Assembly (NCBI RefSeq): GCF_029892285.1
Contig: NZ_JARXVM010000001.1
Location: 744,001-808,000, forward strand
Direction: 5' to 3'
Source of the DNA: Rhizobium sp. SG_E_25_P2
GTDB lineage: Bacteria > Pseudomonadota > Alphaproteobacteria > Rhizobiales > Rhizobiaceae
DNA length: 64,000 bases
In this document: positions 1-64,000 of the stretch, one piece after another
How the letters are laid out: each line of letters opens with the position of its first letter
How positions within the stretch are numbered: position 1 is the first letter of the stretch
Notes under the pieces: model-generated
Told to the model about the DNA's origin: nothing
The model's input: the letters and a program-made list of their open reading frames with translations, nothing else
The model's database searches: none
Made by a program: the position numbers and the translations under genes

Positions 1-40
1 GTCCTTCGTCGCGATGAATTCCATATTCGACAGCGTTCAT
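1..40 (-). CDS. cpaE: CpaE pilus assembly ATPase, N-terminal fragment (probable)
   Basis: Only the first 13 codons lie in the window (MNAVEYGIHRDEG). The call rests on position: it is the next open frame after cpaD on the same strand, and cpaE follows cpaD in Tad/Cpa loci of Rhizobiales. CpaE is a ParA/MinD-like ATPase that helps localise the pilus machine. The upstream ATG at 45 meets a stop at once, so the ATG at 40 is the first usable start. The ribosome site (GAAAG) is weak. Too little sequence is present to show any family motif. Confidence 0.45.
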   Translation of the reverse strand, partial: MNAVEYGIHRDEG

Positions 41-86
41 GACATATGGCTTTCAGATTGGGCAGGGAGGAGGCCGCTCATGCGAC

Positions 87-776
87 TCAATCCCCGTCGC
101 GATAGGTGGAAATCACGGTGGCGCGCCGTTCCGCATCGATCGGGCTCATGCCGCGCGGGCCGACGAGATCGGTGGGATTGGAGATCTGGGCCGCCAGGTT
201 TTGCTGGCTGGCGCAGCCGAAATTTTCCCAATTCTCGTTGTCGCGCAGGCTGGGGCCAAAGAGGTCGGTCGGCCATTGTCCGCAGCCATGCGTGACAGCC
301 TTGACCGCGACGAAACTCAGCCGAACCGGCGCCGAAGCATCCGGCGAGGACGAGGCGTAGCTCGACATCACGATCCGTTGCGGCTTGACGCCATATTCGG
401 CGAGCGCCTGCCGGATTGCGCCGCTGGCCCGATGCGCGGCGGCGGAATTGGCGGCCCCAATGGGAATGGCGACCGACATCGTGCTCTTGGAGGCATTGGA
501 ATAGTCCTGCGCGAATCCGCGGATCAGGTCGCGCGCGGCGGAGGTCAGGCCCACTTCGCCGGCGCCCAAGGGCACGTCGAGCTCATGGCGGACCTCGGCG
601 AGGGTGATCGGATGGCGGGTGCGATAGTCGTCCGGAATCGAGCCCGTCGTCTGCACGTCTCTCTTCGAAGCGCAGGAGGCGGCCAACAGTGCGGCGGCGA
701 GCGCCAGGATAAAGCCGCCGCCGCGACGGAGGCGGGGAGCGTTGCGGATCTGGCGCTTGGTCGAAGAAGTCGTCAT
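87..776 (-). CDS. cpaD: CpaD family pilus assembly lipoprotein
   Basis: This 229-residue protein has a basic N-terminus, a hydrophobic stretch (about residues 21-34) and a lipobox LAASC with Cys35, so it is an exported lipoprotein. The body matches the CpaD family: a TTGSIPDDYRTRHPI start to the mature region and a central domain ending in NPTDLVGPRGMSPIDAERR, a very typical CpaD C-terminal signature. CpaD is thought to help the CpaC secretin sit in the outer membrane for Flp/Tad pilus export. It lies 12 bp after cpaC and before cpaE, in one minus-strand operon. The family assignment is clear; the exact molecular role is known only by homology. Confidence 0.93.
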   Translation of the reverse strand: MTTSSTKRQIRNAPRLRRGGGFILALAAALLAASCASKRDVQTTGSIPDDYRTRHPITLAEVRHELDVPLGAGEVGLTSAARDLIRGFAQDYSNASKSTMSVAIPIGAANSAAAHRASGAIRQALAEYGVKPQRIVMSSYASSSPDASAPVRLSFVAVKAVTHGCGQWPTDLFGPSLRDNENWENFGCASQQNLAAQISNPTDLVGPRGMSPIDAERRATVISTYRDGD

Positions 777-788
777 CGCTCGAAATCC

Positions 789-2327
789 TTACTTGTAGAT
801 ATAGCCGACGGCGCCGTTGTAGCGGCCAGGGGTCTTGGTCGTCTCGCGCAGGCCGTAGACCTTGTTGACGCGATTGAGGAAATACATGGCGACATCGCCC
901 TCGGGGACGAGGTTGTCATCGGGACGGCCGAGTTTGGAACGCTCGACCGGACGCACGAGATAGGGCGTGGCGATGATGACCAGTTCGGTGGCGTTGCGCT
1001 GGAAATCGCGCGAACGGAACAACGTGCCGAGGATCGGGATCTGCGCGAGCGCGGGATTGCCGGACATCGCCTGCCGGACTTCGTCGCGCACAAGACCGCC
1101 GATCACGATGGAGCCGCCCGAGGGAAGCTCGACGGTCGTCGACGCCTCGCGCTTGCGGATGCCGAGATAGGTCAGACCGGGCACATTTTCTCGCGTCGCC
1201 ATGGAGGCCGAGCCTTCAAAGGTCGGTTCGGACACTTCCGTCTCGACCTTGAGCGAGATGCGGCCGGGCGACAGCACCACTGGCTTGAAATTCAGACGGA
1301 TACCATATTCGACCGAGGAATATTCGCGGGTCACGCCGCCGTCTTCGTCGATGTCCTGGCTCGAGGCGATGCGGAAATCGCCGCCGACATAGAACTTCGC
1401 CTGTTCCCCGGAAATGGCGGTCAGGCTTGGTTCGGCGAGAGTCTTCATCACGCCCGCCTGCTCCATGGCGTTGACGTAGGTGGACAGATCGAGCGACCCG
1501 ATCGAGCCGGCCGCGTTGGCGGTCGCCCGCCAATTGACGGAGCCGCCGAGATTGGTCGGATTCTGGAAGGCGATGCCGCCATTGTCGCCGGAAATCGATG
1601 TATTGAAACCGAGCTGTTTGACGACGCTGCGGCTAACCTCGGCCACGGTGACCTTGAGCGTCACCTGATCTTCCGCCTCGATCGTCAGCATGTTGACGAT
1701 TTGCGATTCCTGGCGCGCTTCGTTGAACAGCGCGACAGAGGAGTCCCCGGTCGCCGATGTGGAGCTCGCCGAAATATTGCGGGTCGTCGCCTCGCCGCCT
1801 GTGACGAAGATCTGCGCCAGCCGCTCGGCCTGGGCGGAGTCTTGCGGCGTGCGGACAGTTCCCGACAGCACGATGTTGTCCGAGATGATCTCGACCTGAA
1901 TGTCGGAGTCTGGCAGGAAACGCTTGAGCTGCCGCTGCAGGGTTGTGATGTCTCGCTCGATCTCGAGCTCGATCGTCACCAGTTCCTCGCCGCCTGACCC
2001 GAAGATGAACACATTGGTCTGGCCAACGGTCTTGCCGAAGATGTAGAGCCGCGTGGACGTGCGGGTGACGGCGTCGGCGATCGATGGATCGGCGACCAGA
2101 ATGTCATGGGCGTCAACCGGCAAATCGATGACGATCGCCTTGTTCAGCCCCAGCTTCATACTCTTGCTCACGCCGGGCCCGACCTGGGAGATTTTATAGA
2201 TCGACTGTGTCGCGGCGAACGCGTCGCCCATTTTCAGAAGCGGCGTCCCGGGAACGCCAGCGAAGCCGAGCGAGAAGCTCAGCACGGCGGTCATCGGCAG
2301 AAGGATTTTCTTGTTGTTGAATCTCAC
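789..2327 (-). CDS. cpaC: CpaC, outer-membrane secretin of the Flp/Tad pilus (RcpA-type)
   Basis: About 512 residues. A Sec signal peptide (hydrophobic region near residues 10-22, then GDAFA) is followed by the pilus N-terminal domain (VDLPVDAHDILVADPSIADA), a BON-like segment, and the type II/III secretin core with VPGLTYLGIRKREASTTVEL and GGSIVIGGLV. It forms the outer-membrane channel for Flp pili. I chose GTG at 2327: GGGAGCGG lies just upstream and the signal peptide starts MRFNNKKILL. The longer frame would start with TTG at 2345. It follows cpaB closely and precedes cpaD by 12 bp. Confidence 0.95.
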   Translation of the reverse strand: MRFNNKKILLPMTAVLSFSLGFAGVPGTPLLKMGDAFAATQSIYKISQVGPGVSKSMKLGLNKAIVIDLPVDAHDILVADPSIADAVTRTSTRLYIFGKTVGQTNVFIFGSGGEELVTIELEIERDITTLQRQLKRFLPDSDIQVEIISDNIVLSGTVRTPQDSAQAERLAQIFVTGGEATTRNISASSTSATGDSSVALFNEARQESQIVNMLTIEAEDQVTLKVTVAEVSRSVVKQLGFNTSISGDNGGIAFQNPTNLGGSVNWRATANAAGSIGSLDLSTYVNAMEQAGVMKTLAEPSLTAISGEQAKFYVGGDFRIASSQDIDEDGGVTREYSSVEYGIRLNFKPVVLSPGRISLKVETEVSEPTFEGSASMATRENVPGLTYLGIRKREASTTVELPSGGSIVIGGLVRDEVRQAMSGNPALAQIPILGTLFRSRDFQRNATELVIIATPYLVRPVERSKLGRPDDNLVPEGDVAMYFLNRVNKVYGLRETTKTPGRYNGAVGYIYK

Positions 2328-2341
2328 GGTTCCGCTCCCGG

Positions 2342-3166
2342 TCAATGACTGTCGTTTTCAGGGACTTGGCTTGTGCTGAGCTTCTGGATGACGCCGGACT
2401 TGATCACCTGGACCGAGCCTTCGCCCGCCTCGCCGGAGAGCAAATGCTTGGCGACCACCGAATCCGGCTCCTGCGCGTCCGCCACCGACCGCAGCGCCAG
2501 CGTCAGTCGATCGGCCATCTGCTGGGCCACGGAGATCACTTTCGCCTGATCAGGCGTAAGCTCGAGGGTCGCGGTGGTTCCCACCACGGTCTTCTGCCCC
2601 TCTTCCTTTTCCTGGATTTCCTGATCGATGGCGAGAACACGGATATTGCTCAGAATGGTTTCCGTGTCATAGGCACCTTCATCGGACTTCTTGACCATGA
2701 TCACGTCGACGCGGTCATTCGGCAAAATGAAGCCGCCGGCGCTGGTGGACACGGAGATTTCCGTGCCGACGGCGCGTTTTCCGGATGGCAGGAGCGACGA
2801 CATGATCGCCCCGGCGGGATCCGCGATCTTTTCCGGGCGGATTGGCTCGCCTTCGAAGATCGGCATGCGCACGATGGCGTTTTTGAGTTCCTTGAGCGCA
2901 TCCGGGCGCTTTTCGACGGTGATAAAGCCTTCGACGACGCCGTCTTGCGGCCAACCAACCCATTTCATCGATTCTTCGTTGAGCCGCGCGCCGATCGGCA
3001 TATTGGCCGAGGCCACCAGCACGTCCACGACGGGTTCCTTCTGGATCACCGTTTCGGACTGCATCTGGACGACCGTCTCTCCGCGCCTCAGGTTCAAGGC
3101 CATGAAGGCGGCCGCGCCGGCCGCGAGGACGGCGACAGTGAGAATGATCAGACGGGCGGGTTTCAT
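2342..3166 (-). CDS. cpaB: CpaB, Flp pilus assembly protein (RcpC-type)
   Basis: This 274-residue protein has one N-terminal transmembrane or signal segment (LIILTVAVLAAGAAAFMAL). An SAF domain follows (VDVLVASANMPIGARLNEE, then WVGWPQDGV, then FEGEPIRPEKI), and then the RcpC/CpaB domain (PNDRVDVIMVKK, TATLELTPDQAKVI). CpaB supports export of the pilus across the periplasm. The start is ATG 3166 with AGGGA about 8 nt upstream; an earlier in-frame ATG would add 44 residues with no family character. It heads the cpaBCDE block, and a hairpin terminator separates it from the pilin gene upstream. Confidence 0.94.
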   Translation of the reverse strand: MKPARLIILTVAVLAAGAAAFMALNLRRGETVVQMQSETVIQKEPVVDVLVASANMPIGARLNEESMKWVGWPQDGVVEGFITVEKRPDALKELKNAIVRMPIFEGEPIRPEKIADPAGAIMSSLLPSGKRAVGTEISVSTSAGGFILPNDRVDVIMVKKSDEGAYDTETILSNIRVLAIDQEIQEKEEGQKTVVGTTATLELTPDQAKVISVAQQMADRLTLALRSVADAQEPDSVVAKHLLSGEAGEGSVQVIKSGVIQKLSTSQVPENDSH

Positions 3167-3308
3167 TCCATAGTCCCTGCGAGTGGGTGAATTTCCATCC
3201 GCAGAATGATCAGGAATTGGTGTAATTATAGTTAACGAAAGAACTACAAGACTGGTAAACGAAAGCTTTCGGCGCCGGCAGTCAGAAACAGCCGGCAACC
3301 AAAAATGG

Positions 3309-3336
3309 AAAAGCCCGCCTGAGGGGGCGGGCTTTT
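3309..3336 (-). terminator. Hairpin terminator between pilin gene and cpaB
   Basis: The stem AAAAGCCCGCC / GGCGGGCTTTT has a 6-nt loop and is followed on the minus strand by a T-rich run. It lies 40 bp after the pilin stop and 143 bp before the cpaB start. It probably ends most pilin transcripts, so that the major pilin is made in excess over the assembly proteins. This is inferred from layout. Confidence 0.75.
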
Positions 3337-3375
3337 CGTTGCGTCATCGACATGACCGGCTGGATCAGATCAAAA

Positions 3376-3552
3376 TCAGCTAGCCGATACGTTCAGATGG
3401 GTCGCCAGGTTGTTGAACTGGTTGTCAAGAGCATTGCCGAGAGTGCCAGCGCCGGTGATCAGCGCGACGGAGATCAGGGCAGCGATCAGGCCGTATTCGA
3501 TGGCGGTAGCGCCAGACTCGTCATTCATGAAGCGAGAAAAAATCGAGGACAT
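3376..3552 (-). CDS. pilA: Flp family type IVb pilin (first copy)
   Basis: The precursor is 58 residues. The cleavage site is DESG|ATAIEYGL, with Gly14 before the cut and Glu at +5 as required for Flp pilins, followed by a hydrophobic assembly helix (IAALISVALITGAGTL). Processing would be by the CpaA peptidase encoded at 4068-4583. Two ATGs are adjacent; the second (3552) has AAGGAG at 6 nt and is preferred over 3555. A terminator follows at 3309-3336, as expected for a highly expressed major pilin. An inverted TTAAC repeat lies about 100 bp upstream. Confidence 0.95.
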   Translation of the reverse strand: MSSIFSRFMNDESGATAIEYGLIAALISVALITGAGTLGNALDNQFNNLATHLNVSAS

Positions 3553-4067
3553 CATTGTCTCCTTTGGGATGGGCTTCAGCACGTCCGTCAACTGTTGCCG
3601 TCGATCGGATGGGCACACCCTAGCCGCCAGCTGATTGCGGTCGGCTTAACAGACGCGGTTAAAATTTCCTGAACAACGTCATGCTATTTCTTGTGGTGAA
3701 TCATTTGAAAAAGTGGTCGGTAAATTTCGAGTCTTTTGAAACCTCCTCCGTTCCTCCACGCCATCCGCTGGTTATCAGGCGGTTTGGGGCGGAAAACGGC
3801 CCATGCCCTGTCGAGAAGGTGATCGTTGAGAAAACAGGGTCAAACCGCCGCGCGACGGATGCTGTCCAAATGCGAGACAGTCTCCGTGGTTGCCGATAGC
3901 GATGTGGGACGGAATTTAACAAATGCCCAAGAGCCGCCGCCGACGACATCTGCGCCCGCAGGGCCCCGCTGAAAATGATGGGAAAGAGGCCGAACCCCGC
4001 GCAGCAAGCCTTCAGCGCCTGATTCCGCGTGCGAAGGGGCCGGCGGAGCGCAGGTGAAAGGCGGCGA
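3553..4067. other. Gene-free stretch upstream of the first pilin
   Basis: No convincing gene is seen on either strand; open frames here lack ribosome sites and family character. The only motif that stands out is TTAAC-N7-GTTAA at 3646-3662, about 95 bp upstream of the pilin start. It holds two half-sites resembling the alphaproteobacterial CtrA element (TTAA), but the spacing between TTAA boxes is 9 rather than the consensus 7. It may be a regulatory site for the pilin promoter; this is weak. Confidence 0.4.
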
Positions 4068-4583
4068 TCAGCTCGGCAAGATTCCGACGATGCTTTGGAA
4101 CATGGGCGATTGCGGGAAGGTTGCGAAAGCGGCGGCGCCGATGGCGATGCCATAGGGAACCTTGTTCGCCTGCATCATGGTGGCGGGCACGGGCAATCCG
4201 GACAGGATGATGAAATTGGCGTTGGCGCGCAGCAAAAGCACGATCACCGCCAAAAGTCCGCCGAAAAGGCCGACATAGGCAAAATAGGCGACTGTCGCGT
4301 CTGTCCAGCCGTACCATATGGCGCTGGCCGCAAGGATCTTCGCATCGCCGCCGCCCATGACCCGGAGCGCGAACAGCGCAAAACCTGCGGCAAAAACAAC
4401 GACGCCCGTCAGAAGATGCCAACCAAGGTCGATGGCGCTCAACCCCGAGAAAGGCGCGATGCACAGAAATGACGCCACGAGAATAACCGACAGGCGGTTG
4501 GGGATCGTCATGGATAGAAAGTCGTTCGTCGCGGCCATGGCCATGCAAAGCGGGAAAATCACCAGAACGGCGGCTATCAGCAT
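4068..4583 (-). CDS. cpaA: CpaA, A24 family prepilin peptidase
   Basis: This 171-residue integral membrane aspartic peptidase cleaves the Flp prepilin leader. Both catalytic Asp are visible: Asp21 in ATNDFLSMTIPN and Asp80 in the GGGDAK (GxGD) motif. About five to six hydrophobic segments are present and there is no methyltransferase domain, as in the short CpaA/TadV group. It begins 34 bp after the second pilin gene, so the two are probably cotranscribed. Likely substrates are both pilins and the two TadE-like proteins nearby. Confidence 0.94.
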   Translation of the reverse strand: MLIAAVLVIFPLCMAMAATNDFLSMTIPNRLSVILVASFLCIAPFSGLSAIDLGWHLLTGVVVFAAGFALFALRVMGGGDAKILAASAIWYGWTDATVAYFAYVGLFGGLLAVIVLLLRANANFIILSGLPVPATMMQANKVPYGIAIGAAAFATFPQSPMFQSIVGILPS

Positions 4584-4616
4584 GACGTCTTTCCTTTCCT
4601 GTTCGTCAGATTGGAA

Positions 4617-4799
4617 TTACTGGTCCGCCCAGGCATTGCTGATCGTGTTCGTGATTCCCAGAAACTGGCCGTTCAGCCTATTGGCGAAGGTGCCGAGACC
4701 GCCGAGCAAAGCGACACTGATGATAGCGGTGATCAATCCGTACTCTACTACGGTCGCACCCGTCTTGTCGGCAAGGAAACGCCCGATCAGCTTTGTCAT
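4617..4799 (-). CDS. Flp family type IVb pilin (second copy)
   Basis: The precursor is 60 residues, with DKTG|ATVVEYGL at the processing site, Glu at +5, and a hydrophobic helix (ITAIISVALLGGLGTF). It is related to the pilin at 3376-3552 but diverged at the C-terminus (NGQFLGITNTISNAWADQ). It sits just ahead of cpaA in the same direction. It may be an alternative or minor pilin; the sequence does not say which one builds the filament. Confidence 0.93.
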   Translation of the reverse strand: MTKLIGRFLADKTGATVVEYGLITAIISVALLGGLGTFANRLNGQFLGITNTISNAWADQ

Positions 4800-5354
4800 T
4801 CGCTTACCTTCCGATATTCAACGATCCGTTGCGACCCTAGATCACCTTGATTGCGTTTTCCTTAATCGCGGAAACACGCAAACCATGTCCAGGCCGCAAC
4901 CATAGGGACTTCATTCGATTGGCATCAACCCAGTTCAAATCTGTTCAGGTTGAACTTTGTCGACAGGTTGCCCACCTGTCGTTCAAGGCATTCCCGATGC
5001 GCTGCGGCGCCAGCTTCATCCAGGATCTATCTCCGGAAGAGGCGAGGCACATTTTCCTCTCTGGGGGATCAGACATCAGCCGCACCGAACGACGCAACCG
5101 GAAGCTAGGCCGACATTGTTTACTTCCGCTTTAGATATTTGGTTAACGATGACATCCATATCGCGATTTGGGCGGTGTTGGGCGGCAAAACTCGGGCTAT
5201 TTTTTTCAACCAGCCGTTCGTCCCGAAGGTTCCGCTATGGCTCCTCGTAGCGCGGCTCGGATGCATTTGTGAAAAAGCCAGCGGATCCGTTAAGCGCCCA
5301 TTTACCCTTTCGACGCATAATTTCACTGAAATCGCGCCATGATCGGATGTGACT
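4800..5354. other. Divergent intergenic region, pilin 2 / pilus-domain gene
   Basis: This 555-bp gap separates two divergent transcription units, so it should hold both promoters. I see several TTAA words (for example at 4861, 5142 and 5289) but no pair with a recognised regulator spacing. Open frames on the plus strand (about 4847-5134) show no family features, and I do not call them. Confidence 0.5.
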
Positions 5355-5753
5355 ATGCGTTTGCCGGCTCTCTTCGCTTTGCTTGGAACTTTCATCGTCG
5401 CCTTCGGCGCGTCGACCGCGCAAGCCGACGACGATGTCATGAAGGTCTTCCTCAATCATGCGAAGGTCCTGAAACTCGATCGTCCCGTGGCCAAGGTGAT
5501 CGTCGGCAATGCCGCAATCGCCGACGCGACAGTCGCAGACGCCAAGACGATCGTGTTGACTGGCAAGACCTACGGCGCCACCAATATCGTGTTGCTCGAC
5601 GCCTCCGGCGAGGCCATGCTCGACGAGCGGATTCTGGTTTCCATCGACGAAGACAACACGTTGAGGTTGTTCAGACAGACAGAACGCACGGTGTTCTCCT
5701 GCACGCCCGCCTGCGAACAGAATCAGGCTATCACCGCAAGCACCGGCGACTGA
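5355..5753 (+). CDS. Pilus assembly protein N-terminal domain protein (stand-alone CpaC N-domain)
   Basis: About 132 residues, with a Sec signal peptide (LPALFALLGTFIVAFGASTAQA). The mature part is the pilus N-terminal domain alone (VLKLDRPVAKVIVGNAAIAD, then TIVLTGKTYGATNIVLLD). This corresponds to the first domain of CpaC encoded at 789-2327, without the secretin core. A short tail with two Cys (FSCTPACEQ) follows. It is probably periplasmic. ATG 5355 is preferred to GTG 5349 because the signal peptide starts MRLP. It lies 110 bp before two TadE genes on the same strand, so a pilus role is likely. Confidence 0.85.
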   Translation: MRLPALFALLGTFIVAFGASTAQADDDVMKVFLNHAKVLKLDRPVAKVIVGNAAIADATVADAKTIVLTGKTYGATNIVLLDASGEAMLDERILVSIDEDNTLRLFRQTERTVFSCTPACEQNQAITASTGD

Positions 5754-5863
5754 GCCTTTCCAAACCCTTGGGTAAATCGTTAAAATTTCGCGGAGACGAA
5801 AAACCCGGACTTAAATCGCTTAGCCTATCATCGGCACGTTCATGATGACGATGAAGGGCTCCG

Positions 5864-6475
5864 ATGCTGGGAGACAAGCCTCTGAAGATGGCGCGATGCG
5901 CCTTGGGCAGGATTGCACGCGCCACGGATGGCGCAGCCGCGATCGAATTCGCGATCCTCATTCTGCCATTTACGATTCTGGTGTTTGCGATCTTCGAGAC
6001 CTTCACCGCCTTTGCGGGCGAACAACTCGTCAGCAACGCGGTCAACACGATGTCCCGCAAGATCCGCACCGGTGAGATCACGTTCGGCCAGGGCAAATCG
6101 ACGGATTTGACGGAGGCGGAGTTTCGCCAGGCTTTTTGCGAGGAAATCTCCATCTTTCATATGTGTGACGACAACGAAGCCACCCAGCCGTCAAAACTCT
6201 ATGTCGATCTGCGGCAGTTCGCCAGCTATTCCGATATGCCGCTGGAAGTGCCCAAAGTCTCGACCGAAGCCTATTCGGACCTCGACACAACCGATTTCGC
6301 GTTTTCCCCCGGCGGCGCCGACAGCAAGAACATGCTGCGCGCCTATTATCGCTGGGGCGTCATCACGGATCTCGTGCGCCCCTATGTCGCCAATCTCAGG
6401 CCATCGGGAGAAACCATCCCCACTCAGTTCCTGATCGTGGCCACCGCTGTTTTCGAGAACGAAGATTATGAATGA
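5864..6475 (+). CDS. TadE-like pseudopilin
   Basis: This 203-residue protein has an N-terminal cytoplasmic stretch, then a TadE signature with one transmembrane helix (GAAAIEFAILILPFTILVFA) and an extracytoplasmic domain. The Glu in AIEFA is the pseudopilin Glu. TadE-like proteins are processed by the prepilin peptidase and needed for Flp pilus biogenesis. The stop overlaps the next gene by 8 bp, so the two are translationally coupled. The soluble part has two Cys (FCEEISIFHMC) that could form a disulfide. Confidence 0.9.
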   Translation: MLGDKPLKMARCALGRIARATDGAAAIEFAILILPFTILVFAIFETFTAFAGEQLVSNAVNTMSRKIRTGEITFGQGKSTDLTEAEFRQAFCEEISIFHMCDDNEATQPSKLYVDLRQFASYSDMPLEVPKVSTEAYSDLDTTDFAFSPGGADSKNMLRAYYRWGVITDLVRPYVANLRPSGETIPTQFLIVATAVFENEDYE

Positions 6476-7061
6476 GCGCGCAAGCAATATTTGGGTCAGG
6501 CATGTCCGGAAGTTCAAGCGCCTGCTGGGCGATCACTCCGGCGTGAGCGCGATAGAATTCGCCTTCCTTATGCCGGTGCTGATCGCGCTCTATCTGAGTT
6601 CCTACGAACTCACCACCGCCTATTCGGCGTCTGCGAAAGTGTTGAAGGCGGCAAGCACTGTGGCCGACGCCGTGGCCCGCCAGAACTCGGTCAGCAAGAC
6701 CTCGCTCGCGGAGATGATAGACGCGGCAAGGGCGACGCTGTCTCCCGACAGCACCGAAGGTCTGGGCCTGAAGATCACCGGCGTTTCGGTCGACAGCGCC
6801 GGCAACGCCAGCGTGCTCTGGTCCTGGGATCAGGATGGCCATGCGCCCTACGCCACTGGCAGCCAGGTCGATGCGCCTGAAGATCTGAAAACGCCGTCGA
6901 GCTTTCTGATCAGGGCGGAAGTGTCGCTTCCCCATGAAATCCTCCTCTATATGACCAGCGCAGGCTCTTTCGACAGATCGACGCGCAGCATCACGCTCAA
7001 CCGGGAGTTCTATTTCAAGCAGAGGCTGGGCGACGAAATTCCCTGCGGCGACTGCTCCTGA
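6468..7061 (+). CDS. TadE/TadG-like pseudopilin
   Basis: This 197-residue protein has a TadE-type segment (SGVSAIEFAFLMPVLIALYL) near residues 25-44, followed by an extracytoplasmic domain ending in CGDCS. It overlaps the preceding TadE-like gene by 8 bp (start at 6468). The two probably act together as minor pilins of the Flp system. The length fits TadE rather than the larger vWA-bearing TadG. Confidence 0.9.
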   Translation: MNERASNIWVRHVRKFKRLLGDHSGVSAIEFAFLMPVLIALYLSSYELTTAYSASAKVLKAASTVADAVARQNSVSKTSLAEMIDAARATLSPDSTEGLGLKITGVSVDSAGNASVLWSWDQDGHAPYATGSQVDAPEDLKTPSSFLIRAEVSLPHEILLYMTSAGSFDRSTRSITLNREFYFKQRLGDEIPCGDCS

Positions 7062-7140
7062 GGCAGAGCCCTTCTTGCCAAGGGCGATGGGGCCGCTTAA
7101 CTGACGGCAAGAGTTTCGCCTTCACCCTCACAGGATCCGC

Positions 7141-8373
7141 ATGGCCCGCGCCTTTCTCTTCGTGCTCGATTCCTTCGGCATCGGAAACGCCCCCGACGCC
7201 GAGCAATATGGCGACCTCGGCGCCGACACGCTCGGTCATATCGCGGAGTTCTGCGCGGCAGGCGCCGGAGACCGCGCCGGCCTTCGTGAAGGTCCGCTCC
7301 TGCTGCCGCATCTAACCAGCCTCGGCCTTTTGCACGCCTATGAGGCCGCAAACGGCGCTTTGCCGGCCGGCATGGGTCATGCGACCCGTCTGCTCGGCGC
7401 ATTCGCCGCCGCCCAGGAAACATCCAGGGGCAAGGACACGCCCTCGGGTCATTGGGAAATCGCCGGCGCGCCCGTGATGTTCGACTGGGGCTATTTCCCG
7501 ACGCAAGGCGACGCCTTTTCCCCAGAACTCGTGGCGCAGATTTGCCAGGCCGCCGATCTGCCCGGTATTCTCGGCAATTGCCATGCCTCGGGCACCGAGA
7601 TCATCGCCCGGTTCGGCGAGGAGCATCTGCGGACCGGCAAACCGATCTGCTATACGTCCTCGGACTCGGTGTTCCAGATCGCCGCGCATGAGCAGAGTTT
7701 CGGCCTCGACCGCCTGATATCGCTATCCGAGGCCGTGCGACAGATCCTCTATCCGATGAATATCGGCCGTGTGATCGCTCGCCCCTTTACCGGCGACAAC
7801 GCCGAGAGCTTTGAACGAACCGGCAATCGCCGAGATTTTTCTGTGCGTCCGCCCGAACCCACGCTTTTGGATCGGCTGGTCGCGGCGGGCCGCAAGGTTC
7901 ACGCCGTGGGCAAAATCGGCGACATCTTCGCCCATCAGGGCGTCTCGACGCTGACCAAGGCCAATGGCAACATGGCGCTGTTCGACGCTTCGCTCAGCGT
8001 CATGGACACATGCGAGGACGGCGATCTCGTCTTTGCCAATTTCGTCGATTTCGATATGCTCTATGGCCATCGCCGCGACGTCGCGGGCTATGCCGCGGCG
8101 CTTGAATCCTTCGACGCCAGACTGCCGGAATTCGCAGCGCGCATGAAGCAAGGCGACGTGGCCATCCTGACGGCCGATCACGGTTGTGATCCGACCTGGC
8201 GCGGCGCCGATCATACGCGCGAACAGGTTCCGGTGCTGATGTTTGGCCCGTCAGTCCGCCCCGCCTCGCATGGCGTGCGCAGGAGCTTCGCCGATATCGG
8301 CGAAACAATCGCGCAAATCCTCGGCATCGAGGCTGGATCGCATGGGGCGGGATTCTGGCCGAAGGCGGGCTGA
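7141..8373 (+). CDS. deoB: Phosphopentomutase
   Basis: This 410-residue enzyme interconverts (deoxy)ribose 1-phosphate and 5-phosphate, linking nucleoside phosphorolysis to central metabolism. Alkaline-phosphatase-fold metal-binding motifs are present: an N-terminal DSFGIG with Asp10, and [10 protein letters not shown] and GADHTRE near the C-terminus. The full length matches the family. It works with thymidine phosphorylase and cytidine deaminase encoded on the opposite strand nearby, and upp follows on the same strand. Confidence 0.97.
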
Positions 8374-8500
8374 AAAGCCTGATTTCCGCCTCTTTGATGG
8401 GGATGACAGGGCAAAGGCGAAATGGGCGCTTGCGGGGCCGCCGCCATCGTGAAAAAACTCGGCCGACAGCAGACAAGAGAACAAGAAAAGGCATTCCGAC

Positions 8501-9130
8501 ATGGACGGCGTGACAGTCATCAATCATCCGCTCGTGCAGCACAAGCTCACGATCATGCGCAAGAAGGAAACCTCGACCGCCGGCTTCCGCCGCTTGCTGC
8601 GCGAGATCTCCACGCTTCTTTGCTATGAAGTCACCCGCGATCTCGAAATCACCTATGAAGAAATCGAAACGCCGCTAGTGCCGATGACGGCGCCGATCCT
8701 CGAAGGCAAGAAACTGGTCTTCGCATCCATTCTGCGCGCCGGCAACGGATTGCTCGAAGGCATGCTGGATCTCGTGCCCTCGGCGCGCGTGTCTCATATC
8801 GGCGTCTATCGCGACCATGAAACGCTGAAGCCGGTCGAATATTACTTCAAGGCTCCCGAGGACATCAACGAGCGCCTGGTGATCGTGGTCGATCCCATGC
8901 TGGCGACCGGCAATTCCTCGATCGCCGCCATCGACAAGCTCAAGGAGCGCGGCGCGACCAATATCCGCTTCCTGTGTCTGCTGGCGGCGCCGGAAGGCAT
9001 CAAGAATTTCCACGCCTTCCATCCGGACGTGCCCGTCTACACCGCCTCGATCGACAGCCATCTCAACGAGAAGGGCTATATCGTTCCCGGTCTCGGCGAC
9101 GCCGGCGACCGCATGTATGGAACGAAGTGA
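8501..9130 (+). CDS. upp: Uracil phosphoribosyltransferase
   Basis: This 209-residue cytosolic enzyme makes UMP from uracil and PRPP. The PRPP loop [12 protein letters not shown] is at residues 129-140, and the C-terminal uracil-binding segment [16 protein letters not shown] is typical. It stands 127 bp downstream of deoB, and a terminator follows at 9177-9203. Uracil from nucleoside breakdown by the neighbouring operon would be reused here. Confidence 0.98.
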
Positions 9131-9176
9131 CCGAATATTTTAAGTCGGATTTAACGCTTTTCTCGAAAAAGCCTGC

Positions 9177-9203
9177 AAGGCGCCGCCCGGCGCCTTTCTT
9201 TTT
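9177..9203 (+). terminator. Rho-independent terminator after upp
   Basis: The stem AAGGCGCC / GGCGCCTT has a 4-nt loop followed by TCTTTTT. It lies about 45 bp downstream of the upp stop. Confidence 0.85.
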
Positions 9204-9261
9204 ACACATCCATTAGCAAATGCGCCCTAGTGTGATCTCCCTATAGGCATTGGAGAATAGC

Positions 9262-9765
9262 ATGATCGGGCGCGCGCTCCTCATATGGTCTTCGGTGATC
9301 GTGGTGGCCGTCAACGTGCCGACCATGATCAATCCGACCAAAAAATACGCGTCGGACGGTGAGACTGCGGCAATCAACGCCGCAGCGTCGCCATCGCGGA
9401 GCTATGTCCTGAAAACCAACGACGCCGGACATTTCGAAGGCCGCTTCCGGCTGAACGGCAAGCCGCTGGACGCGCTGATCGACACGGGCGCAACCTTTGT
9501 CACGATCAACGAGGCTGACGCCCGAAATCTCGGCTATGGCGGCAATGAGCTGAATTTCCGCTATCAGGTGGACACCGCCAACGGCCCCGCCAAGGCGGCG
9601 CGCATTCAATTGCGGTCCGTCGAAATCGGAACAGTGCAAGTGCGCAATGTCGATGCGCTCGTTCTCAGGGGCCGTAAACTCGCCTCGCCGCTGATCGGCA
9701 TGAGCTTCATGCGCAAACTCGATTCCTATTCCGCCGACAAAAGCGAAATGCGGCTGGTCAACTGA
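9262..9765 (+). CDS. Retropepsin-like aspartic protease, TIGR02281-type clan AA
   Basis: This 167-residue protein has an N-terminal membrane anchor (LLIWSSVIVVAVNVP) and a retropepsin domain with the active-site triad DTGA (Asp74), preceded by FRLNGKPLDALI and followed by TFVTINEADA. It ends with LIGMSFMRKLDSY, the usual second conserved block. It is probably a membrane-bound periplasmic protease working as a dimer; the substrate is unknown. ATG 9262 has GGAG at 6 nt, and an in-frame TTG at 9250 is less likely. The 3' end overlaps the convergent deoA by 8 bp. Confidence 0.88.
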   Translation: MIGRALLIWSSVIVVAVNVPTMINPTKKYASDGETAAINAAASPSRSYVLKTNDAGHFEGRFRLNGKPLDALIDTGATFVTINEADARNLGYGGNELNFRYQVDTANGPAKAARIQLRSVEIGTVQVRNVDALVLRGRKLASPLIGMSFMRKLDSYSADKSEMRLVN

Positions 9766-11065
9766 TCCGCTTGTAGACGACGGGCTGCGCCTCCGCCGCA
9801 TCGGCAATCGTGGCGCAATCGACATAAGCGGCAATGGCTGCAGCCGCCGTGTCTTCGTCCGCTGCGTGCACGAAGGCGAGCGGCTCGCCAGCCGAAACCT
9901 CCCCGCCCACAGGAATGATAGCGGTGAAGCCGGTGCGGTGATCGATCATGTCTTCCGGTCGGATGCGACCGCCGCCGAGGCCAATCACCGCCAGTCCGAC
10001 GTCCCGCGTATGAAAGCCGGCCACAAAGCCCGACCTAGGCGCCGGAACAGGCCGGATCACTGGCGCTTTTGGAAGCTGGTCGCGCCAGCAAGAGGTGAAA
10101 TCGACTGGGCCGCCTTGGGCATGAACCATGCGTCCGAAGACCTCCATGGCCCGCCCGGACGCCAAGGCCTCCGCCGCACGTCGCTCCCCCTCGCCGAGAT
10201 CGGCGGCAAGGCCGGCATTGACCAGCATCTCCGCCGCAAAGGCCATGACGGCGGCATGAATGCGCGTACCGGCTTTGCCGCCTTCGAGAAATTCCATGGC
10301 ATGGGCGACTTCGACGGCGTTGCCTGCGCAATCGGCGAGCGGTTCGTTCATATCGGTGATCAGCGCCGTGGTCTTCACGCCCGCGCCATTGGCGACGTCG
10401 ACGATCGAGCGGGCCAGCGTTTCGGCCTCTTCCAGCGACTGCATGAAGGCGCCGTTACCGGTCTTCACGTCCATGACAAGAGATTGCAGACCGGCCGCCA
10501 GCTTCTTGGATAGAATGGAGCCAGTGATCAGCGGCACGGAGTCCACCGTCGCGGTGACGTCGCGAATGGCGTAGAGGCGCTTGTCGGCGGGCGCGATCTC
10601 GCCGGTCTGGCCGATGATGGCGCAGCCGACACCCCGAACGATTTCGGAAAAACGTTCCTTGCTCGGAAAGATGTCATAGCCCGGGATCGATTCCAGCTTG
10701 TCGAGCGTGCCGCCGGTATGGCCGAGGCCGCGCCCTGAAATCATCGGCACGGCGAGACCACAGGCAGCCGCGATCGGCGCCAGCATCAGAGAGACATTGT
10801 CGCCGACGCCGCCGGTCGAATGCTTGTCGCCGACGGGTCGATCGAGATCCGGCCAGGACATCACATCGCCGGAATCCCGCATGGCCAGCGTCAACGCCAC
10901 GGTCTCCTCGGCGGTCATGCCGGAAAACCACACCGCCATGGCGAAGGCCGCCACTTGTCCCTCGGAGATCTCGTTGCGCGAAAGCGCGCTGACGAAGTCG
11001 TAGATGACGGCGGGCGGCAATGTCTCGCCGTTCCGCTTGGCGCGGATCACTTCCTGCGGGATCAT
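9758..11065 (-). CDS. deoA: Thymidine phosphorylase
   Basis: This 435-residue enzyme splits thymidine or deoxyuridine with phosphate to give the base and deoxyribose 1-phosphate. Family motifs include KHSTGGVGDNVSLMLAP (phosphate site) and MISGRGLGHTGGTLDKLES. It is the last gene of the nucleoside operon, 14 bp after cdd. Its product is passed to DeoB, encoded convergently at 7141-8373. Confidence 0.98.
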   Translation of the reverse strand: MIPQEVIRAKRNGETLPPAVIYDFVSALSRNEISEGQVAAFAMAVWFSGMTAEETVALTLAMRDSGDVMSWPDLDRPVGDKHSTGGVGDNVSLMLAPIAAACGLAVPMISGRGLGHTGGTLDKLESIPGYDIFPSKERFSEIVRGVGCAIIGQTGEIAPADKRLYAIRDVTATVDSVPLITGSILSKKLAAGLQSLVMDVKTGNGAFMQSLEEAETLARSIVDVANGAGVKTTALITDMNEPLADCAGNAVEVAHAMEFLEGGKAGTRIHAAVMAFAAEMLVNAGLAADLGEGERRAAEALASGRAMEVFGRMVHAQGGPVDFTSCWRDQLPKAPVIRPVPAPRSGFVAGFHTRDVGLAVIGLGGGRIRPEDMIDHRTGFTAIIPVGGEVSAGEPLAFVHAADEDTAAAAIAAYVDCATIADAAEAQPVVYKRIS

Positions 11066-11079
11066 GCGGATTTACTCCT

Positions 11080-11475
11080 TCAGCCGATGACGTCGGTGTC
11101 GAAGCTGAACGGCAGCAATTCGTCCATCGTCATCGTCTTCTTTACGCCTGTTTCATCGCAAAGATAGATCCGGGTGTCGCGATCGGCGAATTCGGCGATC
11201 TTCTGGCGGCAACCGCCACAGGGCGGGCAGAGAGCCATCTTCTCGGCGATCACAGCGATCTCGACGATCTTCTTGGCCCCGCCCATGACCATTGCGCCGA
11301 TGGCCGTGCATTCGGCGCACCAGCCCTGCGGAAAGGCGAGGTTTTCGATATTGGCGCCCTTGTAGATCATACCGTCCTCGGCGCGGATGGCCGCGCCGAC
11401 GGGGAATTTGGAATAGGGCGCATAGCATTTGCCCATGGCGTCTTTGGCCGCCTCGAACAGCTGATCCAGCGACAT
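11080..11475 (-). CDS. cdd: Cytidine deaminase (three-Cys zinc type)
   Basis: This 131-residue, single-domain tetrameric-type enzyme converts cytidine or deoxycytidine to uridine or deoxyuridine. The zinc ligands are Cys53 in CAE (with catalytic Glu55) and Cys86 and Cys89 in PCGGCRQ. It starts one base after the stop of the upstream permease gene and precedes deoA, so it belongs to the nucleoside uptake and catabolism operon. Confidence 0.97.
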   Translation of the reverse strand: MSLDQLFEAAKDAMGKCYAPYSKFPVGAAIRAEDGMIYKGANIENLAFPQGWCAECTAIGAMVMGGAKKIVEIAVIAEKMALCPPCGGCRQKIAEFADRDTRIYLCDETGVKKTMTMDELLPFSFDTDVIG

Positions 11476-11476
11476 G

Positions 11477-12448
11477 TCAACGCTCCTTCACATAGGGGAC
11501 GCCGGCCGCCTTGGGCGGCATGGCCTTGCCGATGAAGCCCGCGAGCAATACGACGGTGAGGATATAGGGCAGCGCCGTCCAGAGCTGCACCGGGATCTCG
11601 CCGACCAGCGGCACCGGCTGGCCCTGCATGGCGATGGAGAGCGACTCCAGGAAGCCGAACAGCAGGCAGGTGAGCAGGATGTTCTTCGGCTTCCAGTTGG
11701 CGAAGACCAGGGCTGCGAGCGCAATGAAGCCCTTGCCCGCCGACATGCCCTTGGTGAAGCCGCCGCTGACCGCCATGGAGAGGAACGCGCCGGCGAGGCC
11801 GACAAAGACGCCGCCGAGCAGCACCGCCATGTAGCGCAGCCGGGTGACCGAGATGCCGGCGGTGTCGACCGCGCCCGGATTTTCGCCCACTGCGCGCAGC
11901 CGAAGGCCGAAGCGCGTGCGGTAAAGAATCCACCAGGTGAAAGGAATCATGGCGAAAGCGAAGTAAGTCAGCAGATGATGGCCCGAGAGCAGCCGCTCAT
12001 AGATGACGCCGAGGCCGGGAATCTGGCCGATTTCGGCGGCAAAAGGCAGTTGCACCGTCTGCAGTTTCGCATCGCCCGCCAGCGACGGCGTGCGGCCGGC
12101 CATGTTGAACCAGGCCTGGCCGATGATGACGGTTCCGCCCATGGCGACAAAATTGATCGCCGTGCCGGACACAACCTGATTGCCGCGCTGGGAAATCGAG
12201 GCATAGCCATGAACCGCCGAGAACGCCACCGCGCACAGGATGGCGGCCGCAATGCCGAGGACTGCGGAGCCGGTCACGGCGGCCCCCGAGGCGCCGGCGA
12301 AGGCGGCGGCAAGCAATTTGCCCTCAAGCCCGATATCGACCACGCCGGAACGCTCGGCATAGAGACCGGCGAGCGCGGTCAGGATCAACGGCACCGACAT
12401 GCGGATGGTGCCCTGGAGAATGGAGACCCACCAATCGATATTTTCCAT
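11477..12448 (-). CDS. Nucleoside ABC transporter permease (second subunit)
   Basis: This 323-residue integral membrane protein has eight or more hydrophobic segments and the BPD_transp_2 family signature (AERSGVVDIGLEGKLLAAAF, and a later RAVGENPGAVDTAGI EAA-like loop). This family includes the YufQ/NupC-type subunits that import purine or pyrimidine nucleosides with a Bmp-type binding protein. It starts 2 bp after the first permease gene and is followed by cdd at 1 bp. Confidence 0.93.
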   Translation of the reverse strand: MENIDWWVSILQGTIRMSVPLILTALAGLYAERSGVVDIGLEGKLLAAAFAGASGAAVTGSAVLGIAAAILCAVAFSAVHGYASISQRGNQVVSGTAINFVAMGGTVIIGQAWFNMAGRTPSLAGDAKLQTVQLPFAAEIGQIPGLGVIYERLLSGHHLLTYFAFAMIPFTWWILYRTRFGLRLRAVGENPGAVDTAGISVTRLRYMAVLLGGVFVGLAGAFLSMAVSGGFTKGMSAGKGFIALAALVFANWKPKNILLTCLLFGFLESLSIAMQGQPVPLVGEIPVQLWTALPYILTVVLLAGFIGKAMPPKAAGVPYVKER

Positions 12449-12450
12449 GA

Positions 12451-13584
12451 TCAGCCTCCAGCAGCTTCGGTCGTGGGCGCGCCGCCGCGGCGCATGCGGG
12501 CGAAGGTAATAGTGACGGCGGGACGGAACAGATGCTCCAGCGCGCCGGCGAACAGGATGACAAGACCCTGGATGATGACAATCATGTCGCGCGAGATATT
12601 GGGCATCTCGAAGGCGATTTCGGCGCCGCCCTGATAGAGCATGCCGAACAGGATCGACGCGAGAATGATGCCAACCGGATGCGACCGGCCCATCAGCGCC
12701 ACGGCGATGCCGACGAAACCAGCGCCGGCGACGAATTCCTGCTGCACGCGGAACTGGTCGCCCATGATCGAATTGATCGCGAGCAGGCCTGCCAGCGCGC
12801 CGGAAATCAGCATGGTGACGATGATGATTTTCTTTTCCGAAATGCCGGCGTAACGCGCAGCGCCCGAGGAATGGCCGAGCGTGCGCATTTCATAGCCCAG
12901 CCGGGTGCGCCAGATCAGCAGCCAGACGAGATAGCAGGCGAGCAGCGCAAGCAGGAAGCTGAGATTGAACGGCGAATTTCGGTTGTCGAGGCCGAAGATC
13001 GCCAGAAGCCAATCGAGCTTGGGCAATTGTCCGCCGGCCTCGAAGGTGCGCGACTGGATCGCCATGGAGCCGAAGGGCTTGAAGACATTGATCAGCATCC
13101 ACAGCATCAGGCTGTTGGCCATGTAGTTGAACATGATCGTGGTGATGACGATGTGGCTGCCGCGATAGGCTTGCAGCCAAGCCGGCACCAGCGCCCAGAG
13201 CGCGCCGGTGGCGATGCTGCCGACGATCGCCAGCGGAAACACCACATACCAGGGAAGCGTGGCGTCGAACATCAGGCAGGCTGCCGCCACGCCGATGCCG
13301 CCGATATAGGCCTGGCCCTCGACGCCGATATTGAATAGGCCGGCATGGGCGGCGACCGCCACGGCGAGGCCAGCGAAGATGAAATTGGTGGCGTAGAACA
13401 GCGTATAACCGACGCCCTCGCCGGAGCCGAAGGCGCCGGTGATCATCAGTTCGGCGGCGCGCAGCGGATTTTCGCCGACGAACAGCACGACGAGGCCCGA
13501 GATCAGAAAGGCCGCGATGAGATTGAGCAGCGGGATCAGGCCATATTCGGCCCAATTCGGCAGTTTGGCAAAGGGCGCGCTCAT
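12451..13584 (-). CDS. Nucleoside ABC transporter permease (first subunit)
   Basis: This 377-residue membrane permease of the BPD_transp_2 family carries AHAGLFNIGVEGQAYIGGIG near the N-terminal third and an EAA-like loop (RTLGHSSGAARYAGI). It pairs with the 11477-12448 subunit. Its start overlaps the end of the ATPase gene by 4 bp (ATGA), which shows translational coupling. Specificity for nucleosides is inferred from cdd and deoA in the same operon. Confidence 0.93.
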   Translation of the reverse strand: MSAPFAKLPNWAEYGLIPLLNLIAAFLISGLVVLFVGENPLRAAELMITGAFGSGEGVGYTLFYATNFIFAGLAVAVAAHAGLFNIGVEGQAYIGGIGVAAACLMFDATLPWYVVFPLAIVGSIATGALWALVPAWLQAYRGSHIVITTIMFNYMANSLMLWMLINVFKPFGSMAIQSRTFEAGGQLPKLDWLLAIFGLDNRNSPFNLSFLLALLACYLVWLLIWRTRLGYEMRTLGHSSGAARYAGISEKKIIIVTMLISGALAGLLAINSIMGDQFRVQQEFVAGAGFVGIAVALMGRSHPVGIILASILFGMLYQGGAEIAFEMPNISRDMIVIIQGLVILFAGALEHLFRPAVTITFARMRRGGAPTTEAAGG

Positions 13585-15116
13585 TCGGCTGCCTCCTTCT
13601 TGTCTTCGACGCCCGCCATCAGCAGGCCGATTTCCCCTTCAGGCGCATCCGGGCTGCGCTCGCCCACCACGCGGCCGGCGAACATCACCAGGATTCGGTC
13701 GGACAGCGAGCGGATCTCGTCGAGTTCGACCGAGACCAGCAGGATGGCCTTGCCGGCGTCGCGCATCTCGATGATGCGGCGATGGATGAATTCGATGGCG
13801 CCGACATCGACGCCGCGCGTCGGCTGACCGATGATCAGCACGTCGGGATTCTGCTCCATTTCACGCGCCAGCACGATCTTCTGCTGGTTGCCGCCGGAGA
13901 AATTGGCGGTCTTGAGCCGTGGATTGGGCGGGCGAATATCATATTGGGCGATCTTGGCTTCGGCGTCCTTGCGGATCGCGTCGATGTCGAGCAGCCAGCC
14001 CTTCGTATATTGCGGCGCGTTGTGATAGCCGAGAATGGCGTTTTCCGCCTCCTCGAATTTCAGCACCAGGCCGGTATGGTGGCGGTCTTCCGAGACATGC
14101 GCGAGGCCCCGGCGGCGCAATTCGGCCGGATCTCCGTGACCGGTGACGTCGACGGGTTTGCCGCCGAGCTCCACCCTCCCCGTGAGCGCCCGGCGCATGC
14201 CGGCGATGGCTTCCATCAGTTCCGATTGGCCGTTGCCGGCCACGCCGGCAATGCCGACGATTTCGCCTGCGCGCACATCAAAGGACACGTCGTCGACCAT
14301 CGTCACGCCACGGCTGTCCCTGACGGTCAGATTGCGCACCGACAGCTTGACGTCGGCTGGCTTGGCCTCGCCCTTCTCGACGCGCAGCAGCACGCGGCGG
14401 CCAACCATCAGTTCGGCCAGTTCCTCCACCGTCGTCTCGGCCGTCTTGCGGGTCGCGACAATCTCGCCGCGGCGCATGACCGAGACCTCGTCGGTGATCG
14501 CCATGATCTCGCGCAGCTTGTGGGTGATCAGGATGATGGTCTTTCCCTGCTCCTTGAGCTGCGCCAGGATCCGGAACAGATGATCGGCCTCGGCCGGCGT
14601 CAACACGCCCGTGGGCTCGTCGAGAATGAGGATTTCGGCGCCGCGGAACAGGGCTTTGAGGATTTCGACGCGCTGCTGGATGCCGACAGGCAACTCCTCG
14701 ATGGTGGCGTCGGGATCGACCTCCATCTCATATTCCTGCTCAAGCCGCTTCAGCTCGGCGCGGGCCTTGGCGATACCCTTGTTGAGAATGGGGGAATCCT
14801 CGGCGCCGAGCATGATGTTCTCGAGCACGGTGAAATTCTCGACCAGCATGAAATGCTGATGCACCATGCCGATGCCGGCGGAGATCGCCGCACTCGGATC
14901 CTTGATATGGGCCTTCTGGCCGTTGATGTGAATCTCGCCCTTATCGGCCTGGTAGAAGCCGTAGAGGATCGACATCAGGGTGGATTTGCCGGCGCCGTTC
15001 TCCCCGATTATGCCGTGGATGGCGCCTTTGCGGACCTTGAGGTCGATATTCTTGTTGGCGTGGACGGGGCCGAAACTCTTGTCGATGCCCTTGAGTTCAA
15101 TTGCAAATTCGCTCAT
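13581..15116 (-). CDS. Nucleoside ABC transporter ATPase (double-domain)
   Basis: This 511-residue protein has two ABC domains. The first has a full Walker A (GENGAGKSTL), Q-loop and Walker B (ILILDEPTGVLTP). The second has GVAGNGQSEL, where the Walker A Lys is Gln; this is the usual state for sugar/nucleoside ATPases of the RbsA/YufO type. A signature FSGGNQQK is present in domain 2. It overlaps the permease gene by 4 bp. The binding-protein gene bmpA lies upstream, separated by slyX on the other strand. Confidence 0.95.
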   Translation of the reverse strand: MSEFAIELKGIDKSFGPVHANKNIDLKVRKGAIHGIIGENGAGKSTLMSILYGFYQADKGEIHINGQKAHIKDPSAAISAGIGMVHQHFMLVENFTVLENIMLGAEDSPILNKGIAKARAELKRLEQEYEMEVDPDATIEELPVGIQQRVEILKALFRGAEILILDEPTGVLTPAEADHLFRILAQLKEQGKTIILITHKLREIMAITDEVSVMRRGEIVATRKTAETTVEELAELMVGRRVLLRVEKGEAKPADVKLSVRNLTVRDSRGVTMVDDVSFDVRAGEIVGIAGVAGNGQSELMEAIAGMRRALTGRVELGGKPVDVTGHGDPAELRRRGLAHVSEDRHHTGLVLKFEEAENAILGYHNAPQYTKGWLLDIDAIRKDAEAKIAQYDIRPPNPRLKTANFSGGNQQKIVLAREMEQNPDVLIIGQPTRGVDVGAIEFIHRRIIEMRDAGKAILLVSVELDEIRSLSDRILVMFAGRVVGERSPDAPEGEIGLLMAGVEDKKEAAE

Positions 15117-15228
15117 GACAGCCCATATCGGAACGGCCGGCCATCAGGGCGCGGCTTTCTGGACGATAGTGTTGAGGTTTGGGACGCCTGTCCAGCGGCT
15201 TTCGCCGGACAGCGACGGAGAAAACACC

Positions 15229-15444
15229 ATGAGCGACGAAGACCTTTCGGCCCGTGTGACGCTGCTCGAGGAAACAATCGCGCATCAGAGCCGGACGATC
15301 GAAGATCTGTCCGGGGAGATCGCCGGGCTATGGAAAATCATCGACCAGCTTCAATTCCGCGTGGAACGGCTCACCGAGCAATTCCGGGCGCTCGAAGACG
15401 CCACGCTCGAAGCGCCTGTTATCGCCACGCCGCCCCATTATTGA
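15229..15444 (+). CDS. slyX: SlyX family small coiled-coil protein
   Basis: This 71-residue protein is almost wholly predicted coiled coil (SARVTLLEETIAHQSRTIED, then LWKIIDQLQFRVERL) and ends PVIATPPHY, the typical SlyX tail. The function is unknown. ATG 15229 has GGAG 8 nt upstream. It is oddly placed: it lies on the plus strand inside the gap between bmpA and the ATPase gene, so transcripts of the nucleoside operon would run antisense through it. Confidence 0.9.
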   Translation: MSDEDLSARVTLLEETIAHQSRTIEDLSGEIAGLWKIIDQLQFRVERLTEQFRALEDATLEAPVIATPPHY

Positions 15445-15480
15445 TTGTCAGCCCCGTTCATCCGCAGGGTTTTCATCCCA

Positions 15481-15520
15481 AAAAAGACCCGTCCCGACGC
15501 AAGCCAGGACGGGTCTCTCT
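15481..15520. terminator. Hairpin between slyX and bmpA
   Basis: The stem GACCCGTCC (15486-15494) / GGACGGGTC (15507-15515) has flanking A-run on the left and TCTCT on the right. It can serve the convergent slyX and bmpA ends. If it partly stops bmpA transcripts it would make the binding protein more abundant than the membrane parts; that is inference. Confidence 0.75.
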
Positions 15521-15532
15521 ATAGTCAGCCTA

Positions 15533-16528
15533 TCAATAAGGGCACTTTTCATCCGACATATAGTCGTGCACCTGCACGGCGCCGGAGATGATGTCCGCCT
15601 TGGCCTTGTCGACCGCCGCCAGCATTTCGGGCGTGATCAGCGGCTTGTTGTTGTCGTCCATGGCGGCGCCGACGCCTTCTTCCTTCAGGCCGAGATTCTG
15701 GATATCGGCCACGAACTTGTCGGTCTTGACGTCGTTGAAGGAGTTGTAGACGGCCACGTCGACGCGCTTCAGCATCGAGGTCAGCACCTTGCCCGGCTGC
15801 ATGCCGTTCTGGTTGGAGTCGACGCCGATGCCGAGCTTGCCGGCTTCTGCTGCAGCCTGGAGAACGCCGACGCCGGTGCCGCCGGCAGCGTGGTAAACCA
15901 CGTCAGCGCCCTGGGCGATCTGCGACTTGGCGATTTCGCCGCCCTTGACCGGGTCGTTCCAGGCGCTCGGATCAGAGCCGGTATAGGCCTGGAACACTTC
16001 GGCGTCCTTGTTGACCGACTTCACGCCGCCGACATAGCCGCAGGCGAATTTGTGGATCAGCGGAATATCCATGCCGCCGACGAAGCCGACCTTGCCGGAT
16101 TTGGCCGCCATCGCGGCGAGCACGCCGACGAGATAGGAGCCTTCCTGTTCCTTGAAGACGATCGACTTGACGTTCGGCTTGCCTGTTACAACCATGTCGA
16201 TGATGGCGAATTTGGTGTCGGGATATTCGCCCGCGACCTTTTCGAGCGCAGCGGCCCAGGAGAAGCCCGCCACCACGATTGGATTGTTGCCGTCGCCGGC
16301 GAATTTGCGCAGCGCCTGTTCGCGCTGGGCGTCGTTGGCGATTTCGAATTCACGATAGGCGATGCCGGTATCGGCCTTGAACTTCTCGGCGCCGTTATAG
16401 GCGGCTTCGTTGAACGACTTGTCGAACTTGCCGCCCAGATCGTAGATGATCGCCGGCTTTACATCGGCGGCGAAAGCGGATGCGGCCATCGACGCCGTCG
16501 CCATCAGTGTCAAAAGGATTTTTTTCAT
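15533..16528 (-). CDS. bmpA: BMP family nucleoside-binding protein of ABC transporter
   Basis: This 331-residue periplasmic binding protein has a Sec signal (ILLTLMATASMAASAFA) and no lipobox Cys. The PnrA/Bmp fold signature is clear: IIYDLGGKFDKSFNEAAYNG, FKEQEGSYLVGVLAAM, VVYHAAGGTGVGVLQAA and a C-terminal disulfide Cys. It captures nucleosides for the ATPase and permeases encoded at 11477-15116. It is first in the operon, and slyX on the other strand separates it from the rest. Confidence 0.95.
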   Translation of the reverse strand: MKKILLTLMATASMAASAFAADVKPAIIYDLGGKFDKSFNEAAYNGAEKFKADTGIAYREFEIANDAQREQALRKFAGDGNNPIVVAGFSWAAALEKVAGEYPDTKFAIIDMVVTGKPNVKSIVFKEQEGSYLVGVLAAMAAKSGKVGFVGGMDIPLIHKFACGYVGGVKSVNKDAEVFQAYTGSDPSAWNDPVKGGEIAKSQIAQGADVVYHAAGGTGVGVLQAAAEAGKLGIGVDSNQNGMQPGKVLTSMLKRVDVAVYNSFNDVKTDKFVADIQNLGLKEEGVGAAMDDNNKPLITPEMLAAVDKAKADIISGAVQVHDYMSDEKCPY

Positions 16529-16752
16529 TGTTCTTTCCCTGTTGCCTCACAGTTTTCGGAATTAGCCGGAGACCCCTCTAACGGCTCTCAACTAGCGGCC
16601 CTGCCTCTTTCCCTCTTGAGGAGGAGCGCCGGGCATCCTTGCATGGCTAGGGGAAAAATTCACCAAAAATTTTTCAATTGGTAAAAATCGAGCTGTCCTT
16701 CTGCATTATCTCACGAATTCAAAAGGATAGCTCCAAACACAGTCGGTTTTTT

Positions 16753-17400
16753 CTAGGCGACGCAGGCGACGCCCGTCCCCTTCAATCCACAATATCCACC
16801 AGGATTCTTGGCGAGATATTGCTGATGATAGTCCTCGGCGAAGTAGAGGGGACCGGCATCAGCGATCTCGGTGGTGATGCGCGCCTTGCGGCCCGCTCTG
16901 TCCAGAGCGGACTGATAAGCGTCGCGCAGCGCTTCCGCCACGCGCTTCTGTTCGTCACTATAGACATAAATCGCCGAACGATAGGTCGTGCCGATATCGT
17001 TGCCCTGGCGCATGCCCTGGGTTGGATCATGCTCCTCGAAGAACAGTTTCAGCAGCGGCTCAAGCGAAACGATCTTGGGGTCGTAGACGACGAGCACGAC
17101 TTCCGTGTGGCCGGTCAGGCCCGTCGTCGTCTCCTGATAGGTCGGGTTGCGGGTGAAGCCGCCGGAATAGCCGACCGCCGTCACATGCACGCCCGAAACC
17201 TTCCAAAACAGGCGCTCGGCGCCCCAGAAGCAGCCGAGGCCGAGCAGGATCTTCTCCGTTCCCTCGGGATAAGGCCCCTTGAGCGGCTGGCCGTTGACGA
17301 AATGAGTCTCGGCGGTCGGCATTTCAGTCTCCCGTCCCGGCAGCGCATGGGCGGGGTCGGGCATCACGGTCTTCTTGTTGAACATGTCGATCAGGAACAT
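16753..17400 (-). CDS. msrA: Peptide methionine-S-sulfoxide reductase MsrA
   Basis: This 215-residue enzyme repairs methionine-S-sulfoxide in proteins. The catalytic motif [12 protein letters not shown] has nucleophile Cys57; other MsrA blocks are [21 protein letters not shown] and [20 protein letters not shown], with a resolving Cys near the C-terminus. The start is ATG 17400, with AAAGGA 7 nt upstream. An upstream in-frame ATG (17472) would add 24 residues of no family character and overlap the next gene. Confidence 0.96.
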
Positions 17401-17464
17401 GGTCTTGTCCTTTCCTTGTTCGATATATCGAAAGCGGCGCCAGAGGCCGCGGGCCGCGATATTC

Positions 17465-17797
17465 TCAGCCAAACCTGCGGCGCGACGGCAATTTGGCCGC
17501 AGCGATCGGACTACGATAGGCGGCGAGATAGAATATCAGCGCCAGGCACAGAAACACGGCGAATGCGGGCTGGGTCAGCAGCCAGGCGATGACATCGTCC
17601 CAGATGAAGTCGGACAGATGCGACTGCACATAGAGCTCGGCTTCCAGCACCACATCAGGATAGAGGCCGAACAAAGCATTGCCGAGCGAGGTAATCATCA
17701 CACTGTTGGCCGCCACCGACTGGATCGAATCGATCACGCCGGCAATCACGGCTGAGGCCAGCAACACCATACTCGCGAATCGCAACACCAGCAGCAT
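17465..17797 (-). CDS. Small conserved-type membrane protein, function unknown
   Basis: About 110 residues with two hydrophobic segments, one N-terminal ([20 protein letters not shown]) and one C-terminal ([16 protein letters not shown]), separated by a soluble loop with Trp. The C-terminus is basic (SRRRFG). I place the start at ATG 17797; the open frame extends upstream to a TTG at 17875, but the extra part is polar and unlikely. It lies 64 bp upstream of msrA on the same strand. No enzyme motif is visible. Confidence 0.7.
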
Positions 17798-18054
17798 GCC
17801 GCCACCCGGACCTTTCTCCGCAAAGCTGTCCTGCGCCGGGCCATCTCGACCGGGCTTTCTCCGCTCCGAGCCCAAGAAGTAGCGGTCCGCGCCCCGACTT
17901 TCAATGCCGCCCCGCCATCGCCTTCATTTTCCGCATCAAAATTCTGTCATGAAGGGTTGATTATCGCCACAGCATCGGTATAGATCCCGCCCGAACGACG
18001 CGTCGGACGAAACCGGTCCAAATCAAGCGCTTCGCGACGCCCTCTCAGGGTGAA

Positions 18055-18144
18055 GGACAGGTGGCCGAGCGGTTGAAGGCGCACGCCTGGAACGCGTGTG
18101 TACGTGAAAGCGTACCGAGGGTTCGAATCCCTCTCTGTCCGCCA
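18055..18144 (+). tRNA. tRNA-Ser (GGA anticodon)
   Basis: This is a 90-nt type II tRNA. The acceptor GGACAGG pairs with TCTGTCC, the discriminator is G, and CCA is encoded. The anticodon stem CACGC/GCGTG closes the loop CTGGAAC, with anticodon GGA at 18089-18091. The long variable arm (GTGTACGTGAAAGCGTAC) is typical of Ser. The 3' end is the integration site of the element at 18130-28056; the gene remains whole because the element restores the 3' end. Confidence 0.97.
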
Positions 18145-18147
18145 TTT
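18130..18147 (+). repeat. Attachment site attL (tRNA-Ser side)
   Basis: CCTCTCTGTCCGCCATTT covers the T-arm/acceptor 3' half, the CCA and 3 bases beyond. It is identical to 28039-28056. Confidence 0.9.
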
Positions 18148-18163
18148 CCTACAACTTTCCTCA

Positions 18164-19276
18164 TTAATTCAATTCCTTATCGGCTTGTTTGTCCAACTCC
18201 GCCGCCGCGTTGGACAATTGTTGCTGTTTGTCCGACCGTGCGGGCATCGTTTCGATTGCCGCATCAGCCATATGTTTCTGATCCGCCGCCCGCGTGTAGC
18301 GCTCAACTTCTTTGAGGGATTGATGGCCCGTTACGGCGGCGATGTAATTGGCGCTGTTGCCCGCCTCAGCCAGTCGCCTCGCCGCCGCTTTGCGAAGGCC
18401 ATGCGCACTACAGTGAGGCAGACCAGCCTCGTCACAGCGGTCGCGAAACCAGTTGCCGAAGCCTGCCGCTGAGTAGGGTTCGTCCTTGGATGTCGCGATG
18501 AACGTCTTCTGATCGCGCGGAATATGCTCGATCGCCTCAATCAGCGACTGGTGCATCAGGATCTCAAGGCGTGCTTTCGTTTTCTCCTGCCGAACCTTGA
18601 TCCGGGTTCCCGATACCAAATGCCAACCGAGCTGCACCGCGTCACCGCGCCTCTGCCCCAAATAGAGCATAAGCGTCATGGCAAGGCGCGCGGTCGTTCC
18701 GATCGGATGCCGAGCCTCAAAAGCCGCGATCTCGTCTTCCGTCCATGTGTGGAAGCCGTCCGTCTTCTTCTTATAGCCCTTCATCTTCGCGGTCGGATCG
18801 GTCTTGATCCATTCGAGATCCAGTGCATGACGCAAGAGGATGCGGAGCATCCGAAGCCGGTTATTCGCTGCTGCCGGAGTTTCGCTCAGCTTGCCAATCA
18901 TGCTCTTCACATGACGGCGCTGCAGCTGTGCAACGGGCTTCTCCCCATCGAGCCGCCGAATTGTCTCGCAAATGTTTCGATAGGTGGACTGTGTCGCGGT
19001 AGACAAACCGCGAAACTCTGGCGAGCCATAGTAAGACGCAATCAGCGCGGCGAAACTCCCGGTCGGATTGCGCTTTTTACCGATCTCGCCCCGCGCCGCT
19101 TTCTCGCCCTTGAGGGCGGCCTGATACTCAGCGTCAAAGGCGTCGGACGGAAAGGCCGATTTCAGGTAGCAACTGAATGCGGCCCTTCGAAAACGCAACC
19201 GGATCTTGCCATGTCGATCGCGCGACGCAGTGACATGCTTGGGCAAGGGCGAGCGGGCGCGCCTATTCGTCGTCAT
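18164..19276 (-). CDS. int: Tyrosine-type site-specific integrase
   Basis: This 370-residue phage-type recombinase has an N-terminal arm-binding part, a core-binding SAM-like domain (about 75-155) and a catalytic domain. The active-site set is present: Arg209 in LGQRRGD, His292 and Arg295 in SAHGLRK, His318 in VTGHQS and Tyr327 in ERYTRAA. It ends 17 bp from the attL repeat, the usual place for an integrase of a tRNA-targeting element. I use ATG 19276, giving a 14-bp overlap with the small gene upstream; a longer frame from 19378 would overlap it heavily. It looks intact. Confidence 0.95.
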   Translation of the reverse strand: MTTNRRARSPLPKHVTASRDRHGKIRLRFRRAAFSCYLKSAFPSDAFDAEYQAALKGEKAARGEIGKKRNPTGSFAALIASYYGSPEFRGLSTATQSTYRNICETIRRLDGEKPVAQLQRRHVKSMIGKLSETPAAANNRLRMLRILLRHALDLEWIKTDPTAKMKGYKKKTDGFHTWTEDEIAAFEARHPIGTTARLAMTLMLYLGQRRGDAVQLGWHLVSGTRIKVRQEKTKARLEILMHQSLIEAIEHIPRDQKTFIATSKDEPYSAAGFGNWFRDRCDEAGLPHCSAHGLRKAAARRLAEAGNSANYIAAVTGHQSLKEVERYTRAADQKHMADAAIETMPARSDKQQQLSNAAAELDKQADKELN

Positions 19277-19466
19277 AGACCTCATCCCATGGGTTGTGAT
19301 CCGCCCTCGCGCGCGAGGAATGGCCGGCGGCAATGATTCGGATTCCCTTAGGGGTGCAGATGATTTCTCCGACCTCAAAGCCCGCTTTTTCAGCGCCCTT
19401 GATAGCCCGCGTCACGTCCGCTTGTGCGAATGCTGCCCCTCTTCGCGGTATGGCTGTGTGATTCAT
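19263..19466 (-). CDS. Small element-borne protein, possibly excision-related
   Basis: This 67-residue protein (MNHTAIPRRGAAFAQADVTR onward) has an N-terminal helix pair with AQADVTRAIKGAEKAGFEV, followed by a beta hairpin (IICTPKGIRIIA) and an acidic tail. It overlaps the integrase start by 14 bp, so the two are cotranslated. Small genes of this shape often sit upstream of integrases in alphaproteobacterial islands; a role in recombination control is only a guess. Confidence 0.7.
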   Translation of the reverse strand: MNHTAIPRRGAAFAQADVTRAIKGAEKAGFEVGEIICTPKGIRIIAAGHSSRARADHNPWDEVYDDE

Positions 19467-19474
19467 AGCCACCC

Positions 19475-19996
19475 TCACGCCGAGTGCATCTGCTCTGGCG
19501 CAAGCCCGAGCATGGATTGCAGGATCTCGGACATCATCCAGCCATAAGCGCAGATATCATCACCTTCGGTTACCACCTGAATGAAGCGCGCCTTCGCTGC
19601 GGCGTCCGCTGCTGTGCGACAGGGAAACTTGATGATCCGCTCCTCTATGCCCCACATGACATTGTAGAGCGCATCCAGTTTCTTGTCGGACTCATCATAA
19701 GCGGCCCTTGCCGCCGTCGAATTTCGATCTGCATTCAACAGATCTAGAAGCGCATCAGTGACATCGAGCGCGGCGTCTTTCTCGGCGCGGATATCCTTCC
19801 AGGCATCGAGATCCATAGCGAGCTGATCTGATACCCGATCGCCAGAGATCTGCATATTTGCAGACCCGGCGGCGAGCGCTGGAGCTGCCATCGCCGCCGC
19901 CGTAGCGGCGAGAACGCCGACCATGACATCACGACGCAGTATACCCGCTGAAGGGCTTGCATTTTCGGGAGCTTTGGGTGTAGAAAGCACCTGCAT
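19475..19996 (-). CDS. Exported protein of unknown function
   Basis: This 173-residue protein has AAGGAG 7 nt before ATG 19996. Residues 21-43 form a signal peptide with adjacent Arg (ILRRDVMVGVLAATAAAMAA, then PALA), possibly Tat-like. The mature part is mostly helical and charged (DLDAWKDIRAEKDAALDVTD; DEKLDALYNVMWGIEERI-like region) and holds two Cys. It is in the same direction as int. I do not recognise the family. An exported protein in an integrative element suggests surface exclusion or host fitness, but nothing proves it. Confidence 0.7.
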   Translation of the reverse strand: MQVLSTPKAPENASPSAGILRRDVMVGVLAATAAAMAAPALAAGSANMQISGDRVSDQLAMDLDAWKDIRAEKDAALDVTDALLDLLNADRNSTAARAAYDESDKKLDALYNVMWGIEERIIKFPCRTAADAAAKARFIQVVTEGDDICAYGWMMSEILQSMLGLAPEQMHSA

Positions 19997-20051
19997 TTTA
20001 ATACTCCTTGTCCAAGGGATGTGTTTAGAAAAAGGGCGCTGAAGCGGGTTC

Positions 20052-20231
20052 CTAGGCCGCTGCTTCAGTGCCCTTTTCGGTTTTCACGCAACCACCCGCC
20101 AGACCGACATTGATCAAGTGGCGGATCGCTTCCGCACGGGTCCTGATCCTGTTGAGGTAACTGTACTCGTCAATTCGCTCAACCAGCCCTCTGTCAAACA
20201 TGACAGGAACCCTTTCTGTCTTCGCCTTCAT
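20052..20231 (-). CDS. Ribbon-helix-helix DNA-binding protein
   Basis: This 59-residue protein has a RHH fold: a beta strand ERVPVMFDRGL, then helix VERIDEYSYLNRIRTRAEAI and RHLINVGL. RHH proteins bind DNA as dimers and are typical self-regulating repressors. ATG 20231 has GAGG upstream; an upstream in-frame start would add 24 residues covering the operator region. It is divergent from the longer RHH gene at 20355, and shares the intergenic repeats with it. Confidence 0.85.
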   Translation of the reverse strand: MKAKTERVPVMFDRGLVERIDEYSYLNRIRTRAEAIRHLINVGLAGGCVKTEKGTEAAA

Positions 20232-20265
20232 CGCTTCAATCCTCGACAAACAAGCACAATCGGCG

Positions 20266-20344
20266 CTTTTTGTGCCGATTTTTACGTTATTGATCTTCGG
20301 CACGTTTTAGTCAATATGCACTTGTGCTTTTTGTGCCGATTTTT
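20266..20344. promoter_or_regulatory. Shared operator region of two divergent RHH genes
   Basis: An exact 18-bp direct repeat, CTTTTTGTGCCGATTTTT, occurs at 20266-20283 and 20327-20344. Inverted half-sites (AATCGGC at 20257 and TCGGCAC at 20297) lie near them. The repeats are immediately upstream of both RHH starts. Repeated short sites are the usual way RHH dimers bind cooperatively, so this is probably the auto-regulatory operator. Confidence 0.7.
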
Positions 20345-20354
20345 TCTGAGAGCA

Positions 20355-20834
20355 ATGATGGTCAAGCCGAGAGAAAACAGAGTTCCTATGATGCTCTCCA
20401 ACGAGGAATTGGAGGCGATCGATGCGTGGCGCTTCCAAAATAGAATCTCGACTAGATCGGAGGCAATTCGACGTTTATGCAAAATTGGCCTAATGTTAGA
20501 CGCCAAACTAACCCCAACATATACAGCCATGAAAGCGCACGCGGCGGCACTTACGGACCTTACACAACATCTGAATGAATTTATTGGTAATGTCGGTTAT
20601 CGCAATAAGGAAATAAAACAGATCGCACTTGAAATGGGCCACTCAAGTGTGACACTCACTAATCTATTGATAACAATTCGCGAACTTACTGCTGGTGCAT
20701 ACGAAATGAAACAGGACATACCTTTTGATGAGGCTTTGACAAATCACGAAGAAAATAGCGCCTATTTTGAAGATTTGTTGTCTAAACTGAAAACTACTAT
20801 TGCGGACTATGAGGAATTTAGGAAACTGATTTAG
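20355..20834 (+). CDS. Ribbon-helix-helix protein with C-terminal helical domain
   Basis: About 159 residues. The N-terminal RHH domain (RVPMMLSNEELEAIDAWRFQ, then NRISTRSEAIRRLCKIGL) matches the divergent RHH protein. A long helical part follows (residues about 60-159: DLTQHLNEFIGNVG, SVTLTNLLITIRELTAG, YFEDLLSKLKTTIADYEEF). The helical part may serve for multimers or partner binding. Two ATGs (20355, 20358) are possible starts. The AT-rich codons differ from the surrounding chromosome. The HNH gene follows 50 bp downstream. Confidence 0.85.
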   Translation: MMVKPRENRVPMMLSNEELEAIDAWRFQNRISTRSEAIRRLCKIGLMLDAKLTPTYTAMKAHAAALTDLTQHLNEFIGNVGYRNKEIKQIALEMGHSSVTLTNLLITIRELTAGAYEMKQDIPFDEALTNHEENSAYFEDLLSKLKTTIADYEEFRKLI

Positions 20835-20883
20835 TGGAGGCCGTGTCTATGCGTGGGACTGTTCCCGCATTCTGAGGGTCTGA

Positions 20884-21654
20884 ATGGGTAGATCAAAACA
20901 ACGGAAAGAGCAGTTTAAACGAGAGCACCCGAACTGTTACTTCTGCGGACATGCTGCAGATACAGTTGATCATGTGCCAAGTCGCGAGTGCTTCAAATAT
21001 AAAGTCGGACCAGAAGGATACGATTTTCCGGCATGCGCCAAATGCAATAATTCTGCAGGAAGACTAGAACAGTCTGTGGCACTCTATCTTCATATGACTG
21101 ATCTCTCTGCAAAAACACTTTCACCACAATACATAAAACTACTAAAGGGAGTGCGTAACAATAATATTGATAACCTTCCTACCAAGGTCGCGCGACCAGG
21201 TCAGATGCGCAGAGCCCTTCGCTCGCTTGGACTACAAGAATTTATTGGTAAGGAAGTTGCAGACTTCGAACTTGTTAAGATTCCAAAGACGCAGCATGAG
21301 GATTTTGAAAAATTTACGAGAAGATTGATGTGCGCATTATACTACAAGCATATGGGGACCATACTCCCGGCTGAAAATTATATCCACACGATGTATACTA
21401 GTGCAGCTAACCAACGGGCGATGCCACTTATTGAGTACGCGGCGCGTAATTTGCCGAACGTTGTTAAAACTTCACGCAAAAATACTGACATCGGTGATCA
21501 ATTTGTCTATTTTTGGCGAGGCAATCCTGATAGTAATTTATTTATTTTTGTTGGAACAATAGCTAACGCAATCTTGTTTGCCGGCACAACTTGGGGGGCG
21601 GGTACTAAAAATTATACCGATAGGGGGACCCAGCATTCAGTTGACTTGCAGTAG
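20884..21654 (+). CDS. HNH endonuclease-domain protein
   Basis: This 256-residue protein has an N-terminal HNH zinc domain: Cys18 and Cys21 (CYFCGHAADTVDHVPSREC, with Asp29-His30), then Cys51 and Cys54 followed by Asn55-Asn56 (FPACAKCNNSAG). The remaining 200 residues have no motif I recognise. The gene is AT-rich relative to its surroundings, which suggests recent transfer. It follows the RHH gene on the plus strand, opposite to the phage-like genes. It could be a defence cargo nuclease or a phage-packaging HNH; the lack of terminase makes cargo more likely. Confidence 0.8.
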   Translation: MGRSKQRKEQFKREHPNCYFCGHAADTVDHVPSRECFKYKVGPEGYDFPACAKCNNSAGRLEQSVALYLHMTDLSAKTLSPQYIKLLKGVRNNNIDNLPTKVARPGQMRRALRSLGLQEFIGKEVADFELVKIPKTQHEDFEKFTRRLMCALYYKHMGTILPAENYIHTMYTSAANQRAMPLIEYAARNLPNVVKTSRKNTDIGDQFVYFWRGNPDSNLFIFVGTIANAILFAGTTWGAGTKNYTDRGTQHSVDLQ

Positions 21655-22227
21655 ACGTTTTCACGTCTGTTCCGGCTTCTGATAAGATTTCGGTCCAAAA
21701 AGCAAATCTTGGCTCTGGACCAATTGTTGCCATGCGACTGCCGATCCAGGCTCGGTTCGGGAATTAGCTCGTTAGCCGCATCGGATTATTTGTGTAAGTC
21801 CCAATCTATAAAGACCAAATCAGCGCTCTACCGCAACTTCTTGATAGCATTGCGCATCGCGCCACATTCTCGCGATATGCCGCTTTTTCGTCAGTCAAAC
21901 AGCTCAATAGAAGAACGGTCTCGCGCTCGCGCCCCCGTGCTGCGCCTCCCTCCCAAACACTGCCGCGCCATTGCGCAGCACCTTGGCACGATTGACCACG
22001 ATCGTATGTGGTCGAGTGCCGAACTCCACTAAATTCAGGGATTCAGCGTAGTTAACTTCGTTGAAAAGTTAGGGGTTGTAAGTGCAATGACTTAAATGCT
22101 TGGCTCTACTCCAATGCAATGGTCCGGTTGAAGGCCCCCTCGGAGAGCCGACACTATCGAAAATAGTGGTAGTCGGTACACTACATCTTTGCTGCCCAAA
22201 CAGCTCTGCTCTCACGGCTTACCGGAA
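21655..22227. other. Gene-free stretch between convergent genes
   Basis: This stretch lies between the ends of the HNH gene (+) and the cassette gene (-). I see no gene with a ribosome site or recognisable product, and no clear repeat. It could be decayed sequence or hold a small RNA that cannot be recognised by eye. Confidence 0.5.
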
Positions 22228-23286
22228 TCAAGTAGAGGGTGCCAGCGTCTCGACGAACCGATCACTAGATACACGACCTTCAGCGTAGAATTGAGCCGCG
22301 TCCCGCACTCGCCGAATCAATGAGAGTACGACTTTAGAAAAAACTACCGTATCTGCGCCGCAAGCTTCTAACAAACGAGGCCCATTTTGCATTCCTACAG
22401 TATTAAGTAAATCATTCGTCATTCTGAGAAGCAACTGTCTGAGACCATCGCTAACATCGCCTGCAGATACAGTTCTTGAAAGCTGTCCTTCCCGACTCAA
22501 CAACCTTCTGAGGGATAAATATTTTCCCGCTGCCGCGTCTGATCTATCTTTATACGCTTCGACGATGTCTGCGACTTCACGAAGAGCCTCCTGTTCCCCG
22601 CGAACCACGATTTCTCCCGGAGAATTGTAAGCTAATTTTTCGACGCGAAGAGCTTCCGAGGCTTGCGACTGGCTTTTCAAGCTGCGGTAGAATTGCGTAT
22701 AGTCACCACCATGCGTCCATGAACGAGGCTGTATTTCGTCATGTAGGAACGCATCCAATAGATGAGATTTCTCGCCTCTCGTTTCGACGATGCGCGAAAA
22801 CGAATAAATTTCATCTATCCGCCCAACAAACTTAGAGAAGTCCGCAGCGTCCCATTTTCCATCGATATGAAATGCCAAACGAGCAGGTTTAGCTAATTGC
22901 CGCTCTTTAAGCCGGTGAGTATGATTCGCCGAGAAGAAGCCTGGCTGGGGATAAAAATCATCGGACGCGATCTCATCCGCTTTGGCAGTGTCCAACTTGA
23001 ACGTCTCACCGTCCTCAGATGAGGCCCAGTCAAAAAACGAATACCTGTTGGATTTACCCTGACGCAGAACATAGTTGAGGTCGACGCGCCCGGAGAGATA
23101 TGCATCGAAGAGGCGATCAGAAATTTCGCAGCAAAAGAAGGGGAGTGCCATTTTGGCTCTCTCTTCAACCGCGACGGCTATCATCTTATAGCCTCTGTCT
23201 CCAGTAAGATATGCTATCTGAGGTTGGTCGTAGTAGACTAGAACCTGCTCAAGCTTTGCCGTTCTTGCGCGCCGTGGTTTTTTCAT
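22228..23286 (-). CDS. Element-borne unknown protein, DUF6575-like N-terminal module
   Basis: This 352-residue protein opens with a module KLEQVLVYYDQPQIAYLTGD, then KMIAVAVEERAKMALPFFCC and DAYLSGRVDLNYVLR. This pattern resembles proteins described as DUF6575; the match is from memory of the pattern and needs a search. A middle region and a helical C-terminal part (RDAAQFYAEGRVSSDRFVETL) follow. Its ATG overlaps the stop of the 138-residue gene upstream (ATGA at 23283-23286), so the two are translationally coupled. It has no nuclease, ATPase or membrane signature. Function unknown. Confidence 0.75.
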   Translation of the reverse strand: MKKPRRARTAKLEQVLVYYDQPQIAYLTGDRGYKMIAVAVEERAKMALPFFCCEISDRLFDAYLSGRVDLNYVLRQGKSNRYSFFDWASSEDGETFKLDTAKADEIASDDFYPQPGFFSANHTHRLKERQLAKPARLAFHIDGKWDAADFSKFVGRIDEIYSFSRIVETRGEKSHLLDAFLHDEIQPRSWTHGGDYTQFYRSLKSQSQASEALRVEKLAYNSPGEIVVRGEQEALREVADIVEAYKDRSDAAAGKYLSLRRLLSREGQLSRTVSAGDVSDGLRQLLLRMTNDLLNTVGMQNGPRLLEACGADTVVFSKVVLSLIRRVRDAAQFYAEGRVSSDRFVETLAPST

Positions 23287-23699
23287 CGTACCGCTTCCAC
23301 CGATCGGATGGACTTGCATGGTTCAAATCCGTGAAAAAACCAGAAGTCCACGTGGCGGGATTCCGGGTTCACTCGCGCCGCGCCTGCGTCCTCATTAACA
23401 GACACAAAAGCAGCGTAATTGAATTTCTTAAACCAAGGCAATAGGGCAAGCGCTTTAGCTTGAGCAACTGGTTTGTCCCCTGCCAAATAGGTCGAACATG
23501 ACGCCCAGCTACAGGCATCGGGCGGGGCCTTTCCAGACCTGGACTGGACTGGAATTGGCTTTCCTTTAGCCGCGTGTGACTCGAAATCTCGATCATCGGG
23601 CTCAGAACTGGAAACCATCCGGATGACCACGCAATCATTCAGCGGATGCGCGTCGTTTGGTGGGCACTGTTCAGGTAAGACTTCTTTGTATTGCATCAA
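23283..23699 (-). CDS. Unknown protein, partner of the 352-residue cassette gene
   Basis: This 138-residue protein has a Cys- and Pro-rich N-terminal half (KEVLPEQCPPNDAHPLNDC; PPDACSWASCSTYLAGD) and a C-terminal half with ALALLPWFKKFNYAAFVSVN and HVDFWFFHGFEP. No family was recognised. Its stop overlaps the start of the next gene by 4 bp, which makes a two-gene operon. The C-terminal part reads like a small alpha/beta fold. Possible antitoxin, immunity or regulatory partner; no direct evidence. Confidence 0.7.
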   Translation of the reverse strand: MMQYKEVLPEQCPPNDAHPLNDCVVIRMVSSSEPDDRDFESHAAKGKPIPVQSRSGKAPPDACSWASCSTYLAGDKPVAQAKALALLPWFKKFNYAAFVSVNEDAGAARVNPESRHVDFWFFHGFEPCKSIRSVEAVR

Positions 23700-23802
23700 T
23701 CGCTCCCAGCATTATTGCCTTAGCGAATGGCTCGCGGGAAATCAATCCTAGTGAGTATTTGAAGCTGCAATTGCCGTATTTGGCTCGCCCAGGAGATAGG
23801 AG

Positions 23803-24183
23803 CTAGAGATGTTGACTGACGTCACCGACAACCTTGAAGTCCTGGCCAAGAGTGTCCGCAAAGTGCTTACGTCCACACTCAATCTTCCTGCGCTCGTCAC
23901 GCCGCAACTGCTTGACATCGGCTGGCGTGGTTTCTCTGACTAAGCACAGGCGGTCCTTGCCATCCCCCAGGTCCACTACAATCGCCCAATCGGGATTGTA
24001 AGCTGTTACGGGGGTGGGAACCTTGAACCAGCCAGGCAGCTTCACATACAGCTTAACTCGCGCGTCCCGTTCTAAAGCCTCAGCGAACGGGCGTTCGATT
24101 GTCTCGGAATCAACCTCGACGCCCGAAAGGGTGGTAGCAAGGTTCAGCTGGCTAAGCGCTAGATACGGAAGAGCACTCATCAT
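23803..24183 (-). CDS. Type III restriction Res-subunit nuclease domain, isolated and degenerate
   Basis: This 126-residue protein matches the extreme C-terminal PD-(D/E)XK nuclease region of type III Res subunits: FAEALERDARVKLYVKLPGW, then FKVPTPVTAYNPDWAIVV, then LCLVRETTPADVKQLRRDER and CGRKHF. The catalytic Asp (NPDW) and Glu (RET) are present, but the Lys of the usual ETK is Thr, so cleavage is doubtful. The helicase part is absent and no Mod gene is nearby. The ATG overlaps the stop of the tail-chaperone-like gene (24180-24183), as in an operon. It may be a remnant or a repurposed decoy domain. Confidence 0.7.
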   Translation of the reverse strand: MMSALPYLALSQLNLATTLSGVEVDSETIERPFAEALERDARVKLYVKLPGWFKVPTPVTAYNPDWAIVVDLGDGKDRLCLVRETTPADVKQLRRDERRKIECGRKHFADTLGQDFKVVGDVSQHL

Positions 24184-24563
24184 CCATTCCTTTCCATCAC
24201 GCCGCTGATGATGCTGGGCATCTTGTTGAAAATCTTGGATGTTGATGCAAGGCTTGAGGGGCGCTTTCGAAGGCCCGCCGTCGCCACGGCATACGCCCCC
24301 GAGATCACGTCGCGCGGCTTGCCGTGTAGAACGATCGAAAAGAGCGCCGCCTGCGCCCGATCTTCCGCCAACCCCGCGCCGATCAGGCCGCCGACGAGCA
24401 CCGTCAAGGCCATTTCCTTCGGCGCTGTTCCGTCCTCAAGCTGTTTGACGATGTCGCGCATCACAGTGTCCCATTCCCATGTGAGCTGCATCTGCATCGG
24501 CAGCGTGAGATCGAACACATGGTGCTGAGGCCCGAATTTAAGCGTAACTGTGTTTTCGGTCAT
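24180..24563 (-). CDS. Phage/GTA tail assembly chaperone-like protein
   Basis: This 127-residue protein (MTENTVTLKFGPQHHVFDLT onward) has an N-terminal beta part, then VLVGGLIGAGLAEDRAQAAL and a small helical tail. The shape is like gene-transfer-agent family proteins that chaperone tail assembly: a short N-terminal sheet, then a helical part that counts GxGL. The match is weak and from pattern only. I place the start at ATG 24563; the longer open frame begins at 24662. It follows the capsid gene by about 100 bp. Confidence 0.5.
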   Translation of the reverse strand: MTENTVTLKFGPQHHVFDLTLPMQMQLTWEWDTVMRDIVKQLEDGTAPKEMALTVLVGGLIGAGLAEDRAQAALFSIVLHGKPRDVISGAYAVATAGLRKRPSSLASTSKIFNKMPSIISGVMERNG

Positions 24564-24661
24564 GTCTGATATACTACCTGCGAAAGGACGCCGCCCGCCG
24601 TCGAGCAAGGAACACGGCGGGCGGCGACGCGGCGGCATGGACCATTTCAAACACGCCGCCA

Positions 24662-26041
24662 TTAAGCGACCGGCTGCGTTCCGGTGAGAAGGGTGAACGC
24701 CTTCTCATGCTCTGCAGCAATGTCGGCGCGGAGATGTGCAACGAATGCATATTGGTGATTGTCGGCGAAGCGCTCCCTGAGGACTTCGACCCGGAGGGAA
24801 CTGCGTATACCGACGATCAGCTTTGCCCAATCGCCAGCGATGACAAAGGACTCGTTTGTTGCCGTGCCCAGGTTGGCAGGTATCGAAGTGGTCGTCAGCT
24901 GGGGGATGTTTTCAATAGCCGGCGGTATTCTCAGCGGCTGTCCAGTCCCATCCACGCTTTCGGCCAGAATGCCCTCGTCACGTGGCGACATGATGTAAGC
25001 CGTGACGTCGGAATTGACTGTCCGTAGAGCAGTGCGGGCACGGACAAGGTCGACATATCTGAGATTGTCGTTGACGCTGATCCCGGTCGTCAGCGCGCCG
25101 AAGTTCTTCACTCCTTTCGGCTGTGGCGCGACGCCAGTCCCCATGAGCGCAACTCGATCGAGCTCAAGCGCCATGGCCGACGCGATCACGTCCGGAAGAA
25201 CATTCTCGACATTTAGGCTGTCTTCCAGCAACTCGCGTGACACCTTGACCATGACCATGAGGCTGCGAGGCGTCAGCGTGACATTGGTAAATGTCGGCTC
25301 GCTCTCCGCAACCGAGCCGTTTTCCGAGCGCCACCCCGGAACGGGATCGGTGGCTACCTTTGCGATCTGTTGATTGTCAGAGAAAAGCGGAACGGTTTGC
25401 GCGCCGGCCCTAAAAACAACGGCCTTTGAGCGCAAGCGATCGATCATTCGCGCCGAAAGCAGCGTCGGAACCGTGTAGCCGCCAGCAGAGTCCGAACCTT
25501 CCGACAGCGCTCGCCGCTCGATGTCGTTCCGCCCGCCAGTGACCATCGCGCACAGAAGCGCGCCCTCGGAAAGGCCACGGTACTCGTCCCTCGGGCCGCC
25601 ATCAGTTGCGCGGCGGCGCGTAAAGTCCACCATCGACTGACTGGATCGCAGTGCGTAGGCAACATTGACTTCACGATTTTCGAGAGCAGCACCGCCATCG
25701 TCGGTGTATGTGTATTCACCATCGTCCGTAGCGCGGCCCTCGATCTTCTGCGTCAAGCCGGGGCGACGGGAAACACCGCTGCCGCCTTTGCTGCTCCGCA
25801 CTTCGGTCTTGATGTGACGATCGAGCTTTGCGTCGATTTTGTCGATCGCCTCGATAATTTCGTCATGGCGCTTTTCAACGCCTCGAACTTTGGCGACGCC
25901 GATGTTTTCTTCATTGAGCGTATCAAGTGCTTGTCTGGCCTCCGCCACCAGATCTTCGCGTTGGCGGATGAGGCCCTTCATTTCATCCGAAATCGGGATG
26001 CCCGCGCGTTCTGCATCTGCTTCATTGAGGTGGATTGTCAT
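24662..26041 (-). CDS. HK97-type phage major capsid protein
   Basis: About 459 residues. An N-terminal coiled-coil delta/scaffold region (about 20-100) is followed by the HK97 fold: SAGGYTVPTLLSARMIDRLR, FTNVTLTPRSLMVMVKVSRE, LLEDS, and VALMGTGVAPQPKGV. It ends with an FVAHLRADIAAEHEKAFTLL segment, the A-domain end. The scaffold would normally be removed by a prohead protease, but none is encoded nearby. ATG 26041 has GAGGAAGAG upstream; the open frame extends 50 residues further without family character. It looks full-length and intact, which is notable when all other head genes are absent. Confidence 0.93.
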   Translation of the reverse strand: MTIHLNEADAERAGIPISDEMKGLIRQREDLVAEARQALDTLNEENIGVAKVRGVEKRHDEIIEAIDKIDAKLDRHIKTEVRSSKGGSGVSRRPGLTQKIEGRATDDGEYTYTDDGGAALENREVNVAYALRSSQSMVDFTRRRATDGGPRDEYRGLSEGALLCAMVTGGRNDIERRALSEGSDSAGGYTVPTLLSARMIDRLRSKAVVFRAGAQTVPLFSDNQQIAKVATDPVPGWRSENGSVAESEPTFTNVTLTPRSLMVMVKVSRELLEDSLNVENVLPDVIASAMALELDRVALMGTGVAPQPKGVKNFGALTTGISVNDNLRYVDLVRARTALRTVNSDVTAYIMSPRDEGILAESVDGTGQPLRIPPAIENIPQLTTTSIPANLGTATNESFVIAGDWAKLIVGIRSSLRVEVLRERFADNHQYAFVAHLRADIAAEHEKAFTLLTGTQPVA

Positions 26042-26136
26042 TGCTCTTCCTCTGGGGTTGCTAGTGTGCTCAAGCATCTCAGCGGATGCGATTTGCGACA
26101 ATTGGGAGAGAGTGGGTTGCAATAGGTTGGATTGGG

Positions 26137-26373
26137 TTATCCCGGACCAACCCTGACAAACCTGATGAGATCCACCTCGACGGCGCACCATCGACCACAG
26201 ACCTTTCGCACAGGTGAGCCGGCCTCTTTTGAGAGCCGATCGCGGACAAAGTCAGCCGAACAGCCGATTTTTGCGGCGATGTTTTCGGCTCCCCAAATGA
26301 CCTTGATCCGCTCTGAGGGTCGATCGATCGCACTCTCCAAACGGGCGGGGTTTAAGTTGTCGCGGGCGTTCAT
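26137..26373 (-). CDS. Small helix-turn-helix (excisionase-like) protein
   Basis: This 78-residue protein has one HTH (VIWGAENIAAKIGCSADFVR, then SPVRKVCGRWCAVEVDLIRF). The IAAKIG...GGRW-type layout resembles AlpA/Xis or MerR-like winged helices used in phage control and excision. It lies 96 bp upstream of the capsid gene on the same strand. Confidence 0.75.
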   Translation of the reverse strand: MNARDNLNPARLESAIDRPSERIKVIWGAENIAAKIGCSADFVRDRLSKEAGSPVRKVCGRWCAVEVDLIRFVRVGPG

Positions 26374-26382
26374 AGTGGTTTC

Positions 26383-26790
26383 CTAAAGTTCTGACAGGAG
26401 TGAGATGAACCCTTCATCGCGGGATACCGGATGACGAGTGGATCTGCGGCAATCCGTTGAGCAAAAGTGCGGAAGGCGACCAACACGGCCAGGCTTCACG
26501 ACAATTGGAGATCGGCATGCCCGGCAGATCGTCGGAACATCGCGCCGATCCCCGAAGTCAATGCGCCAGGCGCGCCGCTGCCCGATCGCGTGGGCCGTGC
26601 GGCAACCATCAGAGCAAAACCGATGCGGTCGCCCCTTCGATTGACGAAACTCAAACGGATATCCGCACTCAGCGCAGGCAAGGGCCTTTGGAGGTGGTAG
26701 GTTCGACAGCGGCTTGCCAAAAAGATCGCACGGGAGAAATTCCGGAGATCCGGTCAAGAAATGCTGTTTTTGAGGATTTCGCAACATCAA
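26383..26790 (-). CDS. Double zinc-finger-like small protein
   Basis: About 135 residues with two four-Cys motifs: CAECGYPFEFRQSKGRPHRF leading to CSDGC, and CRACRSPI...PHFCSTDC. Both have the CxxC-x(n)-CxxxC layout of treble-clef/zinc-ribbon domains, seen in DNA-binding and HNH-like phage proteins. No His-Asn pair for an HNH is clear. The start is unsure: ATG 26790 has AAGG upstream, but the frame is open to 26967. It is in line with the capsid genes. Confidence 0.65.
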   Translation of the reverse strand: MMLRNPQKQHFLTGSPEFLPCDLFGKPLSNLPPPKALACAECGYPFEFRQSKGRPHRFCSDGCRTAHAIGQRRAWRIDFGDRRDVPTICRACRSPIVVKPGRVGRLPHFCSTDCRRSTRHPVSRDEGFISLLSEL

Positions 26791-26976
26791 GCCTTGCCTA
26801 TCATATTGTTTTATTAAGGTAATTTCTTCCAGCCGTCTGAGTTGGATCAAGCAGCAGTCAACCGACCCGAAAAAACTCGCCAGCACAGGAAAAATCTCTG
26901 AATGTGGGGGACGCGGGTCCATGAACGGAACTGGTTTTGGTTTTGACCCTCCCCCTCCGGGTGTCATGCACCAGCG

Positions 26977-27723
26977 TCAGCATCGACGCGCCTCCGCCAA
27001 CGGAGGGCCGCGCCTCTCAGAGAGTGACGGCCTTCGGCCTTTGTCGCTTTCAGATACACGCAAAGGGTGCGGACTAGGCCGAGCCGTTTCTGCTCTCTCC
27101 CTCTCAAGAGCCGAAAGCAACGGTTCCACTCCCTCGGAGAGAAGAGATTTTACTCCAGTTCTTGAAGTGCTCAAACGTTTGAACCCTATGGCTCGCGCCA
27201 TCCAGTTCAGCCAAGTCTTCGAGATCACTCGAATGATGTTGGTGAGGTTGCGCGCCTTGCCACGCTGAGGGCGCTCGGTGACGAGAAGATGCTGCCGACC
27301 CTTCTCCCGAGCCTTCCGCAACGCGTTTTGGACCGTAGTCCTGCACACGCCAGCAATGCGCGCGATCTCGTCCAGGCACTTATCGCAGTAGGTCTTGCGC
27401 TTGCACTCTTCAGCGATCACAGCCAGCGCCGCCCGCTCTCCCTCGCTGTAGTGATCGCGGACATCAGGCGGCATTGATCCGCCACCGCCCCAACGACGGC
27501 GGCGCTCGATCGCCTTGCGCTTCTCTTCAGGTGTTGGCTTGGCTTTGGCTGCAGCCTTGATGACTTTCGCTGCCGACGCACCCGCCTGCTGGCGCTCATG
27601 TGCGAGCGTCGCCGGCTTTGTGCCCTGACCGCTTGCGAAGCGCCGCACATCATCGGGCGCGGCCCTTTGGGCGAGACGCGGTAGAGTTCGCAGCAATGCT
27701 GAGGAAACAGGAAAGCTGCTCAC
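26977..27723 (-). CDS. Helix-turn-helix protein, replication or regulation type
   Basis: This 248-residue protein has a central winged-helix-like region: MPPDVRDHYSEGERAALAVI, CDKCLDEIARIAGVCRTTVQ, NALRKAREKGRQHLLVTERP and LTNIIRVISKTWLNWMAR. This arrangement (conserved start, HTH with IARIAGVCRTTVQ, wing, LTNI-RVI-W) is typical of HTH proteins on mobile elements of Rhizobiales. The basic N-terminus and C-terminus look disordered. I use GTG 27723, which overlaps the stop of the small gene upstream as GTGA. It may start element replication or act as a regulator. Confidence 0.75.
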   Translation of the reverse strand: MSSFPVSSALLRTLPRLAQRAAPDDVRRFASGQGTKPATLAHERQQAGASAAKVIKAAAKAKPTPEEKRKAIERRRRWGGGGSMPPDVRDHYSEGERAALAVIAEECKRKTYCDKCLDEIARIAGVCRTTVQNALRKAREKGRQHLLVTERPQRGKARNLTNIIRVISKTWLNWMARAIGFKRLSTSRTGVKSLLSEGVEPLLSALERERAETARPSPHPLRVSESDKGRRPSLSERRGPPLAEARRC

Positions 27724-27941
27724 TGCTCCGCCCCCGCATACTTCAGCGCCCGCGCCAGACGCAGGGCCGTCAAGGCTTCGCGGTTGGTGAGCGACCATCT
27801 CTTGCAGATGAACGGAAAGAGCGGTTCCTTGATCTGGTCGCGGTGTTCCGCAAGCCAGTGCGCCGCCGCATGGATTGCGACGGATGCGGCTGTATCGGGA
27901 AGCCTTGGCGAGGCGACTTTATCAACCGCTGTGGATGCCAA
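27720..27941 (-). CDS. Small helical protein upstream of the HTH gene
   Basis: This 73-residue protein (MASTAVDKVASPRLPDTAAS onward) has a predicted helical body (HAAAHWLAEHRDQIKEPLFP, FICKRWSLTNREALTALRLA). It is coupled to the following HTH gene by a GTGA overlap. No function is known. The pair is the first operon inside the attR end. Confidence 0.7.
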   Translation of the reverse strand: MASTAVDKVASPRLPDTAASVAIHAAAHWLAEHRDQIKEPLFPFICKRWSLTNREALTALRLARALKYAGAEQ

Positions 27942-28038
27942 CGCGTTGGGAAACGGATTGAAATCACCAGTGTTTTCAAGGGCCGAATTTTCGGGGTTAG
28001 GTAATCTAAGCGTCTGATTTAGCTCTGGCGGGGCATGT

Positions 28039-28056
28039 CCTCTCTGTCCGCCATTT
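28039..28056 (+). repeat. Attachment site attR
   Basis: An exact copy of the 18-bp tRNA-Ser 3' sequence at 18130-18147 is followed by TACC. It marks the far end of the element; chromosomal genes resume 34 bp later. Confidence 0.9.
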
Positions 28057-28089
28057 TACCAAAAACATCAGCGCGTTGTCATAGCCGTG

Positions 28090-28383
28090 CTAACCTTGAG
28101 CAATCTGCCTCCCCTGCTCCGTCAGCTCAAACCATCGTCTCATTGTCCTGGGATCCTCGCGGATAATCCGGATCAGCGGCGGCGTGTCTTGCAATTGATG
28201 GACTGCCCGGAGAACAAGCGCGTGCTCCAGGCCGAGATGGCCGGAAAGGCTGCGGCTATCAGCGGGCAAACCGCAGGCAGCCGCAGTGAGTAGCGCCGCC
28301 TGCACAGGATCAAGACGCGGCGCGCGGGCGATGAGGCGGTCGACCTCGGCGAGAAACGCCGCGATCTCCTCTTCTTCGCTCAC
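28090..28383 (-). CDS. Small winged-helix-like protein coupled to YdeP-type oxidoreductase
   Basis: This 97-residue acidic protein (MSEEEEIAAFLAEVDRLIAR onward) reads as a short winged helix: DPVQAALLTAAACGLPADSR, SLSGHLGLEHALVLRAVHQL and RRWFELTEQGRQIA. Its ATG overlaps the oxidoreductase stop by 4 bp. A MarR-like regulator or small accessory factor for the enzyme is likely; nothing specific is known. Confidence 0.7.
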   Translation of the reverse strand: MSEEEEIAAFLAEVDRLIARAPRLDPVQAALLTAAACGLPADSRSLSGHLGLEHALVLRAVHQLQDTPPLIRIIREDPRTMRRWFELTEQGRQIAQG

Positions 28384-30674
28384 GCTGCGCTCAGCAGGCG
28401 GAACGACACGAGGATCGACTTCGAGGTCGGCGTGTCGCTCTCTTCGCCGGCGCTGTCGAGGGGCGCCAGCGCGTTGAGCTCGGGATAATAGCCCGCGACG
28501 CTGCCGCGCGGAATGTCATAGGGCGCGAAGCGGAAATTGCGAGCGATGCGTTCGACGCCGTCGTCCCATTCGCCCACCACATCGGCCCGATCGCCCGCCT
28601 TGGCGCCGAGCGCTTCGAGATCGGCCGGATGCATGAAGATCACCTGCCGCTCGCCATAGACGCCGCGATAGCGGTCATCCAAACCATAGACGGTGGTGTT
28701 ATACTGGTCATGCGAGCGGAAGGTTTGCAGCGCGAAGCGATTGTCCGCCGCCAGCGCCTGCTGATGCACCGTCGCTCTCGGCAGCTCGCCGGAGGAGAAT
28801 TCGACCTTTCGCGACGGCGTGGCCCATTCGCGATGGGCGGCGCTGTTGCGCAAATGAAAGCCGCGCGGCTGGCGCAGGCGGCGATTGAAGTCGTCAAAGC
28901 CGGGTATGGTCGCCTCGATATGGTCGCGGATCAGATCGTAGTTCTCCGACAGCGCCATCCAGTCGATGCAGTCAGCCCCGACGGTCGCTGCGGCGATGCC
29001 GGCGATGATGGCGGTTTCCGAACGCAGATGCGGCGAGGCCGGTCGGTTGATGCCGGCCGAGCCATGCACCATGCTCATGGAATCCTCGACGCTGATCAGC
29101 TGCGACTGTCCCTCGGAATTGAGATCCATCTCCGTGCGGCCCAAACAGGGCAGGATGAAGGAGATCTCGCCGGGCGTCAGATGTGAATGATTGGGCTTGG
29201 TGGCGATATGAACCGTAAGCTTCAGTCGCTTGAGCGCGGTTTCGACCAGCGCGCTGTCGGGCGTGGCGCGCGCGAAATTGCCGCCAAGGCCGATAAACGC
29301 CTGGGCGGAGCCGTCCAGCATCGCGCCGATCGCCGCCAGCACATTATGCCCGTGCTGGCGCGGCATGGGCAGGCCAAAGCGCGCTTCCAGCGCATCGAGA
29401 AACGCGTCTCCAGGCTTTTCATTGATGCCGACGGTGCGGTCGCCCTGGACATTGGAATGGCCGCGCACCGGGCAGAGACCCGCGCCCGGACGGCCAATAT
29501 GGCCGCGCAGCATCATAAAATTGGTGATTTCGCGGATGGTGGCCACCGAATGCAGGTGCTGCGTCACCCCCATCGCCCAGGTGGCGATCACGCGTTCGGC
29601 GCCGAGATAGATCGCGGCGGCCTCTTCAATCTCCGCGCGGCTCAGCCCGGACTGATCTTCGATCTCATCCCAACCGGTCGCATCGACGGAGGCGCGATAG
29701 GCGCCGAAACCCTCGCAATGCTTGGCCAGGAAGTCACGGTCGAGCACCGAGGCGCGGCCGGCGGCCAGAGCCGCGTCGTCAATGGCGAACACCGCCTTGC
29801 TCATGCCGCGAAAGGCGGCCATGTCGCCGCCGAGCCGCGGCTGGACATAGCGGCTGGCGATGGGCGTCGAGCCCGCATGCAGCATTTCGAGTTTGTCCTG
29901 CGGATCGGAAAAGCGTTCGAGGCCCCGCTCCCTCACCGGATTGAACACCACAATGCGGGCGCCCCGCAGGGCGGCGCGGCGGAGATCGCCGAGCATGCGG
30001 GGATGATTGGTGCCAGGATTCTGCCCGACGACGAAGATCGCGTCCGCCTGTTCGAAATCCTCGAGCCGCACCGTGCCCTTGCCGACGCCGATCGCCTGTC
30101 GCAACGCCACGCCGCTCGCCTCGTGGCACATGTTCGAGCAATCGGGAAAATTGTTGGTGCCATAGGCGCGGACGAACAATTGATAGAGATAGGCCGCCTC
30201 ATTGCTGGCGCGGCCAGATGTGTAGAATTCGGCGCGGTCTGGACTGCCGAGCCCCTTGAGCAGTGCGCCAATCTCAGCGAAAGCGGCGTCCCACTCGACC
30301 TTGAGATAGCGATCCGACGCCGCGTCATAGCGCAAGGGATGCGTCAGACGGCCATGGCGTTCGATCTCGTAATCGGACAGCAGGCGCAGATCGGAGACGC
30401 GATTCTGGGAGAAAAAATCCGGCGTCGCGCGTTTCTCGGTCGCCTCCCAGGCGACCGCCTTGACGCCGTTCTCACAGAATTCGAAGGACGAGCCATGTTC
30501 GGGATCGCCCCAGGCGCAGCCCGGGCAGTCGAAGCCATCGGGCTGGTTGGCCTTCAGCATGGCGCGCGCGCCCGACAGCGGAGCGCCGGTTTCCAGGAGC
30601 CGCTTGCCGCAGCTTTTCAACGCGCCCCAGCCGCCGGCGGCCGAGGACTTCTTTCCGAGAAAACTTGTTGTCAT
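28380..30674 (-). CDS. FdhF/YdeP family molybdopterin oxidoreductase
   Basis: This 764-residue protein has the YdeP start pattern with CPGCAW near residue 52 and the following ENGVKAVAWEAT. The molybdopterin blocks are YTSGRASNEAAYLYQLFVRA, FVVGQNPGTNHPRML, MLRGHIGRPGAGLCPVRGHS and NVQGDRTVGI, with a C-terminal cap FRSHDQYNTTVYGLDDRYRG. A Cys-rich cluster of the full 4Fe4S type is reduced to CxxC, as in YdeP. It is probably cytosolic, no Tat signal is seen, and the substrate is unknown. It is followed by the coupled 97-residue gene. Confidence 0.92.
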   Translation of the reverse strand: MTTSFLGKKSSAAGGWGALKSCGKRLLETGAPLSGARAMLKANQPDGFDCPGCAWGDPEHGSSFEFCENGVKAVAWEATEKRATPDFFSQNRVSDLRLLSDYEIERHGRLTHPLRYDAASDRYLKVEWDAAFAEIGALLKGLGSPDRAEFYTSGRASNEAAYLYQLFVRAYGTNNFPDCSNMCHEASGVALRQAIGVGKGTVRLEDFEQADAIFVVGQNPGTNHPRMLGDLRRAALRGARIVVFNPVRERGLERFSDPQDKLEMLHAGSTPIASRYVQPRLGGDMAAFRGMSKAVFAIDDAALAAGRASVLDRDFLAKHCEGFGAYRASVDATGWDEIEDQSGLSRAEIEEAAAIYLGAERVIATWAMGVTQHLHSVATIREITNFMMLRGHIGRPGAGLCPVRGHSNVQGDRTVGINEKPGDAFLDALEARFGLPMPRQHGHNVLAAIGAMLDGSAQAFIGLGGNFARATPDSALVETALKRLKLTVHIATKPNHSHLTPGEISFILPCLGRTEMDLNSEGQSQLISVEDSMSMVHGSAGINRPASPHLRSETAIIAGIAAATVGADCIDWMALSENYDLIRDHIEATIPGFDDFNRRLRQPRGFHLRNSAAHREWATPSRKVEFSSGELPRATVHQQALAADNRFALQTFRSHDQYNTTVYGLDDRYRGVYGERQVIFMHPADLEALGAKAGDRADVVGEWDDGVERIARNFRFAPYDIPRGSVAGYYPELNALAPLDSAGEESDTPTSKSILVSFRLLSAA

Positions 30675-30852
30675 CGGTCAGGTATTTGACGAACGCCAGA
30701 AAAGATCAAGGGCGCGACTCCAATCGCGTGATAGAAAAATACAATTGCAGCGCAGCGTTACCGGCTCCTGGGCTCGGCCGTCTTCGGCATTTTTCTTTGG
30801 CGAAGCTGTCGATTGCCTCTATGGGAGACTGAGTGCAGCCCGAGATCCCTCC

Positions 30853-31458
30853 ATGCAGACCATCACCGCCGTCGCGCGCCATGTCGTCGAGATCAAGAAG
30901 AGCCGGTTTATCGTCGCTGCTGCGCCCGTCACCGACGAGGCCGCAGCCAAGGCCTTCATCGCTTCCGAGAGCGACGCCTCGGCCACTCACAATTGCTGGG
31001 CCTACCGCATCGGCCAGATCTATCGCTTCAACGATGACGGCGAACCCTCGGGCACAGCGGGCAAACCCATCCTGCAGGCGATCGACGGGCAGGATCTCGA
31101 TGGCGTGGCGGTCGTCGTCACCCGCTTCTTCGGCGGCGTTCTGCTCGGCTCCGGCGGGTTGATACGCGCCTATGGGGGATCTGTGGCTGAATGCCTGCGG
31201 GCAGCTGATAAAATCCGGCTCACGCCGCAGGTGGAAAAGGGCTTGCGGCTCGTCTTTTCCGATCATGGATTGATAAAATCGCGCCTGGAGCGCATAGAGG
31301 GCGCAACCGTCCTGTCGGAGGCGTTTGGCGCCGACGGGATATTTCTTCGCTGCCTGTTGCCGTCCGATCAGGCTGATGGGGTCATCCAATCACTGATCGA
31401 CCTCACAAGCGGTCGGCTTGTGGTCGACAGCCAAGACGGTCGATCGGGAAGTCAATGA
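30853..31458 (+). CDS. YigZ/IMPACT family protein
   Basis: This 201-residue protein has an IMPACT N-domain with the hallmark HNCWAYRIG, then FNDDGEPSGTAGKPILQAID and VTRFFGGVLLGSGGLIRAYG, and a small C-terminal domain (DUF1949-like). The family is linked to translation control and nucleic acid binding in bacteria, poorly understood. ATG 30853 gives the family-typical N-terminus (TAVARHVVEIKKSRFIVAA). Confidence 0.93.
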   Translation: MQTITAVARHVVEIKKSRFIVAAAPVTDEAAAKAFIASESDASATHNCWAYRIGQIYRFNDDGEPSGTAGKPILQAIDGQDLDGVAVVVTRFFGGVLLGSGGLIRAYGGSVAECLRAADKIRLTPQVEKGLRLVFSDHGLIKSRLERIEGATVLSEAFGADGIFLRCLLPSDQADGVIQSLIDLTSGRLVVDSQDGRSGSQ

Positions 31459-31509
31459 TGGTGTTAGTCGGCTAATTAATGACCGCGACTGTTTGAAGAA
31501 GGAAATTTC

Positions 31510-32586
31510 ATGCCGCCCCAGTCTCTATCGCGCATCTTTACGGACTGGCTCATTCTTCTTCTCATCTCGACGGCATTCGTGACGGGGCTCGAAGTCTTCC
31601 ATCTTCCGGCGGCGCTGTTGCTGGGGCCGATGATCGCCGCGATCATTCTGGCGGCGGCGGGCCGCGCCGCACCGGTGCCGAAACAGGCGACCTTTATCGC
31701 CCAGGGCGTGATCGGCTGCCTGATGGCCAAGGCGATCCCGCTGGATCTGCTGGTCGAAATCGGCCGGGCCTGGCCGATCTTCCTGTCCGGCGTCGTCTCG
31801 GTGATCGCCGTCTCCGTCGGCTTCGGCTGGTTGCTTGCCCGCATGCAGGTGCTGCCCGGCTCGACCGCCATCTGGGGCTCCGTGCCCGGCGCAGCCTCCG
31901 CCATGACCATCATGTCGGAGAGCTTCGGCGCTGATATGCGGCTTGTCGCAATCATGCAATATATGCGCGTTCTCTGCGTGGCGCTCGCCGCAGCCCTGGT
32001 GTCGCGGATGTTCATCGGCGAGACGGGCGCCGCCCAATCGGTCATCTGGTTTCCGCCCATCGACTGGGCGCCGCTCGGCCAGACGGCGCTGTTGATCGCC
32101 GTCTCCGCCGTGATCGTGACCCTCGCCAAGATTCCGGCCGGAATGATGCTGGCGCCGATGGCGCTCGGCGCATTGCTGCAGGATCTCGGGCTGATGCAGA
32201 TCGAATTGCCGCCGTGGTTGCTGGCGGCGAGTTACGCCGTGGTCGGTTGGGGCATTGGCGGGCGGTTCACCCGCGCGATCCTCGTCTATGCGCTGAAAGC
32301 GCTGCCGCGGGTGATCGCCGCAATTCTCGCATTGATCGTGATCTGCGGCGGCTTCGCGTATGTGCTGGTGCATGTCGCGGATGTCGATCCCCTGACGGCC
32401 TATCTAGCGACAAGTCCCGGCGGGGCCGATACCGTGGCGATCATCTCCGCCTCGAGCGATGTCGACGTGTCCTTCGTGATGGCCATGCAGCTCGCCCGTT
32501 TCCTGTTCATTCTGGTCACCGGACCGGCGTTGGCGCGGTTGGTGGTGAAATGGTCGGGCCTGGACAGGCCGGCGGGGCCGGCCTGA
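31510..32586 (+). CDS. AbrB family integral membrane protein (TIGR03082-like)
   Basis: This 358-residue protein has about 10 transmembrane segments in two similar halves: LPAALLLGPMIAAIILAAAG and later IPAGMMLAPMALGALLQDLG. Each half ends in a Ser/Gly-rich motif (VPGAASAMTIMSESFGADMR; SPGGADTVAIISASSDVDVS). The family is named AbrB or ammonia-monooxygenase-like, but the name is misleading: it is a membrane protein of unknown transport function. It stands alone 51 bp after yigZ. Confidence 0.9.
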   Translation: MPPQSLSRIFTDWLILLLISTAFVTGLEVFHLPAALLLGPMIAAIILAAAGRAAPVPKQATFIAQGVIGCLMAKAIPLDLLVEIGRAWPIFLSGVVSVIAVSVGFGWLLARMQVLPGSTAIWGSVPGAASAMTIMSESFGADMRLVAIMQYMRVLCVALAAALVSRMFIGETGAAQSVIWFPPIDWAPLGQTALLIAVSAVIVTLAKIPAGMMLAPMALGALLQDLGLMQIELPPWLLAASYAVVGWGIGGRFTRAILVYALKALPRVIAAILALIVICGGFAYVLVHVADVDPLTAYLATSPGGADTVAIISASSDVDVSFVMAMQLARFLFILVTGPALARLVVKWSGLDRPAGPA

Positions 32587-32622
32587 GACGGCGGGGCCGG
32601 CCTGATCCTGTGTTGCCGTCGA

Positions 32623-34626
32623 TCAGCCTTCGAGCCAGCGCACCTCATCCGGCGTCAGCGCTATATCGAGCGCCGAAAGACTGTCTTCCAATTCGCCGAG
32701 TGTGCGCGGCCCGATCAGCGGGATCACCGGGAAAGGCTGCGCGAGCACATAAGCCAGAGCGATGTGAATGGGGCTACGGCCTTTCTTGGCGGCAAGTTCG
32801 TAGGCGCGGTCGCGGCGGATGAAATTCTGCTCCGAATACCAGCAGCGGACGATTTCCTCCTCGTCGAAGCGGTCTCGGCCGGCGCGGTCGGTGAAGAAGC
32901 CGCGCCCCTGGCTCGACCAAGCGAAATTGGGCGTCTGATGCTTGATCAGCCACTCTTTCCATTGCTCATCGGAAGCGGCGACGCAGCCGGCCCAGATCGG
33001 ATTGATCATCTCGGCCAGCGAGAAATTGTTCGACAGCGCCGACGGCGCCCGCTTGCCCGCCTTCTCGGCATAGGCGATGGCCGCATCCATGCGCTCGCGC
33101 GTCCAGTTTGAGCCGCCGAAGATGCCGCGGATTCGTCCCGCGCCCACTTCCGCATACATGGCGTCGACGAATTCACCGACCGGTACATCGGGATTGTCGC
33201 GATGCATGCAATAGACGTCGACATAATCCGTCTTCAGTCTGTCCAGCGAGGCGGTCAACTGCTTGCCGATCTGGTCGGGATAGCAAAGCGGCGAATGAAC
33301 GCCCTTGCCGATCAGCACGATCTCCTCGCGATCAATGCCACGGCTCGAATGCCAGTCGCCGAACACCGCTTCGGTGACGCCATTGCCATAGACATAGGCG
33401 GTGTCGAAGAGATTGCCGCCCGCCTCAAAGAAGGCGTCGAGCGTCAGCGAGGCCGAGGCGAAATCCGGGAAGAACTCGAAGCCCAGCGCCACGGTTGACG
33501 CCTGCTTGGCGAGGCCGGGAATGGCGCGCCGGGGTACCTTATGGCGCGCCTTCACGACATCGCCGGCGATGTTTTTGGTCCTGAACGCTGGGGTCTCAAG
33601 TTCGTATTTGAGCCCGACCGAGCCGCGCCAGGCGTCCATGGCGCGGAGATTACCGAGCGAGTCGGCCCAGCCCATGCCGGGGGCGCTGAATTCGCGTTCG
33701 CCGGCGCGGATGGCGTCTGCAGCCGCATCTGCTTCGAAGGAATAGAGCCAGCGGTCCTCCGGGCATTCGATAGTCTCGCGTGACCCATCCTTGCGGAAGA
33801 GTTCGATTCTCCCGACGCCGCCTTTGTGGCCGGCGGCGAACCAGAAATCGGCGACCTCCAGCCGTCCTTCCGAGCCGATCACCCGGAGAACATTGTCCTG
33901 ATTGGCCATGATCGAGCAGGAGACTTCGGCGATGATGTCGTTGCCGAATTTCAGCACGGCCGAGGCCCATTCATCGACGCCGGTTTCGCCGAGCCGTGCC
34001 GCGCCCGTGACCTTGACGGGATCGAGGAAGGGCTTGTCCTCGACCGCGCCGGCGATCAGTCGCGCCATCGAGACAGGATAACCGCCGACATCGAGAATGC
34101 CGCCGCCGGCTGACGCCTGTGAGAACAGCCTGTGATCGGGGCGGACGCCGCCCATGTCGAAGCCGAAGCTCGACTTGATCAGCCTGACCTCGCCGATCAC
34201 GCCCGAGCGGATGAGGTCGATCAGTTTCAAAGTCTGCGGATGCAGCCGGTACATATAGGCTTCGCCGGCAAAGACGCCGGCCTTGCGCGCTTCGTGATAG
34301 ACGGCGTCAGCGTCGAAGGCGGTCAGCGCCAGCGGCTTTTCCACCAGCACATGCTTGCCGGCGCGGATGGCCTTGATTGCCCATTCCGGGTGGGATGGGT
34401 GCGGCGTGGCGATATAGACGGCCTCGACCTCGGGATCATCGATCAGCGCCTGATAGCCTGAAACGATGCGGGCGCCGGGGAAGTGCTCGGCTAGACCGGG
34501 CTTGTCGGGGTTGCGCGTGCCGATGGCTGCGATACGGCCGGTTCTCGAATGGGCGACGCCGTCTGCAAAGGTGCGGGCTATCGTGCCGGGGCCGATGATG
34601 CCCCAGCGCAGTCTGTCTTCCGTCAT
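32623..34626 (-). CDS. Fusion: Gfo/Idh/MocA dehydrogenase plus aldo/keto reductase
   Basis: This 667-residue two-enzyme fusion has an N-terminal half (1-330) that is Gfo/Idh/MocA: NAD-binding GIIGPGTIARTFADGVAHS, VEKPLALTAFDAD (EKP motif). The C-terminal half (about 345-667) is an aldo/keto reductase: NLFDTAYVYGNGVTEAVFGD, LIGKGVH, DYVDVYCMHRDNP and FPVIPLIGPRTLGEL. GGAGGAGC lies before ATG 34626. It is last in the glycoside operon after the ATPase, so it probably oxidises or reduces a sugar released by the GH2 enzyme. The AKR catalytic Tyr (TAYVYG) and His (MHRDNP) are present. Confidence 0.92.
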   Translation of the reverse strand: MTEDRLRWGIIGPGTIARTFADGVAHSRTGRIAAIGTRNPDKPGLAEHFPGARIVSGYQALIDDPEVEAVYIATPHPSHPEWAIKAIRAGKHVLVEKPLALTAFDADAVYHEARKAGVFAGEAYMYRLHPQTLKLIDLIRSGVIGEVRLIKSSFGFDMGGVRPDHRLFSQASAGGGILDVGGYPVSMARLIAGAVEDKPFLDPVKVTGAARLGETGVDEWASAVLKFGNDIIAEVSCSIMANQDNVLRVIGSEGRLEVADFWFAAGHKGGVGRIELFRKDGSRETIECPEDRWLYSFEADAAADAIRAGEREFSAPGMGWADSLGNLRAMDAWRGSVGLKYELETPAFRTKNIAGDVVKARHKVPRRAIPGLAKQASTVALGFEFFPDFASASLTLDAFFEAGGNLFDTAYVYGNGVTEAVFGDWHSSRGIDREEIVLIGKGVHSPLCYPDQIGKQLTASLDRLKTDYVDVYCMHRDNPDVPVGEFVDAMYAEVGAGRIRGIFGGSNWTRERMDAAIAYAEKAGKRAPSALSNNFSLAEMINPIWAGCVAASDEQWKEWLIKHQTPNFAWSSQGRGFFTDRAGRDRFDEEEIVRCWYSEQNFIRRDRAYELAAKKGRSPIHIALAYVLAQPFPVIPLIGPRTLGELEDSLSALDIALTPDEVRWLEG

Positions 34627-34707
34627 GATCGTGCTCCTCCCGATCGGGACCCGCCGGACATCCAATTGCCCGGGAGGTCCAGCCCAGCCAGGAAGGGCCG
34701 GGCAAGA

Positions 34708-35793
34708 TTAGCGCAGGCGCTGACCCGCGCTGTCGAACAGAAACGCCTGACTCGCCGAAACGCCGACCGTCATCTTGTCCGCCGCACGGCTGTCGCGGCT
34801 CTCCTCATGCTCGATGATGATCTGCTCGCCCGGCTTGAGATGGGCGTAGATATAGCTGGTATGGCCAAGATGTTCGGTGACGTCGACCGTGACTGTCAAT
34901 TGTGCGTCGCCCTGACCGGCTTTCAGGAAATGTTCGGGACGCAGGCCGATCGTGACCTTGTCGCCCTGCTTGAGCGCGGCGGCGATCGGCAGCGTCACCT
35001 GCGTCTCTGGTTGGTCGTCCAGCCCCACTGTGATCTGGCCGCCTTCAGCCGAGATCACATGGGCCGGCAGGAAGTTCATCTTCGGCGAGCCGATAAAGCC
35101 GGCGACGAAGACATTGTCGGGATCGTCATAAAGCTTGAGCGGCGCGCCGACCTGCTCCACCTTGCCCGCGCGCAGCACGACGATCTTGTCGGCGAGCGTC
35201 ATCGCCTCGACCTGGTCATGCGTCACATAGATGATGGTGGCGTTGAGTTCCTTGTGCAGGCGCGCGATCTCGACGCGCATATGCACGCGCAGTTCCGCGT
35301 CGAGGTTGGACAGCGGTTCGTCGAACAGGAAGACATCGGGATTGCGCACGATGGCGCGGCCGATCGCCACGCGCTGGCGCTGGCCGCCGGACAGCGCCTT
35401 GGGCTTGCGGTCCATCAGCACGTCGAGTTCGAGGATCTTGGCGGCGGCCGAGACGCGACGATCAATCTCGTCCTTGGCCATGCCGGCGAAACGGAGCGCG
35501 AAACCCATGTTTTCGCGCACCGTCATATGCGGATAGAGCGCATAGGTCTGAAACACCATGGCGATGCCGCGCTTGGACGGGTCAACGTCGTTCATTTCGA
35601 CGCCGCCGATCTTCAAGCTGCCCGAGGTGATGTCCTCGAGCCCCGCGATCATGCGCAGAAGCGTGGATTTTCCGCAGCCCGACGGGCCGACAAAGACCAC
35701 GAATTCGCCGGACTTGATGTCCAGGTCCACGCCCTTGATCACATCAAGCGATCCGAAGATCTTGCGGATCTGGGTGAGCGACACATCTGCCAT
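34708..35793 (-). CDS. Carbohydrate ABC transporter ATPase (UgpC/MalK type)
   Basis: This 361-residue protein has Walker [13 protein letters not shown]-loop [16 protein letters not shown], signature [15 protein letters not shown], Walker [14 protein letters not shown] and H-loop [15 protein letters not shown], followed by a C-terminal TOBE/MalK regulatory domain (from about 235). It powers the two permeases encoded at 38060-39780. It lies between GH2 and the dehydrogenase fusion. Confidence 0.95.
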
Positions 35794-35803
35794 GGTTTCA
35801 GCC

Positions 35804-38050
35804 TCAGCTTACGGTGAAGGTGACCGTCTGCTCGCCGAACGGACGGCAGCGGGCGGTCAGGGTGATGGTTCCGGCATTGTCGCCGGCTTCGATATAAAGG
35901 CCGGTCGCGCCGCCCTTGAAGCTCGCGAGCGTCGGGCCGACGAGACGTCCAGCGCCTTCGACCGACAGTTCGACAGCATCGTCGAAGAAGGGCAGGATAT
36001 TGCCGTTCTGGTCGAGCGCGCGCAGGATCACGCGGACCGTGTCCTTTTCGCCAGCGCGAAGATCGGTGTCGTCAGGGGCGATTTCGAGCTTGGCCGGCAT
36101 CGGATCGGCCGGCAACGTCACGGTTTTCACCGCCTTGCCATCGACATAACCGGTGATCACGCCTTCGCGCCAGATGCGGCCCCATGTGCCGAATTCTTCC
36201 GGCGTCACCGAGCGCAGGTCCACGACGACGGGCGGATGCGGCAGATGCGGATAGGTGTCGCGGTCGGGAAGAACGCGCTTGGGTGCGAATTCGCCAAACT
36301 GGATTTCGACATAGTCGCAATTGGTGAGGATGATCAGCGGCAGCACGCCGCCGATATTGCGTTCGCCGCGCGCCCAGTAGGTGACCGGCATCAGCACCGC
36401 GCCCGTTTCCGGACCGCCCTGCGAAGCATAGGCATAGGCCGCGAATTTCGGTTCGCGATACATGTCCATCACGCCATGATAGCAGATGCGGTCGCCGGCG
36501 CCGAAGTCCTTGTGGGTGTTGTAGTCATACATGCACCAGCCGGTGCAGCCGGAAATCGAGGGATCGCCAGCAGCGGCGTCGAGCACCAGAAGATGGCGGG
36601 TGACATGTTCGGCCTGGCGCTGCTCCTGATCGACGCGCTTGGTCGGATACATGTGACCGTTATATTCGGTGATCATGTAGGGCACTTTATGCGTGATGCC
36701 GGTGGTCTCGGACTGGTCCCGCAGCACGACGCGGCCGCGATTGTTGCCCGGCATTTCTTCCTGGCCGAGGATGAAGTCGTTCAGCGTATAGACGTCTTCC
36801 AGCAGTTCGGAATTGGTGATGAAGCGCACGCCGCCGGTCTGACGGGTGGTGTCGAGTTCATGGGCGAGCCGGTTGGTCTCGAGATAGAAGTCGTGATTGT
36901 CCTGGGATTCGTTGATGCGCACGCCCCAGATGATGATCGACGGATGGTTCCAGTCGCGCTCGATCATGCGACGAACATTCTCGATCGATTCCTGCTGCCA
37001 GGCCTTGCCGCCGATATGCTGCCAGCCCGGGATTTCTTCAAACACCAACAGGCCGATTTCGTCGCAACGATCGAGGAACCACTTGGACTGCGGATAATGC
37101 GAGGTGCGCACCACGTTGCAGCGCAGCTCGAATTTCAGAATGTCGGCGTCCTTCTCCTGGCCGCGGCGGCCCATGGCGTAGCCAAGATGCGGCCAGGCCT
37201 GATGGCGGTTGAGACCGCGAAGCTTGACGTTGCGGCCGTTCAGGAAAAAGCCGTCGACGCGATATTCGGCGGTGCGGAAGCCGAAGCGGTTGGAATAGAC
37301 GTCCTTGCCGGAAGCCGTCTCGATTTCGACCGTCAGCGTATAGAGGACGGGCGTGTCGAGATCCCAGATCTCGGCGCCGGCAATTCCGGAAAGCTCGACC
37401 AGCGTCTCAATGCCCGCGAGAGTCGCCTTGGCGGTCGCGATTGTCGCGCCCGACTTGTCGGTCATGGTAACGGTCGCCGAACCCTGAGCGTCGAGGTTCT
37501 GATGATTGGCGAGCTGGATCTTGGCGGTCACCGTCTTGGTTTCGGCCAGCGCGTCCGGAGTCTCGATCTTGACATTCTTGATCGCGACCGGGCTCGTCAC
37601 CTTCAGCCAGACATCGCGATAGATGCCGGCATAGCAGAGATAGTCGATCATGCCGCCGAAGGGCGGGATTTCAGGATTTTCAGAGCCGTCGATCTTGACG
37701 GTGAGCAGGTTGTCGCCCTGCTTGAGGTAAGGCGTGAGCCTCGCTTCGAACGGCGTATAGCCGTCCTTGTGCGCGATGATTTCCTGGCCGTTGAGATAGA
37801 CGACGGAATCGGCCATGGCCGCGTCGAACACGAGCGAAACTTCGCGGCCCTCGAAAGACGGCTCCCAGGCGATGACCTTCTGATAGGTGAAGGCCTTCTG
37901 ATAGCTGGTTTCGTCGAAATAGTTATAGGGCAGCTCGACGGCAGTGTGCGGCAGGCGAACCGTTTCGCCAGCCTGCGCGGCGTTCACCCAACCCGGTTCG
38001 AAGCCGGCGGTGAAAGTCCAGCCGCCATTGAAAGTCTCGTATCTACGCAT
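35804..38050 (-). CDS. Glycoside hydrolase family 2 (beta-galactosidase-like)
   Basis: This 748-residue protein has an N-terminal jelly-roll sugar-binding domain (about 1-160), an immunoglobulin-like domain (160-265), a TIM-barrel catalytic domain (265-560) and a C-terminal Ig-like part. The acid/base is Glu381 in [10 protein letters not shown] and the nucleophile is Glu462 in [12 protein letters not shown]. No signal peptide is present, so it is cytosolic and acts on sugars brought in by the ABC system. The exact bond (galactoside, glucuronide or mannoside) is not shown. It is 9 bp from the permease gene upstream. Confidence 0.93.
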
Positions 38051-38059
38051 GGTTCTATC

Positions 38060-38884
38060 CTATTTCACCGAGCCAAGCATGCCCTGGACGAACTGGCGCT
38101 GCATGGCGAAAAACACGAAGATGGTCGGGATCGTCGCGATGATCGTGCCGATCATCACCGTTCCGAATTGCGGGGTGTAGCTGGAGGCCAGCGAGGACAC
38201 GACCAACGTAATGGTCTTGGTGTCGTTCGACTGCAGCACAATCAGCGGCCAGAGATAATTGTTCCAGTTGGCCATGAAGACGATGACGAAAGCCGCTGCA
38301 TAGGTCGAGCGCATCACCGGCATGTAGATGTAGAGGAAGATCTGCCATTCCTTAAGGCCGTCGACCTTGGCGGCGTCGCGCAACTCGGTCGGAAAGGCCT
38401 TGGTCGCCTGGCGGAAGTAGAAGATGATGAAGGCCGAGGCGATGGTGGGCAGAATGATGGCGATATGGGTGTCGATCAGCTTGGCCTTGGCCATCATCAT
38501 GAACAACGGGATCATGATCGCCGCAAACGGCACCATCAGCGTCAACAACATGAGCGCATAGATGCGCTCGCGCCATTTCGACTTGAACATTTCAAAGCCA
38601 TAACCGGCGAGCGAGGACACAAGCATCGTCACCGCTGTGCCGATGATGGCGATCTTGGCGGAATTCCACAGCACCAGCGGCAGATCGACGGCGGCCATGA
38701 AAGCGGCGACATTGTCAAAGAAGGCGCTGCCGAAGCTCATTTTGCCTTCGAGAATATCCGAATTGGTGTTGGTGGCGCTGATCCCCATCCAGATGAAGGG
38801 GAACACAGACAGGAAAGCCGCGATGCTGAGAAACAGATATTGCAGGGTCGCCGGCAAGAGGCGGATGAGGCGCTGCGCGTTCAT
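38060..38884 (-). CDS. Carbohydrate ABC transporter permease (MalG type)
   Basis: This 274-residue protein has six hydrophobic segments and the EAA loop RDAAKVDGLKEWQIFLYIYM. It is a CUT1-type permease subunit. It overlaps the upstream permease gene by 4 bp and is 9 bp before GH2. The N-terminal helix and the large periplasmic loop (ISATNTNSDILEGKMSFGSA) are typical. Confidence 0.95.
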   Translation of the reverse strand: MNAQRLIRLLPATLQYLFLSIAAFLSVFPFIWMGISATNTNSDILEGKMSFGSAFFDNVAAFMAAVDLPLVLWNSAKIAIIGTAVTMLVSSLAGYGFEMFKSKWRERIYALMLLTLMVPFAAIMIPLFMMMAKAKLIDTHIAIILPTIASAFIIFYFRQATKAFPTELRDAAKVDGLKEWQIFLYIYMPVMRSTYAAAFVIVFMANWNNYLWPLIVLQSNDTKTITLVVSSLASSYTPQFGTVMIGTIIATIPTIFVFFAMQRQFVQGMLGSVK

Positions 38885-39780
38885 TTGCGTTCCCTCGCGG
38901 CGTAGAATTGCAGGAAGGACAGGACTGCCACCATGATCACGATGACATAGGACACCGTCGCGGCGTAACCGTAGCTGGGCATATAGCGGAAGGTGAGATT
39001 GTAGATGTAAAGCGAGAGCGTCAGCGTCGAATCCGCCGGACCGCCCTTGCCCTCGGCGCTCAGGCTGTAGACTTCGTCAAACAGCTGCAGCGTGCCAATG
39101 GTGGAGGTGACGGTGGTAAACAGGATCACCGGTTTCAGCATGGGAACGGTGAGATAGACGAAGCGGGCCCAGGCAGGCACGCCGTCGATACGGGCGGCTT
39201 CATAGATCGACTTGTCGATATTCTGCAGCGCTGCGAGATAGAAGATCATATTGTAGCCGGTCCAGCGCCAGGTGATGGCGAGGATAACAAGCGTCTTGGC
39301 CCAGAAGGGCTCGGTGAACCAGGAAATCGGCGTATCGACCAGACCGATCGCGATCAGCGCCGAATTCACCACGCCGTCCAGCGAGAACATGCTCTTGAAC
39401 AGGATGGAATAGGCGATCAGCGAGGAGACGCAGGGCAGGAAGATGGCGGTGCGAAAGAAGCCGGCGAATTTCAGCTTCGGATCATTGAGCGCGGCGGCCA
39501 GGATCAGCGCCAGCGTGATCATGATCGGCACCTGGATCACAAAATAGGTGACCGTATTGGTGAGCGCCTTGAGGAAAACGGGATCATTGGCCAGCCGCAT
39601 GATGTTGCCGAAACCGGCGAATTTCATCATCATGCCCTTGCCCGCGTAAAGCGACAGCCAGAGCGACCTGAGGATCGGGAAGATCATGAAGGTCCCGATC
39701 AACAGAAGAGCGGGGGCCACGAACAGCCATCCGTTCACGTCGAAATATCGTTTCAATCCGCCGGGTTTCGCAGTGGCCAT
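38881..39780 (-). CDS. Carbohydrate ABC transporter permease (MalF type)
   Basis: This 299-residue protein has six transmembrane segments and the EAA loop YEAARIDGVPAWARFVYLTV. It is a CUT1 permease partner of 38060-38884. It begins 123 bp after the binding-protein gene, with a hairpin in between at 39871-39894. Confidence 0.95.
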   Translation of the reverse strand: MATAKPGGLKRYFDVNGWLFVAPALLLIGTFMIFPILRSLWLSLYAGKGMMMKFAGFGNIMRLANDPVFLKALTNTVTYFVIQVPIMITLALILAAALNDPKLKFAGFFRTAIFLPCVSSLIAYSILFKSMFSLDGVVNSALIAIGLVDTPISWFTEPFWAKTLVILAITWRWTGYNMIFYLAALQNIDKSIYEAARIDGVPAWARFVYLTVPMLKPVILFTTVTSTIGTLQLFDEVYSLSAEGKGGPADSTLTLSLYIYNLTFRYMPSYGYAATVSYVIVIMVAVLSFLQFYAARERK

Positions 39781-39870
39781 GGTCGTCCGTCTACTGGCTG
39801 GTGTGAAGTGTCGACAGATGTCGAAATGCGCGCCAAGGCTGCGGCGTCGCCGCCGCCGCCCCGGGGAGGA

Positions 39871-39894
39871 ACGGGCGACGTTGCCGTCGCCCGT
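39871..39894 (-). terminator. Hairpin between sugar-binding protein and permease genes
   Basis: The inverted repeat ACGGGCGAC / GTCGCCCGT has a 6-nt loop. It lies just after the binding-protein stop. On the minus strand it has no strong T-run downstream, so it is more likely an mRNA-stabilising or attenuating hairpin that raises binding-protein level than a full terminator. This is inferred from position. Confidence 0.55.
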
Positions 39895-39903
39895 TTTTGA
39901 TGA

Positions 39904-41172
39904 TTACTGGATCTGGCCTTCGGCCTGGCTCTGGATGGCCTTCAGCACATCCTCGACCTTGGCGCCTTTGCCCATCGAGCCGAGATTGGCCGTCACAGCC
40001 GTGTCGACTTCGTTGGTGAAGATGCCGTAATTGACGGCCGGGATCAGGGCCAGCCAATCGGAGAATTTCTGCCAGACCTTTTCGCCGCCGAAGAACGGGT
40101 CTTCCGCGCCATAGGCTGCGCCTTCACGCGCCGCCATCAACGAGCCGACCGCGCCTCGCTCGGTGAGGATCTGCTGGTAGAATTCGGTGTCCTTGGCGTA
40201 GACTTCATTGAGGAAGTCAATGGCCTCGTCCTTTTCCTTCGAGCTTTCCAGCACATACCAGCTGGAGCCGCCAAGGTTGGATGCCGACGTCGCGCCTTCA
40301 ACGGAAAGCTTCGGAGTAGCGGCAACGCCCCATTTTCCGGACTGATCAGCCTGAGCCTTGACCGTGCCGGTGATCCAGACGCCGGTCACGACAGCGGCGA
40401 CATCGCCGGAGGTGAAGGAGGCGAGCCACTCGTTCCAGCCAGCAGTCGGCTTGAAGATGCCAGCCTGCATGATCTTGCCCTGGGTTTCGAGCGCAGCCTT
40501 GAGGGCCGCGTTGTTCTCGATATTCAGGTTGCCGTCATTGTCGAAATACCATTCGCCGGCCGACTGCATCATAATGCGCGTCAGGCCCGCGTCATTGGGA
40601 TCGAAGCCCATCATCTTGTGGCCGGTCTTGGCCTCAACTTCCTTGCCGATCTCGATGAAGCGGTCCCAGGTGATGTTCTGCATGTCTTCCGGCTTGAAGC
40701 CGGCCTGCTCGAGATAGTCCTTGCGGTAATACATGCCGGTCACGCCGGAATCGAAGGGCATGCCATAGACCTTGTCGTCCAAGGTCATCAACTGCACCTT
40801 GTAAGGCGCAAAGCCGGAGTAATCGATCTTTTCGGACAAAGCGGCGAAAGAGCCCGGGAAGGACTGCAAATACTTCTGTGCGCCATAGTCTTCGATCAGA
40901 ACAATATCGGGCAGCGTGTCGGTCGCGCCCGACGACAGCGACGTCTGCAGCTTCTGCTCGACGTCAGCCTTGGCGAAGTCGACAATGTTAAACGTGGTTT
41001 CAGGATGCTTGGCGGTGTAGCGCGCGCCGGCTTCCTTCATGATCGCCACGTTGAAATTCGGATCCCAGCACCAAACGGTGATTTCGCCGGCGAAGGCGGC
41101 GGTCGCGGTCAACACGCTGACGCTCGTCAATGCGGCGGTCGCAATACGTTTCAGAATTGATGAAATAGCCAT
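39904..41172 (-). CDS. Extracellular sugar-binding protein of ABC transporter
   Basis: This 422-residue protein has a Sec signal (IATAALTSVSVLTATAAFA). The mature part is a family 1 solute-binding protein: EITVWCWDPNFNVAIMKEAG, GMPFDSGVTGMYYRKDYLEQ and TSGDVAAVVTGVWITGTVKA. It supplies sugars to the CUT1 permeases. It is preceded by a LacI-type operator at 41258-41280, and lacI is 123 bp upstream on the same strand. Confidence 0.94.
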   Translation of the reverse strand: MAISSILKRIATAALTSVSVLTATAAFAGEITVWCWDPNFNVAIMKEAGARYTAKHPETTFNIVDFAKADVEQKLQTSLSSGATDTLPDIVLIEDYGAQKYLQSFPGSFAALSEKIDYSGFAPYKVQLMTLDDKVYGMPFDSGVTGMYYRKDYLEQAGFKPEDMQNITWDRFIEIGKEVEAKTGHKMMGFDPNDAGLTRIMMQSAGEWYFDNDGNLNIENNAALKAALETQGKIMQAGIFKPTAGWNEWLASFTSGDVAAVVTGVWITGTVKAQADQSGKWGVAATPKLSVEGATSASNLGGSSWYVLESSKEKDEAIDFLNEVYAKDTEFYQQILTERGAVGSLMAAREGAAYGAEDPFFGGEKVWQKFSDWLALIPAVNYGIFTNEVDTAVTANLGSMGKGAKVEDVLKAIQSQAEGQIQ

Positions 41173-41257
41173 TATATCCTCCCTGGAAATGGCGTTACGC
41201 CGGCAGGCCCCTCCTGCCTGTCGCGAAGTATCGTCAAAAAAACAGGGAACGCAAGAA

Positions 41258-41280
41258 AATTTTTAGTAAATATTTATTGC
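41258..41280. promoter_or_regulatory. Probable LacI operator upstream of the sugar operon
   Basis: The core AGTAAATATTTATT (41265-41278) is preceded by a T-run. It shares this layout with the site at 42441-42454 (AGTAAATGTTTACT), the other intergenic region flanking lacI. Near-palindromic AT-rich sites of this length are typical LacI-family operators. Confidence 0.7.
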
Positions 41281-41295
41281 GACTGCGAAAAGGCT

Positions 41296-42378
41296 TTACG
41301 CAGGTGCGGAAAAATCCGGCTTGCGACAACTGTCCCGCCAGATCATTTCGGTGGCGATCGTCACGGTCTTGGCGTAGTCGCGGCCGTTCAACCGCTCGAT
41401 CAGGAGATCCACCGCCGTCTCACCGATATGTTCGCCATGAATCTTGATGGTCGACAGCGCGGGGTTGAGGAATTGCGCGACAGGAATGTCGTTGAAGGAG
41501 ACGATGGCGATGTCGTCGGGAATGCGCAGCCCGGCCTCCTGAATGGCGCGATAGGCGCCGATCGCCATATTGTCGTTGGCGGCCAGGATCACGTCGGGGC
41601 GCTGACTGAGACCGAGAATGGTCTGCGCCAGCATATAGCCGGTTTCGAGCCGCAGATTCTGGCCGAAATTGCAGTTCTGGCCGAGCGCGAGAAGTTCCGG
41701 ATCGAAGCCGCCGCGCTCCTTCTGCCAGTCGATATAGGCGCGACAGCGGCGCTCGCCAAAGGGCTGGGTCTGGCCGTCGAGATGTTCATAACTGCCGATG
41801 AAGGCGATCCGCTTGTAACCCATGGCGTGAAGGTCGTTGAGCGCAGTCTCGGTGGCCAGGCCGACATCGCTGAACACGCTGTCGATGCGGCTGCTGCGCG
41901 GGTCGAAATCGGCGAAGACAAGATGCCGGCAATGGCTGCCGAGCCAGTCGATTTCATTTTTGGAGTGTTTGCCGATGACGATGACCCCCGCCACGCTCTG
42001 CAACAGGGCCGGATCCGGCAGGGCGTCGGAATGAAAGACCTTGACGATTTCGGTCTTGAATTCCCGACACCGGTTTTCGATGCCGAGGCGCACGCCGATA
42101 TAATAGGGATCGCCCAGCTCGTCGGACGGCTCGAGAAAATGCACGATGGCCAGTCGCGGCAGGGCGGACACGGGCGCGGCGTGATTGACGAAAGCGCCGG
42201 GAAGCGCCGTCGACCGGTTGCGATTGCGCGGCGTGGCGTAGTTCAGCGCTTCAGCCGTTTCGATGATCGCCTGACGCTTGGCCGCCGAGATCGACAGCGC
42301 AGGGTCGTAGTTGAGCACCCTCGACACAGTGGCCGACGACACGCCGACGGCTTTAGCGATTTCCTTGATAGTCACCAT
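41296..42378 (-). CDS. LacI family transcriptional regulator of the sugar operon
   Basis: This 360-residue protein has an N-terminal HTH (TIKEIAKAVGVSSATVSRVL) with hinge helix, then a periplasmic-binding-protein-like effector domain (LAIVHFLEPSDELGDPYYIG, DDIAIVSFNDIPVAQFLNPA). It probably represses the sugar-binding-protein operon and itself until a sugar ligand binds. The two like operators at 41258-41280 and 42434-42456 support this. It is convergent with nothing and divergent from the MHS transporter gene. Confidence 0.94.
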   Translation of the reverse strand: MVTIKEIAKAVGVSSATVSRVLNYDPALSISAAKRQAIIETAEALNYATPRNRNRSTALPGAFVNHAAPVSALPRLAIVHFLEPSDELGDPYYIGVRLGIENRCREFKTEIVKVFHSDALPDPALLQSVAGVIVIGKHSKNEIDWLGSHCRHLVFADFDPRSSRIDSVFSDVGLATETALNDLHAMGYKRIAFIGSYEHLDGQTQPFGERRCRAYIDWQKERGGFDPELLALGQNCNFGQNLRLETGYMLAQTILGLSQRPDVILAANDNMAIGAYRAIQEAGLRIPDDIAIVSFNDIPVAQFLNPALSTIKIHGEHIGETAVDLLIERLNGRDYAKTVTIATEMIWRDSCRKPDFSAPA

Positions 42379-42433
42379 GAGCGTAAGTCCGACATTCCCC
42401 CGATGCTAGGCGCTGCGACCCGCGAAGGCAAAC

Positions 42434-42456
42434 ATTTTTTAGTAAATGTTTACTTG
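42434..42456. promoter_or_regulatory. Probable LacI operator in the lacI/MHS divergent region
   Basis: AGTAAATGTTTACT (42441-42454) is a near-perfect palindrome, preceded by ATTTTTT as at the other site. It lies 63 bp before lacI, so it is placed for autoregulation; it could also affect the MHS transporter gene, 180 bp away. Confidence 0.7.
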
Positions 42457-42637
42457 GCCGTAGCCCCTGCATCCCCCGAAACTCTATGGCAGCCAAACCG
42501 GGCCAAGTCGAGCTTTTGTGACGCCGAGATGAAGAAAACGCCGCCAAACCGAACGCTTTCAGCCATTTCAGCCTTTTTATCGCAATCTCATTCGTGTAGG
42601 CAGCCGGCAAAACAAGAAGAACTGGAGTAGTAAAATC

Positions 42638-43984
42638 ATGTCTTCTCTCGACTCCGCCCAGGCGGGCGCTCCGGCCAATAGCCGTGCGCGCGTGATTTTG
42701 GCGAGCCTGATCGGCACCACGATCGAATTTTACGATTTCTACGTCTACGCCACCGCCGCGGTGCTGGTGTTCCCGCATCTCTTCTTCCCGAAGGGAGATC
42801 CGACGACGGCGCTTCTGGCGTCCTTCGCGGTGTTCGGCGCCGCTATGGTCGCCCGGCCGCTCGGCGCGATCTTCTTTGGTCATCTCGGCGACAGGCGCGG
42901 CCGCAAGGCGACGCTGGTCGGCGCGCTGCTGACCATGGGGGTCGCCACCTTCCTGATCGGCGCTTTGCCGACCTATCCCTCCGTCGGTTGGCTGGCCACG
43001 CTGCTTCTGGTGGTGCTGCGCATGGCGCAGGGCTTCGCGCTCGGCGGCGAATGGTCGGGCGCAGCCCTGGTCGCCACCGAAAACGCGCCAAAGGGCAAAC
43101 GCGCCGTGTTCGGCACCTTCCCGCAGCTCGGCGCGCCGATCGGCTTCATTCTCGCCAACGGCCTGTTCCTGCTGATCGCGGCGGTCCTGCCGTCATCGGA
43201 TCCGTCGATGCCGTCGGAAGCTTTCCTGAGCTGGGGCTGGCGCATTCCCTTCCTCGCCTCGGCGGTGATGGTGATCGTCGGTCTGTGGGTGCGCCTCAAC
43301 CTCGTCGAGAGCAGCGCCTTCGAAAAAACCGTCAAGACCGGCCAGGTGCGCAAGCTTCCGCTCGCCGCCGCCTTCCAGGGCCATGGCAAGCAGATCGTGC
43401 TCGGCACCTTCTACATGCTTGCGACCTATGTGCTGTTTTACCTGATGACGGCCTTCTCGCTGAGCTTCGGCAGCAAGCCCGTCGACGCCGCCGTGCCGGG
43501 TCTCGGCTACGACTATCGCAGCTTCGTGATGATGCTGATCTTCGGCGTGGTGTTCTTCGGCATCTTCACCTTCCTGTCCGGACCCTGGGCGGAGAAGTTC
43601 GGCCGCCGCAAGATGCTGATCGCGGTGACGCTGGGCATCGCCGCTTTCGGCCTGAGCTGGGTTCCGCTGCTCGCGCTCGGCAATCTCGGCGTGGTCGCCT
43701 GGCTGGTGATCGGCTTCAGCCTGATGGGCATGACCTTTGGCCCGATGGGAGCGCTTCTGCCGGAGCTGTTCCCGGCCAATGTGCGCTATACGGGTTCGGG
43801 TGTGGCCTACAACGTCTCTTCCATCCTCGGCGCGGCTGTCGCCCCGTTCATCGCCGTGGCGCTGTGGAGCTATGGCCAGGGCAGCCCGTTCTGGGTCGGC
43901 GTCTACCTCACCGCCATGGCGGGCTTGACGCTGATCGCGCTGTTGCTGGGTGAGGAAACCCAGCACGTCGACATCGACAAGTGA
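42638..43984 (+). CDS. MFS transporter, metabolite:H+ symporter (MHS) type
   Basis: This 448-residue protein has 12 transmembrane segments. MHS marks are visible: ASLIGTTIEFYDFYVYATAA in the first helix, GHLGDRRGRKATLV loop 2-3, RMAQGFALGGEWSGAALVAT, and GALLPELFPANVRYTGSGVA. It probably takes up an organic acid or related compound with protons. It is divergent from lacI. Substrate cannot be read from the sequence. Confidence 0.95.
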   Translation: MSSLDSAQAGAPANSRARVILASLIGTTIEFYDFYVYATAAVLVFPHLFFPKGDPTTALLASFAVFGAAMVARPLGAIFFGHLGDRRGRKATLVGALLTMGVATFLIGALPTYPSVGWLATLLLVVLRMAQGFALGGEWSGAALVATENAPKGKRAVFGTFPQLGAPIGFILANGLFLLIAAVLPSSDPSMPSEAFLSWGWRIPFLASAVMVIVGLWVRLNLVESSAFEKTVKTGQVRKLPLAAAFQGHGKQIVLGTFYMLATYVLFYLMTAFSLSFGSKPVDAAVPGLGYDYRSFVMMLIFGVVFFGIFTFLSGPWAEKFGRRKMLIAVTLGIAAFGLSWVPLLALGNLGVVAWLVIGFSLMGMTFGPMGALLPELFPANVRYTGSGVAYNVSSILGAAVAPFIAVALWSYGQGSPFWVGVYLTAMAGLTLIALLLGEETQHVDIDK

Positions 43985-43994
43985 TGCATCGGGA

Positions 43995-44016
43995 GCCGTC
44001 CGGTCCGCCGGGCGGC
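43995..44016. terminator. Hairpin between convergent MHS and GNAT genes
   Basis: The stem GCCGTCCGG / CCGGGCGGC with a 4-nt loop is followed by TTCTCTC on the plus strand. It fits the ends of both convergent genes. Confidence 0.7.
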
Positions 44017-44021
44017 TTCTC

Positions 44022-44459
44022 TCAATACGTCTTCATGGCCAGATGCGGGATGCCCGCATCCATGAACACATCACCGAAGACTTTGAAGCCGAATCGCTCA
44101 TAGAGACCGACCTTGTCGGTCTGGGCGGTCAGGAAAAACCGGCCGCCGGCTTCGTCGGCATAATCCTCCAGCACCCGCTTCATCATCGCCCCGGCAATGC
44201 CGCGGCCGCGAAAAGCGCTGTCGACCGCCACGCGCCCGATCTTCAGATGTTCGGGCCGGCGCACGATGCGGAGCACGCCCGCGACTTCGCCCTCCATCAG
44301 CGCCACCATATGGATCGCCGTGAGATCGTCGGCGTCGACCTCTTCCTCGGCCGGCACTTTCTGCTCGAGCACGAACACCGTCCGGCGCAACTGGAAGCCC
44401 AGATTGGCGAGCGTCGAAAACACCGGCGCGACGAGAATGACCGGATGAGCCGCCATCAA
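44022..44459 (-). CDS. GNAT family N-acetyltransferase
   Basis: This 145-residue protein has the N-terminal part VFVLEQKVPAEEEVDADDLT, HMVALMEGEVAGVLRIV and the acetyl-CoA loop AVDSAFRGRGIAGAMMKRVL, then an RFFLTAQTDKVGLYERFGF block. The substrate is unknown; the VFVLEQ/EEVDADD start resembles ElaA-like acetyltransferases. It is followed on the same strand after the PilZ-like gene. Confidence 0.9.
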   Translation of the reverse strand: MMAAHPVILVAPVFSTLANLGFQLRRTVFVLEQKVPAEEEVDADDLTAIHMVALMEGEVAGVLRIVRRPEHLKIGRVAVDSAFRGRGIAGAMMKRVLEDYADEAGGRFFLTAQTDKVGLYERFGFKVFGDVFMDAGIPHLAMKTY

Positions 44460-44465
44460 CTTTCC

Positions 44466-44819
44466 TCAGGCCCGGAGATCGAGCAGTTTGTTGCGATGTT
44501 TCGGATGCGTGCTGTAGACGAAGATACGGTCGATATCCTTCTGCGGCATCATCGACAGAAACCGAACTTGCACGGTGTTGTTGGCGTAGACCCGCATCAT
44601 CAGGCAGCCGACACGTGAGATCTTGGCGTCGGGAACATCGAGATAAAACTGTTCAGGCAGACTGAATTTTGTGTTCAGCGCCAGCACCGCGCCGCTGGTT
44701 CCGATCATGATCAAATCGCAACGCCGCGCCGCCATATGCATGACGCCCTTCTCGGTATATTCGAGCCGGGCGGCGTTCATCGTTTCCTCCATCGGGAACC
44801 GATGCTCCCGATCATACAT
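44466..44819 (-). CDS. PilZ-like domain protein
   Basis: About 117 residues. The core ARRCDLIMIGTSGAVLALNT, then SLPEQFYLDVP and GCLMMRVYANNTVQVRFL, has PilZ spacing. The RxxxR and D/NxSxxG motifs for cyclic-di-GMP are not clear (the equivalent is IMIGTSGAVL), so binding is doubtful. Several in-frame ATGs exist (44864, 44819, 44780); 44819 has AAGGAAGAG upstream and 44780 has GGAGGAAA, so the start is unsure. It lies 6 bp before the GNAT gene. Confidence 0.65.
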   Translation of the reverse strand: MYDREHRFPMEETMNAARLEYTEKGVMHMAARRCDLIMIGTSGAVLALNTKFSLPEQFYLDVPDAKISRVGCLMMRVYANNTVQVRFLSMMPQKDIDRIFVYSTHPKHRNKLLDLRA

Positions 44820-44981
44820 GAACGACTCTTCCTTGTTCAGGAAATGCGCCTTGGTCGCGGTCATCGTGCGGCTGCCTGCATCATAATATTTTTTTGTCAG
44901 ACTAGACCCGAGCCCTTAACAGAGATTTTCCTTCCCGGCTCCAAATCGACAAATCCTCGCACTCCGCGTTGGATTCGCGGA

Positions 44982-45764
44982 TTATCCGTTTACCCGGAGG
45001 CTTTCCAGGTAATGCGACATCAACTGTGTTTGCGAAGCGATGCCGAGCTTGCGATAAATGTTGCGCCTGTGCACCTTGACGGTGCCGGTGGCGATGCCGA
45101 GCGTGAGGCCGATGGATTCGGACGAATGCCCCTGCAATACGAGTTGGATGATCGCCTTTTCCCGCTGGGTGAGCGTCGGCCGCGAACCTGGCGTCGGCGC
45201 CGATGGCGGGACCGGCTCCGCCTGCGCGAAACGACGGCCGAGATCACCCCAGCGGCGCCGGATCATCGCCGCGACCAAAGGTTCAGCCTTGCGAAGAAGG
45301 TCGATGTCGCCGGCGCGGAACAGGCCGGTCCCCTGCGCCCGCATCAGGGATAAGACCACGGTCGCGCCGCCGTCCACCGGAATGAAGAAGCCAATCTCTT
45401 CCGCCAGGCGCGTCTCGACATAGTAGGTGCGATAATATTCGCTGGCGAAGAACCGGTCGGGCGCGAGTTCGCGCATCCGCCACACACCAGGCCGAGGCAG
45501 GGTCGCCGCCCGGTAGAATGGATCAAGCAGATAAGGCCCCTCCTGATAAAGCGTCACGAAGACATGGTACTCCCGCTCATCAAAGGTCGAATAGAGATCG
45601 ATCGGACGCGCTTCGCCGCAATAGGCAAAGATCACGCAATAGTCGAAGCGGGCCAGCGCGCCGAGCATATCGGCAAGCCTGCGGCCAACTTCCTCGTCCA
45701 TGGCCTCGCCGGAATCCCAAAGAATCGACGCCGACAAAAACAAGGATTTGAAATCGACGCTCAT
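44982..45764 (-). CDS. LuxR family transcriptional regulator
   Basis: This 260-residue protein has a C-terminal LuxR HTH (TLTQREKAIIQLVLQGHSSE, then IATGTVKVHRRNIYRKLGI). The N-terminal ligand-like domain has no receiver Asp signature. I place the start at ATG 45764 (GGAGGAG at 6 nt); the longer frame to 45968 covers the promoter region. It is divergent from the polyamine-type ABC operon at 45883 and probably controls it. Confidence 0.9.
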   Translation of the reverse strand: MSVDFKSLFLSASILWDSGEAMDEEVGRRLADMLGALARFDYCVIFAYCGEARPIDLYSTFDEREYHVFVTLYQEGPYLLDPFYRAATLPRPGVWRMRELAPDRFFASEYYRTYYVETRLAEEIGFFIPVDGGATVVLSLMRAQGTGLFRAGDIDLLRKAEPLVAAMIRRRWGDLGRRFAQAEPVPPSAPTPGSRPTLTQREKAIIQLVLQGHSSESIGLTLGIATGTVKVHRRNIYRKLGIASQTQLMSHYLESLRVNG

Positions 45765-45882
45765 GCCCGGCTCCTCCGCTGGATCATACTCCCCCGATCC
45801 ATAAATTTTTATAAAAATACCTCTTTCGGGGTATATACCCCAAAAGCGGTATCCGCATAGTCTTTCAGCATCAGGGGAATAG

Positions 45883-47022
45883 ATGGCGAGGCAATCGCCG
45901 CGACCCCAGGGGAACAGAACAGTGGAACCATCAGCCGAATTCGATGTGGAATTCCGCGGCGTCGCCAAGCGTTATGGCGATGTGACGGCGGTATCCGGAA
46001 TAGACCTACAGCTGAAGCGCGGCGCTTTCATCGCGCTGCTCGGCCCGTCCGGCTGCGGCAAGACCACCTGCCTGCGGATGATCGGCGGCTTTGAGCAGCC
46101 GAGCGATGGCGATCTGCTGATCGCGGGCCAGTCCATGCGCGGCGTGCCGGCCTATCGCCGCCCCGTAAACATGGTGTTCCAGCATTACGCGCTGTTTCCG
46201 CATTTCGACGTCGAAACCAATGTCGCCTATGGCCTCAGGCAGATCCGCCCGCGTCTCGACGACAAAGAAATTCGCCGCCGCGCCGCAGAGGCGCTCGACA
46301 TGGTCCATCTCGGCAAATTCGCTAAGCGCCGCATTCACGAATTGTCCGGCGGCCAGCAGCAGCGCGTCGCGCTTGCCCGCGCCATCGTCAATCGCCCCCG
46401 CGTTCTGCTTCTCGACGAGCCGCTCGCCGCACTCGACAAGAAGCTGCGCATCGCCATGCAGCTGGAGCTTCAGAACCTGCATCGCGAACTCGGCATCACC
46501 TTCCTGCTGGTGACCCATGATCAGGAAGAAGCGCTGTCGATGAGCGACCAGGTCTGCGTGATGAATACAGGCCGCATCGTGCAGCTTTCGAGCCCGCAGG
46601 ATATCTACGACAATCCGGCCAGCCTGTTCGTGGCCGATTTCGTCGGCAAGACCAACAGGCTCGACGCGGTGGTCGAACACCAGGGTGGATCCGTCGCGGC
46701 CCGCTTCGGCAACGGCCTCGTGCTACCCCTCACCCGTCCTGATGTTGCGATCGGCAAAGCAGTGGTGGCGATCCGTCCCGAAGCCATCGCGCTACAGCCC
46801 GCGACACCTGCCTCGACAGGTCTCGTCGGCGACGTCACGCATCGGATCTTTCTCGGCTCGTCGGTGGAATATTCGGTCGCCGTTGCCGGCCTCGGCGATC
46901 TCCTCGTCTTTGCCGATCGCGCGCTGCAAGGCGGAGCCGCCAGTCTTTATGAGCCGGGCGCGCGGGTGGAGCTCACCATCTCGCCCGCCGCCCCGCATGT
47001 CTTCTCGCATGACGCAGCATAA
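45883..47022 (+). CDS. ABC transporter ATPase, spermidine/putrescine type
   Basis: This 379-residue protein has Walker A GPSGCGKTTCL, Q-loop VFQHYALFPHFDVETN, signature LSGGQQQRVALARAI, Walker B VLLLDEPLAALDKKLR and a TOBE_2 domain at the C-terminus (VVAIRPEAIALQ). It is the PotA-like part of the system with genes up to 49908. GGGGAA lies before ATG 45883; a downstream GTG at 45922 is also possible. No ligand is proven; the PotD-like protein suggests polyamines or related amines. Confidence 0.94.
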   Translation: MARQSPRPQGNRTVEPSAEFDVEFRGVAKRYGDVTAVSGIDLQLKRGAFIALLGPSGCGKTTCLRMIGGFEQPSDGDLLIAGQSMRGVPAYRRPVNMVFQHYALFPHFDVETNVAYGLRQIRPRLDDKEIRRRAAEALDMVHLGKFAKRRIHELSGGQQQRVALARAIVNRPRVLLLDEPLAALDKKLRIAMQLELQNLHRELGITFLLVTHDQEEALSMSDQVCVMNTGRIVQLSSPQDIYDNPASLFVADFVGKTNRLDAVVEHQGGSVAARFGNGLVLPLTRPDVAIGKAVVAIRPEAIALQPATPASTGLVGDVTHRIFLGSSVEYSVAVAGLGDLLVFADRALQGGAASLYEPGARVELTISPAAPHVFSHDAA

Positions 47023-47045
47023 CCGACAACAAAGGGAACAGTGTG

Positions 47046-48200
47046 ATGACGACCAATGACAAGCCTTTGACGCAAGACCGTTTCGCCGACGAACTGATGC
47101 GCTACAAGCGCGGCTCGGTGAGCCGCCGCCATTTCCTCCAGGTCACCGGCCTGGGCCTGGCCGCCGCCGTGTTGGGTCGCCAGACAGGCCTTCTCGGCTC
47201 GCCCGCTTACGCCGCCGGCGATCTCGGCACGCAGATGTCGATCGCCACCTGGCCCAATTACCACGACCCCGCCACGTTCGACGCCTTCACTGCCAAGACC
47301 GGCGTCGCCGTCGAGGTCAATGTGTTCGGCTCGAATGAAGAAATGCTCGCCAAGCTGCAGGCCGGCGCCTCGGGCTGGGACCTGTTCGTGCCGACGAATT
47401 ACACCATCTCGACCTATCAGAAGCTCGGCTTGATCGATGAACTCGATCTCGCCAAACTGCCGAACTTTTCGCCGGCGACAGAGAACCAGCGCTTTACCCA
47501 TGAAGGCGCGATCGACGGAAAGACCTATGCCGTGCCGAAGAACTGGGGCACGACTGGCATCGCCTTCAACTCCGCCAAGATCAAGAGCCCGGTGACCTCC
47601 TGGAAGGACTTCTTCGATCTCGCCCAAGGCGAGGCCGACGGCCGCGTGATGGTGCATGACTACCAGCTGACCACGATCGGCAGCGCGCTGGTGGCGCTCG
47701 GCTATGGCTTCAACTCGATCGCGGCCGACGAATTGGCCAAGGCCGAGGAACTGCTGATCAAGGTCAAGCCGAATCTCTTCGCGATCAATTCCGACTACCA
47801 GCCCTCCATGCGTTCGACCGACGCCTGGATGACCATGTGCTGGACCAATGACGGCGCCCAGCTCAATCGCGACATGCCCGACATTAAATTCGTGCTCGGC
47901 AAGGATGGCGGCGAGATCTGGTGCGACTTCTACGCCATCCCCAAGGATGCGCCGAACAAGCCGGCGGCCTATGCGCTGCTCGACTACCTGATGACTCCAG
48001 ACGTGGCGGTGAAGGAGCACATCTTCAACGGCGCGCCGACCACCGATTCCCGCGTCATGGCGCTTTTGCCCAAGGACGTCACCTCCAACCTTATCGTCTA
48101 TCCCGACGAAGCCTCGCTGACGCCGCTCGAATTTGGCGCCGCCGTGACGCTCACCGATCCAGGTCGCGCCGAAGTCATGGCGCGGTTCAAGTCGGCCTGA
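47046..48200 (+). CDS. PotD-type polyamine-binding protein, Tat signal
   Basis: This 384-residue protein has a twin-arginine signal (GSVSRRHFLQVTGLGLAAAV) so it is exported folded. The mature part is PotD/spermidine-binding like: MSIATWPNYHDPATFDAFTA, VNVFGSNEEMLAKLQAGASG WDLFVPTNYTI. The Tyr/Trp/Asp polyamine-site layout is roughly kept. ATG 47046 is preferred to GTG 47043. It sits 23 bp after the ATPase gene and 17 bp before the permease. Confidence 0.92.
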   Translation: MTTNDKPLTQDRFADELMRYKRGSVSRRHFLQVTGLGLAAAVLGRQTGLLGSPAYAAGDLGTQMSIATWPNYHDPATFDAFTAKTGVAVEVNVFGSNEEMLAKLQAGASGWDLFVPTNYTISTYQKLGLIDELDLAKLPNFSPATENQRFTHEGAIDGKTYAVPKNWGTTGIAFNSAKIKSPVTSWKDFFDLAQGEADGRVMVHDYQLTTIGSALVALGYGFNSIAADELAKAEELLIKVKPNLFAINSDYQPSMRSTDAWMTMCWTNDGAQLNRDMPDIKFVLGKDGGEIWCDFYAIPKDAPNKPAAYALLDYLMTPDVAVKEHIFNGAPTTDSRVMALLPKDVTSNLIVYPDEASLTPLEFGAAVTLTDPGRAEVMARFKSA

Positions 48201-48217
48201 CGGGAAAGGTCGCGATC

Positions 48218-49084
48218 ATGGCGATGACGGCGGAGAGAAAGCAGGCGCTGACGACGGCGGGGCTTATGGCTCCGGCGGCGCTGTGGATGCTGGTGTTTCT
48301 CGTCCTGCCCTTCATCGCCATCATCGTCTTCGCTTTTGGCGAACGCGCGCCCGAAGGCGGCTATCAGGCCGCCTTCACCTTCGCCCAATTCGCCAATCTG
48401 CCGAGCCGCGCCAAAGCCTTCTTCAACACGATGATCCTCGCCCCGACGGGCGCCTTCGTCTGCTTGATCGTTGGATATCCCGTCGCTTATTTCCTGGCGG
48501 TCAAGGCCGACAGGCGCTATCGGCTGCTCTTGGTGTCGCTGATCGTCGCGCCGTTCTGGACCAGCCTGCTCGTCCGCACCTATGCCTGGATGTATATTCT
48601 CGGCTCGCGCGGCATTCCAAATCTCCTCGGCATGATCGGCATCGAGGACTTCAGGCTTATCAACACGCCGTTCGCCGTGATCATCGGCATCGTCTATGGC
48701 TATCTGCCGCTGATGATCATGCCGATTTATGTCAGTCTCGAAAAACTCGACCGGCGCCTGCTCGAAGCCTCCTCCGATCTCGGCGCCAAGCCGATTGCGA
48801 CCTTCTTTCAGGTGACGTTGCCGCTTTCCCTCCCCGGAGTCATGACCGGGGTCGCGCTCGTCACCATTCTTCTTCTCGGCGAATATTTGATCCCGCAACT
48901 GCTGGGCGGCGGCAAGGTGTTCTTCATCGGCAATGCGCTGGTGGATCTCTTCCTGCAATCGCGCAACTGGCCGTTCGGCTCGGCGATCGCGCTGACGCTG
49001 GTCGCTGTGGTGGTGATCGTGCTGACCGTGTCGATGCGCCTTGCTTTCCGCATTGCCGGAACCAAACAAGTGGATCTGATCTGA
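48218..49084 (+). CDS. ABC permease, PotB type
   Basis: This 288-residue protein has six transmembrane segments, a TSLLVRTYAWMYILGSRGI block and the EAA loop LEASSDLGAKPIATFFQVTL. Its stop overlaps the next start by one base (TGATG). It is the PotB-like half of the permease. Confidence 0.94.
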   Translation: MAMTAERKQALTTAGLMAPAALWMLVFLVLPFIAIIVFAFGERAPEGGYQAAFTFAQFANLPSRAKAFFNTMILAPTGAFVCLIVGYPVAYFLAVKADRRYRLLLVSLIVAPFWTSLLVRTYAWMYILGSRGIPNLLGMIGIEDFRLINTPFAVIIGIVYGYLPLMIMPIYVSLEKLDRRLLEASSDLGAKPIATFFQVTLPLSLPGVMTGVALVTILLLGEYLIPQLLGGGKVFFIGNALVDLFLQSRNWPFGSAIALTLVAVVVIVLTVSMRLAFRIAGTKQVDLI

Positions 49085-49908
49085 TGCGGGCGCTTGTGAC
49101 AGCTGTTTACCTGTTCCTGTATGCGCCAATCGCGCTGGTGGTGCTGTTTTCCTTCAATGCCGGCCGCAGCGCTTCGGAATTCACCGGCTTTTCGCTCGCC
49201 TGGTACGCCAAGGCCTTTTCCAACCGGTTTCTGCTCGAAGCGCTGCAGAATTCGCTGCTGATCGCCTTCGTCTCCGCCGGCCTCGCCGCCGTATTCGGCA
49301 CCATGGCGGCTCTCGGCATGGAGCGGCTGGGGAAACGCAGCCGGCTGGTGTTCGACGCCTTGTTCGCCGCCGCCATCGTCGTACCCGGCGTGGTGATCGG
49401 CATCGCCACGCTGGTGGCGCTGGTGGCGGTGTTCGGCGCCGTCAATCCGCTGATCGCCAGCCTCTGGCCCGGCGAGACGCCGCCGAAACTCGGCCTCGGC
49501 TATGGCTCGATCATCGCTGCGCATGGACTGTTTTCGCTGGCGCTGGTGACGATGATCGTCAAGGCGCGCGTCGCCTCGCTCGGCCGCGATATCGTCGAAG
49601 CCTCCAGCGATCTCAACGCCACGCCGCTCACCACATTCAGGCTGATCGTGCTGCCGCAGATCATGCCGTCGATCGTGGCGGGCTTCTTGCTGGCCTTCAC
49701 CTTCTCCTTCGACGATTTCATCATCGCCTTTTTCGTCGCGGGCTCGAAGACGACGCTGCCGATCTACGTCTTCGCCTCGATCCGTCGCGGCGTAACCCCT
49801 GAAATCAACGCGATCGCCACATCCGTGCTGGTCGCCTCTCTCATGCTGATCGGCCTGGCGCGCACGCTGATGCGCGACAAGAAGCCCCGGGCCGCCGAAG
49901 GAGACTGA
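49084..49908 (+). CDS. ABC permease, PotC type
   Basis: This 274-residue protein has six transmembrane segments and the EAA loop VEASSDLNATPLTTFRLIVL, with PSIVAGFLLAFTFSFDDFII, the hallmark PotC region. It is paired with the 48218 permease (ATGA-type overlap at 49084). The downstream SDR gene follows at 1 bp. Confidence 0.94.
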   Translation: MRALVTAVYLFLYAPIALVVLFSFNAGRSASEFTGFSLAWYAKAFSNRFLLEALQNSLLIAFVSAGLAAVFGTMAALGMERLGKRSRLVFDALFAAAIVVPGVVIGIATLVALVAVFGAVNPLIASLWPGETPPKLGLGYGSIIAAHGLFSLALVTMIVKARVASLGRDIVEASSDLNATPLTTFRLIVLPQIMPSIVAGFLLAFTFSFDDFIIAFFVAGSKTTLPIYVFASIRRGVTPEINAIATSVLVASLMLIGLARTLMRDKKPRAAEGD

Positions 49909-49909
49909 C

Positions 49910-50671
49910 ATGATCCTCGCAAACCAGACGGCCATCGTCACCGGCGCGGGTTCCGGCATCGGCCGCGCCGGCGCGGAAATCATGGCGCGCGAAGGCGCCT
50001 ATGTGGCCGTCTTCGACCGCGACAGGGCAGGCGCCGAGGAAACCGTGAAACGGATCAAGGATGCGAGCGGCGAGGCCGAAGCGGTCATCGTCGACGTCAC
50101 CAACGACGCAGGCCTCACCGCAGCGATTGCCGAACTGCATGCCCGGCGCGGCCGTATCGACATTCTCCACAATCATGCCGGCGCCCAGGTCGAGGGCGAT
50201 CTCGAACAGGTCAGCCTCGACGGTTTCGACAAGTCCTGGGATCTCAATGTGCGGGCGCATTTCATCGCCGCCCGCGCCGTGATGCCGTTCATGAAGGCGG
50301 CGGGACGCGGCGTTATCCTCAACACCGCCTCGAGCTCAGGCATTCTCTATGATCGCGAAATGATCGCCTATTGCACCACCAAACATGCGGTGATCGCCAT
50401 GACCAAGCAGATGGCCGGCGATTATGCCAGATATGGCGTGCGGGTGAATGCGCTGTGCCCCGGCTGGGTGGACACGCCGTTCAACGAGCCCTTCATCCGC
50501 CAGGTCGGCGGCCGCGAGGCGATCGAGGCCTATATCTCCAGGCGCGTGCCGATGGGCCGCTGGGCCCAGGTCGAGGAGATTGCCGAGCCGATCCTGTTTC
50601 TCGTCTCGCAGCGGTCTTCTTATATCACTGGGCAGATCCTGGTGGCCGATGGCGGCGAGACCGTTGCCTGA
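49910..50671 (+). CDS. SDR family oxidoreductase
   Basis: This 253-residue protein has an NAD(P)-binding GAGSGIGRAGAEIM glycine motif, HNHAG, the catalytic YCTTKHAV (Tyr-xxx-Lys), and a C-terminal GGET. It begins 1 bp after the permease gene, so it is in the operon and probably acts on the transported compound or a product of it. The Ser/Tyr/Lys triad is present. Confidence 0.93.
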   Translation: MILANQTAIVTGAGSGIGRAGAEIMAREGAYVAVFDRDRAGAEETVKRIKDASGEAEAVIVDVTNDAGLTAAIAELHARRGRIDILHNHAGAQVEGDLEQVSLDGFDKSWDLNVRAHFIAARAVMPFMKAAGRGVILNTASSSGILYDREMIAYCTTKHAVIAMTKQMAGDYARYGVRVNALCPGWVDTPFNEPFIRQVGGREAIEAYISRRVPMGRWAQVEEIAEPILFLVSQRSSYITGQILVADGGETVA

Positions 50672-50732
50672 AGGGAACCGGATCGGTCACCGCACGTTGA
50701 CGCCTCGCGCGATCCGCGCCGAAAGGACTCCG

Positions 50733-51014
50733 ATGTTCATTCCTCCCGTCACCCTCGGCCTCAACATGATGCAACTGGCTTTTGAATCCAATCTGGTGAT
50801 CGGCCTGCGGATGATCACGCTGGGCGCCGGCGGCCAGAAGGCCGCGACCGAAGCGCAATTGATGGTCAGCGAAAAACTGCAGCTGGCGGGATTGCTCGCC
50901 ATCGAAAACGCCTTCGCGCTCGCCCAGGGCAAGTCCCTTGAAAGCACGCAGGCGCGTTCCGTTTCCCGTTATCTCCGCGCCGTCCGCGCCAATCGCCGCA
51001 GGCTTTTGCGATAA
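50733..51014 (+). CDS. Small phasin-like helical protein
   Basis: This 93-residue protein is almost all helix (LGLNMMQLAFESNLVIGLRM, EAQLMVSEKLQLAGLLAIEN), with AAAGGA before ATG 50733. The length and amphipathic helix resemble small phasin-like or antifreeze-like helical proteins annotated in Rhizobiales; function unknown. It is 61 bp after the SDR gene. Confidence 0.65.
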   Translation: MFIPPVTLGLNMMQLAFESNLVIGLRMITLGAGGQKAATEAQLMVSEKLQLAGLLAIENAFALAQGKSLESTQARSVSRYLRAVRANRRRLLR

Positions 51015-51053
51015 ACAGCTTGCGCGTCGGCGCGGGCTTGGCCATGACAAGCC

Positions 51054-52259
51054 ATGAACACGAATATTGCGATCATCGGCGGCGGCCCGGCAGGGTTGAT
51101 GGCGGCGGAACGGCTTGCCGAACTCGGCCATAAGGTCATCGTCTACGAGGCGATGCCGACCGTGGCGCGCAAATTCCTGCTGGCCGGCAAATCCGGTCTC
51201 AATCTCACCCATGCAGAGCCCTATGCCCGATTGATGTCTCGCTATGGATCGGCATCTCCCCGACTTCGGCCGGGGCTCGACGCTTTTCCGCCCGAGGCGT
51301 TGCGCGCCTGGGCCGATGGGCTCGGCGCGGACACATTTGTCGGCAGTTCCGGCCGCGTCTTCCCCAGGGCGATGAAGGCTTCGCCCCTGCTCCGCGCCTG
51401 GCTTCTGCGGCTGTCAAATCTCGGCGTGGAGATCAAAACCCGTCACCGCTGGGTGGGATTTGACGGCGACGCCTTACGCGTTTCGACGCCCGACGGCGAG
51501 ATCACGCTGTCTTCAGCCGCGACATTGCTGGCGCTCGGGGGCGCCAGCTGGCCACGCCTCGGCTCGGACGCCGCCTGGGTGTCGTGGCTGCAACAGCGTG
51601 GCGTGTCCGTGTCGCCGTTTCGTCCGGCCAATTGCGGTTTCGATATCGATTGGAGCCCGGTGTTTCGCGAGCGCTTCGCGGGAGCGCCGTTGAAATCCGT
51701 CGCGCTTCGCTCTGCGGCGGGCGAAACGCGTGGCGAATTTGTGATCTCCAGGCACGGAATTGAAGGAAGCCTGGTCTATGGCCATGCGGCCGCCATCCGT
51801 GATGGCCTCGAAAATGCCGAAACCGAGCCGCTCGTCATCGATCTCCAGCCGGATCGGGGCCTTGATCGGCTCGAGACGGAATTCCGCCAACAGAAAGCCA
51901 AGATCAGCCTCAGCAACCGCCTGCGCAAGGGGGCGGGGCTCGACGGTGTCAAGGCCGCGCTTTTGCGTGAGCTGACGCCGGAACTCGGCTCGCTCGGAGC
52001 GGACGCAGTCGCGCGCCGGATCAAGACATTGCCGTTGCCGGTGCTCCGCCCGCGACCGATCACAGAAGCGATTTCCAGCGCTGGCGGCCTCGACTGGGCC
52101 GAGGTCGATGAAAATTTGATGTTCAGGCGCATCCCCGGCCTGTTTGCCGCCGGTGAGATGTTGGATTGGGAAGCGCCGACAGGCGGCTATCTGCTATCCG
52201 CCTGTTTTGCGTCGGGGCGACATGTCGCATCAGGAATGCACAGCTGGCTATGCGCCTAG
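51054..52259 (+). CDS. FAD-dependent oxidoreductase, BaiN/HI0933-like (TIGR03862)
   Basis: This 401-residue flavoprotein has an N-terminal dinucleotide motif IIGGGPAGLMAAERLAELGH, LAGKSGLNLTHAEP, and a C-terminal GLFAAGEMLDWEAPTGGYLL. The substrate is unknown, but the family is linked to bile acid or quinone-type reductions by name only. It ends before the mobile-element region. Confidence 0.93.
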   Translation: MNTNIAIIGGGPAGLMAAERLAELGHKVIVYEAMPTVARKFLLAGKSGLNLTHAEPYARLMSRYGSASPRLRPGLDAFPPEALRAWADGLGADTFVGSSGRVFPRAMKASPLLRAWLLRLSNLGVEIKTRHRWVGFDGDALRVSTPDGEITLSSAATLLALGGASWPRLGSDAAWVSWLQQRGVSVSPFRPANCGFDIDWSPVFRERFAGAPLKSVALRSAAGETRGEFVISRHGIEGSLVYGHAAAIRDGLENAETEPLVIDLQPDRGLDRLETEFRQQKAKISLSNRLRKGAGLDGVKAALLRELTPELGSLGADAVARRIKTLPLPVLRPRPITEAISSAGGLDWAEVDENLMFRRIPGLFAAGEMLDWEAPTGGYLLSACFASGRHVASGMHSWLCA

Positions 52260-52358
52260 AGCGTGTCGCAATCTTTCGGATTGGCGCCTTACGTTTCTAA
52301 TTTCTTGTTTGTTGGATGTCGCCGTCCGAAACCTGCGGCTGCTTTTGGGCAACCTGTT

Positions 52359-52544
52359 TTAGTGAAGGACGCGGTGATCGTCGGCCATGGGGTCTGAGAA
52401 CAACCTCAGCACGGGGCAATCCGCCAGCGCCCAAACCGCCTTGGTCATCGCGGCGTGATCCCACCCCGTCATGACGGGCGAGATCATGCGAGCCGCCGAG
52501 GCATCGTGCGAATTCGAATCAGTGTTGTTCTTGTCATGCATCAT
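52359..52544 (-). CDS. Small protein of unknown function
   Basis: This 61-residue protein has GAGG before ATG 52544. The sequence (MMHDKNNTDSNSHDASAARM onward) has a His/Asp/Asn-rich start and a hydrophobic middle (ALADCPVLRLFSD). No family recognised. It lies in the degraded region and may be spurious. Confidence 0.35.
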   Translation of the reverse strand: MMHDKNNTDSNSHDASAARMISPVMTGWDHAAMTKAVWALADCPVLRLFSDPMADDHRVLH

Positions 52545-52687
52545 GTGCGCCTCGGTATCGCTGGGAAACGCCGCAGGGAAGCCGGTGGTTCCGGCTATCC
52601 CTCGACGATTGCATCCGCGACCGTTCTAATCACTAATTTTGTCTTAACGGCGACGTCTGGCCTCCACCTACGGTCTTATAGATGCAA

Positions 52688-52718
52688 AAACGCCCGGTGA
52701 TTTTGTCACCCGGCGTTT
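52688..52718 (+). terminator. Hairpin in mobile-element region (near tRNA-like 13-mer)
   Basis: The stem AAACGCCCGGTGA / TCACCCGGCGTTT has one mismatch and a TTTTG loop. It is followed 13 bp later by a copy of TGGTTGCGGGGCC, close to the 13-mer seen beside the hairpin at 54584-54622. Confidence 0.5.
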
Positions 52719-52798
52719 AGGAACTGATTTTTGGTTGCGGGGCCTTTGCATACCGAGACATGTAAATTCAGATCACCGGGTCTTCTCGCAGCATGGGC

Positions 52799-53265
52799 CC
52801 GAGGTCGAATGCAGTCGCCACCACGCTGCAGCGCTCCAAAGGCGGCCAGTTCGTCAGCCACATCCAGGCGCTGCCCGGAACGCCCTATGACGGCCACACG
52901 CTCCAAACCGTCATCCCCGCCATCAAGGGCCCGGTCGGCGCAACGTTGACGTGCATCATCGCCGATACCGGCTACAAGCGCCACAACGCCCCAAGTCCCA
53001 CCGCTTCAAAGACGACACCGCCGGCCAGAAGCGCAGTATGCCTGATCAGATCAAACCGGATCTGCGCAGGCGATCGGCCGTTGAACCCGTCATCGTCCAC
53101 CTCATGGACGACCACCGCATAGGCCGAAACCATCTCGCCCATGCCCAAGGCGACGCTATCCACGCCGTCCTGGCTGCAATCGGCTACACCTACCGGCGCT
53201 TCTTCGCCGGGATCGCTGTCTTAAGCGCATTCATCTGCGCAGCACTTGCTCCGCACGACGCTTCA
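52799..53265 (+). pseudogene. IS5-family transposase fragment, frameshifted
   Basis: Two frames together give the C-terminal part of an IS5-family DDE transposase. The first frame reads GGQFVSHIQALPGTPYDGHT, then LQTVIPAI; the second reads HRFKDDTAGQKRSMPDQIKP, then RRRSAVEPVIVHLMDDHRIG and DAIHAVLAAIGYTYRRF. The frame changes near 52985. The N-terminal half and both inverted repeats are missing. It is dead. Confidence 0.82.
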
Positions 53266-53367
53266 AATCCGACGCTGAATAGCATTTAATGCTCGGTCTT
53301 CACGGGAAACGAACGCCTGGCCGGGTTCTGAATACATCCTGAGCCTGGTTCGCATCTCACCCGGCGA

Positions 53368-54228
53368 TTACGCCATAAGGCCCGCCACGCCGCTCCCCGC
53401 TTGAGCCTCTACCAACTGGAGCACATATTGATTGAACGCTTCCGGCTTTTCGATCTGCGGGGTGTGCCCACACTCCTCCAAAACAACAAGCGATGCCGAA
53501 GGGACAAGCTTGGCTGCGTCAAGCGCTTGTTGGACGGGCAGCACGGTGTCCTGGCGCCCATGCAGGATGATGCAGGGCAGTCGCAAGTTACGCAGCAATA
53601 TATGGGACGTCTCGACAAACTCGGTTTTCTGTCCCCGCAAGCCGGTCATGCGGCGCAGAGTGGTCAAAAAGGCAGCACCTGCGCCCGGCTTTTGCACATT
53701 GCGCGCGACAACCTCGCGAATCTCGGGCGTCACGATCCCAGGATCGTGAAAGAGCGCCTTCAACTGCTGTTCGACCGCAACCTGGCCGGGACGGTTGAGC
53801 AGTTCTCCCAGAAGCGGCAGGGTCATCAGCCTGAAAGGAAAAAACACTTCCCGACCGATGGTCGCGGCATCCGCCAACAATAATCCCGTCACTCTGCCGG
53901 GGAACATGCCGGCCATGCGCAAGCCGATTGCTCCTCCAAGCGAATTACCAACAATCGTGACCTTGTCGATGTCCAGCGCATTGACGAAATGCCACACGAA
54001 GCGTGCAAAAATATCCGCGTCCTGCGGTTCCGGCGCAATATCTGAGAGACCATGCCCCGGGAGATCGAGAGCGATCGTGCGGATCGACGGATCGAACTGG
54101 CCGAGTTGCGGACGCCACATTTCGAGCGAGCCCGCGATGCCATGAATGAACAACACCGGTCTGCCGGCGCCTCCGACGTCGCAATAGCGGATCCGTATCC
54201 CGTCGATGTCAACAAAATTGTCCTGCAT
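53368..54228 (-). CDS. Alpha/beta hydrolase
   Basis: This 286-residue protein has the alpha/beta hydrolase fold: oxyanion FIHGIAGSLEMWRPQL, nucleophile elbow GNSLGGA, acid Asp in HGRQDTVLPVQQ and catalytic His in ECGHTPQIEKPE. It is cytosolic. ATG 54228 is used; a TTG at 54243 opens the frame 5 codons earlier. It may degrade an aromatic or ester compound; substrate not shown. It stands as an intact gene in a region full of dead transposons. Confidence 0.9.
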   Translation of the reverse strand: MQDNFVDIDGIRIRYCDVGGAGRPVLFIHGIAGSLEMWRPQLGQFDPSIRTIALDLPGHGLSDIAPEPQDADIFARFVWHFVNALDIDKVTIVGNSLGGAIGLRMAGMFPGRVTGLLLADAATIGREVFFPFRLMTLPLLGELLNRPGQVAVEQQLKALFHDPGIVTPEIREVVARNVQKPGAGAAFLTTLRRMTGLRGQKTEFVETSHILLRNLRLPCIILHGRQDTVLPVQQALDAAKLVPSASLVVLEECGHTPQIEKPEAFNQYVLQLVEAQAGSGVAGLMA

Positions 54229-54419
54229 GTCACGATCTCCCAATTGTAAACTCGGTCCTTGGGCAAACCTCCCGTATTCAACCGGGTCGATCTGTAGACT
54301 TCATGCCGCCATTGTCTGTTTTTGCGTCGACGTGGCGCCGCCGGTGGCCATATTGGGGTGGTCGTTATGGCCTGTCCAGCGGGTCGTCCGATATAAAACT
54401 GAAGCGCGGCTGAATGGAC

Positions 54420-54560
54420 GTCGCAGCCCGTCACGGCAACTTCGAAGCCGTGGAGTTCGCCAGGTTCGAATGGCTCGCTTGGTTCAACAACCGCCGCCTT
54501 CTGGAGCCCATCGGAGACAGCCCACCCGCTGAGGCCGAAAAACGATCCTGTTCCAATCGG
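54420..54560 (+). pseudogene. IS3-family transposase C-terminal remnant
   Basis: The open frame encodes EFARFEWLAWFNNRRLLEPI, then GDSPPAEAE, which matches the final stretch of IS3-family OrfB (WFNNRRLLEPIG motif). The catalytic DDE part is missing. Confidence 0.75.
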
Positions 54561-54583
54561 CGCGACTACCGACGAGCACAACA

Positions 54584-54622
54584 CGCAAAAGCCCCGCCGG
54601 ATGGACCGTGCGGGGCTTTGCG
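54584..54622. terminator. Hairpin terminator next to tRNA-like repeat copy A
   Basis: The stem CGCAAAAGCCCCGC / GCGGGGCTTTGCG has one bulged A and a 12-nt loop. On the minus strand it follows GCCCCCGCAACCA (complement of 54643-54655), as a terminator follows the 3' end of tRNA-fMet. Confidence 0.6.
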
Positions 54623-54642
54623 TATGATTATTGGATTCTATT

Positions 54643-54669
54643 TGGTTGCGGGGGCTCGCAGCCACCGAT
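54643..54669 (+). repeat. Palindromic repeat copy A with tRNA-fMet-like 13-mer
   Basis: The 27-bp sequence starts TGGTTGCGGGGGC, the reverse complement of the 3' end (GCCCCCGCAACCA) of bacterial initiator tRNA as I know it. It continues CTCGCAGCCACCGAT. It matches copy B at 54715 with four mismatches over 27 bases. Confidence 0.65.
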
Positions 54670-54714
54670 ACCGACATTCGATCCAAGTAGCCGTCTGATA
54701 AAATAATTAATCAA

Positions 54715-54755
54715 TGGTTGCGGGGGCTCACAACCAACGATTCCTGCGATTGGTT
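54715..54755 (+). repeat. Palindromic repeat copy B
   Basis: It starts TGGTTGCGGGGGCTCACAAC and goes on CAACGATTCCTGCGATTGGT. Bases 54724-54754 are exactly repeated at 57076-57106 (31 bp). Inverted parts TGGTTG/CAACCA and AACCAA/TTGGTT make it able to fold. Confidence 0.75.
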
Positions 54756-54912
54756 GAAAACCCTCTCCCGAGGTTAGCGGCTTAGACTCTCGACGTATGC
54801 CCAGTTCGAATCCCTGCCGCCCGCCTGCTTGGCCGATTTTAAGCGATCGCGCGATATTCCGCGCGATCGCCATACAAACCACGCCGATTGCCGCGCCGTT
54901 TGGGGAGGTTCT

Positions 54913-55081
54913 TTATGGCCTCTCCAACCCCGACAGATCGGCGGCGCGTTCGACCAGATAATCAATCAACAGCCGAAATCGTCCGACCTTGGCGCGCTCC
55001 GGCACGATAAGCATGTTGAGCGGCGTGGGGATGAACAATCTTTCGTTTGAAACTCTTTGGTCGAGGACACCGACTCGGTCT
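54913..55081 (-). pseudogene. LysR-type regulator C-terminal remnant
   Basis: On the minus strand one frame reads RVGVLDQRVSNERLFIPTPL, then NMLIVPERAKVGRFRLLIDY and LVERAADLSGLERP, then stop at 54913. This is the end of a LysR-family effector domain (PTPLNML...RLLIDYLVERA). A stop codon upstream near 55082 cuts it off, and no HTH is found. Confidence 0.7.
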
Positions 55082-55326
55082 CAGTGGATCGACCGATTTG
55101 ATGCGAGAAGTGGTAACCGTCAGGTGCCGGCAATCTTCCATCGCCCTCGCTTTAGACAGTTCAGGCGCCAGAAGATCAAGGCACAACGAATATAGAGGAA
55201 CTGAGCGGCGCGCCTAACCAGCTCAGTTCTGCGTGCAAACCAACATTTTTGAGCAAAAAAAGTTCAAATCTTGGCGCACTTCCGGTGACCTCTAGAATGC
55301 AATCCATTCAGATGGGGAGCGTTACT

Positions 55327-55596
55327 GTGAAGAAAACTGTTTTTAACATTGCTGGCGTCTTGTTTGCTATTGTTGCCACCATTGCAGCGGTCTTGGGCCT
55401 TTGCGAATTTAAGGTCGAGCGTTTCGATCGAAACGCGCCGTATCTGGAATGCGAGGTCCTTCGTGAGGTTGATCTAGGTTACATGGGTCGACATGCATTT
55501 TGCCTAGGGGCGACCTTCTACCTCGGCGGCATTCCATACACGCTGACGATCAAAACTGGCGTTGCTGATGCAGATCAGCCTGAAGCAATGCGGTAG
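55327..55596 (+). CDS. Small exported or membrane protein, unknown
   Basis: This 89-residue protein has a hydrophobic N-terminal segment (FNIAGVLFAIVATIAAVLGL) and a soluble part with three Cys (YLECEVLREVDLGYMGRHAF onward). GTG 55327 has GGGGAG upstream; ATG at 55312 is an alternative. The GC content is lower than in nearby metabolic genes. Confidence 0.6.
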   Translation: MKKTVFNIAGVLFAIVATIAAVLGLCEFKVERFDRNAPYLECEVLREVDLGYMGRHAFCLGATFYLGGIPYTLTIKTGVADADQPEAMR

Positions 55597-55695
55597 CGAT
55601 TTACGGCGCATTCTCGAAATCACTGGAACAAAAAGTGAGATTGCAACCTCACAAAGCTTCGCTACATTTCATTGTGTCGAAACAGGGGAATTGCC

Positions 55696-55944
55696 ATGAC
55701 TTATCTCTCTGCAGATCTGTATGAAAACGCACCGTTTCGCTCAGTTTTTTGGGTGCCACATCGCCCGAACTCATACGCCTACATCACCTCTTCGGGAATT
55801 CCGTCTGCGAGACGGGATAAGCAGGCTGCATATGACCGGGAATGGCCCGGCCACGGCTCTGCTCTGGGAGTGGTCGATGAACGCACTGCATGGCTTGAAA
55901 GTTTTCAGCAAACGCTGGACCGTGATCGCGGGAAAGCTCCTTAG
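55696..55944 (+). CDS. Small protein of unknown function
   Basis: This 82-residue frame has ATG 55696 with AGGGGAA upstream (MTYLSADLYENAPFRSVFWV onward). It overlaps the start of the next frame by 68 bp. Only one may be real, or a frameshift joins them; the N-terminal part of this frame and the later frame together could be one broken gene. Confidence 0.4.
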   Translation: MTYLSADLYENAPFRSVFWVPHRPNSYAYITSSGIPSARRDKQAAYDREWPGHGSALGVVDERTAWLESFQQTLDRDRGKAP

Positions 55945-56308
55945 CGAGCACGACCGCTGGGACTTCACCCATTCCTCACCAACCGGCGCTTTCAAAGCGA
56001 TCGCCCAAATCGAGACGGGCATCTTTTTCGCTTCGGTGGCCACAGCTATCGATACCGGTCCACCACCGGTAACGAGCAAGAGCTTCGCTGAAGGCTGGAT
56101 CGAGGATGAAATTCTGATCTATGGCATCGAGTTGTGCGATTTTCGCAAGGATAAGATCGCTTACGCAAAAGCTCAGAAACGAGTGGTTAAATCAATCAAA
56201 GATCAGGTCGAAGACCTCGTGTTTTTCAAATTGATCAAGGTCACTGCCCAATCACACTTAGTGCTGACTGAAACAGGAATGGCGGCGTTTAAGGAGTTGC
56301 GAGAGTAA
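55877..56308 (+). CDS. Unknown protein with winged-helix-like end
   Basis: This 143-residue protein has GGGAG at 6 nt before ATG 55877. Middle KAIAQIETGIFFASVATAID, end VEDLVFFKLIKVTAQSHLVL, then LTETGMAAFKEL, which reads like a winged helix or MarR-like tail. No family recognised. An earlier start at 55832 is possible. Confidence 0.55.
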   Translation: MNALHGLKVFSKRWTVIAGKLLSEHDRWDFTHSSPTGAFKAIAQIETGIFFASVATAIDTGPPPVTSKSFAEGWIEDEILIYGIELCDFRKDKIAYAKAQKRVVKSIKDQVEDLVFFKLIKVTAQSHLVLTETGMAAFKELRE

Positions 56309-56309
56309 T

Positions 56310-56513
56310 ATGGCACACCTACTGAAATATATTTTGCTGATTGTAATCGCGGCAGGAAGCGTCAGCTTTCTGCCGCCGATCAACGAAGCGAAAGCGATCC
56401 CCGCCTCGTACGTGGCAAAACTAATGAGTAACGCTGATCGTGGGAAGACGCCTTCTACCAATTTGCCTACCGCCAATCAGGCGGCAAAGTCAGGGAAACT
56501 GCCGCAGGAATAA
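56310..56513 (+). CDS. Small secreted peptide, unknown
   Basis: This 67-residue protein starts 1 bp after the preceding stop. A signal peptide (LLKYILLIVIAAGSVSFLPP) is followed by a short polar mature part (SYVAKLMSNADRGKTPSTNL) rich in Asn/Thr/Lys. Coupled to the preceding gene by position. Confidence 0.5.
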   Translation: MAHLLKYILLIVIAAGSVSFLPPINEAKAIPASYVAKLMSNADRGKTPSTNLPTANQAAKSGKLPQE

Positions 56514-56616
56514 CACACGCATTCAACGAATATGTCGGCCCCAGAAGAGCCTCGCAAATGCACAGGTGGGCGACGAGAGGGCGAACAATTGTAGATCAGT
56601 CGTCGTCGAAATCCTT

Positions 56617-57075
56617 GTAAGCTTCGCCGTTCTTCTAGGTTTCAGAGAACGGCAATGGACTGTAACCGGTGTTCTGCCCCAAATTGCTCGCTTCCGCCTG
56701 ATCTGTGATCGACATTCCATGGATGAAGAACGGGAGTTTCTCCATGGAGAGTACATTGGAGTTTCTCACAACCAGGAAGCCTGTGCGTGAGGTTCATCGT
56801 CAATGGCCGGACGAGGTCAAAGCGAAGATCGTTTCGGAAAGCCTGAGGCCTGGCACGACGGTCAATGAAGTTGCGCAGCGCTATGGATTGCGGGCGAACA
56901 GTCTTTCCACCTGGCGGACGATGGCGCGGCAGGGCAAGTTGATCCTGCCAGCACCGGAGGATGAGGTAGAGTTCGCGGCGGTGATCGTCGATCCACCTGT
57001 TTCGGAACCGCCGCCTAAAGCGGTTGGTCGCGCCGAGATTGTCGTGGGCCCTGTCACCATTCGTCTTGAGGAAGG
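56617..57075 (+). mobile_element. IS66-family element, truncated left part
   Basis: The left end begins GTAAGCTTCGCCGTTC at 56617, like IS66 terminal repeats that start GTAA. It includes most of the tnpA gene and stops abruptly at 57075, where the 31-bp repeat copy C begins. tnpB, tnpC and the right end are lost. Confidence 0.7.
56744..57075 (+). pseudogene. tnpA: IS66 accessory transposase TnpA, truncated
   Basis: The sequence has LEFLTTRKPVREVHRQWPDE, VSESLRPGTTVNEVAQRYGL, RANSLSTWRTMARQGKL and VGPVTIRLEEG, the IS66 TnpA HTH protein. After residue 110 it runs into unrelated sequence (repeat copy C). ATG 56744 gives the family-typical start. Confidence 0.85.
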
Positions 57076-57106
57076 TGGGCTCACAACCAACGATTCCTGC
57101 GATTGG
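57076..57106 (+). repeat. Repeat copy C, exact 31-bp match to copy B
   Basis: The sequence starts GGGCTCACAACCAACGATTC and ends CTGCGATTGGT. It is exactly repeated at 54724-54754, 2.35 kb away, and lies at the break point of the IS66 tnpA gene. It lacks the tRNA-like TGGTTGCG start. Confidence 0.8.
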
Positions 57107-57253
57107 TCGAGGGACACGTCCCCGAAATCGCGGCGTGATGTTAGCGGCCATCTGAAAGAACCGGCGTGAACGATCCCAAAAGGCCTATGTGCTGCTATAT
57201 ACGTTAGTGTCCCTTGTGACTTTCACGCCCGTCTCAACTTTGCTCTTGCCCGA

Positions 57254-58303
57254 TTAAAGATTGGCAGAGACCCACGCCCGTGCAACAGCAGAATAAGGTG
57301 CTTGCGGCCTCGTCATAGACTGAAGCTTCGCTTTCGTTTGATCACGCAGGAAGCAGACCTTGACCAAAAGCTTTTTATTGAAAGCGATTTCTTCATCCAA
57401 CTGCTCCCGGCGCGCTTGGGATGCGCCTTGCATTTGCATTTCGCGGCCGGCATTGCGCTCCTCTATTTCCAGCGCAAAGGTGGCCAGATTTATGGACATT
57501 TCGAACAGGAAATTCAGATCGCGAACCACCCGCGTCCGCGCTTGAACGAGGCCTAGCCGATTAAGCCCGTAGACTTGAGTAGAGACAGCGCCCTTCTCGC
57601 TCAATCCGGCAGCAGTTGCTGCCCCGACAATCACGTCGGGATCATTCTCTGCAAGCGGTAAGGTCGCTGCGCCGTTCTGGCCCAAAGGTTTTGGGCCAAC
57701 GAGACTCACCAGAGCATCACCCCCCACGTGGAAAACGATATGCTGGTCAGGGTCGTCACGTGTTGGATCGAGCAATAATGCGTGCTCCGCTACAAGGTCG
57801 TCGCCGAACTTGGAGCTTCGCACTCCTCCGGCAGCCAGAGGGAAAGCGCACGCCTTGCCGGTCGAGAGTTCTTTCGAACGATCCAGATCGCCGTCCTTCC
57901 TCAACCTGACAAGACTTGGGTCGTCACCATTCGGCGTCCGCTGATTTCGTCTGCGGTTGCAGTCGATACAGCTCGGCAGTAGATTGGTCCATTCCATCGC
58001 TAGCCACCAATAGCCGGGATGCGTTTCCTCGCCATCAACCTTGCCCTTTGGGCGGAAGTGCTCGACGTCGACCGGCTGAGTGCTTGAATAGTAGCTTTCG
58101 CAATAGGAACACTTGCCGTGAAAAAGCTTTTCCAGGGCCTCTTTGACTTCCGCTGACTTGTAGCGTGTGAACTCGAACGTCTTGTCGCTACCAAGCCCAG
58201 TCATGTGCTCGGTGACCCTTTGCAACTCAGTCTTTCCGTCGCTCCTGTAAGGTTCGTGCAAAACAACGGGCGCCGGGACCTTGGAGCGATCTGCCTTGAT
58301 CAT
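57254..58303 (-). CDS. HNH endonuclease, PtuB-like (Septu-type partner)
   Basis: This 349-residue protein has an N-terminal HNH domain: Cys65-Cys68 (GKCSYCES), VDVEHFRPKGK with Glu81-His82, YWWLAMEWTNLLPSCIDCNR with Asn107 and Cys112-Cys115. All metal and catalytic positions are kept. This is the PtuB/TIGR02646-type layout of Septu and retron-linked HNH nucleases. The C-terminal 200 residues are helical. It overlaps the ATPase gene by 4 bp, so the two form one coupled operon. Probable role: DNA or RNA cleavage during phage attack, controlled by the ATPase. Confidence 0.85.
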   Translation of the reverse strand: MIKADRSKVPAPVVLHEPYRSDGKTELQRVTEHMTGLGSDKTFEFTRYKSAEVKEALEKLFHGKCSYCESYYSSTQPVDVEHFRPKGKVDGEETHPGYWWLAMEWTNLLPSCIDCNRRRNQRTPNGDDPSLVRLRKDGDLDRSKELSTGKACAFPLAAGGVRSSKFGDDLVAEHALLLDPTRDDPDQHIVFHVGGDALVSLVGPKPLGQNGAATLPLAENDPDVIVGAATAAGLSEKGAVSTQVYGLNRLGLVQARTRVVRDLNFLFEMSINLATFALEIEERNAGREMQMQGASQARREQLDEEIAFNKKLLVKVCFLRDQTKAKLQSMTRPQAPYSAVARAWVSANL

Positions 58304-60693
58304 TCCATGAACTCCTTCAGAAAGTCTTTGATCTCTTTTTTTGCCTTGTCGCGGAGCAACGCGCGCCGTTCCGTGTCAACGCTTCTACGAACAGAGAGAT
58401 ATTCTGCCACCGCCTCCTGCACGAGTACGCTGACCTGGGTACGACCGTAGGGCAGAGCATCACCGATCTCCTGGTGGAAGTCTGAAAGAATGCGCTTATC
58501 CTCAGTCGACATCGCCTCCCCTCGTTTCTGGCGGCTCAGGATGTCCGCTACGCGCGCAAATGCTAACTCGGTCCTTCGATCGTCGGTTGAGAAGAGTTGG
58601 AACATGTCAGACGTCAGCAACTGCTCAACTGTCAGGGCACCAATATTGCGGAAATCCGCCACTCGCTCAACGACCTCCGGCAAGAGGTCGCCCTTCGATT
58701 TCTCCCCCTCGTTCTGGTAGCGATTGAGCATCATAACCTCACCTGAGAACATCCCACGAACGCACAGCGGATCGTGGCTTGTCAGGATGAATGTGGCTTT
58801 GGGCAATGCCCGGCGCAACCCGGAAATAATCTGGAGCTTCCAGCGGGGATGAAGATGCGCCTCTATCTCGTCGATGAGCACAATGACGTGGGCGTCTCTC
58901 GCAACCCGCGGCCTCATGTTCGCCGCATCGAGAAGTGTTCGGAAAATGTCGCAAACGACGGCCAGCACGGCTTTGTAACCGGAAGAAGCGACGTCGAGAC
59001 GCTGGCCCAAAATATAGTGGGTGCCATCCTGCCGATCCTTTTTGATACGGATGAAACACTTCTCTCTGCCGCTTGCGGGATCCTGCCGCACCTCAATGCT
59101 CTCAAACGCGCCATCGATCTGAATGATATGACGCAGGGCGGAAACCACCTCATTTAGAGCTTCGGGTTGGCTTTTGCTAAGTTCGATCAGCCATGGCTCG
59201 GGATTGGAGATGTGGCGGTCGTCTTTGAAGAGCGTATCGACATGGCTCAGAGCGTCGTCTCGCTGCTCTTTGCCGTATAATCGATGTGCGCCGTAGGCGA
59301 AGACCAGCGGAGGACGGGTATCTCCTGCTCCTTCTCTCAAGACGCTCATGCGGCCTTTTCCACGGGCGGATATCTCGAGCCTCAATACCCTTTTATCCTG
59401 AAAGCGAAGCTCCACGCTGCTCTCCTGGTACCGCTCTTTTTGCGACGCTGCTGGGGCTCCTCCCATAAACTCAGGATTGGTGGTAAAATCCGCTGGCTCG
59501 TTTCCGAGTTGGTTTCGCAACTCGTCTGGCATGCAGGTCAGCGCAATCGCCTCGAGTATGCTGCTCTTGCCGGTCGAGTTTTCTCCGAGGATGAGCACGC
59601 ATGGTGCTTCGGGAACCTCACTTACCTCCTCAGAGAGGGCGCTGGCACGATGCGCGTCGGAGAGTTTTTCCGGCAGATCGAAGGCAATGTTCTCCAACGA
59701 CTTGAAATTCTTGATTTGGACATCAACCAAACGAGGATGATCCAGAACGAGATTTCGTTGCGTTGATGCTACGGCGATCGGTGCTACCGCAAAATCAACT
59801 GGTGTAGGACTGCGCAGCTGATCGTCGAACTTCTCGAGCGCTTCATTGAGTGCCTCTGAAAACTCCGTCCTCTGCATCCACGCACGGAAAACCAGTGGGA
59901 GACCACTCGGTGTTTTGGATTCCGCTTGACCGAAACGAGAGTAAAGCCGGCCAGCGAGTTCGACCAGAAATATGTAGCGCGAGCCGCCGAACTCGACCGT
60001 CTCAAAGCCCTGACCCTGCTCATCGGAGTCAAATATCAAGCCGCGACGCAGCAGTCGATTCTGCCTTCTTATCGCTTGAACGCGCATTTCCACGAGCTCT
60101 GGACGGTTTAATTTGAAATGTGCGATCGTTTCTGGAACTCGTTTCGTCGCATCGATCAACTCTCCACGAGTATTCACCTTAAAGGCTTTGTAGGGTTGAT
60201 CGAGCTCGCCGGGGAAATAAAGGACTGCGTTTTCGTCAAACCTCAAACCCGGTTCAAGCGGCTCTGCAACAACTCCACCCGCGCTGGGAGGTGATAATCG
60301 GCGGCCTTTCACCCTGAAATAGGATTTGTCAGTTGGCGTGCAGTCGGCGCAGATCGGAAAGAGATTTTCCCAATTGAAAGCGAGCCAAAGATAGGAAAGC
60401 TTGTCACCGATGCCCTTGCTCGGTGTTGCATAAGCAGGCGGACGGAATCGATAAGGCTGCAGCTTCAGTTCGCGTCGTTCGCAGAAGGGGCATTTTCCAT
60501 GAGACAGGGTCGTCAGATGTTCGAGCACGTCGGATTCGAAAGTGTATTTCCAAACCGGCGGTACATCAGTCTGCAATCGTTCGCTTTCGGGAAGACCGAA
60601 ATACGATCGAATTTCATCTAAATACTCGTCAATCTGCGTGTCGAGGGATATCGGCCGGAAAGAGTGACGCCGTTCGTGGTCGAAGAAAAACAT
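58300..60693 (-). CDS. ABC/AAA-type ATPase with degenerate N-terminal HNH-like domain, PtuA-like
   Basis: This 797-residue protein has two parts. Residues 60-125 copy the partner HNH layout: HGKCPFCER (Cys68/Cys71), QPYRFRPPA, YLWLAFNWENLFPICADC (Cys115/Cys118). The HNH His is replaced by Arg (YRFRP for EHFRP). From about 318 follows an ABC-like AAA15/AAA21 ATPase: Walker A GENSTGKSS (370-378), signature-like ASSGYKAVL (569-577), Walker B VIVLIDEIEAHLHP (603-616), His640 in TSHD. ATG 60693 has AGGGAA upstream; the frame is open to 60846. It overlaps the HNH gene. Probable defence ATPase. Confidence 0.85.
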   Translation of the reverse strand: MFFFDHERRHSFRPISLDTQIDEYLDEIRSYFGLPESERLQTDVPPVWKYTFESDVLEHLTTLSHGKCPFCERRELKLQPYRFRPPAYATPSKGIGDKLSYLWLAFNWENLFPICADCTPTDKSYFRVKGRRLSPPSAGGVVAEPLEPGLRFDENAVLYFPGELDQPYKAFKVNTRGELIDATKRVPETIAHFKLNRPELVEMRVQAIRRQNRLLRRGLIFDSDEQGQGFETVEFGGSRYIFLVELAGRLYSRFGQAESKTPSGLPLVFRAWMQRTEFSEALNEALEKFDDQLRSPTPVDFAVAPIAVASTQRNLVLDHPRLVDVQIKNFKSLENIAFDLPEKLSDAHRASALSEEVSEVPEAPCVLILGENSTGKSSILEAIALTCMPDELRNQLGNEPADFTTNPEFMGGAPAASQKERYQESSVELRFQDKRVLRLEISARGKGRMSVLREGAGDTRPPLVFAYGAHRLYGKEQRDDALSHVDTLFKDDRHISNPEPWLIELSKSQPEALNEVVSALRHIIQIDGAFESIEVRQDPASGREKCFIRIKKDRQDGTHYILGQRLDVASSGYKAVLAVVCDIFRTLLDAANMRPRVARDAHVIVLIDEIEAHLHPRWKLQIISGLRRALPKATFILTSHDPLCVRGMFSGEVMMLNRYQNEGEKSKGDLLPEVVERVADFRNIGALTVEQLLTSDMFQLFSTDDRRTELAFARVADILSRQKRGEAMSTEDKRILSDFHQEIGDALPYGRTQVSVLVQEAVAEYLSVRRSVDTERRALLRDKAKKEIKDFLKEFME

Positions 60694-60902
60694 AATTTTC
60701 CCTGCATCTATTGTCCGGACCTCTACTGGCGAGGCGGTTCGTCCGGCGCGTTTCCACCTGACGAAAAGATTGTAGCAAAACACACCGATCGTCGTTGCCG
60801 CCAATCCCCGTTCAGGGCATGGACTATTACCTTCGGAAACAGACATTGCAGCTGCGATCCGATGGTCAAAAACATCTGCACGGTCCGCAAAATTACGCCC
60901 TG

Positions 60903-61937
60903 CTATTGAGCGTCCAACACCGCATTTATAACGTTCGCCAGTCTCGCCCCAGCAAGTGAAATCTGCGTCTCGGCGGCGTTTCGTGCGTCCGTCTCATATT
61001 GCCTACCCAACTCAGCGACACCTTTTGCCGAAAGCACCGGCTCCGCATAGGCGTATTTTCGCGCGATCTGATAGCTTTCCTCAAGCCAGAGCTCGGGATC
61101 GGCAACTGCGGCCGATTCTGGCGTAGGCGGCAGCAGCTTTGAAATGTTCCTCGCTTCGCCGCCCACCTTTTTGACGACGAAGCTGTCGAAGATTGCGCCG
61201 GAAACCGTGGAGTAGCCACCGAACAGGCCGTCCCAGTAGGCATGCAAGGGTATGATTTCGCCGGTGGCCGGACTGACCGTCGCATCATTGCCGCCCCTGT
61301 CTCCAAGGTCCGGCGTGCCCGCGAGCTGGTATTTTAGGCGAAGTTCCTTTGTGAACCGCGCCGTCGCGTGGAGCGGCTGGTGGACATCACCAAGGAGATG
61401 CAGGAGCCAGACAAGATCATAAGAGCGTACGTCATCGGATTGGCCGGCTGTTTTCGGCAGAGCTGCGGTGAACATTTTGATCTGAGTGAGCGCATTAACG
61501 GCGTCCGCATCTGCGAGCGGAGAGCCATCGTTTGAAAACGGAATGTCTTTATAGTGCCAATAAGCATGAATGAGGAGATCGGAATATCCGATGTTCTGCC
61601 CGGCGTTCGGATGGGTTGGCGCATCCTTGGCCGCGCTGCTCGCGTCCCGGTATTCCTTCATCTCCTTGATGTCGTCGGCCCAGACCGCCGCTCGTATGAA
61701 AGTGTAGCGGTCAACGTCCTTGGGAGAACCATCGGGTGTAGCGGGAACGGCTGACGCCCATTCGGCGTATTTCGGATTGAGCCGAGTAAGCCGGTTCGCC
61801 TCGGTGCGGGCTGCCGGTGTCAGGAGCTCGTAGGCCATTGCGGCAATCCGCATGTGGCCTTCGTCCCACCAAGCTGAGGCGGCTGACGGCAAGAAGAGGG
61901 CGCCAACAAGGAACCCGGCTGAGAACGTATTACGCAT
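60903..61937 (-). CDS. S1/P1 family nuclease, secreted
   Basis: This 344-residue protein has a signal peptide (FSAGFLVGALFLPSAASA) cut before WWDEGH, which gives the mature N-terminal Trp that binds zinc in this family. Zinc His/Asp ligands are in HMRIAAMAYE, LIHAYWHY and LLHLLGDVHQPLHA. It cleaves single-stranded DNA or RNA. It is exported, so a direct part in intracellular defence is unlikely. It lies about 210 bp upstream of the ATPase gene on the same strand. Confidence 0.92.
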   Translation of the reverse strand: MRNTFSAGFLVGALFLPSAASAWWDEGHMRIAAMAYELLTPAARTEANRLTRLNPKYAEWASAVPATPDGSPKDVDRYTFIRAAVWADDIKEMKEYRDASSAAKDAPTHPNAGQNIGYSDLLIHAYWHYKDIPFSNDGSPLADADAVNALTQIKMFTAALPKTAGQSDDVRSYDLVWLLHLLGDVHQPLHATARFTKELRLKYQLAGTPDLGDRGGNDATVSPATGEIIPLHAYWDGLFGGYSTVSGAIFDSFVVKKVGGEARNISKLLPPTPESAAVADPELWLEESYQIARKYAYAEPVLSAKGVAELGRQYETDARNAAETQISLAGARLANVINAVLDAQ

Positions 61938-61962
61938 GTGCTACTCCTCCATTTACGAAAAT

Positions 61963-63162
61963 CTATGGCCCCGGTCGCGATGTCGGCGCTCCACCATCTT
62001 CGGGAAAAGATATATCGAACCAACCACCGTCGCTCAGATTGCGTGTGTCGTCGAGGTGCGCCCGCCCTTCGACCAGCGTCAGCGTGTCGGGATCCGGCAC
62101 GCCGGAATAAGCGCCTTCACGCGTCGAGACGACCGTAAAGCGTGGCCGGCTGTCGGGCGACTGTTCGGGCAAAACCTTATCGATTTGGTGCAGGGGAGAA
62201 CCGTTCTTACTTCCGTGGTGGCTGATCTTCAGGAAATGCACCGGCCGCAGCTCGGACACGCGTTCCATCATTTCCCAACTCTTCTCCTCTGCGTCGCCCG
62301 GGAAAAGCAGACGCCACCCATTCCATTCCAGCTCGATAGCAATACTCGAATTGTTGGCAGCCTTATCAATCGTGCGGAGATTGGCCGCCATGCCGCTGGA
62401 ACGAAACTCTATCAGATCGAAGAAGTCACCCGCAGATACGCCGGCAGGCGGCGTCATGGCCCTGGCGTCTTGCGACAGGGGGGCCGCACCATCTAGGAAA
62501 GCTCCCAGCGTGCGCGGCGGCAAGGCACCATAATAGATTGACGTATCCTCTTCCGGAGCCAGCACCCTTAATTTCGTCCGTTGGAACGGATGCCGGCCGG
62601 AAACGTCAGTAGTGCGGTGTACATAGAGTGGTTTTATCCCACCGACGCCCCGCTTGCTAATGTAATCGACGCAGTCTTTGGTGGCGCGCGGATTGTTGAT
62701 GTCGAGCAGTGCCTGAATGCCGGTCGGGACCGGAACCGCGCTCTTTGTAAGGAAGGCGGCAACGCTGTCATAAGCGGCAAGCGCTGCAAGCCGCTTCCGC
62801 TTCGCCTTCGGGAACCGGCTATAATACCCCACCCCTTCCGACGAGGCGGTCATCCAAACGTGCCGGGCCTCAAAATCGATGCCAAGTTTCCGGGCGCCAT
62901 GGAGAAGCCCTTGCACATGGTCCATGTGCTCATGCGTCATAATATAGAGGTCGATCGGCTTGCCGCCGAGTTCGTCCCTGATGTTCTTCAAAACCGGCTC
63001 AAATACCTCGTCGCGACCGCCCGCTCCGGCGAGCGCGTTGCCGACATCGATCAACACCGTGACCGTGACTTCGTTTCCGGCACTATCGACCTCGGGGATG
63101 GTCAGCAGGATGGCATCGCCGAACAGCACATTGTAGATCCTGATTTTGAGCTCGCGCGTCAT
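61963..63162 (-). CDS. MBL-fold hydrolase, ComEC/Rec2-like domain
   Basis: This 399-residue cytosolic protein has metallo-beta-lactamase fold motifs: TVTVLIDVGNA, MTHEHMDHVQGLLHGARKLG (HxHxDH), LLFPGDAEEKSWEMM and FLKISHHGSKNGSPLHQI. The last two (GDAE, HHGS) are typical of the ComEC-type MBL branch; no membrane channel is present. It begins 1 bp after the stop of the unknown upstream gene, in one operon. A nuclease or phosphodiesterase role is likely; the substrate is unknown. Confidence 0.9.
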   Translation of the reverse strand: MTRELKIRIYNVLFGDAILLTIPEVDSAGNEVTVTVLIDVGNALAGAGGRDEVFEPVLKNIRDELGGKPIDLYIMTHEHMDHVQGLLHGARKLGIDFEARHVWMTASSEGVGYYSRFPKAKRKRLAALAAYDSVAAFLTKSAVPVPTGIQALLDINNPRATKDCVDYISKRGVGGIKPLYVHRTTDVSGRHPFQRTKLRVLAPEEDTSIYYGALPPRTLGAFLDGAAPLSQDARAMTPPAGVSAGDFFDLIEFRSSGMAANLRTIDKAANNSSIAIELEWNGWRLLFPGDAEEKSWEMMERVSELRPVHFLKISHHGSKNGSPLHQIDKVLPEQSPDSRPRFTVVSTREGAYSGVPDPDTLTLVEGRAHLDDTRNLSDGGWFDISFPEDGGAPTSRPGP

Positions 63163-63163
63163 C

Positions 63164-64000
63164 TCAATGCTCCATCATGTGTAGCATCTCGCCCATGGCG
63201 CGGACGCGCAGCGTACCATTCTGGATTTGTACGTTGGGTGAGCCGAACTCAAGCAAACCTTCGTCGATATTGGCGGCCAAGAATGCTGTGCGCATGTCAT
63301 TGTTCTGCGAGGTCGATCCATCATGCTGCGAAGGGTGGTCGGGGCTGGTCGACAGAAGTGAATGCACCTTGTGCGTGTCCCAATCAATTGCCAGCGTCGT
63401 CCCGCGCGCGACGGCCACCTCTTGAACCAAGTCACCCGTCCGGAAGAGCTGGGCCGCTTGCCAATGGACCTTGAACAGAAGCGTGCGGGTCAATGCCGCA
63501 GCACCGCCTTTGCGCCAGGTCTTCCTGGTGACATCAAGCCGCGGCCGCACCTCGAAAGGTATGCCCACCGGGATCAGCAACTTATCGCGCCAGGCTTCCG
63601 CGAACTGGTACGCTGCCCAGTCGCTGCTCGCCAGTTGCTCGAGATCAAGTTCGGTCGGGAAGTCGAGGCCGGGGTCAACCAGATCGAGCGTTCCCGCATC
63701 TTCGACCATGCCCCGGCGTATGAATTCGGCCTTGATGAAATCGCGCGGTTCTGGATCATCCGGGTTCGAATGGATATCAGCAGCGACCATGGCACGACCA
63801 TAGTCGGCAAAAGAGATCTCGCCCGGCGGCAAATAGTCGAGCGCACGAAAAGCGATACGCTTGAACTTCTCTGTCGCCTTGAACAGCGCGAAACCTGAAA
63901 CGGAAAATCGGACCCTATCCTTCTCTTCATCCGTCAGTTCTGGATCGCTCGCTTCCTTTCGTTTCGCCTCCTGTTTAGCAAGCTTCTCCTCATAATCCTC
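63164..64000 (-). CDS. Unknown protein, C-terminal 278 codons (continues past window end)
   Basis: The frame is open from the window edge to the stop at 63164-63166. The visible part begins with a charged helical stretch (YEEKLAKQEAKRKEASDPEL), then a region ADYGRAMVAADIHSNPDDPE and WRDKLLIPVGIPFEVRPRLD, and a C-terminal half with VARGTTLAIDWDTHKVHSLL. An internal TTG at 63832 is not the start. No family recognised. It is coupled to the MBL-fold gene (1 bp gap), so the two probably act together. Confidence 0.7.
   Translation of the reverse strand, partial: EDYEEKLAKQEAKRKEASDPELTDEEKDRVRFSVSGFALFKATEKFKRIAFRALDYLPPGEISFADYGRAMVAADIHSNPDDPEPRDFIKAEFIRRGMVEDAGTLDLVDPGLDFPTELDLEQLASSDWAAYQFAEAWRDKLLIPVGIPFEVRPRLDVTRKTWRKGGAAALTRTLLFKVHWQAAQLFRTGDLVQEVAVARGTTLAIDWDTHKVHSLLSTSPDHPSQHDGSTSQNNDMRTAFLAANIDEGLLEFGSPNVQIQNGTLRVRAMGEMLHMMEH

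Follow-up and report, generated by a model that had tools for sequence, protein, structure and literature searches.

A Septu variant with a degenerate PtuB copy fused to the front of its PtuA ATPase

The stretch of Rhizobium DNA analysed here, which is 64,000 nucleotides long and is called the window below, carries two adjacent genes on its (-) strand that overlap by 4 nucleotides (ATGA, ptuA stop and ptuB start, 58300..58303). Both open reading frames and their overlap lie where an earlier note, made from the sequence alone, had placed them. The upstream gene, ptuA (58300..60693), encodes a 797-residue protein made up of an N-terminal PtuB-like domain and an ABC-type ATPase, and the downstream gene, ptuB (57254..58303), encodes a 349-residue HNH nuclease in which the PtuB residue set is kept. 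Starts were taken as the longest open ATG, GTG or TTG frame; a longer PtuA start (848 residues) is possible, and the 797-residue start matches the beginnings of relatives in the alignment.

The fused PtuB copy comprises PtuA residues 1–250 (59944..60693). Within it, residues 60–125 (60319..60516) form a degenerate HNH zinc core that retains Cys68, Cys71, Cys115, Cys118 and Asn110, and the codon for Arg82, which matches the catalytic His82 of PtuB, lies at 60448..60450. A low-confidence linker (residues 300–322, 59728..59796, pLDDT <50) precedes the ATPase part (residues 323–797, 58303..59727; Pfam AAA_21 at 367–643, AAA_15 from 323), which contains the Walker A motif (residues 370–377, 59563..59586) and the Walker B residues D608 and E609 (58867..58872). 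In PtuB, E81-H82 is encoded at 58058..58063 and N107 at 57983..57985, all on the same strand.

PADLOC models cover both proteins over nearly their full length, in agreement with the earlier reading of the pair as Septu-like. Residues 1–794 of window PtuA align to positions 1–772 of the 773 in the PtuA1 model PDLC00291 (E 1.9e-233), and there is a Pfam AAA_21 match (E 1.4e-11); window PtuB matches the PtuB1 model PDLC00329 (E 8.6e-115). Solved PtuA chains, which are only 456–552 residues long, match window PtuA best at residues 566–646 in its ATPase part (E 1.8e-12). A profile of 61 PtuBs matched solved PtuB chains with a best E of 3.1e-5. Window PtuB had no Pfam match at E 0.1, and phmmer with this protein alone against the PDB gave no significant match (best PtuB E 0.26). 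Its AlphaFold2 model has a pLDDT of 94.1, and because Foldseek with this model retrieved no PtuB chain (best E 0.88), the identification of PtuB rests on sequence profiles.

We compared 102 pairs of fused PtuA and partner PtuB. The set includes near-copies (for example L003/L059, L004/L073 and L067/L070), with 78 pairs remaining at 70% identity; L129–L134 and L169 were picked for a visible partner, the L080 PtuB is truncated and the L048 PtuB has one unreadable residue. The PtuA ATPase residues G370, K376, D608, E609 and H640 are kept in 102/102 and S377 in 101/102. In the partner PtuBs, E81, H82 and N107 are each present in 102/102, which bears out the sequence-based assignment of an intact HNH set to the partner.

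The front of PtuA is homologous to PtuB. PtuA residues 54–119 and PtuB residues 51–116 share 39% identity (BLASTP E 2e-11, E for a single comparison), confirming the motifs and the shared HNH frame that had been noticed at residues 60–125. Family profiles of the PtuA copy and of PtuB align with an E of 6.6e-33. The best structural matches of the copy include the PtuB of retron Ec78, tied with E. coli Septu PtuB. Foldseek superposes the copy only loosely (rmsd 8.7–11.7, TM 0.31–0.40 by query length). Sequence, profile and structure matches together rule out chance similarity. The likeness extends beyond residues 60–125: it begins at PtuB residue 1, runs as far as the LNRxxLxxxR segment and so takes in the greater part of PtuB, which rules out the HNH core alone as the fused unit. 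The earlier description of an HNH-like domain thus holds for the fold, and the module itself is a PtuB fold over about 250 residues, not a bare HNH domain.

The fused copy has lost most of the PtuB catalytic set. At residue 82, window PtuA has Arg where window PtuB has His, with the alignment in register, so the substitution read earlier is correct. The window copy also has Tyr in place of the acid before this His (E81) and Thr119 in place of the Asn that follows the last Cys (N116), and it retains the middle Asn (N107 of PtuB, N110 of PtuA). Across the family, the four Cys and the middle Asn are kept in 102/102 copies, in line with the earlier statement that the zinc Cys pairs persist, whereas acid, His and both Asn occur together in 1/102 copies compared with 101/102 partner PtuBs. 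Arg occupies the catalytic place in 77/102 copies, and the replacements of the His differ across copies (R, Q, L, Y, F). In 10/102 copies His is still present, three of them with the preceding acid and one with the whole set. The whole set survives in the copy of L126 and the acid and His in those of L037 and L038; those of L040 and L042 keep the acid and the last Asn. The earlier reading of an inactive copy is supported as regards the degenerate catalytic set, and across the family the His is not always missing.

Among the 88 window-type copies, E81 is kept in 0/88, H82 in 5/88 and N116 in 3/88, and K86, S111 and K150 each in 0/88. We defined 41 conserved PtuB places as those kept in at least 95% of the 102 PtuBs. 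Thirteen of these, namely the four Cys, R84, P85, W103, W108, N110, F126, P161, L195 and R204, are kept in 88/88 window-type copies and another 13 in at most 7/88, with losses also outside the catalytic centre; the strongly lost places include E26, Y48, Y67 (to F), G97, L109, G149 and P185. In the 14 copies outside the window type, the acid is present in 11, His in 5 and N119 in 8. As judged from these substitutions, the fused copy is very probably catalytically inactive. Sequence and prediction together give a copy with a predicted PtuB fold, its zinc Cys kept and its catalytic set (Y81, R82 and T119 in the window) lost, next to a separate PtuB with the full set and a PtuA with intact ATPase motifs, in a pair that stays together. 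The architecture is thus almost certainly that of a dead PtuB copy fused to PtuA with an active PtuB alongside.

The pair is a variant of Septu and no new system. Septu type I (PADLOC PtuA1/PtuB1) likewise has an HNH gene that overlaps the end of the ATPase gene ahead of it, and the PADLOC PtuA1 models PDLC00288, PDLC00291 and PDLC00292 already take in proteins with the fused copy, which rules out a previously undetected defence system. The earlier note had held that known PtuA lacks an HNH domain; the solved chains, which match best in the ATPase part, are in line with this, and proteins within these models do carry the domain. The 465-residue PtuA of the E. coli Septu complex (8ee4/8eea) matches best in the ATPase part of window PtuA, whereas window PtuA has about 320 residues before its ATPase, about 250 of them the PtuB copy. 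Retrons of type I-A (Ec78/Ec83; RT, PtuA, PtuB) have homologous PtuA and PtuB, with full PtuA chains of 542–552 residues, and msr-msd RNA. We found no Rfam RNA at 50000–64000 of the window and no reverse transcriptase among the subset of neighbouring open reading frames scanned. PtuXYZ operons share with the window pair a PtuA-like ATPase and nucleases, but their partners are DUF262 and PIN-BECR proteins, PtuX being unlike PtuB according to PMC11980606, whereas the window partner is PtuB. The fusion with a second PtuB is likewise found in PDLC00288 lineages (L037, L126) and PDLC00292 lineages (L131, L125, L134), with a less degenerate copy than in the window type. In the literature searched, whose reach stopped short of key structure papers, we found no description of a dead PtuB copy in PtuA.

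The fusion beside a second HNH gene, for which the earlier note had suggested a search, recurs widely. The relatives compared were the top 80 of 298 by similarity to a full-length profile, a ranking that favours complete architectures and biases the sample. In 80/80 of them PtuB lies downstream on the same strand. Its start falls between -274 and +6 nt from the ptuA stop in 79/80, and in the remaining relative it lies 2.9 kb further on; the identical 4-nt overlap occurs in 28/80. These best 80 of 298 represent 45 named genera, with 4/80 lacking a genus. Their number rules out an oddity or misassembly of the Rhizobium genome, and the fusion looks like a stable Septu variant, not an accident of one genome. 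We also observed a stand-alone 207-residue relative with no ATPase beside it (L041) and a ptuA open frame of only 502 codons without the fused domain (L130).

The trees fit a single duplication and fusion followed by catalytic loss through differing substitutions. A branch with support of 92 sets the 38 sampled partner PtuBs apart from the other sequences. The data are compatible with a single clade of the 38 sampled copies (p-AU 0.72) and also with one that unites copies and partners relative to 20 short-type PtuBs (p-AU 0.80). Constraining the copies to group together raises the log-likelihood by 18 over that of the free quick tree, in which three copies (L131, L042 and L129) fall outside the others, and the ATPase-part tree requires at least 6 His/non-His changes. 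Both trees come from quick searches and have long branches, L040 and L131 meeting as such. Multiple independent fusions are disfavoured by the single-clade result, despite the three stray copies, and from these alignments a single origin is likely. The distinct subtype proposed earlier is therefore a lineage of its own, yet a common one that already falls within the PADLOC PtuA1 models.

In the window type, evolution of the copy runs at about 2.2 times the rate of PtuB (median path ratio 2.17 over 25 rows). Of 33 close pairs, 28 allowed dN/dS of the copy to be computed, and it is 0.07–0.36 in these (pairs overlap and are not independent); the domain is thus not decaying. In seven Pseudomonas operons, mean pairwise identity per 150-nt window is 0.59–0.78 in the copy and linker and 0.68–0.90 in PtuB, while the ATPase starts with a window at 0.63 and has 0.78–0.92 from there on; the flanks of these operons have diverged even more than the copy. 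Several close pairs (L108/L109, L110/L111 and L045/L047 among them) have a higher dN in the copy than in either of the other two parts, whereas the Rhizobium loci L103/L118/L121/L122, like the pairs L081/L090 and L089/L120, show roughly equal divergence in the copy and elsewhere. In L078/L083, identity is 0.96–1.00 from the ptuA start to about 1350 nt and 0.78–0.95 thereafter, a sequence pattern as after exchange.

We propose that an ancestral ptuB was duplicated, that one copy joined the front of ptuA and that this copy then gave up catalysis and retained its fold. By analogy with the family, the PtuA ATPase would govern the PtuA–PtuB complex and, upon infection, the separate PtuB would cleave host tRNA or DNA; anti-phage activity of the Septu type is predicted for the fused lineage on the same grounds. 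The characterised type I complex is PtuA6:PtuB2, as given in PMC12948488. Carried on every PtuA subunit, the fused copy would be a pseudonuclease in a PtuB-like place of the complex, where it would position or restrain the active PtuB and may in addition hold PtuB's nucleic acid substrate. We give this role of positioning or restraining an even chance of being correct. The fusion architecture, the recurrence of the pair and the selective loss of the HNH set speak for it; the losses outside the catalytic centre and the pace at which the copy evolves count against it. A copy that still cuts through a rearranged centre, giving two nucleases, would be surprising: the middle Asn and four Cys are universal in the copies, nothing of the set is missing from L126, nor acid and His from L037 and L038, but window-type copies have largely dispensed with acid, His and N116, which the partners keep. 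In a characterised Septu that cleaves tRNA-Tyr, PtuB H75 or N91 mutants, like PtuA Walker A/B mutants, abolish defence (PMC13096335), and the PtuB mutant H53K (H53A in one legend) likewise loses protection (PMC12935923).

The rate of the copy bears on two of the other readings. It would suit a functionless duplication relic heading for loss, for which the stand-alone relative and the short ptuA also speak; against this are the 13 PtuB places kept in all window-type copies, a dN/dS well below 1 and the presence of the copy across the genera of the biased sample of the best 80 of 298, and we consider a relic highly improbable. A decoy that soaks up phage proteins inhibiting PtuB would explain a PtuB fold kept without its catalytic set, but it needs no fusion to PtuA and seems improbable. 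Such a rate is no less compatible with recognition than with a fixed interface. Possibly, then, although we hold this only tentatively, the copy is a recognition module without catalysis that binds target RNA or DNA or a phage trigger and varies after it, with PtuB cutting the held target. The frequent Arg at the catalytic place, the low conservation of copy and linker in Pseudomonas, the high copy dN in several close pairs and the exchange-like step in L078/L083 point this way; the excess divergence is not general, as the Rhizobium and other even pairs show, and the still more diverged Pseudomonas flanks also count against it. More speculative is the notion of the dead copy as an exchangeable sensor, a fast-evolving recognition domain tied to the ATPase that sets the Septu trigger or target. 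If this were true, Septu specificity could be changed by swapping one domain.

Septu is reported to target DNA in one study and tRNA-Tyr in others, and the fused lineage bears on both infection sensing and target choice. It is a natural experiment in which a nuclease and its own dead copy occur within one system, with relatives at graded stages of loss from L126 through L037/L038 and L040/L042 to the window type, where only the middle Asn is left. The lineage thereby offers a way to see whether recognition or assembly can be parted from cutting. For annotators, the lesson is that a PtuB copy is part of long PtuA1 proteins and that an HNH-type match in PtuA need not denote a second active nuclease.

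A tblastn search of phage records gave no match over 80% of PtuA (0 of the 7 records with any match). Five loci lie on viral contigs, and the three of these examined, L124, L125 and L126, are full-length pairs.

The pair lies on the minus strand, with ptuA (58300-60693; an open reading frame of 797 aa) followed downstream by ptuB (57254-58303; 349 aa), and an ATGA in the window sequence is shared by the ptuA stop and the ptuB start. Residues 1-794 of PtuA match the PADLOC PtuA1 model PDLC00291 (E 1.9e-233), and PtuB matches the PtuB1 model PDLC00329 (E 8.6e-115). Pfam places AAA-type ATPase families in PtuA; PtuB has no Pfam match at E 0.1. The N-terminal part of PtuA (residues 1-250) is a fused copy of PtuB, a domain contained in three PADLOC PtuA1 models: PDLC00291 (which fits the window and locus L056), PDLC00288 (loci L037 and L126) and PDLC00292 (loci L131, L125 and L134). 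Thus, fused PtuA proteins are already detected as Septu. No PtuB copy within PtuA is named in the titles, abstract openings and some passages of the open-access papers that full-text searches listed, a scope outside which the key structure papers fall, so that an earlier mention is possible.

We compared residues in 102 PtuA/PtuB pairs. Cys68, Cys71, Cys115, Cys118, Pro85 and Asn110 are kept in every PtuA copy. Place 82, in register with the catalytic His82 of PtuB, is Arg in 77 copies, His in 10, Gln in 8, Leu in 4, Tyr in 2 and Phe in 1. The partner PtuBs have E81, H82 and N107 in all 102 cases and N116 in 101, and the acid, the His, N110 and N119 occur jointly in a single copy, that of locus L126. 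Each of 41 places is conserved in 95% or more of the PtuBs. Thirteen of them are unchanged in all 88 copies that resemble the window's (window type), and another 13 are each kept in at most 7 of the 88, namely E81, H82, N116, K86, S111, K150, E26, Y48, Y67 (replaced by Phe), G97, L109, G149 and P185. Judged from its residues, the window-type copy has the pattern of a pseudoenzyme, because the HNH set is gone and the zinc-binding residues and aromatic core positions remain; the losses extend beyond the centre.

H82 and N107 of the window PtuB align with a His and an Asn of Ec78 PtuB, which are 16 residues apart. H75 and N91 of an E. coli Septu PtuB are reported to be required for defence (PMC13096335), as is H53 of a Providencia PtuB (H53K in the text, H53A in one legend; PMC12935923). 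We infer from the same 16-residue spacing that the E. coli residues H75 and N91 are the counterparts of H82 and N107 in the window PtuB.

The earlier note's pairing of an HNH-ATPase fusion with a second HNH gene recurs elsewhere. Among the 80 loci retained, the best of 298 relatives in a scan of 84,980 species genomes, ptuB is downstream of ptuA on the same strand in all 80. With the longest ATG, GTG or TTG start used, ptuB begins -274 to +6 nt from the ptuA stop in 79 of these 80, the exception being L057, with ptuB 2.9 kb from ptuA; the overlap is 4 nt in 28. These best 80 comprise 50 alphaproteobacterial, 24 gammaproteobacterial, 5 betaproteobacterial and 1 planctomycete loci, and plasmid and viral records provide further pairs, including from Priestia (Bacillota) and Klebsiella. 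The full-length fused form occurs in 3 of 297 genomes of the window's order, its own counted. TIGR02646 describes a general PtuB-type family whose cut-off the window's own PtuB fails; in a set of 249 genomes from the phylum, 25 pass it. A profile built from five fused forms of lesser degeneracy gives, in the same set, 3 matches of nearly full length, one of them the window's own, and 1 partial match. The fused form therefore seems to be a minority, in a comparison of searches that cover different families.

In a quick-method tree built from 78 rows of the ATPase part, 65 rows, mostly with Arg at place 82, form a clade with full support, and the 13 rows outside it have partly kept catalytic sets; at least 6 changes between His and non-His fall on this tree. 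A second tree combines 38 copies with the 38 partner PtuBs and with 20 PtuBs of the short type; in it, all partners lie on one side of a branch (support 92), 35 of the 38 copies group together, and a single clade of all 38 is not rejected by the test. Copy distances track partner distances (Spearman 0.70, a value reached in none of 999 permutations; L131 omitted, which leaves 37 of the 38 loci), and the copy evolves at about 2.2 times the partner rate in 25 window-type rows and about 1.2 times in the remaining rows. Taken together, the trees and the distance correlation suggest to us one duplication and fusion, shared descent and then catalytic loss in several lineages, a direction that is our reading of trees without an inferred root. 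Some His residues in window-type copies may have been regained.

Among 33 close pairs, defined dN/dS values are 0.07-0.36 for the copy (defined in 28), 0.03-0.21 for the ATPase and 0.06-0.21 for PtuB. In seven Pseudomonas operons, the likeness of copy and linker (0.59-0.78) is below most of the ATPase and PtuB; the dN/dS comparison found no such excess copy divergence in other groups of close pairs. Between L078 and L083, in the same Pseudomonas comparison, identity is 0.96-1.00 over roughly the first 1350 nt counted from the start of ptuA and 0.78-0.95 beyond.

In characterised Septu and retron I-A systems, PtuA and PtuB form a complex; in the window's lineage each PtuA would bring a dead PtuB. 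A table in PMC12948488 gives Septu PtuA:PtuB as 6:2, and titles of structure entries give PtuA:PtuB:RT of the Ec78 retron I-A as 4:2:1 and 4:2:2. We favour the view that the fused PtuB could be a structural or regulatory part of the PtuA-PtuB complex. The nearest alternative is that the copy would recognise the target or the trigger. According to PMC13096335, defence by a characterised Septu needs a working ATPase as well as the HNH centre, and the target is tRNA-Tyr; a second paper likewise has tRNA-Tyr as target, and cites DNA as another.

In 24 of the 109 sequences searched (the window plus 108 loci), a patatin-like phospholipase gene is found close to the pair, sharing its strand in 23. 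The carriers are L034, L036, L043 and 21 of the 80 loci L044-L123, including several nearest relatives of the window (L044, L045 and L051-L054); examples are L044:4087-5985 and L082:6020-8032. Ten of the 80 loci have the gene upstream of ptuA and 11 have it downstream of ptuB, in most cases immediately next to the pair (1.7 kb off in L062). Three examples scanned match Patatin in Pfam at E of about 1e-12, and a search run without a positive control gave no match in the window's genome. The phospholipase may be an optional third component.

Directly upstream of the window's ptuA, on the same strand, is an S1/P1 nuclease gene (60903-61937; Pfam E 1.6e-41). A same-strand run upstream of ptuA (window 61963-64000 and L199:665-5110) encodes MBL-fold, 584-aa, lipase-like and second MBL-like proteins and is possibly another defence operon. 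In PADLOC the MBL-fold protein matches several models in part, LmuA best (E 5.6e-19), followed by Avs1a and PDC-M48B; the 584-aa protein carries a HEATH motif and has no Pfam or PADLOC match. Relatives of the latter lie near a long PtuA in L046, L057, L084 and L093 and near a lone copy in L041. That stand-alone protein of Rhizobium gallicum (L041:4995-5618; 207 aa) matches only the PtuB-copy part of PtuA (PDLC00291 positions 26-220, E 2.2e-67) and adjoins genes that encode one HExxH and one MBL protein, with no ATPase gene beside it. In Priestia megaterium (L134:5955-6968), a pair of the same fused architecture adjoins a gene on the opposite strand annotated as a retron St85-type reverse transcriptase.
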